From the IMG/VR virus record IMGVR_UViG_3300035661_000082, positions 1-52,694 of that record: 52,694 bases of DNA, one strand, 5' to 3'. The DNA comes from a virus. The notes below the pieces were generated by a model, which made no database searches, was not told the DNA's origin, and was given only the letters and a program-made list of their open reading frames with translations. Both the position numbers and the translations under genes were made by a program. Below, piece after piece: positions 1 to 52,694 of this stretch (positions are counted from its first letter, which is position 1; each line of letters begins with the position of its first letter).

Positions 1-142
1 CGCTTCTGAGAAGTTCAAAGACCAAAGACAGCGACACATGATTATTGCTCAACCAGCTGGCGACATTAACACGTTCATGCAGATGCTTGGGCGAATCCAC
101 AGAACAGGGCAAGTCAAGCTTCCAAAGTACACTATCCTGAGC
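1..142. repeat. Terminal direct repeat (contig closure), left copy
   Basis: Bases 1-142 are repeated at 52553-52694 with a single mismatch (G at 127, A at 52679). The mismatch changes one Lys codon to the other Lys codon of the polyvalent gene. Joining the two copies keeps that gene in frame, so this is most simply a circular assembly or a circularly permuted phage genome read past its start. A true short physical terminal repeat is less likely because the repeat lies inside a coding region. Confidence 0.9.
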
Positions 143-3100
143 GTAGACCTTCCAACAGAAAAGCGACCGACTGCCGTCTTGTCTAAAAAAATGCAGTCGC
201 TTAATGCAAATACATCAAGCAATACTGAATCTGCAACATCCGTTAATTCAGTAGATATGCTCAACAAGTACGGCGATGACGTTGTTCGTCAATACTTAAC
301 GGATAACGTAGACCTTGCTAGAGCAATGGGCGTGGAGGATGGACTTACTGGAGACAATGCTCCAGAAGACTACGCACGGAAAGTGACCGGAAGGCTTGCG
401 CTACAACCTATCGCCGTTCAAAACGCATTCTATGAGGATGTTGAATCCCAATACAACGCGCTTATTGATTACCTTAATAAAACAAATCAAAACGACCTTG
501 TGCCACAGACTTTTGATTTTGATGCAAAAGAAATCAATAGCGATGTTCTTTCTTCAGGAACAGACCCAAGCTCACCTTTTGGCGAGGACGCAATCTACGG
601 TGAATACTCAATCAAGCCGCAAGGCATAGCCATGACACCAAACGAGATACGTTCGGCGCTGGATGAAAGTCTTAATGGCGAACAACGACAAGACAAAGCA
701 AGGGAGCTTATTTCCGACCTAGATAAAAAATTCAATCCATTTTATGAAAAGCTTTCGCAAGCAGGAAAAGATGCAGCAAACATCACACGAGATACAGCGC
801 TTCGATTCCTGTCCGATAACCTTATCGGAACAACATTCCGTGCTGAAATTAACGGCGACACGATGAACGCAGTGGTATTGAATGTGCGTAATACGCACAA
901 ATCAAACGGAAATCCATACAGCATGAGTAAGTTTCAAGTCACGATTGCTGTTAACAACTCAATGCGCTCAATAACAATACCGGCATCAAAAATAAGCAAA
1001 ATCAAAGTTGCTGATCTACGAGAAAACCTAGCAAACTCAACAGAGGCGAAAATAGGCAACCTATTCAAGCCGCAGCAAGACAATCAGCGTGACATAGCAA
1101 AAATCGTCACAGGAAATCTTCTTGCAGCCTATGGAGAAATGAGCGATACACGCGGGACTATCATCAACTTCACTAAAGCAGATGGAACACAGGAACAAGG
1201 AATTTTGCTTCCCAAGGCTTTCAGCATAAAAAACAATACACGCGGAGAATACCGCATTGCTTCTGCTGAAGATGTATTGAAATTCTTCAAGGGAAGCAAA
1301 GACGAAAACATTTCGAAGTATGGCATATCAAGTCGTGATGGACTTATTAGAGTAGTGCCAAACGAATCAGGCATAACCATCCAAGTTCCAAAAAGTAAAG
1401 CCAAAGGCGCAAAGTATTTTCTAAATTCTGACCTGCGTTCAACAGTTTACGATGAAAACTTTACGTCATCGGGTAACTTGATGATTGGTCATACAGTAGG
1501 CAAAGAGAAAACAATAAAAGCCCTAGAAGTCATCATGAAAATGCACGCTCTTTACACGCTACCAAGCATGGCGGAAGAAGCAAAAGCAATTCTTGATAAA
1601 AACAACATCAAATTCAGCCGAAGCCCACAAACAAAAACTGCTGACAAGTACGCGCCTTCACAGGAAACACAGGCCAAAAAAGCAGCCAGCATCCAGTCCA
1701 TTGCTGACAACTTGGCAAAGACTTGGAAGAACGCACCCAAGATTGTTGTTGTTTCAAGCATGGATGATGCGGCTATTCCAGAGATAGCCCGCCAAGTGGA
1801 TGCAGACATGCGCGCGAAAGGAGCTAAGGGCAATCCAAAAGGCTTTTTCTACGATGGCACTGTGTACGTTGTTGCAAGCGAACATAACAGCATCAAGGAC
1901 GTTATCACGACTGTTGCGCATGAAACACTTGGACATGCCGGCCTACGTGGTGTATTTGGCAACTCACTCAACAAGGCACTTAATCAGATCATCCTTGCCC
2001 GTAGGGAAGAAATTATTTCAAAGGCGCGTGAATACGGCCTTCACAACGAGTCAATCACAGATCGCTCAACCAAGGCCGAAGTTTGGGAATCTATGAGCGA
2101 CGAAAATAAGCAATCCGCCGCCGAAGAGGTATTAGCTTCAATGGCCGAGAAGCAGCCTGGTACTAGTATCGTGAAGCAGGCGATTGCAGCGATCCGCCAA
2201 TGGTTGCGCAACATTGGAATGCATATCGAACTTTCCAATGATGACATCATTGCCAACTTCATCATCCCAGCGCGTCGCTATATTGAAAGCGGATCAAAAA
2301 ATCAATTGCAACTTAGCGATCGGATTGAGCCGCACTTTAGTCGCAGTGCCGCACAGTTGCAGAATTCCCAGATCAACACACAGAACAACCTCGTCACTAG
2401 TGCAAAGAACTGGTTAGCAAACCGTAGTGAAGATTTGATGCCGGCAGGTCTTGGCCTGTTAACCATGCGCCACTTGGAGGACTTGAGCAAGGCGCGCATC
2501 CCTGAGTTCACAAACTATGTTGCTATCACAGACAGGATGCAGGCAGATCGAAATACAATGATGGCCGAGTCGAGTAAGGAAGTTGATGCATGGCAAAAGT
2601 GGGCATCAAAGAACCGCGCAATGAACGATGTACTTACAAACATCATGAGCGATTCAACGATTTACGGAATACGCCCCGACTTGCCATATAGGGCTTTGAA
2701 CCTTGCAAATTTGCAGCTTGAGCTTGACGACCTTAACGACAAAATAAGCAAGTCAAACTCTCCAGCGTCCATTAGTGCGATGCAAGAAAAAGCTGACCGA
2801 ATAAGCAATCAAATGGACTTTGAAACAAGCGGAAAACGCCGAGCAAAATATGACGAAATGAAGAATGTTTGGGACAACAACCTAAACCAGAAGGCGCGTG
2901 ACATTTACGACACTGTGCGCAAGATGTATATCAATCGCAGTGACATGATGTTTGATTCGCTGAAAGACAAAATCATGCGCAGTCAAATCACTGGCAAGTC
3001 GGCCTTTGTTGCAAAGCTTCGTACTGAGTACGACCAACGTAAGGCCAATGGCGTTTATTTCCCATTGATGCGCTTTGGTGATTACTGGCTTGATGGAAAG

Positions 3101-5080
3101 GACGCACAGGGCGAGCGCGTTTATTTGATGTTCGACACAGCAGAGCAATTAAGAAGCACTGAGCGCAACTTTAAGGCGCAAGGATTTACGAACATTACTA
3201 CTGGGCGAAAGGTTGATGAATCAAGTTCGTCGCCTGCAAATGTCGGTTTCTTGCACGATGTGCTAGGTAAGGTGTCTTCAGCCCTTGGAGCTTCACCAGA
3301 AGGGGATGCGCTGCGTGATGAAATATATCAAGTATTCCTACGATCACTCCCTGATATGTCAGTGCGCAAGGCGTTCATTCACAGAAAGAATGTTGCAGGA
3401 TTTTCAGACGATGCTATCCGTGGTTTTGCGGTTCGCACGCAGCACATGGCGCACCAGATCGCTCGTATGCGCGTATCGCAAGACCTTGAAGAAAGTATGC
3501 AGACGATGCGCGACCATGTGAAGGCTAACCCAGATACTAAAACATCGGCATTGTTCAATGAGATTCAGAAAACACACCAATGGATTATGAATCCCACGGA
3601 CTCTGCGATTACGAACAAGCTAACAGCACTAGGGTTTTTGTGGTACTTGGGTGCGTCACCTGCGGCAGCCGCCGTTAACATGACTCAGCTAATGACCGTC
3701 ACTGCCCCCGTCCTCATGGCTAAGTACGGCGTGAAATCAATAAAAGCTCTTGGTGACGCAATGCCTGGCGCAATGGGTCGAGGGCTATCGCAGGCAGAAA
3801 AAGGCATGATTGATGTGCTGCGCAAGGCTGGCGCAATCGACGACACGATGGTGCATGACCAAGCTGGCGTAGGAGCAAGCGGAACAATGGGATACAACCC
3901 GATATTCAGCAAGGCCATGAATATAGTGGGATGGATGTTCCAAGCCGCTGAAGTATTCAACAGAAAGACGACTGCCATTGCCGCGTATCGACTGGCTATT
4001 TCAAATGGCGAAACGGTAGACGCTGCGACCGAGTATGCGCGATCTGTGATTTATGAATCACACTTTGACTACAGCAACCTTAATCGGTCTCGCTACATGC
4101 GACCGAATATCGCTAAGGTTCTGTTGCTTTTCAAACAATATGCGCTCAACGTGAGCTACTATCTATTGCGCAATGCGTACTTAGCTAGGAAGGGTGAAAC
4201 CGAACAAGCAAAACGAGAGGCGATGATTAAGCTTGGCGGGACAATGGCAGTGACCATGACCACGGCGGGCATTGCTGGCCTTCCTGTGTTTGCACCCATT
4301 GCTGCAATTATTGGATTGTTTGCTGGAGGAGGCGACCCAGATAAGCGTTGGGATACAGAAGATGAGCTTTACGCATGGATTAAAAAGAACTATGGAAGCG
4401 ACATAGCCAATATAGTAATCCACGGGGCAATGAACAAAGCCCTAGGTATTGATATTGCATCACGCACAAGCATGGGCGAACTATGGATTAGATCGCCAAG
4501 CCGAGACCTTGAGGGCAAGGCGCTGGCAGATAATTACCTTGAACAGCTTGCTGGACCGGTATTAGGCATCCCGGTTGCATGGCTTGGCGGAATGCAGCTT
4601 ATGCAAGAAGGCCACTATGAGCGCGGACTCGAAAAGATTGTTCCAAAGGCTGCACGAGATATGCTAACGGCGGCTCGATTCCACAATGAAGGTGCGTTAA
4701 ACATGGATAGTGAGCCACTGGTAAGTAAGCAGGATATGACTCTTCTCGATGTTCTTGCCAAGTCTCAAGGATTTACACCAACGCGACTTGCTGAGGTTTA
4801 TGGCGAAAACGCGCGCGTCAAGAATGCTGAGAGTTTTCTACAAAAACGCCGTCAACAAATCATCAACCAAGCCTGGCTAGCGAAGTCAACAGACGACAAA
4901 GAGGCATGGAGCAAGAATGCAGAATCCGTTAAGAAGTGGAATAGCGAATATCCATTGATCAGTATTAAGCCGTCAACCCTGCATCAGTCATTCAAGATGC
5001 ACGAAAAGAATATGAAAAAAGCAGAAAACGGTATAATCATCAACAAGCATTATGCACCATATGTCGAACAGTACAGATAG
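2..5080 (+). CDS. Polyvalent DarB-like protein, C-terminal part (helicase end, zincin, membrane/ejection region)
   Basis: This is the downstream part of a 2,742-residue protein that starts at 49404 and continues through the contig join. It opens with the end of the helicase, including motif VI (about 80-112; GRIHRTGQ). About 530 residues follow with no domain I can name. A zincin-type metalloprotease motif HETLGH then starts at 1919 (about residue 1690 of the full protein). Long helical stretches come next, with two hydrophobic segments near 3634-3720 and 4243-4330, as in proteins ejected with phage DNA. The hydrophobic region with a FLWYLGASPAAAAVN sequence resembles the large-polyvalent-protein-associated (LPD) domains described by Iyer and colleagues; that is recall, not a search. 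The first in-frame ATG in the window is at 38, but it is internal and not a start. The gene stops 9 bases before the tail gene at 5090. Confidence 0.9.
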   Translation, partial: ASEKFKDQRQRHMIIAQPAGDINTFMQMLGRIHRTGQVKLPKYTILSVDLPTEKRPTAVLSKKMQSLNANTSSNTESATSVNSVDMLNKYGDDVVRQYLTDNVDLARAMGVEDGLTGDNAPEDYARKVTGRLALQPIAVQNAFYEDVESQYNALIDYLNKTNQNDLVPQTFDFDAKEINSDVLSSGTDPSSPFGEDAIYGEYSIKPQGIAMTPNEIRSALDESLNGEQRQDKARELISDLDKKFNPFYEKLSQAGKDAANITRDTALRFLSDNLIGTTFRAEINGDTMNAVVLNVRNTHKSNGNPYSMSKFQVTIAVNNSMRSITIPASKISKIKVADLRENLANSTEAKIGNLFKPQQDNQRDIAKIVTGNLLAAYGEMSDTRGTIINFTKADGTQEQGILLPKAFSIKNNTRGEYRIASAEDVLKFFKGSKDENISKYGISSRDGLIRVVPNESGITIQVPKSKAKGAKYFLNSDLRSTVYDENFTSSGNLMIGHTVGKEKTIKALEVIMKMHALYTLPSMAEEAKAILDKNNIKFSRSPQTKTADKYAPSQETQAKKAASIQSIADNLAKTWKNAPKIVVVSSMDDAAIPEIARQVDADMRAKGAKGNPKGFFYDGTVYVVASEHNSIKDVITTVAHETLGHAGLRGVFGNSLNKALNQIILARREEIISKAREYGLHNESITDRSTKAEVWESMSDENKQSAAEEVLASMAEKQPGTSIVKQAIAAIRQWLRNIGMHIELSNDDIIANFIIPARRYIESGSKNQLQLSDRIEPHFSRSAAQLQNSQINTQNNLVTSAKNWLANRSEDLMPAGLGLLTMRHLEDLSKARIPEFTNYVAITDRMQADRNTMMAESSKEVDAWQKWASKNRAMNDVLTNIMSDSTIYGIRPDLPYRALNLANLQLELDDLNDKISKSNSPASISAMQEKADRISNQMDFETSGKRRAKYDEMKNVWDNNLNQKARDIYDTVRKMYINRSDMMFDSLKDKIMRSQITGKSAFVAKLRTEYDQRKANGVYFPLMRFGDYWLDGKDAQGERVYLMFDTAEQLRSTERNFKAQGFTNITTGRKVDESSSSPANVGFLHDVLGKVSSALGASPEGDALRDEIYQVFLRSLPDMSVRKAFIHRKNVAGFSDDAIRGFAVRTQHMAHQIARMRVSQDLEESMQTMRDHVKANPDTKTSALFNEIQKTHQWIMNPTDSAITNKLTALGFLWYLGASPAAAAVNMTQLMTVTAPVLMAKYGVKSIKALGDAMPGAMGRGLSQAEKGMIDVLRKAGAIDDTMVHDQAGVGASGTMGYNPIFSKAMNIVGWMFQAAEVFNRKTTAIAAYRLAISNGETVDAATEYARSVIYESHFDYSNLNRSRYMRPNIAKVLLLFKQYALNVSYYLLRNAYLARKGETEQAKREAMIKLGGTMAVTMTTAGIAGLPVFAPIAAIIGLFAGGGDPDKRWDTEDELYAWIKKNYGSDIANIVIHGAMNKALGIDIASRTSMGELWIRSPSRDLEGKALADNYLEQLAGPVLGIPVAWLGGMQLMQEGHYERGLEKIVPKAARDMLTAARFHNEGALNMDSEPLVSKQDMTLLDVLAKSQGFTPTRLAEVYGENARVKNAESFLQKRRQQIINQAWLAKSTDDKEAWSKNAESVKKWNSEYPLISIKPSTLHQSFKMHEKNMKKAENGIIINKHYAPYVEQYR

Positions 5081-5089
5081 AGGATTCGC

Positions 5090-5644
5090 ATGGAAATCAC
5101 AAAAGGATCGACGTTTGAAGACACCATCCGTTGGGCAACTGATAGATGCGTATTTGCGCCAATCACGGCGATAGCCCAATCTGCCCCGTGCGTTATCACA
5201 TCGGTAGCGCATGGACTTGTTGATGGATGGGATGTCAAGATTGAATCAGTAAAAGGGATGACTGAGATCAATAACCAAAAAGGCGTAGCCCATGTTATCA
5301 GTGCTGACTCAATATCAATCGACTGCCTAAACTCGCTTGACTTCACGGCATACACATCCGGCGGAGTTATCAGGTACATGATACCCGAAGACATGACCGG
5401 GTTTGAGGCTAGGCAAGTTATCAAAGATAGGGTTGGCGGGATGGTTCTGCTCACGCTATCATCAGCCACGGGCGAGATTGTCGTTGACAACGTAACCAAG
5501 CGCATTGACCGCACTATTCCTGCAAGTGTCACCGAGGCTCTTACATGGCGGCGCGGAATTTCAGACTTGGAGCTATTCACATTGAATGGGTACGTCGTTA
5601 AAATTATTGAGTCCGAGGAAGTCACCGTGTCGTCCGAGGTGTAA
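5090..5644 (+). CDS. Tail protein with E1-FCCH-like and Ig-like segments
   Basis: The protein has 184 residues. Residues about 35-55 (VITSVAHGLVDGWDVKIESV) have the pattern of the small FCCH-like beta domain that recurs in phage tail proteins. The C-terminal half (TGFEARQVIKDRVGG, then LTWRRGISDLELF) matches a short beta-sandwich module usually found just upstream of tail-fibre genes. The ATG has AGAGG six bases upstream and follows the polyvalent stop by nine bases, so it is probably in the same late transcript. It is likely a baseplate or fibre-attachment component. The exact structural position is inferred from gene order. Confidence 0.65.
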   Translation: MEITKGSTFEDTIRWATDRCVFAPITAIAQSAPCVITSVAHGLVDGWDVKIESVKGMTEINNQKGVAHVISADSISIDCLNSLDFTAYTSGGVIRYMIPEDMTGFEARQVIKDRVGGMVLLTLSSATGEIVVDNVTKRIDRTIPASVTEALTWRRGISDLELFTLNGYVVKIIESEEVTVSSEV

Positions 5645-5647
5645 AAA

Positions 5648-5974
5648 ATGACTAATGCCACCGTAACCACAAAAGGAATTGTCATAAATGCCACTGTAAC
5701 TACAAATAATGCTACCGTAATCAAAAAAATAAATGCAACAAGCATTGTTAAAAATGGTGTGCGCGGCATCCAAGGCATCCAAGGGATCCAAGGTATTCAG
5801 GGTATTCAGGGTGAGAAGGGCGATAACGGAGGGGGTTCTGGCGTGACCTACTTGCAAGATAACGAACCGTCCACGGCAGTGGACAAAGAAATTCTTTTCA
5901 AACCGACGACGCAGCAACTTATGGTGTACGCTGGATCGTGGAAAACCGTAAATCTTGATGGGGGATACTTCTAA
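5648..5974 (+). CDS. Collagen-like tail fibre protein
   Basis: The protein has 108 residues. The N-terminal 35 residues are rich in Asn-Ala-Thr repeats (NATVTT, NATVIKK). A collagen-like run of six Gly-Ile-Gln triplets plus GEKGDNG lies at about residues 40-62 (5765-5830). The C-terminus reads like the short fibre-linker domain often written LFKPTTQQLMVYAGSWKTV. Collagen-like triplets form triple helices in phage fibre shafts. The ATG lies three bases after the previous stop, and the stop overlaps the next start as TAATG, so translation of the three fibre genes is coupled. It may be an adaptor between the tail and the two larger proteins downstream. Confidence 0.65.
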   Translation: MTNATVTTKGIVINATVTTNNATVIKKINATSIVKNGVRGIQGIQGIQGIQGIQGEKGDNGGGSGVTYLQDNEPSTAVDKEILFKPTTQQLMVYAGSWKTVNLDGGYF

Positions 5975-6498
5975 TGGCCGACTTAATTAAAATCAAAGGT
6001 AGTAATGTCACTGCCGCACCAGCAACCCTTTCTGCGCGAGAGCTTGCATACTCGGAGACTTCAGGAAATCTGTTTATTGGTCGAATCAATGACGGAACGC
6101 CTATCGTCATTGGAGGCAAGACCGACCATGACAAACTTTCATTGATTGAAGCAGGCGCGCAGGTCAACACTATCACGTCCGTTGCTGGGCGAACAGGTGC
6201 GGTCGTGCTTACAACCGATGACCTTGCCAACTTCAATACAGCTACGGATACGCGTATTGGTGCTGCGTCAATCAAAGACCTTGCAGACGTGGGATCAACC
6301 GTACCCAGTGAAGGGCAGACGCTTATCTGGCGCACGAACCAGTATGTACCTGAAGCACCAGGCAGTGGTGTTACGACATTTATTGCGCTGACAGATACCC
6401 CGGCCGCATACGCAGGTGCAGGCGGCAATATCGTCAAAGTTAACGCAGCCGCCAACGCGCTTGAGTTTGTTAATGGGATTGATGGCGGGACGTTCTAA
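5974..6498 (+). CDS. Tail fibre/tropism-type protein, small
   Basis: The protein has 174 residues and begins with a module (ADLIKIKGSN, ELAYSETSGNLFIGRI) shared with many fibre and tropism proteins, in which a short beta repeat of the form R-x-x-A-x-P-L-x-x-GELAYN carries the trimer stem. The next gene starts with the same module, so the two are modular paralogues at their N-termini. The middle (NTITSVAGRTGAVVLTTDDL) is a fibre motif seen in many phages. Start and stop both use TAATG overlaps. No receptor-binding tip is obvious, so it probably acts as a spacer or partner of the larger protein downstream. Confidence 0.6.
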   Translation: MADLIKIKGSNVTAAPATLSARELAYSETSGNLFIGRINDGTPIVIGGKTDHDKLSLIEAGAQVNTITSVAGRTGAVVLTTDDLANFNTATDTRIGAASIKDLADVGSTVPSEGQTLIWRTNQYVPEAPGSGVTTFIALTDTPAAYAGAGGNIVKVNAAANALEFVNGIDGGTF

Positions 6499-8063
6499 TG
6501 GCGGACGTCATCCGGGTAAAGCGAACTGAAAGTGCTGGGGTAGAGCCACTGAGCCTCGCCTATGGCGAGCTTGCCGTCAATGTGACAGACAAGGCTCTCT
6601 GGGTGGGTAGTTCATCCAATGCCGCCGTATTACTTAACGCATCAAGCTCAGGAGAATCTACTGTGCCTATCGGATACAAAGAACAACCGCTCGTCGTCAA
6701 CAAGGGCAGCATTTCCAATACAACCGCTGGACAACTATACAGTCTATGGCGCGCAGCTGGCTTCCCTACTATAGGTAATATTCCAACAACAACTCCAACG
6801 GTATGCACGAGCGCAACGACCGGAGCGCTGATATTCAACAATGCCAACGTTGAGACAAAAAGTTATCTTGGTACATTAAGTATACGTTCATCAAACTCTG
6901 GAACGCTCGTCATTATCGAGGATAGGCTTGCTCATATGGCTGGCCTTGTTGGAAACGTAACCACGGCGCAAACGGTAAATTTGTCAGCAACCATTGCCGG
7001 ATTATCTGCAAGCCGGATTGGTGCGGCAAGCTACTCTGAACTTAGCTGGGGGATGGAGTGGTACGCCGATACCGGGTCAACAGCCACCACTGCAACAGTC
7101 AACGTAACATATTCCGACAATAGCACAGGAAACCTTTCGCCTATCGCGTTGGCAGTAACAACTAGAGCATCAATACGCATTGACTTGAAATACTACATTC
7201 CAGTTGCGGCTGCAATTTTGAACATAAAGTCGATTAACACCGTTACCCTATCAGCTAGCACAGGTGCAGCAGGTAATTTAGGGTTTACGATGTCGCGAAA
7301 TATAACTAGCATTGGTGCGCTGCTTGGCAGCTACCCGACGGATGTTCATCACCCCACAGAACAAATGCCTGATGTACAGAATGATGCCTGTATATCGTTT
7401 GTTATCATGGCAAATAACACAACGACAGGAATTCTAACGGCCTACATGCAGCTATTGCAAAAGGCATCTACTGTTGGTTCTGTATTTAATCGACAAGAGT
7501 TCACATCAAATGGCACGTTCGTCGTTCCAGACGGCGTTACGCAAATCCTTTTGTCTGGTGTAGCTCAAGGCGGAGCAGGTGGACAATCAACGGGAGGAAC
7601 GCAAGGCGCTGCAGGCGGAGGATCGTCGGGCGAATGGATTTTACGCAAGAAATTCACTGTTACGCCGGGCAGTTCGCACGCTGTTGTTATCGCACCTTTG
7701 GATTCATCAAGTTTTGGTGCACTGCAAACGCTTAGGCAAGGTTATAACGGTACTGGAGGCAACCAATCCTACGAAGGTATTTTTGACTCATTGGCTGGTG
7801 CGTCCCCTGGATGGGGCGAACCAGGCGGCGCAGGTGGCGTAGGATTTGACACTGGGTTTGCTGGAATTGCGAATGCGCATCATGGCAATGGCGGTAATGG
7901 CGGTTCCTCACCGTTCGGCGCGGGCGGCAGTGGCGGTAGTCCAAGTAACAATGGCGGCCACGGTACAGGCTACGGTGCAGGCGGTGGGGGTGACGGTGGT
8001 GGTTTGGTTACTAGCTCTGGAACAAACACCGGATCACCAGGGTTGTGGATTGTCGAGTGGTAA
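6498..8063 (+). CDS. Receptor-binding tail fibre with glycine-rich tip
   Basis: The protein has 521 residues. The N-terminus (ADVIRVKRTESAGVEPL, SLAYGELAVNVTDKALWVG) repeats the module of the previous gene. The middle is Ser/Thr-rich beta-type sequence. From about residue 335 (PDGVTQILLSG) the protein becomes glycine-rich, with long runs such as GGAGGQSTGGTQGAAGGG and a final GGGGDGGG, ending in LWIVEW. Polyglycine-rich C-termini form receptor-binding tips in other phage adhesins such as the T4-like gp38 type. This is the best candidate for the host-range determinant. No template repeat or reverse transcriptase was seen, so there is no sign of targeted diversification. Confidence 0.7.
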   Translation: MADVIRVKRTESAGVEPLSLAYGELAVNVTDKALWVGSSSNAAVLLNASSSGESTVPIGYKEQPLVVNKGSISNTTAGQLYSLWRAAGFPTIGNIPTTTPTVCTSATTGALIFNNANVETKSYLGTLSIRSSNSGTLVIIEDRLAHMAGLVGNVTTAQTVNLSATIAGLSASRIGAASYSELSWGMEWYADTGSTATTATVNVTYSDNSTGNLSPIALAVTTRASIRIDLKYYIPVAAAILNIKSINTVTLSASTGAAGNLGFTMSRNITSIGALLGSYPTDVHHPTEQMPDVQNDACISFVIMANNTTTGILTAYMQLLQKASTVGSVFNRQEFTSNGTFVVPDGVTQILLSGVAQGGAGGQSTGGTQGAAGGGSSGEWILRKKFTVTPGSSHAVVIAPLDSSSFGALQTLRQGYNGTGGNQSYEGIFDSLAGASPGWGEPGGAGGVGFDTGFAGIANAHHGNGGNGGSSPFGAGGSGGSPSNNGGHGTGYGAGGGGDGGGLVTSSGTNTGSPGLWIVEW

Positions 8064-8108
8064 CAGTTTTTTCAACGCCCAATATCGGGTATTTTCGAGG
8101 ACATAAAG

Positions 8109-8426
8109 ATGGCACAAGCACCTGTTTTTTCAGCACAAGTACAATTTGCACGCAACGCAATTCCGCAAGAGGCTGTCAACATTTTGCAGGAAGTGTTAGA
8201 CACAAAAGCGACCACTGGCACAAATGCCGTGTTCGACACGGTTGAAACGTCTCGCATGATGACAGTTGAAGAGCTGACAGAATGGAAAGAGTTGTATGGT
8301 TTACGTGACGGCACTCGCGCATTTGCAACAGATTGTGATAGCAAAAACTTCGGTGAGACGGCATACGGAGGCGGATTATTCGCCGTACCAGTATATCTGA
8401 TGGGCGGAATTTGGATGATTGGATAA
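8109..8426 (+). CDS. Hypothetical protein after the receptor-binding fibre
   Basis: The protein has 105 residues. The start is well supported by GAGG eight bases upstream. It is probably a soluble N-terminal helical segment (AVNILQEVLDTKA) followed by a C-terminal hydrophobic end (GGGLFAVPVYLMGGIWMIG). Its place directly after the receptor-binding fibre suggests a fibre chaperone or an accessory, but no motif proves this. I do not recognise the family. Confidence 0.6.
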   Translation: MAQAPVFSAQVQFARNAIPQEAVNILQEVLDTKATTGTNAVFDTVETSRMMTVEELTEWKELYGLRDGTRAFATDCDSKNFGETAYGGGLFAVPVYLMGGIWMIG

Positions 8427-8434
8427 AAACTATC

Positions 8435-8644
8435 ATGCCCCACAAGTACGACCAAGGCGCATACACTGTTTTGTTCTTTGACCACCTAGGCCGCAAAACA
8501 GGTGAGAAAGTTGCCAACAGCTTTACCGAGGCGAGCAATCTAGGCAAAAAGCACGATGGTTCATACACTGTGATCCGTTGTGTCGTAAATAGCGCAAAGA
8601 ATAATGCGTCTTGGATGCCTAGGGATAAAAACCATGAGCGTTAA
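8435..8644 (+). CDS. Small hypothetical protein before the endolysin
   Basis: The protein has 69 residues from the ATG at 8435. A longer reading from a TTG at 8411 would overlap the previous gene; neither start has a strong Shine-Dalgarno. It carries a compact alpha/beta-looking sequence (YTVLFFDHLGRKTGEKV, GSYTVIRCVV). The stop overlaps the endolysin start at 8634, so the two are probably translated from the same message. Function is unknown. Confidence 0.5.
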   Translation: MPHKYDQGAYTVLFFDHLGRKTGEKVANSFTEASNLGKKHDGSYTVIRCVVNSAKNNASWMPRDKNHER

Positions 8645-9164
8645 ACGCTATGCTCTCACATCAACAACCATCCTTGCGCTTCTTGGCACGGGTGGTGCCG
8701 TGCTTGAAAGCACTGAGCAGCATGAGGGATATTCGCCTGTTGCTACTGTCCCAGTTAAGGGAGACCCATGTACAGGCGGATTCGGTTCCACAACTCACTT
8801 AGACGGCAGCAAGGTAAAGTGCGGCGATGTGTTCACGCCTGAGTATGCAGAGAAGCGCACGAGCGCCTACCTACTCACACAGAACACGCAGCTTAATGCT
8901 TGCATTACTTCAAATCTAACACCTATCGAGTACGGAATGATTGCAGACCATGCGTATGAGTATGGTGTTGGAGCTACATGCAAATCTGCGATTGTCCATT
9001 ATGCTAATAAGGGCGAGTATATGAAAAGCTGTATATCACACCTGAATTGGAAATACGTGCGCGGGTACGACTGCTCAACTCCTGGCAACAAGTTTTGCTC
9101 AGGCGTTTGGACTAGATCTGTTTTCAGGTACAATTCTTGTATGAATGAACAACGTATACAGTGA
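8634..9164 (+). CDS. SAR endolysin (lysozyme, GH24 type)
   Basis: The enzyme should cleave the peptidoglycan glycan strand in the periplasm. From the ATG at 8634 it has 176 residues. An upstream in-frame ATG at 8604 would put ten polar residues before the membrane segment and is less likely. Residues about 7-24 form a weakly hydrophobic Gly/Ala/Thr-rich signal-anchor-release segment. The catalytic region HEGYSPV (Glu31) through GDPCTGGFG (Asp44, Thr47) fits the GH24 Glu-Asp-Thr triad with a longer first spacer. Eight cysteines (for example PCTGG, KCGD, TCKS, FCSG) suggest disulfide-controlled activation, as in P1 Lyz and similar enzymes. It starts the lysis cassette. Confidence 0.85.
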   Translation: MSVKRYALTSTTILALLGTGGAVLESTEQHEGYSPVATVPVKGDPCTGGFGSTTHLDGSKVKCGDVFTPEYAEKRTSAYLLTQNTQLNACITSNLTPIEYGMIADHAYEYGVGATCKSAIVHYANKGEYMKSCISHLNWKYVRGYDCSTPGNKFCSGVWTRSVFRYNSCMNEQRIQ

Positions 9165-9171
9165 GGTTTCT

Positions 9172-9288
9172 ATGCAAGGTAATCTAGTAATGTGTCGACG
9201 TAAATCGTCTAAATTCGCACTGATATTTATCATTGCTGTTATTCTTGCAATTCCAGCATTGGTTGTTATTTCTGCTGCCAACCTATGA
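9172..9288 (+). CDS. Very small single-pass membrane protein in the lysis cassette
   Basis: This is a 38-residue protein. The ATG is preceded by GAGG with a short spacer. The N-terminus is basic (CRRKSSK) and is followed by one strongly hydrophobic segment (FALIFIIAVILAIPALVVI). The stop TGA overlaps the next ATG as ATGA, so it is coupled to the i-spanin. By position and topology it could be a holin, pinholin or antiholin. The larger candidate holin at 9959 makes that assignment uncertain. Confidence 0.65.
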   Translation: MQGNLVMCRRKSSKFALIFIIAVILAIPALVVISAANL

Positions 9289-9692
9289 ATAGCCTAATTC
9301 TTGCGGTAGCAATATCAATCCTAGTATCTGTGCCTGCTGGCATCGTCATTGGCGTGGATCACGAGAGAAAATCTTGTGAAGCCAAGCGGGTTGCAAGTGT
9401 AGAGCGCGCAATTAAGCAGGCTGAAATTCAGTCATCCATTGATGGATCAATTCTTACAGAAGCCGCAAACCGCAATGCCACTGAGCAGGCAAAAACTCAA
9501 AAAATCATCCGCGAGGTTACTAAGTATGTCGAGCATAAGCGTGTTGAAAGCCCTCCTATTGATGTCGGGCATGGTAGCTGTACTATCGACACTTGCAGGC
9601 TGTGCCTCGCAGCCGAAGCAGTCCACGGTGGAGATGGCTCGATCTGCCCCTGCGGAGCTGATGGTTCCGTGCCAGGCACCAAGCGGCCTTGA
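9285..9692 (+). CDS. Rz: Inner-membrane spanin (Rz-like)
   Basis: The protein has 135 residues. It has an N-terminal transmembrane segment (about residues 3-24, LILAVAISILVSVPAGIVIG), then a charged helical periplasmic domain (RVASVERAIKQAEIQ). This is the i-spanin layout. The o-spanin gene lies inside it in another frame and extends past its stop, the classic Rz/Rz1 arrangement. The C-terminal part with many Cys and Gly residues is the overlapped portion and is probably constrained by the other frame. Together the pair fuses inner and outer membranes in the last step of lysis. Confidence 0.85.
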   Translation: MNSLILAVAISILVSVPAGIVIGVDHERKSCEAKRVASVERAIKQAEIQSSIDGSILTEAANRNATEQAKTQKIIREVTKYVEHKRVESPPIDVGHGSCTIDTCRLCLAAEAVHGGDGSICPCGADGSVPGTKRP

Positions 9693-9807
9693 TGGGAATA
9701 CGTCCGACGACCTGCTTAACGCTTTTATGGTGAATGCACGCGAACACCGAGCATGTGCTGCACGAGTTGATGACTGGATTACTTGGCAAAAGGGAGCGAT
9801 AAAGTGA
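9526..9807 (+). CDS. Rz1: Outer-membrane spanin lipoprotein (Rz1-like)
   Basis: From the ATG at 9526 (GAGG nine bases upstream) the protein has 93 residues. A longer ORF reading from 9439 lacks a signal-like start. The signal peptide (ISVLKALLLMSGMVAVLSTLA) ends in a lipobox LAGC, so Cys26 is the likely lipidated residue. The mature part contains a Pro-containing spacer and a helical C-terminus. It is nested in the i-spanin gene in a different frame and extends beyond it. The stop TGA overlaps the GTG of the next small gene. Confidence 0.85.
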   Translation: MSSISVLKALLLMSGMVAVLSTLAGCASQPKQSTVEMARSAPAELMVPCQAPSGLDGNTSDDLLNAFMVNAREHRACAARVDDWITWQKGAIK

Positions 9808-9962
9808 GTGATGTACAAATTATTGCATTGATTATATTCGTACCTGTGCTTGTTGGGCTTTGCGCATTCGCTGTCTCATTTGGCTGGATAAGCGGCGCAG
9901 TGGTTAGCTCAGACTGGCATGGACTATATGACGACGATGATATGAAGGATCGTAACTCATGA
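9804..9962 (+). CDS. Small membrane protein, GTG start
   Basis: This is a 52-residue protein starting with GTG that overlaps the o-spanin stop (GTGA), with GGGAG seven bases upstream. It has one long hydrophobic segment (IIALIIFVPVLVGLCAFAVS) and an acidic tail with four consecutive Asp residues. The stop overlaps the next start as ATGA. It may help the holin or regulate lysis timing. No family is recognised. Confidence 0.65.
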   Translation: MSDVQIIALIIFVPVLVGLCAFAVSFGWISGAVVSSDWHGLYDDDDMKDRNS

Positions 9963-10288
9963 GTGACAGTGTTGCAGATGCGGTAGTACGCGAAGGAACG
10001 GCTATTGCTGCAACAGCAAATGTAACCAAGGCCGGGGTTATTGGGGCGCTTATATCTGCGTTTGGGTCACAATACACGCTCGTTGCCGTGTCAATAAGTG
10101 TGGCAATCATTTCAATGATTCTCAATGCGTACTTTCAGCACAAAAAACACCAGCGTGAAGAGCTTGAGAGCGCTAGAAACATGGCGCGTGAGGATGAAAA
10201 ACTAGAGCTTCTGCGTGAACAGAATAATCGCGACAAAGAACTGTATGCGCGTAGGTCACAAGCATTAGATAAAGAGCTTGGAAACTAA
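9959..10288 (+). CDS. Probable holin
   Basis: The protein has 109 residues. The N-terminus (residues 1-35) is weakly hydrophobic and Ala/Gly/Thr-rich. It is followed by a clear transmembrane segment at about 40-58 (LVAVSISVAIISMILNA), then a basic and strongly charged helical tail (FQHKKHQREELESARN). This matches phage holins of the HP1/LydA-like kind, which have an Ala-rich first segment, a second membrane helix and a charged C-terminus. It is the last gene of the lysis block. The two smaller membrane proteins nearby are alternatives. Confidence 0.6.
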   Translation: MSDSVADAVVREGTAIAATANVTKAGVIGALISAFGSQYTLVAVSISVAIISMILNAYFQHKKHQREELESARNMAREDEKLELLREQNNRDKELYARRSQALDKELGN

Positions 10289-10314
10289 AGTATTCGCCAT
10301 ACTTCCACAGCCTC

Positions 10315-10359
10315 GCTACTGTTATCCCCGTTTGTAGTAGCGCCAAACAAAGTTTTTTT
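10315..10359 (+). terminator. Weak candidate terminator at the end of the lysis operon
   Basis: A GCTACT/AGTAGC stem (10315-10320 with 10336-10341) is followed twelve bases later by a run of seven T (10353-10359). The lysis operon and the leftward primase gene converge here, so a terminator is expected. The gap between the stem and the T-run makes this a low-confidence call. Confidence 0.3.
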
Positions 10360-10361
10360 AT

Positions 10362-12635
10362 TCACTTCGCATAAAATGTCCTAACTTTTCTAGTCCCATT
10401 GACCGAATCAACAGCCACAACCAATTTCAGTTCAATCATCTTTGTAAGCGCCTTGGCGATGTCGTCACGATTAAACTTTGTGATTCTATTGGAAAGTATG
10501 CCAAGTGTTTCGCCATGCTCTTTATCAATCCTTCCAAGAATTGAGGCAATCAAACGCTTGTCAGGCGCATTGGTATCAGCGTTTTTTGTAACCAGCAACG
10601 CTTTCATTTCAATATCACGATCAACCAAGGCAAACGCCCACCGTACATGCTCAATGGTACGGACGCCGCCTGGCACTGCAAGAATCGTTGAAATTTTAGC
10701 CACCATCTCGTATGCGCGACGCGGTAGAGCCTCTAGCCCATTCACTTCCTTGTATTTGTCACCCATATTCTCAAAATAAGTAAGGATATTATCGAGCGCG
10801 TTTTTTGCATCATCCTCGGTCGGTATTCTTATCCGTTCGCCCTCAAACTCGATGCGCCCACCATCCATATCATAGATGCCGCCGCTGTATAGGCTAGCCA
10901 AGGCGTTTTTAAGACTATTTGGCATGACTGCCTTGCTAAACCCTCTTTTAGCCTTGGGATTCGTCTCAAGCTCATTGACAAGAAGTGATCGCCCGATGAA
11001 ACCATTCTCGGTAGATTCTCGGTTAACAAGCCCGTCAAACGTTGCAGGCGTTGTAAAACCGATGAGTGATAAGAATGGCTTATCAAGACCGTTGTCGATG
11101 GTATCAAGCGCCTTTTTCAGGCTATTGATACGCCTCTCGATTCGCCCGCCTTGGCTATGTCCTTCGTCAAGTGTTTTTTGAGCGGCCGCAAGCTCAGATG
11201 CCATTGCCTTGCGGACTTCTTCTTTAAGATCGCCTGTTAATAGCATTGAGCCATTCACTTTTGAATAAGCTGCCATCAACTGGCCGATCACGCCATCAAG
11301 GTAAGCTGCGCCACCCTTTTTGCGAGCATTTTCGATCTTTGATAGAAGAATCCCAATTTCATCAATGATGTAAAACGCAGCTTGGTGACGTAGTAAATTG
11401 CGCGTGATTTCCTGCTCTGACTTGATCGAGCCGTGCGTTGCAAGATGGATTCCTGCCGCCCGGTGGATGTCAGTCATCGCTTGCATGATTGATTCTTTAC
11501 CTGTTCCAGACCCGGCCACGCAGAACGTGAAAAGATTTAGACCTACGCCATCGAGTCCATCAGTGTATCGAAGCCCGGCAACATTACCCATTGCCGTTAG
11601 AGCCGCGGCAACTGCAAGCGTTTCACGCGGGTTACGGCACTGGCTGTTAATCCATTCACAGACCTCGCCGACAAACCCGGGTGGGCGCAATAAATCAACG
11701 CCTTGTTTGCTACATGGGAACACATCATCAATGACTGCTGGAACATCAAAATCAACATCAGGACTAAACGTGACTGGTTGCCTCCACCCAGCCTCCTCGG
11801 CGTAATGGGCAAGCGTGCCTATGGTGACGGGATTAAGTGACTTTCCAAAGCTGTGCCATCGCTTTGTTAGCGCCTCAGCCCCTGGATACTTTGTAGAACT
11901 TCCTCTGCTCCAGTTGTCCCACACATCAAACGCCGCGCCCCCGCTGGCATGGTGAAGCGCCGCGCCAACTCGAAACCAAGTCTCATAATCGCAATCGGGG
12001 GATAAAACAGCAACCATATCGGCCAAGATTGCGTCCGAAACATCCATAAATTCAGCGCCTTCGATGCGCGCACGGTATGTTTCAGGTTTTGTTAGCGCCT
12101 TAACAAGGCTTTCAGGCGCATCATCAATTTCGCTTGGTGATCCGACAAGAACTTTGTATGTGTTACCCGACTTGTGCAGGCTGCCCGCCCCAACAACAAA
12201 CCCGCTCGACTTAAAATCAATGCCTGGATAGTCATTAAGATGACTTAGAAGCGGAACATCGCCCCCAATCTTAAAATAAAGATGTTTTGAACCACCGCCC
12301 GAACCCGTCTCAACGATGAAGGATGCGCCACCAATTTCAGGAAACGCTTCTGAAAGTTTTCTGAACGATTCGATACCACCGTTGCGTGCGTCTATGTCAA
12401 TGACTAAAAGTCCTTTAACCAGCACGCCATAACCTGTATCGAACGTGCCGATTTTTTCCATTGTCTCAATAGCTTCGTCAGACCAGTCCGGCGTGTGCTG
12501 CCAATTTGAGAACATTGGGTGTTTGAATGCGGCATTGCAGTCAGTGTTTCTACACTTGCATGAGCCATCATGGTTGCCTCCGTACAGCCCAAAAACTTTA
12601 TAGCCAAGCTCTGCAAACGTTCTGTAAAGCATCAT
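10362..12635 (-). CDS. Primase-helicase (Prim-Pol plus DUF3987-type ATPase)
   Basis: The protein has 757 residues. The N-terminal part carries a Prim-Pol signature: VIDIDAR (metal-binding Asp residues) and a SGGGSKHLYF stretch, both typical of phage bifunctional primase/polymerase domains. The C-terminal half has an ATPase with Walker A GSGTGKES and the length of the DUF3987 family. It would make primers and unwind DNA for phage replication. Its start overlaps the stop of the small HTH gene (ATGA). Although it is transcribed opposite to the recombination genes at 12969, the two units share one divergent control region. Confidence 0.85.
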   Translation of the reverse strand: MMLYRTFAELGYKVFGLYGGNHDGSCKCRNTDCNAAFKHPMFSNWQHTPDWSDEAIETMEKIGTFDTGYGVLVKGLLVIDIDARNGGIESFRKLSEAFPEIGGASFIVETGSGGGSKHLYFKIGGDVPLLSHLNDYPGIDFKSSGFVVGAGSLHKSGNTYKVLVGSPSEIDDAPESLVKALTKPETYRARIEGAEFMDVSDAILADMVAVLSPDCDYETWFRVGAALHHASGGAAFDVWDNWSRGSSTKYPGAEALTKRWHSFGKSLNPVTIGTLAHYAEEAGWRQPVTFSPDVDFDVPAVIDDVFPCSKQGVDLLRPPGFVGEVCEWINSQCRNPRETLAVAAALTAMGNVAGLRYTDGLDGVGLNLFTFCVAGSGTGKESIMQAMTDIHRAAGIHLATHGSIKSEQEITRNLLRHQAAFYIIDEIGILLSKIENARKKGGAAYLDGVIGQLMAAYSKVNGSMLLTGDLKEEVRKAMASELAAAQKTLDEGHSQGGRIERRINSLKKALDTIDNGLDKPFLSLIGFTTPATFDGLVNRESTENGFIGRSLLVNELETNPKAKRGFSKAVMPNSLKNALASLYSGGIYDMDGGRIEFEGERIRIPTEDDAKNALDNILTYFENMGDKYKEVNGLEALPRRAYEMVAKISTILAVPGGVRTIEHVRWAFALVDRDIEMKALLVTKNADTNAPDKRLIASILGRIDKEHGETLGILSNRITKFNRDDIAKALTKMIELKLVVAVDSVNGTRKVRTFYAK

Positions 12636-12826
12636 TGTTGTTTGCCGATAAAGAATTGTGACAACTTTTCAACTGTTTCGTAGGTCGCATTGCGATGATT
12701 AACAAGCCGGTAAACCAAGTTTTTATGGATGCCTGCCGCCTCTGCAACGGCAGCTAGATTCATAAATTTCAATCGGTCGCGTATCTCATCAATGGATAGG
12801 ATTTTTTTGTGTTCGGTGGTGTTCAT
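12632..12826 (-). CDS. Cro/CI-like HTH regulator
   Basis: The protein has 64 residues. The helix-turn-helix region (LAAVAEAAGIHKNLVYRLVN) covers about residues 24-43. It has no dimerisation domain beyond a short tail, so it resembles Cro more than CI. It is the first gene of the leftward primase unit and faces the promoter/operator at 12883-12915, making it a likely autoregulator that also controls the rightward recombination operon. It is a paralogue of the small HTH protein at 19181-19366: they share the ID/EEI...LK..NL.AVA..AG pattern. Confidence 0.75.
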   Translation of the reverse strand: MNTTEHKKILSIDEIRDRLKFMNLAAVAEAAGIHKNLVYRLVNHRNATYETVEKLSQFFIGKQQ

Positions 12827-12882
12827 GGTTGTGTGCCCTCTTGGCTAAATTTCATGGTTGAAAAAAATATTTTCATATTGTG

Positions 12883-12915
12883 TTGCAATAGTAGCAAATT
12901 TCATTATTATTGCAA
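12883..12915 (+). promoter_or_regulatory. Rightward promoter overlapped by an inverted repeat
   Basis: TTGCAA at 12883-12888 and TATTAT at 12905-12910 are separated by 16 bases, a reasonable sigma-70 promoter for the gene at 12969. The inverted repeat TTGCAATA (12883-12890) and TATTGCAA (12908-12915) covers both promoter elements, the layout of an operator that blocks polymerase. The Cro-like protein encoded just to the left is the obvious candidate ligand. Confidence 0.55.
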
Positions 12916-12968
12916 ACGTAGAGAAAAGAAAGCGCGACCTCTACCGCGCAAGCACAAGAGGAAAAACT

Positions 12969-13802
12969 ATGAGCACATTGGCTCAACTGGTTGAAAAACC
13001 AAAAGACACGCCGATTATTTTAACGATTCTCGGTGATTCTGGCCTTGGGAAAACATCCCTTGCCTGTACCTTTCCGTCACCCATTGTCATCCGTGGCGAG
13101 GACGGTCTTCAATCAATCCCAGATGGTAGACGACCTGATGCGCTTCCGCTGATTGAAAAAGCAGATCAGCTATGGGATCAACTCATGATTCTGATTCAAC
13201 AAGATCACGAGTATAAGACGCTCGTGATTGATAGCGTAACTGCGCTGGAGCGGATTTTCATCCAGAACATTTTGGATGCTGACCCCAAGAAACCAGCATC
13301 AATCAACCAGGCTCTTGGCGGATACGGCAATGGTGCTGCCGCTGTAGGGGCAATGCACCAGCGCGTGCGTAAAGCATGTGGTGTATTGCGCGACCGAAAA
13401 GGTATGCACATCGTCTTCATTGCCCACGCTGAAACTGAAACCATTACGCCCCCGGACGATGAAGACTATACGCGCTACAGTCTTCGCTTGGGCAAGAAGT
13501 CTATCGCCCCCTACGTTGATGACGTAGATATGGTTGCATTCGTTAAGCTTGCAACATTCACGATGGGCGAAGAGGGCAAGCGAAAGGCTATCTCAACAGG
13601 TGAGCGTGTTGTGATTGCCCACGCCACGGCTTCAAATGTATCTAAAAACCGCTACGGAATTGAAGAAGACATTCCATTTGTAAAAGGTGTGAATCCGTTT
13701 ATTCCTTTTATTCCTTCGCTTCGATCTAATCGATCTAAGCCTTCTGTAGCAATCAAAGCTGCACTAGAGGCTGCAAACCAACCAATCACCGAATCTAACT
13801 AA
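12969..13802 (+). CDS. Sak4-like RecA-fold ATPase (recombination)
   Basis: From the ATG at 12969, with AGAGG eight bases upstream, the protein has 277 residues. An upstream ATG at 12858 would overlap the promoter and add an unrelated basic hydrophobic segment, so it is rejected. Walker A is GDSGLGKTS (near residue 23) and Walker B is LVIDSVT. The family is the AAA_24 phage nucleotide-binding group that includes Sak4 single-strand annealing recombinases. It is followed by an SSB-like gene and a YqaJ exonuclease, a common recombination module. Confidence 0.8.
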   Translation: MSTLAQLVEKPKDTPIILTILGDSGLGKTSLACTFPSPIVIRGEDGLQSIPDGRRPDALPLIEKADQLWDQLMILIQQDHEYKTLVIDSVTALERIFIQNILDADPKKPASINQALGGYGNGAAAVGAMHQRVRKACGVLRDRKGMHIVFIAHAETETITPPDDEDYTRYSLRLGKKSIAPYVDDVDMVAFVKLATFTMGEEGKRKAISTGERVVIAHATASNVSKNRYGIEEDIPFVKGVNPFIPFIPSLRSNRSKPSVAIKAALEAANQPITESN

Positions 13803-13814
13803 GAGGAATCTATC

Positions 13815-14333
13815 ATGGCAAATTTTTGGGACTTATCCGACGGCTCACAAGCCGAGCAAACAAACACTTTCGACTCTGGAAGCATTGTTCTCATCCCTGA
13901 CAATACAACAGCCTTAGCCGTTATCGAGGAAGCCTCATGGAAGACTGGCTTTGAAGGCGCACCCGACCTAATCTCAATTCGCTGGAACATCGTCAAGCCC
14001 ATTGAGTTTAAGGGGCAGAAGGTATTCCAAAAAATTAAGGTGAAGGATGACGACGCAAAGGTATCTGACAAATCCAAGCGCATGTTGATGGCGATTGACA
14101 TGAATGCCGGTGGGAAGCTTGCAAAGCTGAACAAAGAGCCGTCCGACAATGATCTGATGGCAAACCTCATGTACAAACCTATGGTCATTAAGATCATGGT
14201 GTGGAAGATGAATGACAAGGAAGGAAACTGGGTATCAGCCGTAGCTCCCGTAAAAGCAGGAACAGAAGTTCCAGTTCTAGAAGTGCCTAAGCAGACCAAA
14301 AAAGCCGATGACTTTGGCGATGTTCCTTTTTAA
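13815..14333 (+). CDS. SSB-like protein (DUF669-type)
   Basis: The protein has 172 residues. AAGAGG lies a short distance before the ATG. The core is beta-rich (RWNIVKPIEFKGQKVFQKIKV) and the C-terminus ends in DDFGDVPF, which copies the acidic DDDIPF-type tip of bacterial SSB that recruits partner proteins. The neighbours are a RecA-fold ATPase and an exonuclease. The name DUF669 is inferred from length, position and the tail; the binding activity is not proven by the sequence. Confidence 0.7.
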   Translation: MANFWDLSDGSQAEQTNTFDSGSIVLIPDNTTALAVIEEASWKTGFEGAPDLISIRWNIVKPIEFKGQKVFQKIKVKDDDAKVSDKSKRMLMAIDMNAGGKLAKLNKEPSDNDLMANLMYKPMVIKIMVWKMNDKEGNWVSAVAPVKAGTEVPVLEVPKQTKKADDFGDVPF

Positions 14334-14358
14334 TTGATTGCATTTTTAATTGATTGCA
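14327..14358. repeat. 16-bp tandem duplication at the SSB stop codon
   Basis: Two perfect copies of a 16-bp unit (14327-14342 and 14343-14358) start within the last codon and stop of the SSB-like gene. The first copy contains the stop codon. It is probably a slippage duplication that leaves the protein intact, and it is followed immediately by the terminator. Confidence 0.8.
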
Positions 14359-14360
14359 TT

Positions 14361-14388
14361 GCCACGGATATATTCCGTGGCTTTTTTT
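14361..14388 (+). terminator. Rho-independent terminator after the SSB-like gene
   Basis: GCCACGGA (14361-14368) pairs perfectly with TCCGTGGC (14374-14381) around a five-base loop, followed by a run of T. It lies between the SSB-like and exonuclease genes, so it may reduce readthrough into the downstream genes and set their relative expression. Confidence 0.85.
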
Positions 14389-14400
14389 GAGGAATAAATT

Positions 14401-15294
14401 ATGAACACACAAGAAATCAAACAGCGCACACAAGAATGGTTTGAATCACGTAAGGGGCGCGTGACTGCGTCTAGCGTTGGAGCAATCCTTGGCCTATCGC
14501 CACACATGACATCCGGCGACGTGCTACGAATGATGGTGCGCGAATACCACGGCGCTGAGCGCGAGTTCAAAGGAAACGCAGCGACCGAGTGGGGAACTAT
14601 TAACGAGGATGCTGCAAAATGGGAATTTCAGATAGAGCACGGAATCACGATTAGCGAGTGCGGGTTTTACACGTGGGGCGATTGGGCAGGGGCTTCACCT
14701 GACGGGATTCTAAACGTTGAAGATGAAGGAAAAGATTTAACCATCATCGAAATTAAATGCCCATATGGGTTGAAGGACAATAAAGAGCCAGTATTCAAAA
14801 CGATTGAAGAACAGCCACACTACTACGCACAAATTCAGTTCCAACTCTATTGCGCAGATATGGCACAGTGCTATTTTTACCAATGGACACCTTACGACAC
14901 AAAGACTGAAATAGTTGGAGTTAACGATGAATGGCTGCGTGAAAACATTCCTAAGCTGGAAGAATTTCACAAAATCTACCTATCCGAGCTTAACAACCCT
15001 GAACACCTCGAGCCAAGGCGCAAGTCCATTGAAACCATTGAGGCACGTCAACTCCTTTCTGAATATGACCGCCTAAGCCATGAAATCGACCTGGCTGAAC
15101 AAGCCAAAAAAGACATCATGGATGACCTTGTCAAGATTGCAGGAGATAAAGACGCTCTTATTTGTGGCCGCAAGCTTACCAAGGTTGAAAAGTCCGGTGC
15201 TGTATCGTATGCCAAAGCAATCAAGGCGTTACTGCCAAGCGCAGACCTTGAACCCTATCGAGGCAAGCCTAGTATTTTTTGGAAGTTGACATGA
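14401..15294 (+). CDS. YqaJ-type viral recombinase exonuclease
   Basis: The protein has 297 residues. GAGG precedes the ATG. The YqaJ/lambda-exonuclease fold signature is present: N-terminal RTQEWFESRKGRVTASSVGA, then ASPDG (Asp), EIKCP (the E-x-K pair), and HYYAQIQFQ (Gln). These are the metal-binding residues of PD-(D/E)XK 5'-3' exonucleases that make 3' tails for annealing. The adjacent Sak4-like ATPase is the probable partner. The C-terminus (VSYAKAIKALLP, FWKL) is typical of the phage members. Confidence 0.9.
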   Translation: MNTQEIKQRTQEWFESRKGRVTASSVGAILGLSPHMTSGDVLRMMVREYHGAEREFKGNAATEWGTINEDAAKWEFQIEHGITISECGFYTWGDWAGASPDGILNVEDEGKDLTIIEIKCPYGLKDNKEPVFKTIEEQPHYYAQIQFQLYCADMAQCYFYQWTPYDTKTEIVGVNDEWLRENIPKLEEFHKIYLSELNNPEHLEPRRKSIETIEARQLLSEYDRLSHEIDLAEQAKKDIMDDLVKIAGDKDALICGRKLTKVEKSGAVSYAKAIKALLPSADLEPYRGKPSIFWKLT

Positions 15295-17069
15295 AGCTTC
15301 GCCCCTACCAGCAACTTGCGCATGATTCGGTGATGGGTTGGGTGCGCTATTCTCGTGAGCCATGCTTGATTGAGGCCGCAACAGGCGCTGGGAAAAGCCT
15401 CATTATTGCTGCATTGGCTGAAAGTATGCGCACCATATCAGGCGGAAAGCATGTTTTATGCCTAGCCCCAAACGCCGAGCTAGTTATACAGAATCGTGAG
15501 AAGTATTTGGCCACTGGAAACTCTGCCAGCCTTTATTCAGCATCGGCTGGCCAAAAGTGCTTGCGCTATCCTGTTGTATTTGCAACTCCTGGCACATTCA
15601 AAAGCAAGGCGTACGCGATTGGCGAAAGGTTCTGCGCTGTTATTGTTGATGAGGCGCATCGCATATCGCCCGTGATCATCAACATCATTGAAGACATGAA
15701 GGAAAAAAACCAAAACCTTCGCGTTATTGGTCTATCAGCCACACCATACCGCATGGGCACTGGTTACATTTACCGCATGGATGAAAAGGGGCGTGCAAAC
15801 AGTGATACCAAGGCGAAAGACCCGTATTTCACGGCGAAAGTATTCACGATTACAGCCAAGGAGCTTATCGGGAAAGGATTTCTAACGCCACCAGTGATTG
15901 GATCAATTAACGGTGAACATTACGATGCGAAAAGCCTTGAACTCAATTCGCGTGGGCAATTCAACGCAGCAGACATCGACCGCGCATTCGTTGGGCATGG
16001 GCGCAAAACGTCGGCCATTGTGAACAACGTGGTTGAACAGAGCCGCAGCAGAAAAGGCGTGCTTTTGTACGCTGCCACTGTTGCCCATGCCTATGAAATT
16101 CTTGCGTCACTGCCTAAAGAACTATCCGCTATCATTACGGGTGAGACACCGGCCAAGGAGCGTGCAGATATTATTGCGCGTTTCAAGTCACAAAAAATAA
16201 AGTACCTGGTTAACCGTGACGTGCTTACTACGGGTTTCGACGCGCCCCATGTAGATGTGATTGCGCTGCTACGCGCAACTGAGTCTGAGAGTTTATTACA
16301 GCAGATTGTCGGGCGAGGCATGAGGCTATCGCCGGATAAAGAAAACTTTCTAGTTCTGGACTACGCAGAAAATATCGAGCGCCACTGCCCGGATGGTGAC
16401 TTGTTCAATCCTGACGTTAAGGTGAGAGGTGGCGATAGCGAAGCTGGTGAACTTGAAGTGCATTGCCCACTATGCAGCACCATTAACTCATTCACGGCGC
16501 GTCCTAATCCTGAAAACTATGATGTGACAAAAGACGGGTACTTTTCACTGCATGGTGGCGTTATTGAAATAGGTTTCGGTGACAAAAAATACCCGCTTCC
16601 TTCACACTTTGGGCGGCGATGCTTTGGCGAACACAAAGATGGATCAAGATGCGAGTACCGATGGAGCGCCAAAGAATGCCCCGAGTGTGGTGGCGATAAC
16701 GATATTGCCGCTCGGTATTGTTCGCATTGCAAAGCCGAACTTATAGACCCAAACGAGAAGTTAATCGCTGATTTTGTGGCGGCTAAAAAAGACCCTGAAA
16801 ATGTGCAAACGGACAAAGTACTAAGTTTTTCAGTGTCTGACCACATTACTCAAAAGGGCGAATCATGGAAGAAAATAACCGTTCAAACTGAATACCGATC
16901 ATTCAGGGTGTTCATGAATCCGAATCGAAAAGAGTATGCTAAGGTTATTGAAGTCACACATGATGGAAAGAAACCATATACTGTTACGTACCGCAAAGAA
17001 AAATCAAGCACGTTTTTCAAAATCCTAGCCTTCAACCTGCCCGAAGATGTTGCACCAAATGCAAAGTAA
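15291..17069 (+). CDS. DEAH-box superfamily 2 helicase with zinc ribbon
   Basis: The ATG at 15291 overlaps the exonuclease stop (ATGA) with GGAAG just upstream; an in-frame TTG at 15279 is rejected. The protein has 592 residues. Motifs in order: Q-like LRPYQQLAHDS, Walker A ATGAGKS, DEAH box (VDEAHRI), motif III (LSATPYR), and motif VI (QQIVGRGMRLS). Two CxxC clusters follow (CPLCS near 390; CPECGG ... CSHC near 465), forming a zinc ribbon. The layout resembles phage UvsW-like and type III restriction Res-like helicases used in replication fork restart. It is translationally coupled to the exonuclease. Confidence 0.85.
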   Translation: MKLRPYQQLAHDSVMGWVRYSREPCLIEAATGAGKSLIIAALAESMRTISGGKHVLCLAPNAELVIQNREKYLATGNSASLYSASAGQKCLRYPVVFATPGTFKSKAYAIGERFCAVIVDEAHRISPVIINIIEDMKEKNQNLRVIGLSATPYRMGTGYIYRMDEKGRANSDTKAKDPYFTAKVFTITAKELIGKGFLTPPVIGSINGEHYDAKSLELNSRGQFNAADIDRAFVGHGRKTSAIVNNVVEQSRSRKGVLLYAATVAHAYEILASLPKELSAIITGETPAKERADIIARFKSQKIKYLVNRDVLTTGFDAPHVDVIALLRATESESLLQQIVGRGMRLSPDKENFLVLDYAENIERHCPDGDLFNPDVKVRGGDSEAGELEVHCPLCSTINSFTARPNPENYDVTKDGYFSLHGGVIEIGFGDKKYPLPSHFGRRCFGEHKDGSRCEYRWSAKECPECGGDNDIAARYCSHCKAELIDPNEKLIADFVAAKKDPENVQTDKVLSFSVSDHITQKGESWKKITVQTEYRSFRVFMNPNRKEYAKVIEVTHDGKKPYTVTYRKEKSSTFFKILAFNLPEDVAPNAK

Positions 17070-17433
17070 GAAAACAATCACGACGAAAAATAAAAAGCCA
17101 ATGCCAACCGAGCATGCTGAACAAGTCCACTTTGTTCAATGGATGGAAAAGAATCATCCAGGCGTTCGATTATTTGCGATACCCAATGGCGGATTTAGGC
17201 ACGCAGCTACAGCAACGAAACTCAAAGATGAAGGCGTTCGCCCAGGTGTGCCAGACATAATGATACCCGCGCTTCACCTGTTCATTGAAATGAAACGGGA
17301 AAAAGGCGGGCGCTTGTCTGCTGAGCAAAAGGACTGGATAGCGTACCTAAAAGAATGCGGCTATCAAGTAGAAGTATGTGCTGGCTCGCTTGAGTCAATC
17401 GCTGTAGTTAATAATTGCTTTGCACATACATAG
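17047..17433 (+). CDS. VRR-NUC domain nuclease
   Basis: The protein has up to 128 residues. The virus-type replication-repair nuclease pattern is clear: EHAEQVHFVQWMEKNHPG, IPNGG, GVRPGVPDIM, FIEMKREKGGRLSAEQKDW, and GYQVEVC. The catalytic residues are in PDI and E-x-K. The start is uncertain: ATG 17047 and 17059 overlap the helicase end, and ATG 17101 leaves the conserved core intact. Phage VRR-NUC proteins are thought to cut branched DNA. It closes the recombination operon. Confidence 0.85.
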   Translation: MLHQMQSKKTITTKNKKPMPTEHAEQVHFVQWMEKNHPGVRLFAIPNGGFRHAATATKLKDEGVRPGVPDIMIPALHLFIEMKREKGGRLSAEQKDWIAYLKECGYQVEVCAGSLESIAVVNNCFAHT

Positions 17434-17521
17434 CAGGACATACCTTTAAGCCAAACGCGCAAAGGATATTAGTGGGATTACTTCCAGTCTGTATAGTTGA
17501 AAGTCTACGACTGGGCGATTT

Positions 17522-17917
17522 TTATTTGACCGTACCCCAGTCATGTTTTTTATCGAGTTCACGCGCTCGAATTGTGATGGTTGCGTTGGACTTTTTAAGT
17601 TCGTGCCGAGCTTCTTGCGCAGGTGTCTTGGTGTTTTTTGCTGGATTTTCGCCATTAACCATATGTGCCACCGCGTTGGAAAAGTTTCCATTCCATAGCG
17701 AAAGATTGGCTTTTGGAAAGTTCTTAGGCACCCATGTTTGAACTCTTTCCACCATGAGCTGATGTTTTATTATCCCGTGATCGCTTGCCGTCTTGTTAAG
17801 ATCGGCAAAGTCTATGTACCCCTTGTGCCCTCCTACGCAACGTACTGTTTCTATTAGTTGCAAATCAAGCTGCCATGCACGGACAATTTCTTCCGCCATT
17901 GTTTTAGTTAGTTTCAT
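17522..17917 (-). CDS. Hypothetical protein
   Basis: The protein has 131 residues and a well-placed AGGA before its ATG. It is basic in its C-terminal half (ELKKSNATITIRARELDKKHDW). It probably lies in the same leftward unit as the methyltransferase. I do not recognise the family. Its tail end faces the VRR-NUC gene with about 90 bases of spacer, in which I see no strong terminator. Confidence 0.65.
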   Translation of the reverse strand: MKLTKTMAEEIVRAWQLDLQLIETVRCVGGHKGYIDFADLNKTASDHGIIKHQLMVERVQTWVPKNFPKANLSLWNGNFSNAVAHMVNGENPAKNTKTPAQEARHELKKSNATITIRARELDKKHDWGTVK

Positions 17918-17941
17918 TCGTCATCCTAAACACAGTGATTT

Positions 17942-18973
17942 TCATTTCAGACTTACTCCTGCAAGGATGCTGAATGCGACTGCCGCTTGGAGCGGGACTT
18001 GTGCGTTACCGAGTCCTTTGATTCTTCCGGATCGGTCTTTAATTCCGGCCGCAACTCGCCCAATGTCTGGCTCGCTTTGCCACCAGCCCGAGTGAACCCC
18101 AATGGGAATCCCATCAGCCACTCCACCCACGCCGGATTGAGCTGGCCGATCTGACCACTGCGGATCATTGCTCCTGGTATGCTGTCCCGATCCGCTTGTG
18201 ATGGCGGAAGGGTACTGTTTTTCGCATCCTGTGCACTTGGTGTTGACCACATCATAACCACAGTCGCAAGTCCGCCCCCGCTGGTCGCTGAACATCCCTT
18301 GCGGTTGTGGTTCCCATTTACTGTTGGTGTCGGCCACATCTGCATATTTGAAACCTGATCCCTTAGATTCGCTGGCTTGATCCTGCCCGGCCTTGTAATC
18401 GTCGCTTCCCTCTCCAATGCTTTTGATGACTTTGGAGGCATCGAGTCTAGCGTGTTCGGTGTTGCCCATTGTTGCCATGCACCACCATCGTTCACGCTTG
18501 TGATTCGCCCCAACGTCGGCAGCAGATAAACACAGCCATTGCGCGTTATAGCCGATTTCAAAGATGTCTTTTGCGATAACTTCGAGGTAGTCTTTTGACT
18601 TAGATGTGATGGCTGCAACATTCTCCAAGAAGATGATTCGCGGTCGAACAATACTTGCGATTCGTAAAACTTCCCGGTAGAGACCGCTTCGTGTATCGCC
18701 CCCAATCCCTGCCTGACTTCCGGCGTTGCTAATATCTTGGCAAGGGAATCCTGCATGGATGATGTCCACTCGGCCGGTGTATTCGGATGGATCGAACAGC
18801 CGAACGTCACCCTCGTGCACATGCAAGTCTGGGAACCAACCACCTGCGGCTCTCTCTTGCAGGACTTGGCAGGCGTACTTATCCCACTCAATAGCAACGA
18901 TTGGTTTGTGTCCGAGGATAAGATCGGAAAGCAAGCCGCCTCCGATGCCGGAAAAAATGTGCATTGTTTGCAT
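17942..18973 (-). CDS. dcm: DNA cytosine-5 methyltransferase (Dcm-like)
   Basis: The protein has 343 residues. Conserved C5-methyltransferase motifs run in order: I (HIFSGIGGG), IV (GFPCQDIS with the catalytic Cys), VI (ENVAAI), VIII-like (KRERWW), and the C-terminal GLGNAQVP. It would methylate cytosine in phage DNA to evade restriction. The ATG has GAGGG ten bases upstream and lies 17 bases after the start of a second, same-strand ORF (17953-18990) that overlaps almost all of it in another frame. The region GGVADGIPIGVHSGWW is typical of phage Dcm proteins. The gene follows the TraR-like zinc finger. Confidence 0.9.
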   Translation of the reverse strand: MQTMHIFSGIGGGLLSDLILGHKPIVAIEWDKYACQVLQERAAGGWFPDLHVHEGDVRLFDPSEYTGRVDIIHAGFPCQDISNAGSQAGIGGDTRSGLYREVLRIASIVRPRIIFLENVAAITSKSKDYLEVIAKDIFEIGYNAQWLCLSAADVGANHKRERWWCMATMGNTEHARLDASKVIKSIGEGSDDYKAGQDQASESKGSGFKYADVADTNSKWEPQPQGMFSDQRGRTCDCGYDVVNTKCTGCEKQYPSAITSGSGQHTRSNDPQWSDRPAQSGVGGVADGIPIGVHSGWWQSEPDIGRVAAGIKDRSGRIKGLGNAQVPLQAAVAFSILAGVSLK

Positions 18974-18990
18974 AGCTCTTCATCCCTCAT
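17953..18990 (-). CDS. Overlapping second gene in the dcm locus (WPTP-type phage protein)
   Basis: An open frame of 345 residues reads the same strand as dcm in another frame and overlaps it over about 1,020 bases. The ATG sits on the TraR stop (ATGA) and has GAGG seven bases upstream, a better ribosome site than dcm itself. Its sequence is not random: it contains WATPNTLDSMPP, MWPTPTVNGNHNRKG, MWSTPSAQD and LNPAWVEWLMGFP, which I recall as signatures of a separate phage protein family found in other genomes. The last motif is the alternate reading of dcm GVADGIPIGV. The function is unknown. It could be a real dual-coded protein or a conserved shadow; the start signal and motif content favour real. 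Confidence 0.55.
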   Translation of the reverse strand: MRDEELCKQCTFFPASEAACFPILSSDTNQSLLLSGISTPAKSCKREPQVVGSQTCMCTRVTFGCSIHPNTPAEWTSSMQDSLAKILATPEVRQGLGAIHEAVSTGKFYESQVLFDRESSSWRMLQPSHLSQKTTSKLSQKTSLKSAITRNGCVYLLPTLGRITSVNDGGAWQQWATPNTLDSMPPKSSKALEREATITRPGRIKPANLRDQVSNMQMWPTPTVNGNHNRKGCSATSGGGLATVVMMWSTPSAQDAKNSTLPPSQADRDSIPGAMIRSGQIGQLNPAWVEWLMGFPLGFTRAGGKASQTLGELRPELKTDPEESKDSVTHKSRSKRQSHSASLQE

Positions 18991-19184
18991 TCATCAGCCT
19001 CGACACAGTGACTACAAACACCGTATCCAATGGGTGCCCTATCGTTTCGATCACTGCATTTAATGCACAGTGCTTCGCCACGCATTGGATTCATTGCCCC
19101 ATTAACCAGCACGTTCTGAATCTGGTTTTCGAGCCAAAGCTCTGAAAGCTCGCTGGCTTTGTCAAGGTTATCGCTATCGTTCAT
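18987..19184 (-). CDS. TraR/DksA-type C4 zinc finger protein
   Basis: The protein has 65 residues. A CIKC ... CSHC pair spaced by about 15 residues near the C-terminus matches the TraR/DksA zinc finger, and the short length matches the phage and conjugative TraR group. Such proteins bind the RNA polymerase secondary channel and can change host and phage promoter use. The stop overlaps the ATG of the second dcm-locus ORF. The upstream HTH gene overlaps its start, so the three are one unit. Confidence 0.75.
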   Translation of the reverse strand: MNDSDNLDKASELSELWLENQIQNVLVNGAMNPMRGEALCIKCSDRNDRAPIGYGVCSHCVEADE

Positions 19185-19366
19185 TGTTTTTTACCCAACT
19201 GCTGGCTTTCGAGGTAGCGAATCACTTTGCTAATCATCGAGTATTTCGGTTCAGTCACACCCATGCACATCCAACCGTAAAGCTGGGAATAAGGCACGCC
19301 CGCAGATTTTGCTACCGCCTTCAGGTTGTAGTCTTTTAATTTCAGTTTAATTTCTTCAATGTCCAC
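19181..19366 (-). CDS. Small HTH regulator, paralogue of the 12632-12826 repressor
   Basis: The protein has 61 residues and starts with GTG, with AAGGAG six bases upstream. The helix-turn-helix (LKAVAKSAGVPYSQLYGWM) covers about residues 15-33. It has the same layout as the other small repressor, including the I-E/D-E-I start and NL-AVA-AG core. It is transcribed away from a divergent promoter region (19394-19486) and is a probable Cro-like autoregulator of this leftward unit and of the DUF4116 genes. Confidence 0.75.
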   Translation of the reverse strand: MDIEEIKLKLKDYNLKAVAKSAGVPYSQLYGWMCMGVTEPKYSMISKVIRYLESQQLGKKQ

Positions 19367-19393
19367 AAAAAACTCCTTTGTCTTGACGGTGAC

Positions 19394-19421
19394 ATGCTAA
19401 CAAACTCAAACAAAAAGTCAA
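19394..19421 (-). promoter_or_regulatory. Leftward sigma-70 promoter for the HTH/TraR/dcm unit
   Basis: On the minus strand TTGACT (complement of 19416-19421) and TAGCAT (complement of 19394-19399) are separated by 16 bases. The HTH gene starts 28 bases after the -10. The promoter lies within reach of the HTH protein's own operator. Confidence is limited because the -10 is not perfect. Confidence 0.6.
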
Positions 19422-19458
19422 CACCTAAAAATAAATCACGCAAACACAAAAAAAGTTG

Positions 19459-19486
19459 TTTACACAGATTAATTGCCATGTAAAAT
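19459..19486 (+). promoter_or_regulatory. Rightward promoter for the DUF4116 genes
   Basis: TTTACA at 19459-19464 and TAAAAT at 19481-19486 are separated by 16 bases. The first DUF4116 gene starts 63 bases after the -10, leaving room for the leader hairpin at 19494-19517. The region is shared with the leftward HTH promoter. Confidence 0.6.
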
Positions 19487-19493
19487 GCCTAGC

Positions 19494-19517
19494 CATCGAA
19501 GCACAACAACTTCGATG
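19494..19517 (+). promoter_or_regulatory. Perfect 8-bp stem-loop in the leader of the DUF4116 gene
   Basis: CATCGAAG (19494-19501) and CTTCGATG (19510-19517) pair perfectly around an 8-base loop. The element lies between the promoter and the GTG start at 19550, near the expected start of transcription. It could be an operator dyad or an RNA structure. Confidence 0.5.
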
Positions 19518-19549
19518 CCAATCCGGGGCAGTCCGGCAGAGTAAACAAA

Positions 19550-20050
19550 GTGAAAATTAAATTCTCGGCAATAACCGACCCAGACAAAATTATGGATGCA
19601 GTCCATAAAGATGTCTTCAATCTACGGTACGTTCCTGAATCACTCATAACTGAGGAAGTGGCAATGGCCGCTATGCTGGAAGACGGCTACATGCTCCAGT
19701 ACGTTCCAGACACGCTCAAGACTGAATCCTTGTTGCTTGCCGCTGTCAATCAAAACGGCGAATCACTCCAGTGCGTGCATGGATCTCTTATGACTGAGGC
19801 CGTGGTACTGGCTGCTGTGCAGCAAGACTGCTACGCACTCCGGTACGTTCCAGACGATCTCAAGAACGAATCAGTGGTGCTTTCCGCTGTGCAGCAAAGC
19901 GGCGAATTACTCCAGTATGTGCCCGAATCATTAAGGACTGAGGACGTAGTGATGGCTGCCGTAAAACAAGACATCGACGCGCTACGATACATTCTTGACC
20001 GGGCAATGTTCGATCTTATCGCAAATAAATTAGGCATCGAAACCGAATAA
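19550..20050 (+). CDS. DUF4116 repeat protein, first copy
   Basis: The protein has 166 residues from a GTG start. It is built from five repeats of about 24-25 residues with the pattern (A/M)L-x-YVP-(E/D)-x-L-x-TE-x-(V/L)-x-AAV, plus a capping segment (LDRAMFDLIANKLGIETE). DUF4116 repeats occur in bacteria and large viruses; their molecular role is not established. The first 49 bases after the start codon G are identical to those of the next gene, so the two arose by tandem duplication. The ribosome site is weak. Confidence 0.8.
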   Translation: MKIKFSAITDPDKIMDAVHKDVFNLRYVPESLITEEVAMAAMLEDGYMLQYVPDTLKTESLLLAAVNQNGESLQCVHGSLMTEAVVLAAVQQDCYALRYVPDDLKNESVVLSAVQQSGELLQYVPESLRTEDVVMAAVKQDIDALRYILDRAMFDLIANKLGIETE

Positions 20051-20088
20051 CAGCACAAATTTACCCACCAAAAACGAAGCGAAACAAA

Positions 20089-20517
20089 ATGAAAATTAAA
20101 TTCTCGGCAATAACCGACCCAGACAAAATTATGGATGCCGTGCGGAAAAATGGCTTCATGCTCAATTACGTGCCTGAGTCGCTAATGACGGATGACATGG
20201 TTCTTGCTGCCGTAAAACAAGATGATGACGCTCTACAGTGTGTGCCTGAATCGAAAATTACCGAGGAGGTGGCACTTGTAGCTGTAAGTCAAAACGGCTA
20301 CGCGCTACGGCGAGTGCCTGAATCAAAAATGTCAGAATCTGTTGTGCTGGCTGCCGTAAAACAAAACGGCGAAGCACTTCGGCACGTCCCAGAATCTAAA
20401 ATAAATGAGTCCGTAGCACTTGCTGCTGTACGGAAAGACCGCTACGCGCTAAGGCACGTGCTAGATAGAGCAATGTTCGACCGCGTGGCTGATGTACTTG
20501 GCATCGAAACAGAATAA
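20089..20517 (+). CDS. DUF4116 repeat protein, second copy
   Basis: The protein has 142 residues, four repeats and the same cap (LDRAMFDRVADVLGIETE). It is 24 residues shorter than its neighbour, which is one repeat. The start is ATG and the neighbour's is GTG. Beyond the shared 49-base beginning the DNA has diverged clearly, so either the duplication is old and the 5' end is conserved for a reason, or that segment was recently converted. Confidence 0.8.
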   Translation: MKIKFSAITDPDKIMDAVRKNGFMLNYVPESLMTDDMVLAAVKQDDDALQCVPESKITEEVALVAVSQNGYALRRVPESKMSESVVLAAVKQNGEALRHVPESKINESVALAAVRKDRYALRHVLDRAMFDRVADVLGIETE

Positions 20518-20554
20518 AACGCCACAACCATGCGCAAAGTCGCATAAACAACAA

Positions 20555-20585
20555 AGCCCGCCGGTGGCGCAATCCACGGCAGGCT
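20555..20585 (+). promoter_or_regulatory. GC-rich stem-loop before the gene at 20619
   Basis: AGCCCGCCGGTGG (from 20555) pairs with CCACGGCAGGCT (to 20585) with one mismatch and one bulge. It has no T-run downstream, so it is not a standard terminator. It lies between the second DUF4116 gene and the next gene and could separate their expression. Confidence 0.4.
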
Positions 20586-20618
20586 TCTAACCAACGATGC
20601 ACGAATGGAGGTGCAAGC

Positions 20619-21131
20619 ATGGCTAACAACACAATACCCCAAACCGCCCGCAATGGGCTACCTGAAAAGAAGTGGTTCACGCTTGATGAGGTTGCGACAC
20701 GCTGGAAGGGCATGACGGGGCAGGCGGTAAGCGTTGAAGATGTTCTGCATTATGGCGCGGAAGGACTTTTGAGGATTAGCTACAACTATTCGTTTGCAAT
20801 ACCTACATTTATCGAGGCCGTGCGAACAGAATCAGGATTACGGTATCAATCTAGGCGAGGACTACCGGAGAAAGGGCCATTCGGATTAAGCGCCATAGAT
20901 ATTGGAAGAGTTGCTAAGGGGGATGTTTTCACGCCAGATTCTGTATTGCCCGATACTGTCTTAACGTACAACGACGGTGAATCCAGCGTGGTGTACACAT
21001 TGCCCGGGTTTGATATGTATTGCCCAGATAGAAAGGTTGACAACACCATCAAAATTGAACGCCTCATTGTCACGCGCGAAGAGCTTGAACGCTTCGAGCA
21101 AGCCCACGACATAGGCCAAGCCGTATTTTAA
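20619..21131 (+). CDS. Hypothetical protein with HTH-like N-terminus
   Basis: The protein has 170 residues and a strong TGGAGGT ribosome site. The N-terminus (FTLDEVATRWKGMTGQAVSVEDVLHYGAEGLLRIS) has the shape of a MerR-like or excisionase-type winged helix that appears in phage and integrative-element proteins. The C-terminus (LIVTREELERFEQAHD) is also typical of that group. It ends near a leftward gene with about 60 bases between stops. DNA binding is plausible but not shown. Confidence 0.6.
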   Translation: MANNTIPQTARNGLPEKKWFTLDEVATRWKGMTGQAVSVEDVLHYGAEGLLRISYNYSFAIPTFIEAVRTESGLRYQSRRGLPEKGPFGLSAIDIGRVAKGDVFTPDSVLPDTVLTYNDGESSVVYTLPGFDMYCPDRKVDNTIKIERLIVTREELERFEQAHDIGQAVF

Positions 21132-21192
21132 CACCGAAGCCGCATTCATTGATACTGCGTTGATGGCGACAAGGCGGGTTGTGGATTCTTTT

Positions 21193-21663
21193 TCATTGAT
21201 CGAAGCTCATAAGATGATTAATAACGTTGTCAACATCAGACTCACTTGCATACCCAGAGTGCCGCAAAATCCTTTCCCACACCACGCTCGTGACTGCGCG
21301 ATACACAAAGTTAAATCGCTCTTCACTCATGTTTGAAAATGGAAGGCTTTCGGCTTCAAGTTGCACATCGCCTCGGGCGTTGTACACTGGGCGATAGAAC
21401 CCAGCTAAAATGATCATATCCTTACGGAAGCGTTCAAAGTCCTTTTCAACTGGCTGACCCTTGTACTCGATACTAGGGATTTCCCAGTGATCGAATGCCA
21501 GCTTGAACAATGCAAATGCTTTGCGGTGAAACTTATAATTTCGGATGCGCTTAATATCCACAAACAATGGAGTTCCAATCTTGTAGCTGCGCATCGCATC
21601 GACCGTTGAATCAGAACCAGGGACTAGCACTCCAGAAGCTGATTTTATGAAGTCAAGGGGCAT
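21193..21663 (-). CDS. DUF1367 family protein
   Basis: The protein has 156 residues. It matches the DUF1367 pattern of phage recombination-region proteins: an early LVPGSD segment, then IKRIRNYKFHRKAFALFKLAFDHWE and later FRKDMIILAGFYRP. The family is often found with NinB-like genes; its role is not established. It is the last gene of the leftward ParB-MTase unit. The ribosome site is weak, so its level may depend on upstream translation. Confidence 0.75.
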   Translation of the reverse strand: MPLDFIKSASGVLVPGSDSTVDAMRSYKIGTPLFVDIKRIRNYKFHRKAFALFKLAFDHWEIPSIEYKGQPVEKDFERFRKDMIILAGFYRPVYNARGDVQLEAESLPFSNMSEERFNFVYRAVTSVVWERILRHSGYASESDVDNVINHLMSFDQ

Positions 21664-21674
21664 AACTTTTTACT

Positions 21675-22031
21675 CTAATGAAAATCACACGATGCCGTAT
21701 CGCACTTATAGCGCCATGGTGAAATTTCAATCTCTGCCAAGAAGAGCTTTTTTACTTCTTGGTTTGCATAATTGCTATTCCAATACAACGCCCAATCATC
21801 CTTGCTCCAGTCCCATGCCGACGCAACGGCTCGTGCCATATCAATAAGTTCTTGTGCCGCGCCGTTGGTTTTTGATTCGTGGTACTTGCCAACTTCGTCA
21901 ACAATGTGCTGTTTGTGCGTCTTAAACCGACGGGTAGCTACACTGGCTAGCTTCCCGCGAAATCTAACTGCATTCCCATCATGAATAATAGATACTCCCA
22001 TTCTGTATAGTTCGGCCATGATGTTATTCAT
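21675..22031 (-). CDS. TubC-like N-terminal domain protein
   Basis: From the ATG at 22031 the protein has 118 residues; a GTG at 22040 overlapping the previous stop is an alternative start. The first half (IMAELYRMGVSIIHDGNAVRFRG, then KTHKQHIVDEV) looks like the small TubC N-terminal docking domain that recurs in phage accessory genes, often with a C-terminal helix. It is located in the MTase operon. Function is unknown. Confidence 0.55.
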   Translation of the reverse strand: MNNIMAELYRMGVSIIHDGNAVRFRGKLASVATRRFKTHKQHIVDEVGKYHESKTNGAAQELIDMARAVASAWDWSKDDWALYWNSNYANQEVKKLFLAEIEISPWRYKCDTASCDFH

Positions 22032-22039
22032 GGTTAACA

Positions 22040-22552
22040 CTATCTCTTTTTTGCGATTACAAAGTTTTCAGGAAAATCATTTATGTTAAATGCTACAAAC
22101 GTGCTTGAAGCGTCCGTGTTTTTCTTGCCAATCCCAGGCACATGCCCAGCGGGTAATGCTGCTAACTTGCGCATGTACCATATTCTGAAAACCTTTAAGT
22201 CGCATAAAATCCACGAATGCAAGTTTGTTTCTTCTGCGTCAGAAAATCCGTAGAAAAAATAATCGCCCCAACCTTCAATAATTTTTGTTAGTTCTGTTTT
22301 TGTTCCGCTTGGCCTTCCTGCTCTGATCGTAAACTCGTCGCCATATTTGCTCGCGTATTGGTGCTTCCTAACTCGGCAACCAATTCGCACAGCGTCGAGT
22401 CTTAAAACCATTAGATCGGTATTCCTTTCAGCGTCTTCTTCATGAGGTGGTTCGCTAATGAGGTAAATGCCAAGGATAGACTTTATTTCTGTCAAAAACC
22501 GATCAGACCATCGTTTATCTGCTTTCCAGTCGCCCTTAATCGCCACTTTCAT
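22040..22552 (-). CDS. Hypothetical protein, possible nuclease fold
   Basis: From the ATG at 22552 the protein has 170 residues and its start overlaps the end of the ParB-MTase gene by 17 bases. A TTG at 22567 is an alternative. A conserved-looking core (ERNTDLMVLRLDAVRIGCRVRK, GDEFTIRAGRPSG, TELTKIIEGWGDYFFYG) resembles a phage family I recall, whose Asp and basic residues suggest a PD-(D/E)XK-like fold. That is an inference. Its coupling to a methyltransferase makes a role in restriction evasion or DNA processing plausible. Confidence 0.55.
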   Translation of the reverse strand: MKVAIKGDWKADKRWSDRFLTEIKSILGIYLISEPPHEEDAERNTDLMVLRLDAVRIGCRVRKHQYASKYGDEFTIRAGRPSGTKTELTKIIEGWGDYFFYGFSDAEETNLHSWILCDLKVFRIWYMRKLAALPAGHVPGIGKKNTDASSTFVAFNINDFPENFVIAKKR

Positions 22553-23723
22553 TGCCCCATGTATCAAACCCTTCGATTGACCGTCGGTTGAACATATCTA
22601 ATCTGCGTCCTGCGGTAACGCGGCGCACAACTTCATAGAATTCCTCTGGCTTTTCACTGTGCGCACCACGCGGCGCATTAAAGCAAACTGGAAACGCCTT
22701 GGTGTCGATAAATTCTGGCGTGCCTTTTCTAGCATAAATGGCAAATTCACAGTTGTATTGAGGCAATCCGATTGGCTGGAAACCACCGGGTTTATGCCAT
22801 GTGAATGTGCAAACATACTTCATCCCCCATGCTTCAATTAACCTCAACGCCATTGGTAGGAACTTGTGCGTTGTCCATACCCAAACATGGCAATCATCAG
22901 CAGCCGGTATTTCAAGTAGCCTCAATTCATCCTCGGACATAGTAGGATAATCAAACTCAACTTGGTTTGGCCTAGCGTCACGTTCGATCTTCTGCATTGC
23001 CCATGGCGGGTCTAAAACAATAACGTCATAAAGACCTTGTGCCGCTTTAACCTCCATTGCTGAAACGCTTTCAAGCTTGTCAATAATTTCTTCCCTGCGC
23101 TCTTCGCGCTTAACATCCGCCATCGACTTTTCACCAGAAATAATTTCATAAGCACGATTGGGTGATTTTTCGATTAACGCAGCGGCCTTGATAACTGCCT
23201 GTCTTGGTACTGTTACCACCGGGGTATATCCAGGAATGGCCTTTTCTACAACTGCAATAGCTTCGGCATACTTGCCTGCGCGCCTAACAGTGGGCTGGCT
23301 TACACCGTGTTCTGCGGCTAGTTTGTCTGCGGTGCGTAACCGGTGCTCAATTTGATCACCGGTTGCCTTCGATACGCCAATGCCGCCATCATTCTGAGCC
23401 TTCTTTGCCCGGTTGTATCTGCGCCCAAGCAGCAAAGTAAATTGATCTGGCGTAATGTTTCGCCGTCCGAGTTGATTTGCATCCATCCAATCCATTGCAG
23501 AATCTCGGTCTTCAAACTCTTTAGCCACCGTAGTAAACGTAATCCCAAGCCGGGTGCAAATCTCATAACGATTGTGCCCATCAACAAGTGTGTTGCCCCA
23601 AACCACAAGCGGATCACGGCAACCTTCGGCAATGATGTTTGCCTCAAGCTGCGCATACTCTTCGCGGCTTAATGGTGGAATGAGCGACTTAAATTCGGTG
23701 TCAATTGTGATTTTGATAGGCAT
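22536..23723 (-). CDS. ParB-like nuclease domain fused to MT-A70 adenine methyltransferase
   Basis: The start at 23723 has AAGAGG seven bases upstream, so the open frame that continues to 23945 is ignored. The protein has 395 residues. The N-terminus is a ParB/Srx-type domain (LSREEYAQLEANI, then LVDGHNRYEIC), followed by an HTH (AEHGVSQPTVRRAGKYAEAI). The C-terminal half is an MT-A70 methyltransferase with the catalytic DPPW (VIVLDPPWAM) and a late WGNESGD tail. Such fusions methylate adenine in phage DNA. The ribosome site lies within a strong hairpin (23729-23796), so translation is probably controlled. Confidence 0.85.
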   Translation of the reverse strand: MPIKITIDTEFKSLIPPLSREEYAQLEANIIAEGCRDPLVVWGNTLVDGHNRYEICTRLGITFTTVAKEFEDRDSAMDWMDANQLGRRNITPDQFTLLLGRRYNRAKKAQNDGGIGVSKATGDQIEHRLRTADKLAAEHGVSQPTVRRAGKYAEAIAVVEKAIPGYTPVVTVPRQAVIKAAALIEKSPNRAYEIISGEKSMADVKREERREEIIDKLESVSAMEVKAAQGLYDVIVLDPPWAMQKIERDARPNQVEFDYPTMSEDELRLLEIPAADDCHVWVWTTHKFLPMALRLIEAWGMKYVCTFTWHKPGGFQPIGLPQYNCEFAIYARKGTPEFIDTKAFPVCFNAPRGAHSEKPEEFYEVVRRVTAGRRLDMFNRRSIEGFDTWGNESGD

Positions 23724-23728
23724 AAAAA

Positions 23729-23796
23729 AACCTCTTGGCGTTTTGTGAAGCACCACGACCCGCACGGCGTGGCACTTCACAAAAAAACAAGAGGTT
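23729..23796 (-). promoter_or_regulatory. Shine-Dalgarno-sequestering hairpin before the ParB-MTase gene
   Basis: In the leftward transcript AACCTCTT (complement of 23789-23796) can pair with AAGAGGTT (complement of 23729-23736), which contains the ribosome site of the gene at 23723. Between them a 13-base stem (23745-23757 with 23768-23780) pairs completely, with two G-U wobbles, around a 10-base loop. The inner stem holds the two outer arms together. This is the layout of a translational switch. No terminator T-run follows on either strand. Confidence 0.65.
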
Positions 23797-24132
23797 AAGG
23801 GTGCGGCCTGTTGATGAGGATTGTACCAAAGTTCAAATAAGCCAGCAATGAAAAAAGCCAGGCGCCCCCCCGACCACAACCAATGCCAACAAACGCATAG
23901 GCTGCGTAAGCCATTTTTACAGCTTACCGCTACATCGGCATTCATAACGATTATTTTCGCCTTAGAATCCGTCTAATTAAGTTTAATTGGCATGTGGCGT
24001 TAACACCCGCGCAGAAAAAACCAACTACGCCAACCAACATCCAAGATCGCCTACAAAACCCAGAACTGGGGGGCGTTGATGGTCATTTTTGATTTTACAG
24101 TGGTTATGCAGAAGTTTTAAGAAGCTAAGTCA

Positions 24133-24161
24133 TTGATTTTTGTTGTATAATACAATTATAC
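24133..24161 (+). promoter_or_regulatory. Weak rightward promoter candidate in the AT-rich region
   Basis: TTGATT at 24133-24138 and TTATAC at 24156-24161 are separated by 17 bases. Nothing codes rightward downstream before the hairpin at 24340-24359, so a short non-coding RNA of roughly 190 bases is possible. AT-rich DNA makes such matches common by chance. Confidence 0.3.
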
Positions 24162-24167
24162 AATTAT

Positions 24168-24233
24168 ACATATATATATCTATATCTATATCTATCTATC
24201 TATTTTTCTCTCTCTATTTATCTATCTATATAT
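24168..24233. repeat. TATATC/TATC microsatellite
   Basis: The tract is made of TATA, TATATC and TATC units with a central TTTTTCTCTCTCTATT interruption. It lies in the non-coding AT-rich region and is the most easily melted sequence in the window. Confidence 0.85.
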
Positions 24234-24336
24234 GCGTAAAACCGTAAAACAAGTAATAACATAAAAATCAACAACTTATCCTCGTAAATAGCTTGTATTT
24301 CACATGTATAATCATTTTTGCGATGGTCATGAAAGC

Positions 24337-24360
24337 AAAAAAGAGGCATAAGCCTCTTTA
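24337..24360 (-). terminator. Terminator of the leftward early operon
   Basis: AAAGAGGC (24340-24347) pairs with GCCTCTTT (24352-24359) around ATAA. On the minus strand the stem is followed by a run of T (complement of the A-run 24337-24342). It lies 150 bases after the stop at 24515. It may also act weakly in the other direction. Confidence 0.75.
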
Positions 24361-24514
24361 TTAACCCATAAGTTTTTTTTATTTAAGCAGCATAAAGCGT
24401 CACAAGTGCTCCTGAAAAATGGACTACCCACAAAGCATGGGCGGCTAGGATGCTCAGAGCCGGCGTAACACGGCTGGCTGATTTTCTCTTGCGAGTCTTG
24501 TATGAATGTTGGGG

Positions 24515-25036
24515 CTAACTGGAGCTTTTACCTAGCGATAGCATCCGGCGTAATTCTGTCTCTTGCACTGTGCGCTCATCCATGAGCGTAGACGCGGCAG
24601 ATATAACATATTCGATAGTAGTGGCAACATATCGTGTGATAGGAACAGAAGCTGCGGTATATGCGATATAGTCCGGCATGGATTTTGATTCTGTATATGC
24701 AATATAAGCAGACATGCGCGATTCCCTTAGCTCCTCATCCGTCGCTTGGCCGTCGAGGTGGCGTTCTGCTATTTCAATGGCTGCAATGCTGCGTGGGTCT
24801 GTAATCTGGTGCAGCACTTGGCGTATACAACAAATAGCATACCGTCGCATATCAGTATCGTTACCGTCGATGGCACGAAAACACCATATGGCATCATCAA
24901 TTCCGTTGCTATCAAGCACAGTTAAGAGTGGTAGCTCCTCGTCATCCGCTTTTACCTTACCTAAATTTTTTAACAGTTTTTCCCAACCGGTTGCGCATGG
25001 TCCGCATTGTCGTATCTTGTTTAGGGTGGTATACAT
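24515..25036 (-). CDS. Conserved phage hypothetical protein
   Basis: The protein has 173 residues. The first 110 residues (IRQCGPCATGWEKLLKNLGKVKADDEELPL, then DSNGIDDAIWCFRAI, then DPRSIAAIEIAERHLDGQATDEEL) match a conserved phage/prophage family of unknown function that I recall by its CATGW and ATDEEL motifs. The C-terminus has repeated AYIAYT blocks and may be a variable add-on. It is the last gene of the leftward early operon. Confidence 0.7.
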   Translation of the reverse strand: MYTTLNKIRQCGPCATGWEKLLKNLGKVKADDEELPLLTVLDSNGIDDAIWCFRAIDGNDTDMRRYAICCIRQVLHQITDPRSIAAIEIAERHLDGQATDEELRESRMSAYIAYTESKSMPDYIAYTAASVPITRYVATTIEYVISAASTLMDERTVQETELRRMLSLGKSSS

Positions 25037-25073
25037 AATTTTCTCTCTATTTGTGGGTGCTGGCCGGTGGGAA

Positions 25074-25439
25074 TCAGATTAGTTCCCAGTCATCTTCCGT
25101 CCAGGCTAGGAGGGCATCGGCAATGAGGGAGGCCACGTTTTTTATAAACGCGTCATAGCCAAAATCATTGATGTCGTCACCATCTTGATACTGCTCATCC
25201 TCAGGGATGTCGCAATAACCGCTTACGCGGTCAATCTGAATAATTGAACCGTCATCTCGTTGCAACCATGATTGGTCACTGGCCTCTTGGTGGATGAACA
25301 TAGTGTCATCGTGCAGGTCTAGGTAGAGCTGGTAGCTCGTACCGTTGTAATACTCGCAGGACGCGAATCCCACAAAAAATTCGATCAACACATCCTTGTT
25401 TTTTTCGAGGATGGATTCTGCGCGGGTCATGTTGTTCAT
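25074..25439 (-). CDS. Acidic hypothetical protein
   Basis: The protein has 121 residues and a clear GGAG ribosome site. It is strongly acidic (DIPEDEQYQDGDDIND), as in some DNA-mimic inhibitors and early phage proteins. No motif identifies it. It sits in the leftward early operon, where host-takeover or defence-inhibitor genes are often found, so an inhibitor role is possible. Confidence 0.6.
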   Translation of the reverse strand: MNNMTRAESILEKNKDVLIEFFVGFASCEYYNGTSYQLYLDLHDDTMFIHQEASDQSWLQRDDGSIIQIDRVSGYCDIPEDEQYQDGDDINDFGYDAFIKNVASLIADALLAWTEDDWELI

Positions 25440-25468
25440 TTTTGTCTCCTTCGTTTTTGTGGTTCAGG

Positions 25469-25765
25469 TCATTCCTGGGTGATGGTATCAAACACCACCT
25501 GGACGATTAATGGTTTACAGTCCCAGTCTCCATCCGTGGGACGAACCATAATGGATTTTTCACCCTTGATGGTGAATGCGCTGATTTCGATCAGCTCGGT
25601 CATCGGCTCATCTTCGAGGATTTCCGCCTGCATATCCGGGGGGAGAATTTCGATGCTTTCAAAAATTCGGTGCTTGAGAGGCACGCCTTCCATATAGGCG
25701 CATTCGTCCCATTCAGGCACCAAAAACTTTTCTAGTTTTTGGAACATTTCAACTTCAAATTTCAT
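25469..25765 (-). CDS. Acidic hypothetical protein, first gene of the leftward early operon
   Basis: The protein has 98 residues, acidic in its middle (PPDMQAEILEDEPMTELIE) and beta-like in its C-terminal half. The leader just upstream has a similar sequence to the leader of the next gene (tttttgtctc blocks), suggesting related ribosome-site segments. The promoter at 25815-25843 precedes it. I do not recognise the family. Confidence 0.6.
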   Translation of the reverse strand: MKFEVEMFQKLEKFLVPEWDECAYMEGVPLKHRIFESIEILPPDMQAEILEDEPMTELIEISAFTIKGEKSIMVRPTDGDWDCKPLIVQVVFDTITQE

Positions 25766-25814
25766 TTTTGTCTCTCTGTGTTTGTGGTTAAGTCCATTCC
25801 CTAACCTTGAATAA

Positions 25815-25843
25815 AGTATATGCTTTTATCACAATGAAGTCAA
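25815..25843 (-). promoter_or_regulatory. Strong leftward sigma-70 promoter
   Basis: On the minus strand TTGACT (complement of 25838-25843) and TATACT (complement of 25815-25820) are separated by 17 bases, very close to consensus. It drives the three-gene leftward operon. This is the best promoter seen in the window. Confidence 0.8.
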
Positions 25844-25879
25844 CACTTTTTTTGTGTTTTCACAATTTATTTTTCAGTC

Positions 25880-25893
25880 GGTGAGCGCTCACC
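25880..25893. promoter_or_regulatory. 14-base perfect palindrome, operator candidate
   Basis: GGTGAGCGCTCACC reads the same on both strands. It lies just upstream of the leftward promoter -35, where an activator or repressor would bind. No second copy was found by eye elsewhere in the window. Confidence 0.45.
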
Positions 25894-25917
25894 CGAGAAA
25901 TACCAAGCACAAGGCGC

Positions 25918-25950
25918 AAAAAAGCCCGGAAGGTGTTAATGCTTCCGGGC
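25918..25950 (-). terminator. Strong leftward terminator with no gene upstream of it
   Basis: GCCCGGAAG (25924-25932) pairs with CTTCCGGGC (25942-25950) around nine bases, and the A-run at 25918-25923 gives a T-run on the minus strand. A leftward transcript must come from the right, where all genes are rightward. It probably insulates the early operon from antisense transcription, or ends an unseen leftward RNA. Confidence 0.75.
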
Positions 25951-26037
25951 GGATATGTGCAAACTGCTGATTGAGGACGGCAAAAAGTCTAAGTTACCAA
26001 CATCGACAAAATAAGTATGCGCACATGCACTGCGTTT

Positions 26038-26057
26038 GTACAGCAAAATTGCTGTAC
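26038..26057. promoter_or_regulatory. Inverted repeat before the terminase genes
   Basis: GTACAGCAA and TTGCTGTAC are separated by two bases, a near-perfect 20-base dyad. The terminase small-subunit gene starts 38 bases downstream. It is a likely operator or activator site for late transcription, or a TerS recognition element near the packaging start. The sequence does not distinguish these. Confidence 0.5.
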
Positions 26058-26094
26058 TGGATAAGTTTTATAGTTAAAAGCTATACTCTCGTGC

Positions 26095-26766
26095 ATGAAT
26101 GTACAGATTAAGCGCGTAATTGATTGGACGACGATTGAGCTTGAATATCGAGCAGGGACAAAGCCGATTAGGGAAATTGCCAAGGATGCAGGGATAACAC
26201 ATGCAGCAATACAAAAACGGGCTGCAAAAGAGGAGTGGACGAGAGACATATTAGCCCGCGTGCAAGCTCGGGCGGATGATATGGTCGCCAAACAGGTTGC
26301 CAGATCAATGGTAGCCAAGACTGGGTTGGCTACCAAAACAGAAAAACAGATCGTTGAAGCCGTAGCAAGTCATGTTGCTGATGTGAAAATCAGGCATCAA
26401 AAACGGATTGATAAAGCAAGTAGCATTGTTGAAAGGATGTTTGCCGAGCTGGATATACAAACCGGTGAAGGTGCGCTCGATATGCTCGAAAGCATTGGGC
26501 AGATCATGCGCAGCGAGGACAATAATGGACGAGACAAGCTGAATGACTTTTATATGTCGGTCATTAAGTTGCCCGAGCGATCTAAAACAGCAAAAACGCT
26601 GATTGATGCGTTAAAAACGCTGATCGACTTGGAGCGCCAGGCCTACGGCATCAAAGATGCGAGCCAATCCGCAGGCGACATCATCAACAATCTACTCATC
26701 AACATCAGCAATTCAGCGCGCCCGCTGACGATTTCCCCCGTGTCGCTGGATATAGAACATGAGTAA
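26095..26766 (+). CDS. terS: Terminase small subunit (DNA-binding)
   Basis: The protein has 223 residues. The N-terminal HTH (PIREIAKDAGITHAAIQKRAAKEEW) is typical of terminase small subunits that recognise the packaging site. The remainder is helical, consistent with oligomerisation. It immediately precedes and overlaps the large subunit start by eight bases. It is the first gene of the late operon. Confidence 0.8.
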   Translation: MNVQIKRVIDWTTIELEYRAGTKPIREIAKDAGITHAAIQKRAAKEEWTRDILARVQARADDMVAKQVARSMVAKTGLATKTEKQIVEAVASHVADVKIRHQKRIDKASSIVERMFAELDIQTGEGALDMLESIGQIMRSEDNNGRDKLNDFYMSVIKLPERSKTAKTLIDALKTLIDLERQAYGIKDASQSAGDIINNLLINISNSARPLTISPVSLDIEHE

Positions 26767-28327
26767 TATGATCGGCGTTGTGCCGCAAACACCCGAACAA
26801 CTTGCCGAGTGTCTAGCAGACCCGCATTGGCGCATTTTCAGCGGTTTACTTTACAAAATCATGATCAAAGGCGATGGCGACGAAGATGGGACTGTCATTC
26901 CATTCGTCCCCAACCTCGCACAGCGTCGATTTATTGATCGTATATGGCACCGTAACGTAACATTAAAAGCGCGCCAGCTTGGTATGACGACGCTTGTTGC
27001 CATCCTTTGGCTTGATCATGCGCTTTTCACGTCCAATCAGCGGTGCGGGATTATTGCCCAAGACCTTCCCGCAGCCACGGTCATCTTCCGCGATAAAGTT
27101 AAATTTGCATACGACAACTTGCCACAAGTGTTGCGCGATGCAATGCCTCTCGTCAAAAATAGCGAGAGCGAACTATTATTTGCACACAACAATAGCTCTA
27201 TCCGCGTGGCCACGTCGATGCGATCCGGCACGATTCACCGCCTGCTTATATCAGAGTACGGAAAAATATGCGCAAAAGACCAAGGCAAAGCCCGTGAAAT
27301 TAGCACGGGTTCAATCCCAGCAGTCCCAGCAAATGGCATATTGGTCATCGAATCTACGTCCGAAGGCGCAGAAGGCGATTTTTACGATATATGCCAGCGC
27401 GCAGAATCCCTATACAACAGCAAGGCACCGCTAACACCTAAAGATTATCGCTTCCATTTTTACGCTTGGTGGCAAGAGCCAAAGTACCGTATGCCCAATA
27501 GTACCGTCGCCATATCGGTAAAAGACCACGAATACTTCGATGAAGTTGAGTGTGTTACTGGAGCAAGGATTGATATAGACCAGCGGGCTTGGTACGTCGC
27601 GACACGCGATGCGGACTTTTCCGGCAAAGAAGAGAAGATGTGGCAGGAATATCCCTCCTCCACGGTCGAGGCATGGCAGAGATCGGCGGACGGAGCTTAT
27701 TACGCAAAAGATTTAACTGAGCTGCGCAAGCGTGGCGGTATTATGCGCGTGCCAATCCTTGATTTGCCGGTGAATACGTTTTGGGATATTGGAAACTCGG
27801 ACGGCTGCGCGATCTGGTTTCACCAACACTCAAACGGCGAGGATAGGTTTATAGCCTACTATGAGGCGCATAACGAGGATTTGCAGCACTACGTTACCGA
27901 GCTGCGTAAAACGGGCTACTTGTTCGATACGCATTTTTTACCGCACGACGCGGATCACCGCCGGCTTGGAATGGTTAACCGTACAACACGCGAGATGTTG
28001 GAAGAGCTTATGCCGCGCGATGTTTTTGTCACCGTGCCAGTCATTGGCCGGATTATGGATGGCATCCACCAAGTGCGAAAGCATCTAAAGGGCGCATATT
28101 TTGATGCGGTTGAATGCAAGGAAGGGATTGCACGGCTAGAAGGCTACCGCAAGAGTTGGAATCAAAAAGATGCCCGATTCCGCGATGACACGCCTGATAA
28201 GTCCAACGGATGCAGCGAAGGCGCGGACGCGCTCAGGCAATGGGCGCAGGCCAAAGAGATAGGAATACTCGCATCAAATGCAGGATACATTTACGAAGAA
28301 GCACCACCACCCGATTGGCGAACATGA
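26759..28327 (+). CDS. terL: Terminase large subunit
   Basis: The protein has 522 residues. The ATPase motif is KARQLGMTTL, a form of Walker A used by many phage terminases, followed by the second ATPase strand (ILVIESTSEGA). The C-terminal nuclease region has acidic residues (FWDIGNSDGCAIWF and HDADHRR) and ends near residue 520. It powers DNA packaging and cuts concatemers. With no physical repeat at the contig ends, a headful mechanism is plausible but not shown. Confidence 0.9.
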   Translation: MSNMIGVVPQTPEQLAECLADPHWRIFSGLLYKIMIKGDGDEDGTVIPFVPNLAQRRFIDRIWHRNVTLKARQLGMTTLVAILWLDHALFTSNQRCGIIAQDLPAATVIFRDKVKFAYDNLPQVLRDAMPLVKNSESELLFAHNNSSIRVATSMRSGTIHRLLISEYGKICAKDQGKAREISTGSIPAVPANGILVIESTSEGAEGDFYDICQRAESLYNSKAPLTPKDYRFHFYAWWQEPKYRMPNSTVAISVKDHEYFDEVECVTGARIDIDQRAWYVATRDADFSGKEEKMWQEYPSSTVEAWQRSADGAYYAKDLTELRKRGGIMRVPILDLPVNTFWDIGNSDGCAIWFHQHSNGEDRFIAYYEAHNEDLQHYVTELRKTGYLFDTHFLPHDADHRRLGMVNRTTREMLEELMPRDVFVTVPVIGRIMDGIHQVRKHLKGAYFDAVECKEGIARLEGYRKSWNQKDARFRDDTPDKSNGCSEGADALRQWAQAKEIGILASNAGYIYEEAPPPDWRT

Positions 28328-28334
28328 GGATTAA

Positions 28335-30740
28335 ATGATGATGATTATTGGGTTTAATGATGCTGACGAAAAAAACCGGCTAAAGAGGAATGAAGCTGAT
28401 TTTCCAGTCGCTGACGTTGAGATTGGTGAAGATGAGGACATGGACGAGGACATGGGCATGGACGATGACATGGATTGCGACGGTGAATCTGATACCGACA
28501 TGGATGGCGATGGCGATGGTGAAGATGATCTTGAACTGACGTTTGAGGAATATCACCGCCTCATTATGGAGATCGACCAGCAACCCGTTTGGCGCAGCAA
28601 GGCTGACCGTGAGGCAGAATATGCTGATGGCAATCAACTCGATAGCGACCTGCTACGATTGCAGCGCGAGAACGGCATACCCCCGGCAATCGAGGACTTG
28701 ATTAGCCCGACGCTGCACTCAATCCAAGGATACGAAGCATCAAGCCGCACCGATTGGCGTGTAACCGCAAACGGCGATACTGGAAGCGATGATGTGGCCG
28801 ACGCCATCAATTTCAAACTCAATCAAGCCGAGCGCCATAGTAAAGCCGACCGCGCATGCGCCAAAGCTTTCAAGTCTCAAATCGCCGTCGGCATTGGCTG
28901 GGTCGAAGTCACGAAAGAAACCGATCCGTTTAAGTTCCCGTTTCGCTGCAATGCTATCCACAGAAACGAAATTCACTACGACATGAAGGCCGTTGAAGAT
29001 GATTTGTATGACGCTCGTTGGCTACGCAGGCAAAAGTGGATGAGCAAAGAGCGTGCAGCGGCAGCATTCCCCGAGCATAGAGATCTGATTATGTCGGGTG
29101 GCCTGGCCACTGACGCATTCGGGTATCACTCGTTTAGTTCGACCGACGGTGGCGCATCGACCGGATTGCAGAACGCACACGCAGACGGGCGAGCGTGGAC
29201 GATGCAGGAAGAGCATTGGTTCAACATCATGTCGCTTGAGGTCTGCATCAGCGAAATCTGGTATAGGCGCTACGTTGATGCGACTGTTATTCGGTTTGTC
29301 GATGGCCGAGTTGAAGAGTTTGATATTAACAATCCGCGCCATGTCGAGGCAGTTATCAGCGGCCAAGCCACGCCACGACAAGCCGTCATATCCCGTGTGC
29401 GCCGTTGCTTCTGGCTCGGACCTCGTCAACTCAGTGATGAGCCTTCACCTTATCCACATAACTACTTCCCTTATGTCCCATTCTGGGGCTACCGCGAAGA
29501 CATGACTAACATCCCCTACGGCTTTGTGCGTGGGATGTTATATCAGCAAGATGCCCTCAATTCGGGCATCAGCAAGCTTCGATGGGGCTTGTCTGTTGTG
29601 CGCGTTGAGCGCACGAAAGGCGCGGTAGAGATGAATGATGCGCAGCTTCGTCGGCAGATCGCCCGTAACGACAGCGATATTGTTCTCAACGCCGACCACC
29701 TGGCAAAGCCCGGATCACGGTTTGAGGTTCACCGCGATTACCAGCTCAACGATCAGCAACATCAAATGATCCAGGACAACAGATCAGCTATCGAGCGCGT
29801 TAGCGGCGTAACCGCGAGTTTCATGGGTAAAAAAAGCAATGCGACAAGCGGATTGCAAGAGTCAACGCAAGTCGAGCAGTCCAATCAAGGATTGGCTTGG
29901 ATGATGGATAATTTCCGGTCAGCACGCTCAATGGTAGGTGAGTTGCTTATGGCGCTGATTATCGAAGAAATGGGCGAAAATGAAACGACCGTAATCATCG
30001 AAGGCGACGCAGTTCGCGAAGACCGTACCGTTGTACTCAACAAGACTGATGTAGACCCAATGACTGGGCGCGCATATATGAGCAACGACATACAGCGCAC
30101 GCGCTTAAAGGTTGCATTGGAAGATGTGCCAAGCTCAAACAGCTACCGATCGCAACAGTTAGGTGCAATGAGCGAGGCGCTGAAGTCAATGCCAGCAGAG
30201 TATCAAAAAGCAGTATTGCCATTCCTCGTGAGTTTGATGGATGTGCCGTTTAAGCGCGATGTTGTTGAGGCTATTCGAGCCGTAGATCAGCAGCAATCAC
30301 CCGAGCAGATAAAAGAACAAATCAAGCAAGCGGTAGAGCAAGAGCGTATTCGAGGCATGATTGATCTGAAGACTAAAGAGCTTGATATTAAGAGCAAGCT
30401 GGCAGACAGCGAAGTTAAGAAGATTGATGCAACAGCAGTGCAAGTCGGCGTTCAAGCAGCGTTTGCGGCAATGCAAGCTGGCGCACAGATTGTCCAGCAA
30501 CCAGGCATCGCGCCCATTGCCGACGTTGTAATGCAGGGAGCGGGTTATCAAGTGCCGAATCCTATTGGCATTGACCCAAATTTCCCGCAGCCACAAGCTC
30601 AACCAGTTGTTCAGCCACAGCCACAAGCTCAACCAGTTATGCAGCGCCAAAACACTAGCCCGCAGTTTCCGGCCAAGCCAATCAATCCTGGGGATGGCGG
30701 TACTGGCATTGAGACAAGCACGCCAACAGACAACATTTAA
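28335..30740 (+). CDS. P22-type portal protein with acidic N-terminal insert
   Basis: The protein has 801 residues. The middle (PYGFVRGMLYQQDALNSGIS, then NDSDIVLNADHLAKPG, SGVTASFMGKKSNATSGLQES) is typical of P22-like portals that form the DNA entry ring. An unusual acidic stretch at residues about 30-67 (28420-28535) consists mainly of Asp, Glu and Met; DEDMDEDMGMDDDMD is an example. The C-terminus is a Gln/Pro-rich repeat (QPQAQPVVQPQPQAQPV). The start is one of three consecutive ATG codons. Confidence 0.85.
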   Translation: MMMIIGFNDADEKNRLKRNEADFPVADVEIGEDEDMDEDMGMDDDMDCDGESDTDMDGDGDGEDDLELTFEEYHRLIMEIDQQPVWRSKADREAEYADGNQLDSDLLRLQRENGIPPAIEDLISPTLHSIQGYEASSRTDWRVTANGDTGSDDVADAINFKLNQAERHSKADRACAKAFKSQIAVGIGWVEVTKETDPFKFPFRCNAIHRNEIHYDMKAVEDDLYDARWLRRQKWMSKERAAAAFPEHRDLIMSGGLATDAFGYHSFSSTDGGASTGLQNAHADGRAWTMQEEHWFNIMSLEVCISEIWYRRYVDATVIRFVDGRVEEFDINNPRHVEAVISGQATPRQAVISRVRRCFWLGPRQLSDEPSPYPHNYFPYVPFWGYREDMTNIPYGFVRGMLYQQDALNSGISKLRWGLSVVRVERTKGAVEMNDAQLRRQIARNDSDIVLNADHLAKPGSRFEVHRDYQLNDQQHQMIQDNRSAIERVSGVTASFMGKKSNATSGLQESTQVEQSNQGLAWMMDNFRSARSMVGELLMALIIEEMGENETTVIIEGDAVREDRTVVLNKTDVDPMTGRAYMSNDIQRTRLKVALEDVPSSNSYRSQQLGAMSEALKSMPAEYQKAVLPFLVSLMDVPFKRDVVEAIRAVDQQQSPEQIKEQIKQAVEQERIRGMIDLKTKELDIKSKLADSEVKKIDATAVQVGVQAAFAAMQAGAQIVQQPGIAPIADVVMQGAGYQVPNPIGIDPNFPQPQAQPVVQPQPQAQPVMQRQNTSPQFPAKPINPGDGGTGIETSTPTDNI

Positions 30741-30816
30741 CTATCAAGTCATATCAATTTGATAGCCATGTCATTCAAGAAATCCAATGCTAAAAAGCAT
30801 AGCGTTTTTCTATTGG

Positions 30817-30845
30817 TTGACTTCTGTTAATAGCTAGTTTATATA
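30817..30845 (+). promoter_or_regulatory. Rightward sigma-70 promoter before the scaffold and capsid genes
   Basis: TTGACT at 30817-30822 and TATATA at 30840-30845 are separated by 17 bases. It follows a short hairpin (ATGCT/AGCAT near 30787-30800) and precedes the scaffold gene at 30888. It would boost capsid production over that of portal and terminase. Confidence 0.7.
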
Positions 30846-30887
30846 TCGTCGTAAGCACGCGCAGCGATATGCGCAAAGGAAAAAACA

Positions 30888-31838
30888 ATGACTGACCAAG
30901 CTGCACTTATCGAATCATTCGGCGGAACACCCACACCAGAGCAAGCTGCCCAGCTTCTTTATGGCGATACCACTGCGGTGGAAATTGAGGAAGCGCCAGA
31001 ACCTCAAGTTGATGGCGTGGCCGATGATGATGTTGAGCCTGTTGATCCTGTTGAGACTGTTGAGCCTGTTGAGTCCGCAGATAGCGTCATCGTGGCGAAG
31101 GATGGAATCCACACCATCCCCTACGAAAAACTAACCGAAGCCCGTAACAACGCAAATACTTGGAAGGCTGAAGCCGAATCCGCACGCGCAGAGTTGGAAC
31201 GACTCCGTGCAGAAGGGCAAAGCAAGGCAGTAGAAAAGCAAATGGCGGTTGCAGAGGCTGCGATTGATGCGGGAGTTGATCCAGAACTCTTTGGCGACTT
31301 CTCCGAGGAAGACTTGAAGAAGGGCATTCTTAAGCTTGTTGATGCGGAAGTGTCAAGGAAAGTAGAGAAGCTGCTAGAGCCAATCAAAGCTCAGAAGATG
31401 CAATCGGAAGCAGATGCACACTACAGAGAAATCTACAGTGCGCACCCTGACGCTGATTCTATTTTCGAGAGCGGAGAGTTTCAGAACTGGATGGCAAGTA
31501 AGCCGGGCTTCATGCAGAAGGCACTGACTAATGCTCTTACAGCGGGAGCTGCTAAGGACATTATTGAGGTGTTCGGCCAGTACAAGGCCGAAACAGCTAA
31601 GCCCGAAACAACTAAGCCCGTATCAACAGCCAATCAAGATAAGGCAAAAGCGAAAGAAATCGTATCCAAGGCAAAACCATCAACACCAATGAGTCTTTCC
31701 GATATTCCGGGCGGACGAGTTGCAGACAATGCGGGTCGGCTTGAAGCAATCCGCCGCATGACACCCCAAGCGCAGATCGACGCGGTAATGGCACTTTCGC
31801 CAGAGCAGCGTGAGGCGTACATGAACAATCAAGTTTAG
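30888..31838 (+). CDS. Capsid scaffolding protein
   Basis: The protein has 316 residues. It is acidic and helical with no membrane segments. The N-terminus has VEPV/DPVE repeats (residues about 45-62) and the middle has coiled-coil sequence (ARAELERLRAEGQSKAVEK). The C-terminus (PQAQIDAVMALSPEQREAYM) fits a capsid-binding helix. Position directly before the major capsid gene is standard for scaffolds. Confidence 0.75.
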   Translation: MTDQAALIESFGGTPTPEQAAQLLYGDTTAVEIEEAPEPQVDGVADDDVEPVDPVETVEPVESADSVIVAKDGIHTIPYEKLTEARNNANTWKAEAESARAELERLRAEGQSKAVEKQMAVAEAAIDAGVDPELFGDFSEEDLKKGILKLVDAEVSRKVEKLLEPIKAQKMQSEADAHYREIYSAHPDADSIFESGEFQNWMASKPGFMQKALTNALTAGAAKDIIEVFGQYKAETAKPETTKPVSTANQDKAKAKEIVSKAKPSTPMSLSDIPGGRVADNAGRLEAIRRMTPQAQIDAVMALSPEQREAYMNNQV

Positions 31839-31850
31839 AGGACTTAAAAA

Positions 31851-33143
31851 ATGGCAGGCGAAAAAACATTTGCTGCGTATGGTGATAAAACGAACATGAT
31901 CGACCAGGCCGTCGGCCTGTTCGCAACTCACATGCAGCGCAACTCTTCAATAGCTCGACTCACCGGTCCCATGCCCAAGGGCACGGCTGGCGCAGAAGCT
32001 ACATTGCGTAAACAAACTACCCAACACATGCCCATTGTGCGCTGTACCGACCTTTCTAAAGGTCGCGGCGCTGACGTGACTTTCCACCTGTTGAATCCAA
32101 CCAACGCGAAACCGATCATGGGCAAGTCCTATGCCGAAGGTCGCGGTACTGGCATGTCTATCACGCAAGCCGAACTTCGTGTTGACCAAGCGCGCTTCCC
32201 AATCGACTTGGGCGACGTGATGACAACTATCCGTTCACCTGTTGATTTCCGCGCCCTTGGCCGTCCAGTCGCGCAAAACCTTATGGATCGCTATGTTGAT
32301 CAAACCCTGCTCGTTCACATGGCGGGCGCTCGCGGCTTCCATAACAACGTTGAGTGGGTTATCCCAACCAACGCAGATGCCGACTTCAATAGCATCATGG
32401 TGAACCAGGTCAAAGCGCCATCAAAAAACCGTCACTACATTGCCGATGGTTCTGCGGTTAAGCCATTCACTGTGGCGGCTGGTGAAGTCGACTTGCAATC
32501 AACTGACATTTTCAAAATGGACGTTGTGGATTCAATGCGCACCGTGCTTGATCAGATTCCATTGCCTCCCCCGATCGTCATGTTCGAGGGCGATAAAGCG
32601 GCATCTGATTCACCACTTCGCGTATGGATGATGAGTCCAGCGCAGTACAACAAGTTTGCATCGGATAGCTCATTCCGTTCGCTGCAAGCAAGTTCAATGG
32701 CGCGTGCAAGCCAGGCTAATCAGCATCCATTGTTCTTGGGAGAGGCTGGCTTGTGGAACGGGTTCTTGCTTATCAAGATGCCGCGTCCGATTCGCTTCTA
32801 CTCGGGCGATACCATCAATTATTGCGCATCGAACACCAGCGAAACCGAGTCATCTTGCGTTGTACCTGCGTCGTTCGGCACTGGGTTTGCAGTTGACCGC
32901 TCGCTCATTCTCGGCGGACAAGCAATTGCAGAAGCCTTTGCAGCGTCCGACAAGTCTGGCATTCCGTTCTTTTGGAGCGAGAAGGAGCTTGACCACGCCG
33001 ACAAGATTGAATTGCTGATTGGCGCGATTCGTGGCGTAAGTAAGATCAAATTTGAAGTCGATACCGGCCTGGGCAAAGAGTTCACGGACAACGGCATTAT
33101 TGCAGTTGACACCGCTGTTTCTACCATTGGCACACGCAACTAA
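31851..33143 (+). CDS. Major capsid protein (N4 gp56/DUF4043-like)
   Basis: The protein has 430 residues. The N-terminal part (MTTIRSPVDFRALGRPVAQNLMDRYVDQTLL) and the long SPAQYNKFASDSSFRSLQ segment match the N4 gp56/DUF4043 capsid family (HK97 fold). The preceding scaffold and following decoration-like gene support this. The gene follows the scaffold by 12 bases. A short GGGGC-GAAA-GCCCC hairpin comes after it. Confidence 0.85.
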   Translation: MAGEKTFAAYGDKTNMIDQAVGLFATHMQRNSSIARLTGPMPKGTAGAEATLRKQTTQHMPIVRCTDLSKGRGADVTFHLLNPTNAKPIMGKSYAEGRGTGMSITQAELRVDQARFPIDLGDVMTTIRSPVDFRALGRPVAQNLMDRYVDQTLLVHMAGARGFHNNVEWVIPTNADADFNSIMVNQVKAPSKNRHYIADGSAVKPFTVAAGEVDLQSTDIFKMDVVDSMRTVLDQIPLPPPIVMFEGDKAASDSPLRVWMMSPAQYNKFASDSSFRSLQASSMARASQANQHPLFLGEAGLWNGFLLIKMPRPIRFYSGDTINYCASNTSETESSCVVPASFGTGFAVDRSLILGGQAIAEAFAASDKSGIPFFWSEKELDHADKIELLIGAIRGVSKIKFEVDTGLGKEFTDNGIIAVDTAVSTIGTRN

Positions 33144-33151
33144 AATCTAAC

Positions 33152-33165
33152 GGGGCGAAAGCCCC
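33152..33165 (+). promoter_or_regulatory. GNRA-loop hairpin between capsid and next gene
   Basis: GGGGC (33152-33156) pairs with GCCCC (33161-33165) around GAAA, a very stable RNA tetraloop. It has no T-run, so it is more likely an mRNA stability or processing element that sets the capsid to decoration ratio. Confidence 0.5.
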
Positions 33166-33181
33166 AATGAGGTAAACACAC

Positions 33182-33658
33182 ATGGCTACTATTGTATGCA
33201 AACGAATCGTTAACCAATTCGGCGGAGCGTCCCCCTTTGGTAACGCTACTACTCTCAAGTTCCCACTTGTAACGGATTACAACGGTTACATTACCGACTC
33301 CAATACCGTAGCAACTGCTGTTGCGATTGGCGACGTGATTGACCTTGGCCAGCTTCCGTCCGGTATGCGCTTGGACGATGCTCAAATCATCGTCACCACG
33401 GCACAAACCGCATTGACTACGTGGACGCTTGGATTTAAGTACGAGGATGGTGTCGATTCGATTGACGTTCCTCAAGATGCGTCTTATTTCACCGCTTCGG
33501 CAGCTGCCGTCAATACCGTTGGCCGCATCCGTGCTACTGGATCAAAGAATGTCGTCCTACCGAAGAATGCGCGCTTGATTGCTACCGCAGCAGGCGCGAC
33601 CAACGTCAAGGCTTCTAGTATCACGGTTCTCGTATCTGGCGTTCTTACCGGGGCGTAA
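33182..33658 (+). CDS. Head decoration-like structural protein
   Basis: The protein has 158 residues with a strong GAGG ribosome site. It is a beta-rich, Ala/Thr/Val-rich protein (ATAVAIGDVIDLGQLPSGMRL) without charge clusters. Its position after the capsid gene suggests a decoration or head protein. I do not recognise a specific family. Confidence 0.6.
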   Translation: MATIVCKRIVNQFGGASPFGNATTLKFPLVTDYNGYITDSNTVATAVAIGDVIDLGQLPSGMRLDDAQIIVTTAQTALTTWTLGFKYEDGVDSIDVPQDASYFTASAAAVNTVGRIRATGSKNVVLPKNARLIATAAGATNVKASSITVLVSGVLTGA

Positions 33659-33707
33659 TCCCCGCCGGTGCGCATAACCTGCGCACCAATTATTCTGAGG
33701 TGTTTGT

Positions 33708-34097
33708 ATGTCTGGAGTCCGGTACATTGGTAAGCGCGCAACATGGGAAGACGCGATTTACGGAAGCTGGCTAGTTTTCGAGAAAGGTCAGTCTCGTAAT
33801 GTGCCGTCACACTTGGCAAACAAATTCCTGCGTCACTATGACATTTTTGAAAAGTCCGATGAATCCGTTGATGATGATACGGCACTCATTCTTGAGCAAA
33901 GCTTAGATAAAGAAAAGCAGCGCGATGAAGTGCTTGAGCAGCTTCTTGAAACACAAATGCGCATTGAGCAGATGGACAAAGATTCAGTTCATGACTATGT
34001 GTTGCACAACTACCGCGAGAAGATGGACAAGCGCCAAAGCATTGAGAAGATGCGCGAACACGCAATTATGCTCATCAATCAGTTTGGTGTCGTATGA
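33708..34097 (+). CDS. Head completion or connector protein
   Basis: The protein has 129 residues. The first part (VRYIGKRATWEDAIYGSWLVFEKGQSRNVP) is a beta-rich segment and the rest is a coiled-coil helix (LEQSLDKEKQRDEVLEQLLETQMRIEQM). The stop overlaps the next start. By position it belongs to the head-tail connector. The name is inferred. Confidence 0.55.
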   Translation: MSGVRYIGKRATWEDAIYGSWLVFEKGQSRNVPSHLANKFLRHYDIFEKSDESVDDDTALILEQSLDKEKQRDEVLEQLLETQMRIEQMDKDSVHDYVLHNYREKMDKRQSIEKMREHAIMLINQFGVV

Positions 34098-34807
34098 ATC
34101 TTCAAGACCTGATTAACCGTTATCGCTTTGAGGCGTTTGACAGCGTAGTTCCCTACCTTGTCTCTGATGCTCAGGTCATAATGCTGTTAAATGAGGCACA
34201 AGAAGAGGCTGCGTTGCGTGGACGGCTGATTCATGAGAACACTGATAGCGCAGTATGCCGCATAACTTCAACAGAAGGACAGGCAAGCTATCCGCTTCAC
34301 CAAGCACTGTTCGAGCTTTCACATTGTAGCTTCATCGTTGACGGCGAAACGATGCGAAACAATCTTGGCATCGTGTCCGCTGAATACCTGGACAAGCTAG
34401 ATCAGACTGAAAACCAAGGATGGGTTGATTCTTATGGCTCAATGATTGACACATGGCGAGATGCTTATGGCCTTCCACTGTATGTGATTCAAACTGATAA
34501 TGGACTACGCCTTGTTCCAACACCAAGTTCATTCGGTATGATTATTCTCGAAGGCTATCGGTTTCCACTGCAGCAGCTTTCTGCGATGGACGATGTTCCA
34601 GAACTCAATGTGGCTCACCACGTCAAACTCGTGCAATGGGTTTTGCATAAAGTTTTCAACGTACCAGACCATGACTTGTTTGACCCGTCACGCGCCGACC
34701 GCGCATTAGACAGCTTCGAGAAGTATTTTGGCATTCGCCCAGATTCAGACCTGAGAAGGATTACGCGCCATGACGTGCCTCATCATGTTGAGGTATTCTG
34801 GGCATGA
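34094..34807 (+). CDS. Head-tail adaptor protein
   Basis: The protein has 237 residues. A helical N-terminus (QDLINRYRFEAFDSVVPYLVSDAQVIMLLNEAQEEAALR would be the first helices) is followed by a beta part with TPSSFGMIILEGYR. This layout matches the gp4/adaptor proteins of podoviruses that bind below the portal. It overlaps both neighbours by four bases. Assigned by position and fold pattern. Confidence 0.6.
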   Translation: MNLQDLINRYRFEAFDSVVPYLVSDAQVIMLLNEAQEEAALRGRLIHENTDSAVCRITSTEGQASYPLHQALFELSHCSFIVDGETMRNNLGIVSAEYLDKLDQTENQGWVDSYGSMIDTWRDAYGLPLYVIQTDNGLRLVPTPSSFGMIILEGYRFPLQQLSAMDDVPELNVAHHVKLVQWVLHKVFNVPDHDLFDPSRADRALDSFEKYFGIRPDSDLRRITRHDVPHHVEVFWA

Positions 34808-36102
34808 TCAATAAGCCGCCACGCGTAAGCCCACTGATTGAACATGCCGGATTTCCATCCGGTTACAACAATGTCAATCGTCCTGAGCGCATGCCAAACG
34901 GCGCAATGGCAGAAGCTTATAACGTGGATATTACCAACACTGGAAGCGTCCGCAGTCGTGAAGGCTTCGTGAAAGTGTTCAACCAAGCGTGCCATAGCTT
35001 GTGGTCTTGCCACCTTGGAATCTACTTTGTGAGCCAAGGGACGTTATATCGTCTCGCAGACACACCAGTTGTTATAGCTACAGGAATGCGTAGCGAAGCC
35101 GTGAGCTATGCGCTTGTAAATAATGATGTGTACTGGTCAAACGGTTTACAGCGAGGAATCCTTCGCAATGGAATTACCCCAGCATTATGGGGAATTCAAG
35201 CGCCGAATGGCGGTGCGATGCTCTCAGTTGTTGGCGGGTCGTTACCCCGTGGAACATACCAGATTCGCCTGACGTATGTTCGTGGAAACGGTGAAGAATC
35301 AGGCGCAAGTAACGTTGGTGTGATTGACCTTACTTCTGGTGGAGGAGTTCGCATTGACGGACTCATTTCCAGCACTGACCCCGAAGTTATCAAGATAAAT
35401 ATCTATGCGACTCGCCCCAATGGAACAGAGTTTCTAAAGATTGGCGAAGTCATCAACGGGGCAGCTTCTACAGAAGTCACGCTGATGGAGTACGGCGAAA
35501 CGCTCAAGTCATTGTTCAAGTCACCGCCACCGAATGCAACCATTGTTCGCTATTTTAAGGGGCACATTTTATGTGTGGCGGGTGACACTATTTACCAGAG
35601 TGATTCATTCGCGTACCAGTGGTTCGACTTCCGCAATGGATTTGTGCGTATGTCTGGCGATATTACTTTGTGTGTTCCCGTTAATGGCGGTGTGTATGTG
35701 TCTGATGCTGTTGGCACGTATTTCTTGCAAGGCGATAATATAACAACAGCACAACTTCGCTTATTATCGTTCGATAGAGCAGTCATTGGAACCGATGTGA
35801 TGCTATCTGTTTCAGATACGAGACAAGACCCGATAGCAGGTACAATCGAAGCAATCTGGACAACGAATAGAAGCATTGTGAGCGGAGATGACATGGGAAA
35901 TCTTACCGATATTACCAGCAACGACTTCACCATCCCCCAAGCAGAAACAGGTGCGGCCATGCTACGCAAGCAGCATGGTGCAACACAGTACGTCACATCC
36001 TTGTCTGCTGATGAAGGCGTAGCAAACAACAGCGAGTTCAAATCCAAGTCACTCGACTCGGCAGAAATTACCCTTATATCCCGTGGAGGTGTTCCAGTAT
36101 GA
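34804..36102 (+). CDS. Tail hub or nozzle protein (beta-propeller type)
   Basis: The protein has 432 residues and reads as repeated beta blades (for example GTLYRLADTPVV, NDVYWSNGLQRGILRNG, KGHILCVAGDTIYQSDS). This resembles the propeller-shaped tail nozzle/hub proteins of P22 (gp10)-like phages. It overlaps the adaptor gene and the next gene by four bases each. Together the portal, adaptor and this protein form the channel. Confidence 0.65.
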   Translation: MINKPPRVSPLIEHAGFPSGYNNVNRPERMPNGAMAEAYNVDITNTGSVRSREGFVKVFNQACHSLWSCHLGIYFVSQGTLYRLADTPVVIATGMRSEAVSYALVNNDVYWSNGLQRGILRNGITPALWGIQAPNGGAMLSVVGGSLPRGTYQIRLTYVRGNGEESGASNVGVIDLTSGGGVRIDGLISSTDPEVIKINIYATRPNGTEFLKIGEVINGAASTEVTLMEYGETLKSLFKSPPPNATIVRYFKGHILCVAGDTIYQSDSFAYQWFDFRNGFVRMSGDITLCVPVNGGVYVSDAVGTYFLQGDNITTAQLRLLSFDRAVIGTDVMLSVSDTRQDPIAGTIEAIWTTNRSIVSGDDMGNLTDITSNDFTIPQAETGAAMLRKQHGATQYVTSLSADEGVANNSEFKSKSLDSAEITLISRGGVPV

Positions 36103-36605
36103 GCAAATTAGTTAGCCAAGAAGCCGTTGAAGGCGTGTTCTCTTTTCAAGTTTTCCGTGACGGTAAGCTGTTTGATTCATTCGATGTTAAGAATGGGCAA
36201 ACACGAGAAGGCGTTGAGTATGGATATAAGACCAAGTTCCTTGGCCTATCCGCAACGTCAACCTGGTATGTTGGCCTCGGCACAACTGATCGCGTAGCAT
36301 CCGAAACCGACACAGCAGCAACCATTGCGGCATTGTGTGGCGAAATCACAACCTACACACCAGCTAACCGAGTTCAGTGGGTTGCGCTTACTGACCCGGC
36401 AGATATGTCTATCAGCAATGCTGCGTCCCCAGCGGCATTCACACTCACAGATGCGGTAATCATTCGCAACGTGTTTCTGGTATCTACCAGCACCCGTAAT
36501 GGTACAACGGGTATCCTTGCATCGACGGCGACCCTACAATCTGCGCGTTCTTATGAAGCTGGTGACGTGTTCCAAGTCGTGTACAAGAACAAGATCACAA
36601 ACTAA
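36099..36605 (+). CDS. Tail structural protein
   Basis: The protein has 168 residues. It is a beta-rich protein starting EGVFSFQVFRDGKLFDSF and with many Thr and Ala. It overlaps the hub gene by four bases. Likely a small tail component; no family is certain. Confidence 0.55.
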   Translation: MSKLVSQEAVEGVFSFQVFRDGKLFDSFDVKNGQTREGVEYGYKTKFLGLSATSTWYVGLGTTDRVASETDTAATIAALCGEITTYTPANRVQWVALTDPADMSISNAASPAAFTLTDAVIIRNVFLVSTSTRNGTTGILASTATLQSARSYEAGDVFQVVYKNKITN

Positions 36606-36617
36606 GAGGGCTACATC

Positions 36618-37013
36618 ATGGCAATGGGATTTAGTACAACTCTACGCACAGCGCGCGCGCAGGCCATCGTAACCACGCTAGGAAACGCCTGCCTGTTCAA
36701 ATGCTACGACGGTACACGCCCAGCAACGGGCGGCACGGCGACTACCCTATTGGCAACGCTGACGGGTGGAGCACCCGCCGGAACAGCCACAAATGGCGTG
36801 CTTACGTTCAACACAATCGCAAGCGATACAGCAGCAGATGCTACCGGAACATGCACATGGGTTAGGATAACAGACTCGTCAGGAACGTTTGTTGCTGATA
36901 TGTCGGCTGGGATTGCGGGAAGTGGTGCTGAGGTCATCTTCAACAACGCTGATTTTGTTATCGGTTATCCAGTTGGAATATCCAGCGCTACGATCACCGA
37001 AGGCAACGCATAA
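36618..37013 (+). CDS. Minor tail structural protein
   Basis: The protein has 131 residues. It shows the recurring phage pattern RAQAIVTTLGNACLFKCYDG followed by TRPATGGTATTLLATL. I recall this pattern in many phage tail regions with no assigned activity. AGAGG precedes the ATG. Confidence 0.65.
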   Translation: MAMGFSTTLRTARAQAIVTTLGNACLFKCYDGTRPATGGTATTLLATLTGGAPAGTATNGVLTFNTIASDTAADATGTCTWVRITDSSGTFVADMSAGIAGSGAEVIFNNADFVIGYPVGISSATITEGNA

Positions 37014-37022
37014 GGAATCCAA

Positions 37023-38921
37023 GTGGCTAACTCAGTCACCCGCGTAGTAATACGCGTTAACTCTACGTTTGGTGCTTCCTATGCAAATATAGGTGAAGTT
37101 GAATTTCGCAACTCATCTGGAACGCTTCTAAGTAATTCAGGAATAACTGCCACAGCATCTAGCACATACTTGGGCTGGGATCCTGCGCGAATGCTTGATG
37201 GGAATACTGATTACAGCACTGGGTCATGGTCAAGTAGTGGTTCTTCCCTACCTGTATACGCCTATTTTGATTTTTCCACAGCCCAAGATGTTGCAAGTGT
37301 TCGCATAATAAATGCTACGTCTGGAAGCAATAGCGAATACGTGCAAGGCGTGGTTGTAACAGCCACGCACACGGGTGGAGCTACTTCTAGTAACACGATG
37401 ACTAGGCCGAGTAGTGCAGACGGAGCGCATACAGACCACCCGATACCAGCTGTTGTAACCCCTGCATCCGGCACAATAACAGCGACAACATCATCCGCAG
37501 TGGCTAGGTTCTCTGGATATACTCCGGCGCGAGGAATCGTTAGCGCAACAACAGGCGCAGCAGTAGCCTCAGTTTTTGGTTACATACCAAACATTGGCGT
37601 GCTTTTTAATACAACCGACGCATCAGTAGCATCAGTTGTGGGTTACATGCAATCCCGTGGCGTGCTTAGCGTAGCGACAGAGGATGCGACTTCTAATTTT
37701 TCAGCATTTTCAGCATCAGTCGCAGCATTAAACGCTTCAACATCTAATGCAGTAGCTAGTTTTATTGGATCGACTACATACGTATTCACGCTAGATGCCA
37801 CGACAGATGATGCAGTAGCATCTGTTGCCGCATATATTCCGTTATTCATAGCAGTTTCAACATCATCTAGCGATACATCGTCTGCATCCATTGTTGCGTC
37901 AACTGGGCACGTTTCAATCACTGATTCAGCAAGTGACATGCTATCAATAAGTGCGTTTGGCACAAGCATCATAAATCTAATCGGTACAGCGCAAGCGATT
38001 GACCTCGCTACTTTCATTGATAAAGCAATGCTAATAGCCACAGAAAAAGCAGTTGATACAGTATCAAGCAAGGCTATTGGTAGATATACGGTTTCAGATT
38101 CGGCTAAGGACATAGCAAGCGTAGTTGGCACGGCGTTCATTACGTCGACGGTAACGACGTTAGAACACTCGGTAGATACTGTTACACCGTGGGGCACTGC
38201 CGTCATTGTTGACTCATCAACATCAACTGACACAGCAAAAGGACAAGCATTCGGCCATGCAAGCGTTGTTGACCAAGCCGCAAGCATCGACACATGGCTC
38301 AAGACGCTTGTCGTCACCGTTGAAGCTATCGACCAAACAGGCGAAGAGTCAAGCATTGACCCGCATGTCATTGGCCTTGCCACGATTCTTGAACAGATTC
38401 GAGACCTTGCTTCAGTCAACTCGGCCAACAGATCACAGTTTACATACACGCTGAATACGATACTCAACGCCGGCACGCGATACGGGAACTATGGGTTCAA
38501 TTCATTCGCGGCCACAGACACGGCGTGTTATGGAGCAAATAACAAAGGGCTGTTCTTGCTACAGGGTGCTTCTGATAATGGACTTAGTATTGATGCAGTC
38601 CTTAAAACAAACCTGAGTGACTTGGCGATTGATGGAGTTATTGAAGGATCGAAGCAGAAAACCGTTTCTGATGCGTATGTTGGCTACACGTCGTCAGGCA
38701 ACCTTGTCTTGCGCGTGACTACATCAAACGGAGGCGCCGTATCAAGCAATGACTATGCGCTTGTGAAGCATGGAAAATCATCCCCTGATGTAAGCCGTGT
38801 TCTGTTTGGGCGCGGCGTTCGCGCTAGATACTGGCAATTCACAATCGAAAATACCAACGGCGAGGCTTTCGAGTTCGACAAGATCGAGTTCTTGCCAGTC
38901 GTCTTAACAAGGAGAATCTAG
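37023..38921 (+). CDS. Large tail protein with discoidin-like N-terminus and Ala/Ser/Val repeats
   Basis: The protein has 632 residues from a GTG start with AAGGA before it. The N-terminal 130 residues look like an F5/8 type C (discoidin) domain (IGEVEFRNSSGTLL, then WDPARMLDGNTD). Such domains bind sugars. The middle (about 150-430) is made of short irregular repeats around A-S-V-x-G-Y and VATEDATSN patterns. The last 150 residues (FLLQGASDNGLSIDAVLKTN, KTVSDAYVGYTSSGNLVL) match a C-terminal module known in other phage tail proteins. It could bind the host surface or form a long flexible fibre. Confidence 0.65.
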   Translation: MANSVTRVVIRVNSTFGASYANIGEVEFRNSSGTLLSNSGITATASSTYLGWDPARMLDGNTDYSTGSWSSSGSSLPVYAYFDFSTAQDVASVRIINATSGSNSEYVQGVVVTATHTGGATSSNTMTRPSSADGAHTDHPIPAVVTPASGTITATTSSAVARFSGYTPARGIVSATTGAAVASVFGYIPNIGVLFNTTDASVASVVGYMQSRGVLSVATEDATSNFSAFSASVAALNASTSNAVASFIGSTTYVFTLDATTDDAVASVAAYIPLFIAVSTSSSDTSSASIVASTGHVSITDSASDMLSISAFGTSIINLIGTAQAIDLATFIDKAMLIATEKAVDTVSSKAIGRYTVSDSAKDIASVVGTAFITSTVTTLEHSVDTVTPWGTAVIVDSSTSTDTAKGQAFGHASVVDQAASIDTWLKTLVVTVEAIDQTGEESSIDPHVIGLATILEQIRDLASVNSANRSQFTYTLNTILNAGTRYGNYGFNSFAATDTACYGANNKGLFLLQGASDNGLSIDAVLKTNLSDLAIDGVIEGSKQKTVSDAYVGYTSSGNLVLRVTTSNGGAVSSNDYALVKHGKSSPDVSRVLFGRGVRARYWQFTIENTNGEAFEFDKIEFLPVVLTRRI

Positions 38922-38922
38922 C

Positions 38923-40788
38923 ATGGCAGGCAATTGTGGGTTAATTGGAACGGGCATCCCCGCACTTGTAAATAGCACAATGGGCTTTGCAGAAGGCGTA
39001 GCATCAACCCAGATTGCAGCGACCAACGAATCATTAGCCCGCATGGCTGATGCTATGGCTGGCCTTGTCATTACGCCTATGCCGAGCGTCCCGGCAGTCG
39101 GTACAATTCCTGTTATTTCAGCACCTCCCGCATATCCTAATTTTATAAACATGCCGGAACCTACGTTTCCTTCTGCACCAGCAGCGCCACCAGCTATTAC
39201 AGAAATAGACCCAAAATTTCCTACCGTACCAAACAACACAGCATATCGTCCGTCAATATCGCTGCCGAATGCACCAGCCCCTTTTAGCGGAGTAGCTCCA
39301 GTATCACCAGGCATAGGCACAGTAGCAATCCCCGAAGCGCCAATTCTTGATACGTCAATCCCAGTTCCTAAGTTGCTCTCCATGGTTGTTCCTGATTCCC
39401 CTACGATCATCTATGCCGAATTTGATGCAGTGCTTAACCCTCACGGATTGACTGTCCCTGATGCGATTTTCGAGTACACAGAAAACCCATACGATTCTGC
39501 GTTGCTGCAAGCGGTAATTTTCAAGCTCAAGAACGACATTCAAAACGGCACGACGGGTTTAAGCCCTGCGGCTGAATATGCTCTCTGGGCGCGTGGTGCA
39601 GAGCGTGAAGCAAGTGCTATCCGACAGTCCAAGGCAGATGCAATGAATGAAGGTGCGGCGCGTGGGTTTAGCTACCCGACAGGTGCAACAGCGCAGCGCC
39701 TCATGGATATTGAGCAGGCGGCACTTAGTAAAAGCATAGAGCTTTCGCGTGAAGTCATGGTTGAGCAAGCCCGCCTTGCGCAGAACAACATGCAGTTTGC
39801 CATTACGTCAGGTATAGACCTTGAAGGCAAAATCATGTCCTACATGGGCGACTATGCCCGCCGCGCATTTGAGGCTGCAAGCCTTGCATTCAACGCGAAG
39901 TTCACAGCATTTTCCGCTGCTATTTCACTGTACAACGCGGACGTGAGTGCATACCAAATACAGTCCGTTGTTTACAAGACACGCATCGAAGCCGAGGGGT
40001 TGAAGCTTGAATCATTCCGTTCAGAGATTGAAGCTCAAAAGCTGATAGGCGAAATCAATAAAGACAACATTGCAATCTATACGGCGCAATTCCAAGCGTT
40101 GCAGGTACAAGCTGACTTGTACAAGTCTCTCATGCAAGGCGCATCTATAGCAATGGACGTAGAAAAAACCAAGATTGAAGCGTACAAGGCCGAAGTGGAT
40201 GCGTTTCAATCGCTAGTCCTGGCGAACAAGTCACAGTTCGATGCGTATGCCTCACAGATCAATGCTGAAATGTCCAAGGTGGATATGTACCGTGTCGATG
40301 TTTCTGCATACCAAGCAGCTATTCAAGCCTATGCAGCCGAGACTACCGCTGAATCGTCACGCATCAATGCTGAAACAAGCATTCAAGAGCTAAACCAGAA
40401 GAGCTTTGGCATTCTCGTTGATTCATACCGCTCCCGGGTCATGGCCGAATCCGAGCGCATGAAGGCTTACGCGACAAATATCACGGCGACAGCCGAGGCG
40501 TACCGCGCAGAAATTGCAGGGTACAGCGCAGAAACGCAGGCATTAGTAAGCCGGTATCAGGCTGAAATGAGCCAGCGCATTGCAGTATTTGAACAAGGTG
40601 TGAAAGGTGTACAGATTGAACTCGATGCTTCGCTTCGGGCAACTCAAATGGCAGTTGCAGCCATCGACGGTGCGGCGAAGAACTCGGCAGCTATTTCAGC
40701 CTCAGCCATCAATGCCATGAATGTCAGCGCTGGCATTAGTGATTCTGTGTCTAACGGCACAAGCTGTTCAACATCGTACAGCTACTAA
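38923..40788 (+). CDS. Long coiled-coil virion protein
   Basis: The protein has 621 residues. The first 200 are Pro/Ala/Ile-rich (PVISAPPAYPNF, EPTFPSAPAAPP), then a long helical region runs to the end with patterns such as AYKAEVDAFQSLVLANKSQ and AETTAESSRINAE. Ser and Ala are enriched and no membrane segment is seen. AAGGAG precedes the ATG. It may be a tail rod or an internal head protein. The ejected-protein group follows downstream. Confidence 0.6.
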   Translation: MAGNCGLIGTGIPALVNSTMGFAEGVASTQIAATNESLARMADAMAGLVITPMPSVPAVGTIPVISAPPAYPNFINMPEPTFPSAPAAPPAITEIDPKFPTVPNNTAYRPSISLPNAPAPFSGVAPVSPGIGTVAIPEAPILDTSIPVPKLLSMVVPDSPTIIYAEFDAVLNPHGLTVPDAIFEYTENPYDSALLQAVIFKLKNDIQNGTTGLSPAAEYALWARGAEREASAIRQSKADAMNEGAARGFSYPTGATAQRLMDIEQAALSKSIELSREVMVEQARLAQNNMQFAITSGIDLEGKIMSYMGDYARRAFEAASLAFNAKFTAFSAAISLYNADVSAYQIQSVVYKTRIEAEGLKLESFRSEIEAQKLIGEINKDNIAIYTAQFQALQVQADLYKSLMQGASIAMDVEKTKIEAYKAEVDAFQSLVLANKSQFDAYASQINAEMSKVDMYRVDVSAYQAAIQAYAAETTAESSRINAETSIQELNQKSFGILVDSYRSRVMAESERMKAYATNITATAEAYRAEIAGYSAETQALVSRYQAEMSQRIAVFEQGVKGVQIELDASLRATQMAVAAIDGAAKNSAAISASAINAMNVSAGISDSVSNGTSCSTSYSY

Positions 40789-40789
40789 C

Positions 40790-43465
40790 ATGCTCACATC
40801 TAGCCCCAAAATACGGCTTATTGGCGAATTTGCCCATACAAAAATATCGCGGGCACGAGGTGCGCTGCTTAATGCTGCGCTTATTCAAGAGCTTCTAGGA
40901 ATCCAGTCATATTCGCACCGAGTTCGGTCATCGGATGGCAGCGTCATGTCAGTGCGGGCGCAGGAGGATGGGGCGCATAGTATTGCGATTGATGCTCAGG
41001 CAAACCATGATAATGCTAAAGACGAAACTGCAGACAGATACTGCTTTTTAGTGAAAGTTGTAGACGATACAAACCCGAAATACGTTTTAACGGAATACTA
41101 CTTTGTAGCCAAAGTTCAAGGAAACATTAGAGGACATACTAATGCAAATAAAATCCAGCCTATAAATGGTGGATGGAAGGTCATAGGCAAGTTTACCGAA
41201 GATAATGATCATAAAAAGCCGTTTGATATTCCACCAACTGGTATGCGTGGATGGGCAAACAAAAAAGGAGAACTGTATGCGCACGACTGCTCGTTCTCAA
41301 CAAACACCTATGACATTGATGTACGATGCGGAGATATAGACCCTCAACAGCTTAACTTTTACTACCCTGAATTAATATACGGATGCGCTGGGCAGTACAG
41401 CGCTGCAATTCATCATACGACAGTTACACAATTCAATAGCAGATATAGTATCTATACGCAAAATGATTTTGTACGAACCATCAATGGAAAACCTTTATCT
41501 CCAGAAATAATCGAAGGAGAAAAAGAATTTTTTAGTAGATTATCGGCATTGTGGTTAAAGGTATATGGAGAACACCTGCACGCATCTAATATACAGCGGT
41601 TTTCTGTTAACAAAAAACAAGCAGTTATATTTTCTGCTTCTCCACTCTATGAGATTGGAGAGTTTTTGTATGTTGATGGTGCGCAAAACTTAGCCATGTT
41701 GTGGTGGAAAGGAAGTAGCAATGTTGATGCAGGTATAATAAGCGTTAATACATCTGGAACGATGATTACTTTTCCAATATATCCTCCATTAGACACATCA
41801 AGAGACTTCATCAAGCGATACTATGAAGAAGGCACTGATTGCTACAACAGCGCCGGATATGGAGACAATGAGATGACGTCTTTTTACCGAGCAAAGGCGG
41901 CAAGGGCATGGTCATTAAACAGTGGTAAATTTTATGGATACTCGAACACACCTGTAATCATAAATATGAGTATATCTGTTAGTGAGGATGGGACTCTCAC
42001 TGTGTCGAATCATGAGTCAACATCAATAAAATGCAACATTGAAGCAGATGTGTCTAACGAAGCGACAGTGGACAGCTATTCATCCGATGCGGAATCAACG
42101 CTTGAGTTCTCAGGAAGATTGTTTGCATATCGCGGTGATTCTTTAGTGTCTGAATATGTGAATAGCACATACACAACAATAGCCAAGTACCGAAGTGTTT
42201 CAGCAAAATACGCAGGTGCTGGGCCAGCAGAATACAATATAAGGTCTGACCAAATAGGCCCGCTCGTGGCATATTGTGAAGGAAAAGACCATGTAGCATT
42301 TTCAACTGACCCAGTGGGGGAGCGCACGGTTAAGGTGCTAGGGCAATACTTTTCCCCTGGCAGCTTTGAAGGATCATCCTACGCATACGACCAGTCGAGC
42401 AATGTTAAATTCAATGACGCGTGGTCATCGTATGATTTAACAATAAAAACGTTGCGTGGTAGCGGAGCAGTGCAGGGCACCCCATGTGAAGACGATGGAT
42501 TTTCTGACCAAGTTGAAATTATCGTATCGTATATCGGGATGTCTACGGCTCCAGAATATGGGATTATAGAACCTACGCCAAAGTATTTAATAACAACCAT
42601 AACATTTTCAATGGCTGCACCCGAAGAAGCAGTATTTGCAGGTTATGCTGAGAGCAAAATTGCTGCATATACGCAGGCTGCACATGCGGCTTCCGACGCT
42701 GTAGGTGGCGTGCCGGTATCGACTTATGAGTGCGAAACTACATCATCAACAGAAAGTGTGCTTATGGCGAGTGGGTGCGACGACACATACGGCAACATCA
42801 TCGACGTTAAAGTCGGCTTGCTACTTTCACATCCACCAACGCCAACACAGAAAAAGAAAAAACTAAACTTGCGCGCTGGGTTTAATTTGGTCACTAACTC
42901 TACAGGGCTATTGCATGATGATTGGGTAAACGATGGAGTATATGGACTTGATTCAGCAGTAGGTATATTTGACCCAATGCTTGGTGTTGTAGAGCGAATG
43001 TTCTCCGGGTATACAAAAGAGTTACAACAAAAAGAAGATAATATACGGCTTCATTTACTTGAAGTTAAATATCACGCGAACGCAACACCTGTATCCATCG
43101 TTAAGGCAGAAACCATGCCCCCGCACCACTGGTCAGAAAGCTCAGCGCTTGACAGCTATCCGCGTTCAACATACTGCGGATATATTCATGAGCATAGCGC
43201 ACGGTCTACGGTATGTATTAGCTACGGAAGAACATTCGAAGCGAAAAGCATAACCCCGGCTGGATTAGATGACTATCAATCAGCATGTATAGTCGATGGC
43301 GACAATGGAGACGTAATTGACATATTGGCAGTTTGCGGTCTTAAAAATACAAATATGATTTACTCATTAGATAAATATCCTCAGTACTGCTTCGGTAGGT
43401 TTTATGATGTAAGCATCTGTGTTATCCCAAAAGAGCTTATAAAAGAAGACTGGCCACGCCCGTGA
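40790..43465 (+). CDS. Large hypothetical virion-region protein
   Basis: From the ATG at 40790, one base after the previous stop, the protein has 891 residues; an upstream ATG at 40721 is inside the coiled-coil gene and is rejected. The sequence is beta-rich with unremarkable composition and no motif I recognise. Base composition is more AT-rich than the neighbours, with many AAA and ATA codons, which suggests separate acquisition. It has no close family I can name, so it is a candidate for a host-range or appendage protein. Confidence 0.65.
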   Translation: MLTSSPKIRLIGEFAHTKISRARGALLNAALIQELLGIQSYSHRVRSSDGSVMSVRAQEDGAHSIAIDAQANHDNAKDETADRYCFLVKVVDDTNPKYVLTEYYFVAKVQGNIRGHTNANKIQPINGGWKVIGKFTEDNDHKKPFDIPPTGMRGWANKKGELYAHDCSFSTNTYDIDVRCGDIDPQQLNFYYPELIYGCAGQYSAAIHHTTVTQFNSRYSIYTQNDFVRTINGKPLSPEIIEGEKEFFSRLSALWLKVYGEHLHASNIQRFSVNKKQAVIFSASPLYEIGEFLYVDGAQNLAMLWWKGSSNVDAGIISVNTSGTMITFPIYPPLDTSRDFIKRYYEEGTDCYNSAGYGDNEMTSFYRAKAARAWSLNSGKFYGYSNTPVIINMSISVSEDGTLTVSNHESTSIKCNIEADVSNEATVDSYSSDAESTLEFSGRLFAYRGDSLVSEYVNSTYTTIAKYRSVSAKYAGAGPAEYNIRSDQIGPLVAYCEGKDHVAFSTDPVGERTVKVLGQYFSPGSFEGSSYAYDQSSNVKFNDAWSSYDLTIKTLRGSGAVQGTPCEDDGFSDQVEIIVSYIGMSTAPEYGIIEPTPKYLITTITFSMAAPEEAVFAGYAESKIAAYTQAAHAASDAVGGVPVSTYECETTSSTESVLMASGCDDTYGNIIDVKVGLLLSHPPTPTQKKKKLNLRAGFNLVTNSTGLLHDDWVNDGVYGLDSAVGIFDPMLGVVERMFSGYTKELQQKEDNIRLHLLEVKYHANATPVSIVKAETMPPHHWSESSALDSYPRSTYCGYIHEHSARSTVCISYGRTFEAKSITPAGLDDYQSACIVDGDNGDVIDILAVCGLKNTNMIYSLDKYPQYCFGRFYDVSICVIPKELIKEDWPRP

Positions 43466-43538
43466 TAAACTACCCACAAAATCTAGCATTAGCATTGAAA
43501 AGCTCTATCACTAACCAATAACACAATCGGAGGCTCAC

Positions 43539-45506
43539 ATGGGCGGTTTTTTTGGATTTAACAACAACGATGAAGCCGCTAAGAAGTCCTCCGCTGAAAA
43601 AGCAGCCGCCGAGCAAAAGGCAAGTGGACAATCATCACAATCACCCCAATCACTCCAAGCTGCCATTACTGGCTACGCTGGCATGAGCGCAATGCAGCGG
43701 CGCGAGAAAGAAGTAGGACTAGCTAATGGCGGCATGGTTCGTGGAAAGGGAACTGGGACATCGGACTCCATCCCTATGGAGCTTCGCAAAGGAAGCTATG
43801 TACTACCTGCCGATAGCACGCGCAAGATGAATGAAGAAAAAGTGCCGGTTCGAGTAAGCAACGGCGAGCGCGTGTTTTCGCCGAAAGAATTGCAAGCCAT
43901 TGGTGCACAAGTGGTTGAGGCTATGAAGGTTGCTACGCATACGCCAGTAAATGAAAAGTCAGCCAAGCTGCAGATGCTTGCAGATGGTGGTGTTGTTGAC
44001 GATAAGAGAAAAAATGTTTTCACCGATGCGAACACTGATACGCAGACCGGAAAGCCTAAGTCAAGCGAGGGATTCACCCCGCAAGGACAAGGTGCTTCAT
44101 TTGTTCAGCGAGCAAAAGCCAACGCAGCCGTGCCGGATATGGCCGCAAGCAATGCCAAAGAGTTTCAATCTGCAATTGATACAGAAGCGAAGATGAATGC
44201 TCCTGCTCCTGTTGTTCAGCCTAGCAAAGTACAGCCAAGCGGATTCTTGGGAAATACTCGTAATGAATTGGGCAATACAATTAAAGGAATGCCTGAAGCA
44301 TTCAATGTGGGTGGGTTTCCAGGAGCGGTAGGCTATGCCATTAATAGGGTTGCTCCAACAGTACAGGCATTATCCGAAGACGTTTTTGCCAAGCCGTTAA
44401 TCAGGGATGCTATACCTTTTGCAAACACTGTTAACACAGCCGTTACAGGTGATGCAACACCACGGATTGGCGATTCAACACCCCAAGGTACTAAACCACA
44501 ATCCCCAGGACAAAGCGTTGTCAACGATACGAGTCAAGGAGCTAGTGCTGCTAATCCAGTGCTGGCGCAAGCTACGCCTAAACCAGCTACCTCCAGCGAT
44601 GAGATATATAAACCACTCGCTAACTTGGATGTTGTTGAATATAAGGGCGATCACGGCGAGCGGGCATTCAGCAACATTCGCCCCGAAGACCGAAATAAGG
44701 GCGGCAATATGACCGTTGTTCCAGCGAACACCTACGGCATGTACGACCCGACTAAGCCATTGCCCGTTGCGCAACCCACACAACAAGCCCAAGGGTTCGC
44801 CCCCGGCAATCAAATCAATCATGTTGAAAGTGTCGGATTTGGATTCGAGCCGAAAGACCCGGCAATCGCGCGAGCTGATGCAATTCAAAGAAACGCTGAA
44901 ATGGCCGCAGGCCGAGCTGGCATTTCCCAATATACGCCCAAAATGCTTGAGGCAGAAACCAACAAGATGCAGTCCTACGACAATATGGCGACCACTGGCA
45001 TGAATAACGCAACACGACAAGCCGAGATTGCATCAAACGCAGAGGCAAGAGGAGCAGAGCTTGCGCAGCGTGGATCACAGTTCGACGCAACCAATTGGCT
45101 TGCCAAGAATGCCGATAATAGGGCGCAAGAAACTCATGGATTCGCTTTGGCCGACACCATGAGAATGCAAAACGCACTAAATGCCGTCAACAACGCAAAA
45201 ACACCCGAAGAGCTCAGATCGGCATCGGATAAATTGCAAGCATTGCAAGGAAAAAACCCGCAAGAGGTTTTCGCAGGACTTCCAGGCGGAAATACGGTAG
45301 ACGCAGCTGGGAACGTTATTAAACTCCAGAATCTTGTCTACAACAAGGTTACAGGCAAAGTAATGAATACTGACGAACAAGGCCAGGCACAGCCGAAATA
45401 CGACCAAAAAACAGCACAAGGAATGAAAGATGTGTTAATGAAGCGCAACATTCCAGCAGATGAAATTCGAAAATTGATCGACGTAATCAACGCCAACACA
45501 CAGTAA
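43539..45506 (+). CDS. Internal/ejected virion protein with GGMV motif
   Basis: The protein has 655 residues with an excellent CGGAGG ribosome site. Residues about 60-90 contain LANGGMVRGKGTGTSDSIP then SYVLPADSTRKM, a signature found near the start of many phage ejection or tail-tape-associated proteins. VSNGERVFSPKELQAIGAQV follows and is part of the same pattern. The rest is helical and Gln/Ala-rich with low-complexity segments. It is followed by another large protein and the polyvalent gene, so it likely enters the cell or lines the ejection channel. Confidence 0.6.
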   Translation: MGGFFGFNNNDEAAKKSSAEKAAAEQKASGQSSQSPQSLQAAITGYAGMSAMQRREKEVGLANGGMVRGKGTGTSDSIPMELRKGSYVLPADSTRKMNEEKVPVRVSNGERVFSPKELQAIGAQVVEAMKVATHTPVNEKSAKLQMLADGGVVDDKRKNVFTDANTDTQTGKPKSSEGFTPQGQGASFVQRAKANAAVPDMAASNAKEFQSAIDTEAKMNAPAPVVQPSKVQPSGFLGNTRNELGNTIKGMPEAFNVGGFPGAVGYAINRVAPTVQALSEDVFAKPLIRDAIPFANTVNTAVTGDATPRIGDSTPQGTKPQSPGQSVVNDTSQGASAANPVLAQATPKPATSSDEIYKPLANLDVVEYKGDHGERAFSNIRPEDRNKGGNMTVVPANTYGMYDPTKPLPVAQPTQQAQGFAPGNQINHVESVGFGFEPKDPAIARADAIQRNAEMAAGRAGISQYTPKMLEAETNKMQSYDNMATTGMNNATRQAEIASNAEARGAELAQRGSQFDATNWLAKNADNRAQETHGFALADTMRMQNALNAVNNAKTPEELRSASDKLQALQGKNPQEVFAGLPGGNTVDAAGNVIKLQNLVYNKVTGKVMNTDEQGQAQPKYDQKTAQGMKDVLMKRNIPADEIRKLIDVINANTQ

Positions 45507-45516
45507 GGGTGCGCTA

Positions 45517-48500
45517 ATGAACTATGAAGCAGAAGTTGACAAGCTAATCGGCGCTACCGCTGCCAAGCCTGCTAATGTCGATCCCGCTGCCAAGCCTGCT
45601 AATGTAGATTACGACAAGCAGGTAGATCAGCTCATTGCATCAAAAAAGAAAGCCCCGATGACGGATTCCGAATGGCAGGCTGAAAAGGAGTCGCACCAAG
45701 AAAACGCCCTGCAACGTGGCTGGCACAGCATGGCTAATTCTGTTGATGCAACGGCAAAGCTGGCGACAAAGGACTATGAAGGCATTGCCGACATTCAGGC
45801 AGATAATGCTAACTACCGGGCAATGAACCCTGGAACCAAGAGCGCCAATGAGTTAACAGACGCATTTCGTGCCGAGGGGAATAACGACCAGTCTGCTGCG
45901 GGAGGTTTCGAGAACTTCAAGGCAGGCGTAGGACGCATGGTCGATGTTGCGGCCAACAACTACAACAAGGCACAAGGATTTATCCCCAAGGCGCGTTCGG
46001 CACTTGATACGGCTGGCGGCGTTGTATCAGTTCTTGGTGAGCAAATACCAAACATGGTTCCAGGACTTGTTGGTATGGGTATAGGATCAGTTGGCGGAGC
46101 GGAAGCTGGTGCGCCAACAGGCGCGGCGATAGGCTCAGCAGGTGGTCCGGTAGGAGCAGCGGCAGGAGGAGCAACTGGCGCGGCAGTTGGTTCGTACATA
46201 GGCGGATCAGCGGGTTCTGGTGTAGGTAATGCACTCGTCGAAGGCGGAGGCATGATCGAGCAAGACTTGCAAAAGGCAGGAATTAAACCGGGCGATAAAG
46301 AGGCAACAGTCGCCTACCTCAAAGATCATGGGGATAAAATCCTAGAGCAAGCTGGAATCAAGGGAGCTGTTATAGGTGCAGTTGACCGTGCAACAATTGG
46401 GATGGCACACAACCTATTGACCGCACCAGGACGCGCGGCAGAGCAACGCGCAATGACCTCACTTGGCGTTGATACAGCGGACAATGCAGCCGTATCTGCA
46501 GCACGGAATACGCAGCGCGAAGCAATTGGCAAACTTGTTGCAAACGATGCAGCTTACCAAGCATCTAAAACGGGTATTGGTGCAGTAGCTCGAGATACGG
46601 CAGCGTTTGGCCTTGAGCCGCTTGGCGAGTTTACAGGCGAGTATGTCGGTGAAGGTCTTGGCCGTGGAAACTGGGACACTAAGGAATCCGCGTTTGAGGC
46701 GCTTATGTCCCTTGGTCAGTCTGGGCTTATCTTTACCGGACAGAAGGCAGCACAGGCCATTAAAGCTCCATTCGAGCAGCAAGATACCTCATCGGGTGCA
46801 GCCACGCCAAATGCAGCTCCACCAAATTCTCCACCAAATTCTCTACCAAACGCTACCCAAAACGCATCCACCCAAAACGCTGCCACCCAAAACGCATCCA
46901 CCCAAAACGCTGCTACCCAAAACGCATCCACCCAAAACGCTGCTACCCAAAACGCATCCAACCAAAACGCTGCTACACAAAACTCTGCTAACCAAAACGC
47001 GGCCACACAATCACAGCAAGCAAACCAGCTCACGCCAGAAGCATTGCAAGCATTGTCGAGAATATCCGACGAGCAGCTACCCGGTGTTCGAGAGAAAGTC
47101 GCTTCAATGCCAGACTCGAAGCATAAGACAGCCATTCAAGAGGCGCTTGATGCTACGGTGGAGCAAAGGGCAGCGCTTGGATATACGCCACACGTTGACG
47201 ATGAAGGCTACACCTACAGCATGGATAGACACGCTGTTGAGTCGTTGCAAGAACAGGCGCGTAAAGCAAGCACAGCAGCCATTATGGAAAGTCTTGGACA
47301 CCTTGCAAATCAGGACAACGCAAGCGATACAACCCGTATTTATGAGCGTGAACTTAACCAACGCTATAAAGAAAACCAGCAAGCAACTCAAGATGTAGCA
47401 GCAAAGAGTGCCGATACACCAACTACAGCAACGCCTACGCCTACAGATGTGCAAGCCGCAAAAGCCAATGCCGACTTAAATCCAACGCTCGCTAATGCGG
47501 CGGATCTTCATTCTAGTATGCAACAAGCAGCTCAGGCAGTGCAGACCGTTGCGCCAGCGAATGCAGCAACAGCAGCGAATGCAGAGACCGCAGCAGCTAA
47601 ATGGGCAAGATTTAACCCGATACAACGCAATGGATTTATTGGAAATCTTGGTATTGAGACACTAGGAGTAGAAGGCGCGAATCTGCGCAATGAGAGCGAC
47701 ATTACCAAGCTGCCCCCGCATGTACAGCAGGTCATCGAGGCTGCGCATAATCCTATCCCGGCAGATAAGTTCAATCCGACACACACTGATAAACTCGGTA
47801 GACCGCTAATGGCCTATCCTGGGATTGATGGCGTTTACCAGGATGAGCGAAGTAATGTTTTCAGGTCTGATTCAGTGCCGCCCACTCCAATCCAACAAGC
47901 GCCTGTAACAACTGCTACTCAGAGCCAACAAGAGACTGTAACACCTCAATCAAGCAGCAAGAGCTTTACACCTAATCCACGATCATGGGGAGCGCAGGAA
48001 ACAAACAATCTTGCGCAGATTATTCGCAAAGCCGGTGGGATACACAAAAAACATGCGACTGAAATTATCGGAGATGAAACTAAGCATTCAAAAACCAAAG
48101 GGTTTTTTACCAACAACGGAATGGGGATTGATGATGCTATTGATCTTGCGAAATCGCATAATTTCATTATCAATCTGCGAAAAGGCGAAGACGAAACAGA
48201 GGCATATATTGATCTATTTGCACGAGCAGCAAATGGCGAAAAAGTAACTAATTACCAAAACGCTGACCTAGAAAGACAATACCAAAATCTTTTAGACGAA
48301 GATGAGGCACGTGCAAAAGAAGATGCACTCGAAGCGCAGCTAACCGCTGATGAAATAAAAAAGAGCGATTTAATCGCACAAGAACTTAGCGATGCAGACC
48401 CAAATGAGGTTGAAAGCGTCATTGATGACATAGAGGGGGCTACTAACGCATTGAGTGATGGCACATTCACCGAATGGCTTAATGAATACACAACAGAACA

Positions 48501-48891
48501 GGGCTACCAAAATGAAACAGAAAACGATCAACAGAATCAAACTGATGCTGGCAAACGTACCGAAGGAGAAACGGGCAAAAGTCCTCAAACTGGCAGCAAT
48601 CAAGGCACTGAAGAAGAAACAGACCTCTTAGGCGATAATTCAAGCAATAAGACAGACACCGTTGAGGATCCTGCACCAGCATCAAAACCCGTTGAGGCTA
48701 CACAAGGAGCTAAAGAGGAACCCCCACAAATCACAGCCGATACCTTTGCCCAGCTTGGCAAGCGAGCATCCAAAGCAAGAACAATGCTTCGTGATAAACT
48801 TGCAGGCACAGAAGCACTTAACGTGCATGACAATTTCAACACGATAGTTACCACGCTTGAGAAAAGCGGGTTTGTTACTAAAGATTGCTAA
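45517..48891 (+). CDS. Large ejected-type protein with glycine-zipper and NA-TQ repeat
   Basis: The protein has 1,124 residues. A glycine-zipper membrane region lies at about 178-250 (GAPTGAAIGSAGGPVGAAAG), similar to membrane-spanning segments that help ejected proteins insert. An Asn-Ala-x-Thr-Gln low-complexity block (46861-47010, ten 15-base units) follows. The C-terminal third has a domain (NPRSWGAQETNNLAQIIRKA, KTKGFFTNNGMGIDDAIDLA) that resembles polyvalent-protein-associated modules. Acidic Gln/Glu-rich linkers end the protein. Its TAA is 14 bases before the ferritin-like start. Confidence 0.65.
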   Translation: MNYEAEVDKLIGATAAKPANVDPAAKPANVDYDKQVDQLIASKKKAPMTDSEWQAEKESHQENALQRGWHSMANSVDATAKLATKDYEGIADIQADNANYRAMNPGTKSANELTDAFRAEGNNDQSAAGGFENFKAGVGRMVDVAANNYNKAQGFIPKARSALDTAGGVVSVLGEQIPNMVPGLVGMGIGSVGGAEAGAPTGAAIGSAGGPVGAAAGGATGAAVGSYIGGSAGSGVGNALVEGGGMIEQDLQKAGIKPGDKEATVAYLKDHGDKILEQAGIKGAVIGAVDRATIGMAHNLLTAPGRAAEQRAMTSLGVDTADNAAVSAARNTQREAIGKLVANDAAYQASKTGIGAVARDTAAFGLEPLGEFTGEYVGEGLGRGNWDTKESAFEALMSLGQSGLIFTGQKAAQAIKAPFEQQDTSSGAATPNAAPPNSPPNSLPNATQNASTQNAATQNASTQNAATQNASTQNAATQNASNQNAATQNSANQNAATQSQQANQLTPEALQALSRISDEQLPGVREKVASMPDSKHKTAIQEALDATVEQRAALGYTPHVDDEGYTYSMDRHAVESLQEQARKASTAAIMESLGHLANQDNASDTTRIYERELNQRYKENQQATQDVAAKSADTPTTATPTPTDVQAAKANADLNPTLANAADLHSSMQQAAQAVQTVAPANAATAANAETAAAKWARFNPIQRNGFIGNLGIETLGVEGANLRNESDITKLPPHVQQVIEAAHNPIPADKFNPTHTDKLGRPLMAYPGIDGVYQDERSNVFRSDSVPPTPIQQAPVTTATQSQQETVTPQSSSKSFTPNPRSWGAQETNNLAQIIRKAGGIHKKHATEIIGDETKHSKTKGFFTNNGMGIDDAIDLAKSHNFIINLRKGEDETEAYIDLFARAANGEKVTNYQNADLERQYQNLLDEDEARAKEDALEAQLTADEIKKSDLIAQELSDADPNEVESVIDDIEGATNALSDGTFTEWLNEYTTEQGYQNETENDQQNQTDAGKRTEGETGKSPQTGSNQGTEEETDLLGDNSSNKTDTVEDPAPASKPVEATQGAKEEPPQITADTFAQLGKRASKARTMLRDKLAGTEALNVHDNFNTIVTTLEKSGFVTKDC
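46861..47010 (+). repeat. 15-bp tandem repeats encoding NA(S/A)TQ
   Basis: Ten tandem 15-base units based on AACGCATCCACCCAA and AACGCTGCTACCCAA encode alternating NASTQ and NAATQ. Copies differ by a few bases, and the last three are more divergent. Copy number is expected to vary by slippage. Confidence 0.9.
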
Positions 48892-48905
48892 CCGAGAAAA
48901 TACCT

Positions 48906-49397
48906 ATGCCAGTACGCTCAATGCTAGATAGAAAAACCAAGCAATTCCTCAATGATGCGTATAGCGAAGAACTCTACGCATCGCACCTATACAAACATGT
49001 ATCGGCGCAAGTTAAGCGCCTAGGCTGGGACGGGCTTGCCTCATACTTCATTGGTGAATCTAAGGAAGATGCCAATCACGCAGCAAGCATTGCAGCCTAT
49101 GTCGATGGACGCGCAGACACGATTAGCTCACCTTCGATTGAGTCTATTGAGATTGATATTTTAAGCTTCCGCGATGCGATTGAAGCAGCATTAGAGGCCG
49201 AACAGTCGCTTGAGCGAAAGTATGCCGACTGGTACGCAGCGTGTGATTGCCAAGTGACGAAGCAGTTTCTGCTAGGATTTATTGAAATTCAGCGCGTATC
49301 TGTGGAAAGGTATGCGGGCATTGTGGCTACGCTCGACACGACAAAGGACGATGTTTCAGTCCTGTTGCACATTCAGTCAAAACTAGCGAAAGGCTAA
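48906..49397 (+). CDS. Ferritin-like protein
   Basis: From the ATG at 48906 with GAGAA upstream, the protein has 163 residues; a TTG at 48885 is rejected. It aligns along its length with bacterial ferritin (FtnA type). Metal ligands match the ferroxidase centre: Glu22 (EELYAS), Asp55 in place of Glu (SKEDANH), His58, Glu99 (EAEQS), and Gln129 (EIQRV). The expected Glu of the third site (E130 in FtnA) is missing (Ser). The N-terminus ends in a ferritin-like helix layout. It sits between two ejected-type genes in the late operon, so it may be made late or packaged. Confidence 0.7.
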   Translation: MPVRSMLDRKTKQFLNDAYSEELYASHLYKHVSAQVKRLGWDGLASYFIGESKEDANHAASIAAYVDGRADTISSPSIESIEIDILSFRDAIEAALEAEQSLERKYADWYAACDCQVTKQFLLGFIEIQRVSVERYAGIVATLDTTKDDVSVLLHIQSKLAKG

Positions 49398-49403
49398 TCA
49401 AAC

Positions 49404-52400
49404 ATGGCATGTACCTACTCGTTTGTAGACCAAAACAGCAAGAATCAAACGCTTGATGCCAACGAGTTCAAGGCATGGCTTGCCAATGGTGGGCTAGAGT
49501 TTGCGCGTGCGTTTAAGGCGGCTGATAACAAAGCAGCGGGCAGCGTCAGTCAGTTTGTAGATTTCTTGTATGCAAAAATTTCGTCAGGCGAAATGCCAAA
49601 AGACAACCCAGCATTAAAGAAGATGGTTGAGCAGGTCGATGGAACACCCGCTTCACCTCAGCGTATGAAGCAGGCGCAAGAGCAGCTTGAATCAGCTATC
49701 GTCCGTATTGCGCGAGATATTGTCCAAAAAAATAACGGCATTGATAAAACATTTAATGACCTATTGGCGCTTTATTCGTCTCAGCCAAACCTTAACGTTC
49801 GCGACAGTACAAGCATCGAGAATCAAGCGTATAGCACGCCTGCACCCTTAGCTTATCTAGCCTCTCTCTTAGCCAGGATAGACAAAAAAACAAGCGTCTA
49901 TGAGCCTACGGCTGGCAACGGGATGCTTACGATTGGAGCATCCCCTAAGAACGTGACCGCCAACGAGTTTCAAGAAGAGCGTGCAAATGCGCTTCGTGCA
50001 TTGAACCTTAGACGAGTTATCGAAGGTGATGCGCTGAAAGCTAATGTTGCGCCTAAATCGCAGGATAGCGTTATCACAAACCCGCCATTTGGCCAGATTA
50101 AAGACGAAAACAACAATTCAATCAAAGTGGATTTTGACGGATTCACTATCGGGCAGATCGACCACCTGATTGCAGCAAAAGCACTTGAGACAATGAAGGA
50201 TGACGGAAGTGCAACGCTCATCATTGGAGCAAATAAAGTTGCTGGCGGCATAAGCAACAATGATCGGATATTTTTTAATTGGCTATACTCAAACTACAAT
50301 GTTACTGGGCATTTTGAAGTTGACGGGAAGCTATACACCAGACAGGGCGCGTCGTGGCCTGTTCGTGTAATTACCATCAACGGAAGACAGAAATCATCAA
50401 ATGTCAGTCCGGTGGAAGGTGTCATCGAGCGGGCGAAAACATGGGAGCAAGTTTATGACTATGCAAAAGACCTATTGGATACCGTCGGGCGATCTAACGA
50501 CGGGACAAGCCGAAGCGCTGGCCGTGGAAGCGAATCAAAAACCGAACGAGCAAGCTTACCGAATGATGCTATTGAGAAAACTCCAAGAAGTAATCAGCCA
50601 GAATCTAGCACTGGCAAAGGAAGCAATGGAGATGTCACCAGAGGCACTGCCAGAAATCTACCCGATAGCGAAAAACGAAATGAGCGAGACGTGGGCAGCG
50701 TCGATAATGAACAGCGACACAATGATGGCAATGCTCAACAAGATCAATTGGGCGGCAAAGGGAAAAATAAAGCCAATGGAGGAGAAAAGCCTACAAGAGA
50801 TACTGGAGCAGATGGATTAGCAAAAAGCACGGGCGAGCTGCAAACACCTTATGTCACCCGAAGCGCCAACAAAGATGACGGCATCCTAATTCCGTCAAAT
50901 ATGGCACAACCTACCCAAGACGCGCTTTCAAAGCTGGAAGACGATGTTGGTGATATTGACGAGTTTGTAAAGACAGAGCTTGGTTACAAGTCCAAAAAAG
51001 AATTGCAAAATGCACTCATGGGGCTGCAAATTGATTCTGTTGCTTTGGCCATCAACCAAATCAAGAATGGCGGTGGGTTTATCATTGCCGACCAAACAGG
51101 GATTGGCAAAGGTCGACAAGCCGCATCTATTATCCGATGGGCAGAACGAAACGGCTACACGCCTGTTTTTATGAGCGCAAAGCCATCGTTGTTTACCGAT
51201 ATGTTCAACGACCTTGAGGACATTGGTTCAACGAACATCAAGCCATTCATCATGAATGCCGATGGAAGCATTAAAGGCAAGAACGGTGAAAAACTTTTTG
51301 CAAACAACCCAAGCCTACATAAAACAAGGGTTTCCTTCATACGTGACAAAGGGCGTTTGCCAGGCGATTCAAACGCGATATTCCTGACTTACTCACAAAT
51401 CAACAAACCAAACGCGCAGCGCGAGGCGTTGCTTTCGATTGCTCCAAATGCTGTTTTTATTCTGGATGAATCGCATTCTGCGGCAGGCAAATCAGCAACA
51501 GGCGAGTTCATTATTAGCGCGCTTGGCTTGGCAAAAGGCGTGACCTACCTAAGTGCAACCTACGCAAAACGTCCAGATAACATGCCGCTGTATTTCAAGA
51601 CAGAAATAGGGAAAGCGATTGAAGATAGTACACAACTTTCAGATGCAATGGATGCTGGCGGATTGTCACTTCAAACTGTTGTCAGTAACAACCTTGTCAA
51701 AGCTGGAAACTTGATTCGCCGAGAAAGATCATACGACGGCGTAAGCATTGATTCTAAATCAGACAGTAAAAACAAAGACTTGCACGAAAGTCTTTCAGAC
51801 ATAACCACACTTGCTTTGCGCGCCATCGTCAATTCTGACGACACGTTCCATTCAAAGTTTGTCAAAACGTTGCAGAAAGAACTGGAGAGAGAAGGCAAGG
51901 GACTCAAAGACAATGCAGGAAACAATGCGTCTAAAACAGTTCAGCACACCGAGTTCTCAAGCGTTGTTCATAACTTCATCAAGCAGATGCTGCTTGGCCT
52001 CAAGGCGCAGACCGCCGCTGATGAAGCGATTGCATCAATCAAGCGCGGCGAGAAGCCGATCATTGCCGTCGAAAACACTATGGGTTCATTCCTGAATGAA
52101 TACGCTTCCGCAAATGGGCTTTCTAATGGAGACCCCCTTGGTAAATTTGATTACAGGACGGTTCTTACTAGGGCACTTTCAAGAACGCGAGCTATCACAG
52201 AAAAAGGGGTAAATGGCGAAGATACCGTAAAAGCAATCCCGCTTTCCGACCTTGACCCGATTACTCGTAAAGCCTATGACGATGCGCAAGATGTTATTGA
52301 CTCGCTTGATGTTGGCATCCCAGTATCGCCTATTGACTGGATTCGCGCTGAAATTGAGCGCGCAGGGTATAGCGTTGCTGAAATCACAGGGAGAGATTTA

Positions 52401-52694
52401 TCTGTTGATTATTCATCCCCTAAAAACCCGATTCTTTCTTCCGTTGATGCAAAAGAGCAGAAAGACAAAGTTAACACGACACAACGGTTCAATCGTGGCG
52501 ACCTTGATGCAATCATCTTGAACGTGGCAGGCTCTACTGGGATTAGCCTGCACGCTTCTGAGAAGTTCAAAGACCAAAGACAGCGACACATGATTATTGC
52601 TCAACCAGCTGGCGACATTAACACGTTCATGCAGATGCTTGGGCGAATCCACAGAACAGGGCAAGTCAAGCTTCCAAAATACACTATCCTGAGC
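49404..52694 (+). CDS. Polyvalent DarB-like protein, N-terminal part (methyltransferase and helicase)
   Basis: The gene starts at ATG 49404, seven bases after the ferritin stop, and continues through the contig join to 5080, giving 2,742 residues. The N-terminal methyltransferase has motif I (YEPTAGNG, about residue 166) and catalytic NPPF at 226-229 (adenine-type). A linker at about 330-500 is disordered and polar. The helicase has Walker A TGIGKGR (Lys569), a DESH box (688-691), SAT (about 715), and motif VI at 80-112 of the window start. The MTase-helicase fusion resembles DarB of P1 and Strawberry-notch-type helicases and is associated with anti-restriction by protein carried in the virion. 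Confidence 0.9.
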   Translation, partial: MACTYSFVDQNSKNQTLDANEFKAWLANGGLEFARAFKAADNKAAGSVSQFVDFLYAKISSGEMPKDNPALKKMVEQVDGTPASPQRMKQAQEQLESAIVRIARDIVQKNNGIDKTFNDLLALYSSQPNLNVRDSTSIENQAYSTPAPLAYLASLLARIDKKTSVYEPTAGNGMLTIGASPKNVTANEFQEERANALRALNLRRVIEGDALKANVAPKSQDSVITNPPFGQIKDENNNSIKVDFDGFTIGQIDHLIAAKALETMKDDGSATLIIGANKVAGGISNNDRIFFNWLYSNYNVTGHFEVDGKLYTRQGASWPVRVITINGRQKSSNVSPVEGVIERAKTWEQVYDYAKDLLDTVGRSNDGTSRSAGRGSESKTERASLPNDAIEKTPRSNQPESSTGKGSNGDVTRGTARNLPDSEKRNERDVGSVDNEQRHNDGNAQQDQLGGKGKNKANGGEKPTRDTGADGLAKSTGELQTPYVTRSANKDDGILIPSNMAQPTQDALSKLEDDVGDIDEFVKTELGYKSKKELQNALMGLQIDSVALAINQIKNGGGFIIADQTGIGKGRQAASIIRWAERNGYTPVFMSAKPSLFTDMFNDLEDIGSTNIKPFIMNADGSIKGKNGEKLFANNPSLHKTRVSFIRDKGRLPGDSNAIFLTYSQINKPNAQREALLSIAPNAVFILDESHSAAGKSATGEFIISALGLAKGVTYLSATYAKRPDNMPLYFKTEIGKAIEDSTQLSDAMDAGGLSLQTVVSNNLVKAGNLIRRERSYDGVSIDSKSDSKNKDLHESLSDITTLALRAIVNSDDTFHSKFVKTLQKELEREGKGLKDNAGNNASKTVQHTEFSSVVHNFIKQMLLGLKAQTAADEAIASIKRGEKPIIAVENTMGSFLNEYASANGLSNGDPLGKFDYRTVLTRALSRTRAITEKGVNGEDTVKAIPLSDLDPITRKAYDDAQDVIDSLDVGIPVSPIDWIRAEIERAGYSVAEITGRDLSVDYSSPKNPILSSVDAKEQKDKVNTTQRFNRGDLDAIILNVAGSTGISLHASEKFKDQRQRHMIIAQPAGDINTFMQMLGRIHRTGQVKLPKYTILS
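50455..50820 (+). CDS. Embedded out-of-frame ORF in the polyvalent linker
   Basis: A 121-residue ORF reads in another frame within the linker of the polyvalent gene. Its ATG has GGGAG with a seven-base spacer. The sequence is ordinary and helix-forming (KLQEVISQNLALAKEAMEM, then ETWAASIMNSDTMMAMLN), unlike the polar, low-complexity reading of the main frame. It ends in TAG at 50820. It could be a real overprinted protein that explains why the linker is disordered. No family is recognised. Confidence 0.45.
   Translation: MTMQKTYWIPSGDLTTGQAEALAVEANQKPNEQAYRMMLLRKLQEVISQNLALAKEAMEMSPEALPEIYPIAKNEMSETWAASIMNSDTMMAMLNKINWAAKGKIKPMEEKSLQEILEQMD
52553..52694. repeat. Terminal direct repeat (contig closure), right copy
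   Basis: This copy matches 1-142 apart from one A at 52679. It encodes the end of the helicase core and its motif VI, and the reading frame passes straight into position 1 of the window. Confidence 0.9.

Follow-up and report, generated by a model that had tools for sequence, protein, structure and literature searches.

Overlapping reading frames at the methyltransferase locus

The window analysed here is the whole of viral record IMGVR_UViG_3300035661_000082 from IMG/VR, 52,694 nucleotides in length. Its minus strand carries two long reading frames that occupy nearly the same bases: dcm, whose product we call alpha, and a second frame in +1 of dcm, ORF2, whose proposed product we call beta. 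The features of the locus, in window coordinates, are the following.

18998..19001, minus strand: GAGG, Shine-Dalgarno-like, seven bases 5' of the ORF2 ATG
18987..19184, minus strand: TraR-like zinc-finger ORF, 65 aa, directly upstream of ORF2
17953..18990, minus strand: ORF2, proposed beta chain in the +1 frame of dcm, 345 aa, stop-free, with a conserved N-terminal region, W-x-TP repeats and a proposed motif IX
17942..18973, minus strand: dcm, proposed C5-cytosine methyltransferase alpha chain, 343 aa, with motifs I-VIII and X and no motif IX recognised
18464..18973, minus strand: dcm motifs I-VIII (alpha residues 1-170), where selection on the dcm frame dominates
18469..18684, minus strand: conserved ORF2 residues 103-174, lying over dcm motifs, under dual constraint
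18451..18468, minus strand: ORF2 WATPNT (residues 175-180)
18322..18336, minus strand: ORF2 WPTPT (219-223), on the same bases as dcm VADTN
18235..18249, minus strand: ORF2 WSTPS (248-252), on the same bases as dcm VVNTK
18103..18141, minus strand: ORF2 LNPAWVEWLMGFP (284-296), proposed C5-methyltransferase motif IX
18077..18370, minus strand: dcm residues 202-299, predicted to be disordered, where selection on the ORF2 frame dominates in relatives
17993..18082, minus strand: dcm WWQSEPDIGRVAAGIKDRSGRIKGLGNAQVP (298-327), motif X region, separated here by a longer gap from the ORF2 motif IX

The first-pass annotation had described dcm and a stop-free ORF2 of 345 codons sharing about 1,020 bases, and the coordinates bear this out; the start of dcm lies 17 nt downstream of that of ORF2. 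It had correctly placed the ORF2 ATG (18990) on the stop of the TraR-like ORF, where the two overlap as ATGA, with the GAGG at seven bases. The four motifs that it named in ORF2 (WATPNT, WPTPT, WSTPS and LNPAWVEWLMGFP) are present at the residues listed, and ORF2 LNPAWVEWLMGFPLGF and dcm ...SGVGGVADGIPIGV are indeed read from the same bases. The ATGA overlap suggests that translation of ORF2 may be coupled to that of the TraR-like ORF. Among 93 relatives, T177 and P178 of ORF2 are nearly invariant; columns 249-251 (P, T, P) are also nearly invariant in relatives.

The alpha chain

The dcm product matches PF00145 (E 7e-37) over residues 1-175 only, and its profile aligns with canonical C5-methyltransferases over residues 2-165 only. 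It carries GFPCQD, LENV and motif VIII, and the defining elements of PF00145 (motif I, PCQ of motif IV, ENV of motif VI, and motif VIII) are all present, with invariant columns in the alignment. Aligned with M.HhaI by VIA-align, the AF2 model of alpha reaches a Z of about 24. The pLDDT of the model is mostly above 80 at residues 1-175 and about 313-340 and below 50 at 202-299, giving a large domain with a disordered gap at the place expected for the small domain. The alpha alignment shows no motif IX in the interval from VIII to X, and a motif-IX HMM does not score above chance in the alphas. The dcm product does not combine target recognition and motif IX in one chain, as a single-chain C5-methyltransferase does; it has the composition of an M.EcoHK31I-like large chain, with motifs I-VIII and X and without IX. 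We propose that residues about 202-299 of alpha are mostly a read-through shadow of ORF2.

Openness of the second frame

In the window gene, the +1 frame stays open for 339 codons, longer than expected from 1,000 synonymous-codon shuffles of dcm (p = 0.014), and the +2 frame gives p = 0.92 under the same null. Searches of viral contigs yielded 73 relatives by dcm and 80 by ORF2, and annotated phages were added. The set for the openness test comprised 60 distinct loci picked by dcm alone, without reference to ORF2. Of these, 98.3% are open beyond the codon-shuffle null in +1, against 3.3% in +2; 87 stops occur in +1 where 354 are expected, and +2 shows no deficit of stops. The same shuffles applied to 141 distinct loci give significant openness in 98.6% for +1 and 3.5% for +2. 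ORF2 is almost certainly a real gene.

Selection in both frames

Substitutions were counted by dcm codon position in 30 close pairs, two of which duplicate others. Over motifs I-VIII the counts at positions 1/2/3 are 212/75/489, and from motif VIII to the end of ORF2 motif IX they are 658/276/303; the genes that flank the locus in these pairs give the usual pattern, 1321/819/3113. Over motifs I-VIII the fastest position is thus the third of dcm, and from VIII to X it is the third of ORF2. Since the third position of ORF2 is the fastest between VIII and the end of IX, the DNA of that stretch evolves mainly as ORF2.

The imprint of ORF2 is also visible where dcm dominates. The third-position rate of dcm drops from 0.15 to 0.071 at dcm residues 100-150, under the conserved N-terminal part of ORF2, and stands at 0.25 in flanking genes. 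Synonymous codons are conserved beyond the requirements of the amino acids, with z of 4 to 10 over dcm residues 97-168 and z = 38 under the LNPxWVEWLMGFP signature. Of 281 real genes, 259 carry this signature, as does 1 of 5,620 synonymous shuffles, and W-x-TP is counted 2.7 times in real genes versus 0.46 in shuffles. Taken together, the openness, phase, synonymous-constraint and signature tests place the second frame under selection on the same DNA that encodes alpha. The first-pass annotation had asked for substitution rates in both frames, and the ORF2 frame turns out not to be neutral and to carry a constraint of its own.

Its suggestion that one gene had overprinted the other holds insofar as two frames are selected, but the overprinting looks reciprocal and not one-way: each frame appears to be selected along part of the shared DNA and to be a shadow along the rest. 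Searching for ORF2 in other phages, which the first-pass annotation had also proposed, does return matches lying in +1 of dcm. For the N-terminal half of ORF2, however, shuffled dcm codons yield an equally good profile similarity, that is, a shadow of dcm, so the tblastn, PHROG and hhalign matches of this half are not evidence by themselves.

Distribution and architecture of the gene pair

The expectation that other phages would show the same pair, giving two conserved proteins from one DNA, was borne out widely: both genes occur in the same relative frame in 160 of 161 viral and phage loci. A search for the signature WV[EA]WLMG[FW] in bacterial and archaeal genomes gave 270 confirmed relatives, and the best 80 of these, on bacterial or archaeal contigs, all have the pair in that frame (80/80). 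The taxa include Proteobacteria, Firmicutes, Bacteroidota, Planctomycetota, Spirochaetes, Actinobacteria, Synergistota and a Poseidoniaceae bin. The pair resides in phages, prophages and plasmids, with plasmid copies in Bacteroides and Acinetobacter. Copies in E. coli prophages were found by DNA search, among them L333 with both frames open. Another, from a different strain, in the E. coli PCP07014 prophage (L334, 2498-3259), is decayed, with stops of alpha and beta at the same place. In a Synergistaceae locus (L229, 1144-2646) alpha is seemingly split after motif I by an HNH-nuclease-like insertion.

In 306 of 320 loci, motifs I-VIII plus X lie in one ORF and motif IX in +1. Four loci (L174, L223, L267 and L307) have an alpha with motifs I-VIII only, and the beta frame carries IX and then X; with motif X also in the ORF2 frame, the chains there are fully complementary. 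A viral scan with the L174 ORF2 returned one locus. Three loci of one lineage (L131, L134, L136) have motifs I-VIII and the beta motif IX in a shared frame and X in another, so that they have either truly re-fused or have a frameshift in common.

The start codons of the two genes are often close together. Of 298 loci, 100 have the beta ATG at +4 from the alpha start, as a twin RTGAATG, 24 have it 5 nt ahead of that start and 20 have it 7 nt beyond; in loci lacking a nearby ATG, the first beta ATG is found at a median of +163, as in Diva gp50. At the distal end, beta motif IX and alpha EPxVGRVAxG are read from the same bases in 251 loci. In 20 loci including the window, beta motif IX and alpha EPxVGRV..LGN lie on separate DNA and both are kept. 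This persistence after decoupling suggests that either frame needs its own element.

Identity of ORF2

The only strong PHROG match of ORF2 is phrog_1008 (E 9e-18), and part of this match is dcm shadow. The match covers 37-287 of the 329 positions of PHROG 1008, which is named 'DNA methyltransferase', a name silent on any overlap or beta role. PHROG 1008 probably consists of this nested frame, having been built from gene calls that chose it. The first-pass annotation had linked the ORF2 motifs to another phage family; the PHROG 1008 match agrees with a phage family, but one that is not unrelated and is most likely this nested frame itself. ORF2 has no match in Pfam or NCBIfam, its relatives find nothing consistent there, and a PDB sequence search with the ORF2 profile gives chance matches only. 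The AF2 model of ORF2 alone has a pLDDT of 61 and no PDB match by Foldseek.

ORF2 LNPxWVEWLMGFPxGW resembles the canonical motif IX pattern LTPRECxRLxGFP, and the best hhalign match of ORF2 to canonical methyltransferases, a weak one (E 0.08), sits on motif IX. A short motif-IX HMM distinguishes beta from shuffles to a moderate degree only, and the four beta proteins that continue into motif X have no meaningful hhalign match to canonical enzymes. We read ORF2 as a probable beta chain that would provide what alpha lacks, target recognition and motif IX.

Comparison with known two-chain enzymes

M.EcoHK31I, like M.EaeI, is a two-polypeptide C5-methyltransferase; it recognises YGGCCR. The small chain of M.EcoHK31I is reportedly encoded within the large one in another frame. 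The large subunit of M.EcoHK31I carries motifs I-VIII and X and the small subunit motif IX, and the target recognition domain is predicted in the large subunit (PMC3404938). With the proposed motif IX in ORF2, the window pair would have the same split across chains. Unlike in M.EcoHK31I, ORF2 begins upstream of dcm and covers nearly all of it, substitution phase appears to put the target-recognition stretch in beta and not in alpha as predicted there, and most loci are phage or prophage. M.AquI also consists of two subunits, with the catalytic part and the distal part on separate chains (PMC3404938). Its division into I-VIII and IX-X is that of L174, L223, L267 and L307, but here the two genes share most of their bases, read in different frames.

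The nested frame has been annotated before. DIVA_50 of Paenibacillus phage Diva, a 'g49 internal gene', and its relatives are the same +1 nested ORF as ORF2, and Fernvirus records label the nested ORF an internal gene or a second methyltransferase, giving no function or conservation. In its sections on these phages, the Diva-group phage paper does not discuss the nested ORF. A literature search that left most subscription journals outside its scope found no description of a nested phage C5-methyltransferase gene. A precedent exists in M.EcoHK31I, and the breadth of such pairs appears undescribed in the literature covered.

A probable two-chain methyltransferase from overlapping genes

We consider it probable that the two fully overlapping genes of the locus specify a C5-cytosine DNA methyltransferase made of two chains. 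The dcm frame would give alpha, in which the stretch that shadows ORF2 links the AdoMet-binding catalytic domain of motifs I-VIII to motif X. ORF2 would be translated from its own ATG, coupled to the upstream TraR-like gene, into beta, in which a region encoded over dcm motifs IV-VIII would be followed by the W-x-TP repeats and LNPxWVEWLMGFP as the small domain, providing target recognition and motif IX. The two chains, both presumably required for activity, would assemble and methylate the phage DNA, probably as a protection against host restriction.

Programmed frameshifting would produce a different protein from the same DNA: a +1 shift past motif VIII and a shift back before X would yield a single long chain and no beta protein. 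The change of the selected frame right past VIII and its reversal at X match two such shifts, and L131, L134 and L136 do have I-VIII and IX in one frame. Yet the ORF2 frame is also open and constrained over motifs I-VIII, which shifts do not need, about half of the loci have twin start codons at -5, +4 or +7, and the L174-type alpha ends after motif VIII. The twin starts speak for two chains, as does the constraint that ORF2 shows before the junction, and we regard frameshifting as unlikely.

It is similarly improbable that ORF2 specifies a genuine protein of different function, such as an anti-restriction or regulatory one, that overprints dcm and forms no part of the methyltransferase. This reading fits the finding that phrog_1008 is the only statistically strong match to a known fold or family. 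In the loci examined, however, ORF2 always lies over a C5-methyltransferase and never alone, alpha is left without a recognisable motif IX, and the beta signature conforms to the pattern of motif IX, with X following in four loci. That ORF2 is an untranslated by-product of dcm composition, conserved solely as its shadow, is scarcely credible: synonymously shuffled dcm does reproduce the profile matches of the N-terminal half, but the codon-shuffle, phase and synonymous-constraint tests, which control for the dcm amino acids, reject this reading, and between VIII and X it is dcm itself that is the shadow.

Gene callers keep one frame, and the partner is dropped or labelled hypothetical. Many phage and bacterial proteins annotated as 'Dcm' are therefore probably half-enzymes, and if the enzyme has two chains, dcm cloned alone would give a false negative. 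The locus offers a clean, testable case of two frames selected in different stretches of one DNA, and the decoupled and non-returning variants illustrate the ways in which genes can come to overlap like this and separate again.

Nested frames in single-chain enzymes of Firmicutes

Ordinary single-chain relatives served as a control for +1 openness. The +1 signal is not significant in E. coli Dcm and in two of the other four controls; it is significant in the single-chain enzymes of Listeria and Enterococcus. Among 59 prophage relatives, +1 openness is significant in all (median stretch 163 codons) and +2 openness in none. These Firmicutes prophage enzymes (L329:1501-2622, L335-L414) have motifs IX and X in frame and a hidden +1 ORF of about 140-190 codons, with the sequence MTSQQYQMNLFEESEV...SLSDILEENVPEKYFLS. 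Synonymous constraint extends from dcm codon about 46 to about 195, and the pattern of substitutions just past motif VIII (61/37/33) is that of the +1 frame. This frame reads LSDILEENVPEKYFLS there, a segment that other enzymes have in frame. Homology of the Firmicutes nested ORF to ORF2 was considered and set aside: hhalign gives E 5e-15, but shuffled-codon shadows score as high.

These enzymes suggest a wider family of frame-split methyltransferases. Nested +1 genes might be general in phage C5-methyltransferases, with the frame splitting right past motif VIII and, in every case, a second chain begun upstream and encoded over the catalytic domain, a generalisation that we see as evenly poised between holding and failing. 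The frame would then return after LSDILEExVPEKYFLS in the Firmicutes single-chain enzymes, after motif IX in the group of the window, and never in the L174-type. If true, few reciprocally overprinted families in DNA phages would be larger.

Other reading frames of the window

Two neighbouring paralogous ORFs on the plus strand (19550-20050 and 20089-20517) consist of SESLMTEEVVLAAVKQNGEALQYVPE-type repeats, which we take to be reminiscent of DUF4116. On the minus strand, a 469-aa ORF (22536-23945) shows by eye ParB-like and adenine-methyltransferase-like (DPPW) sequence, and the phage may carry a second methyltransferase there.
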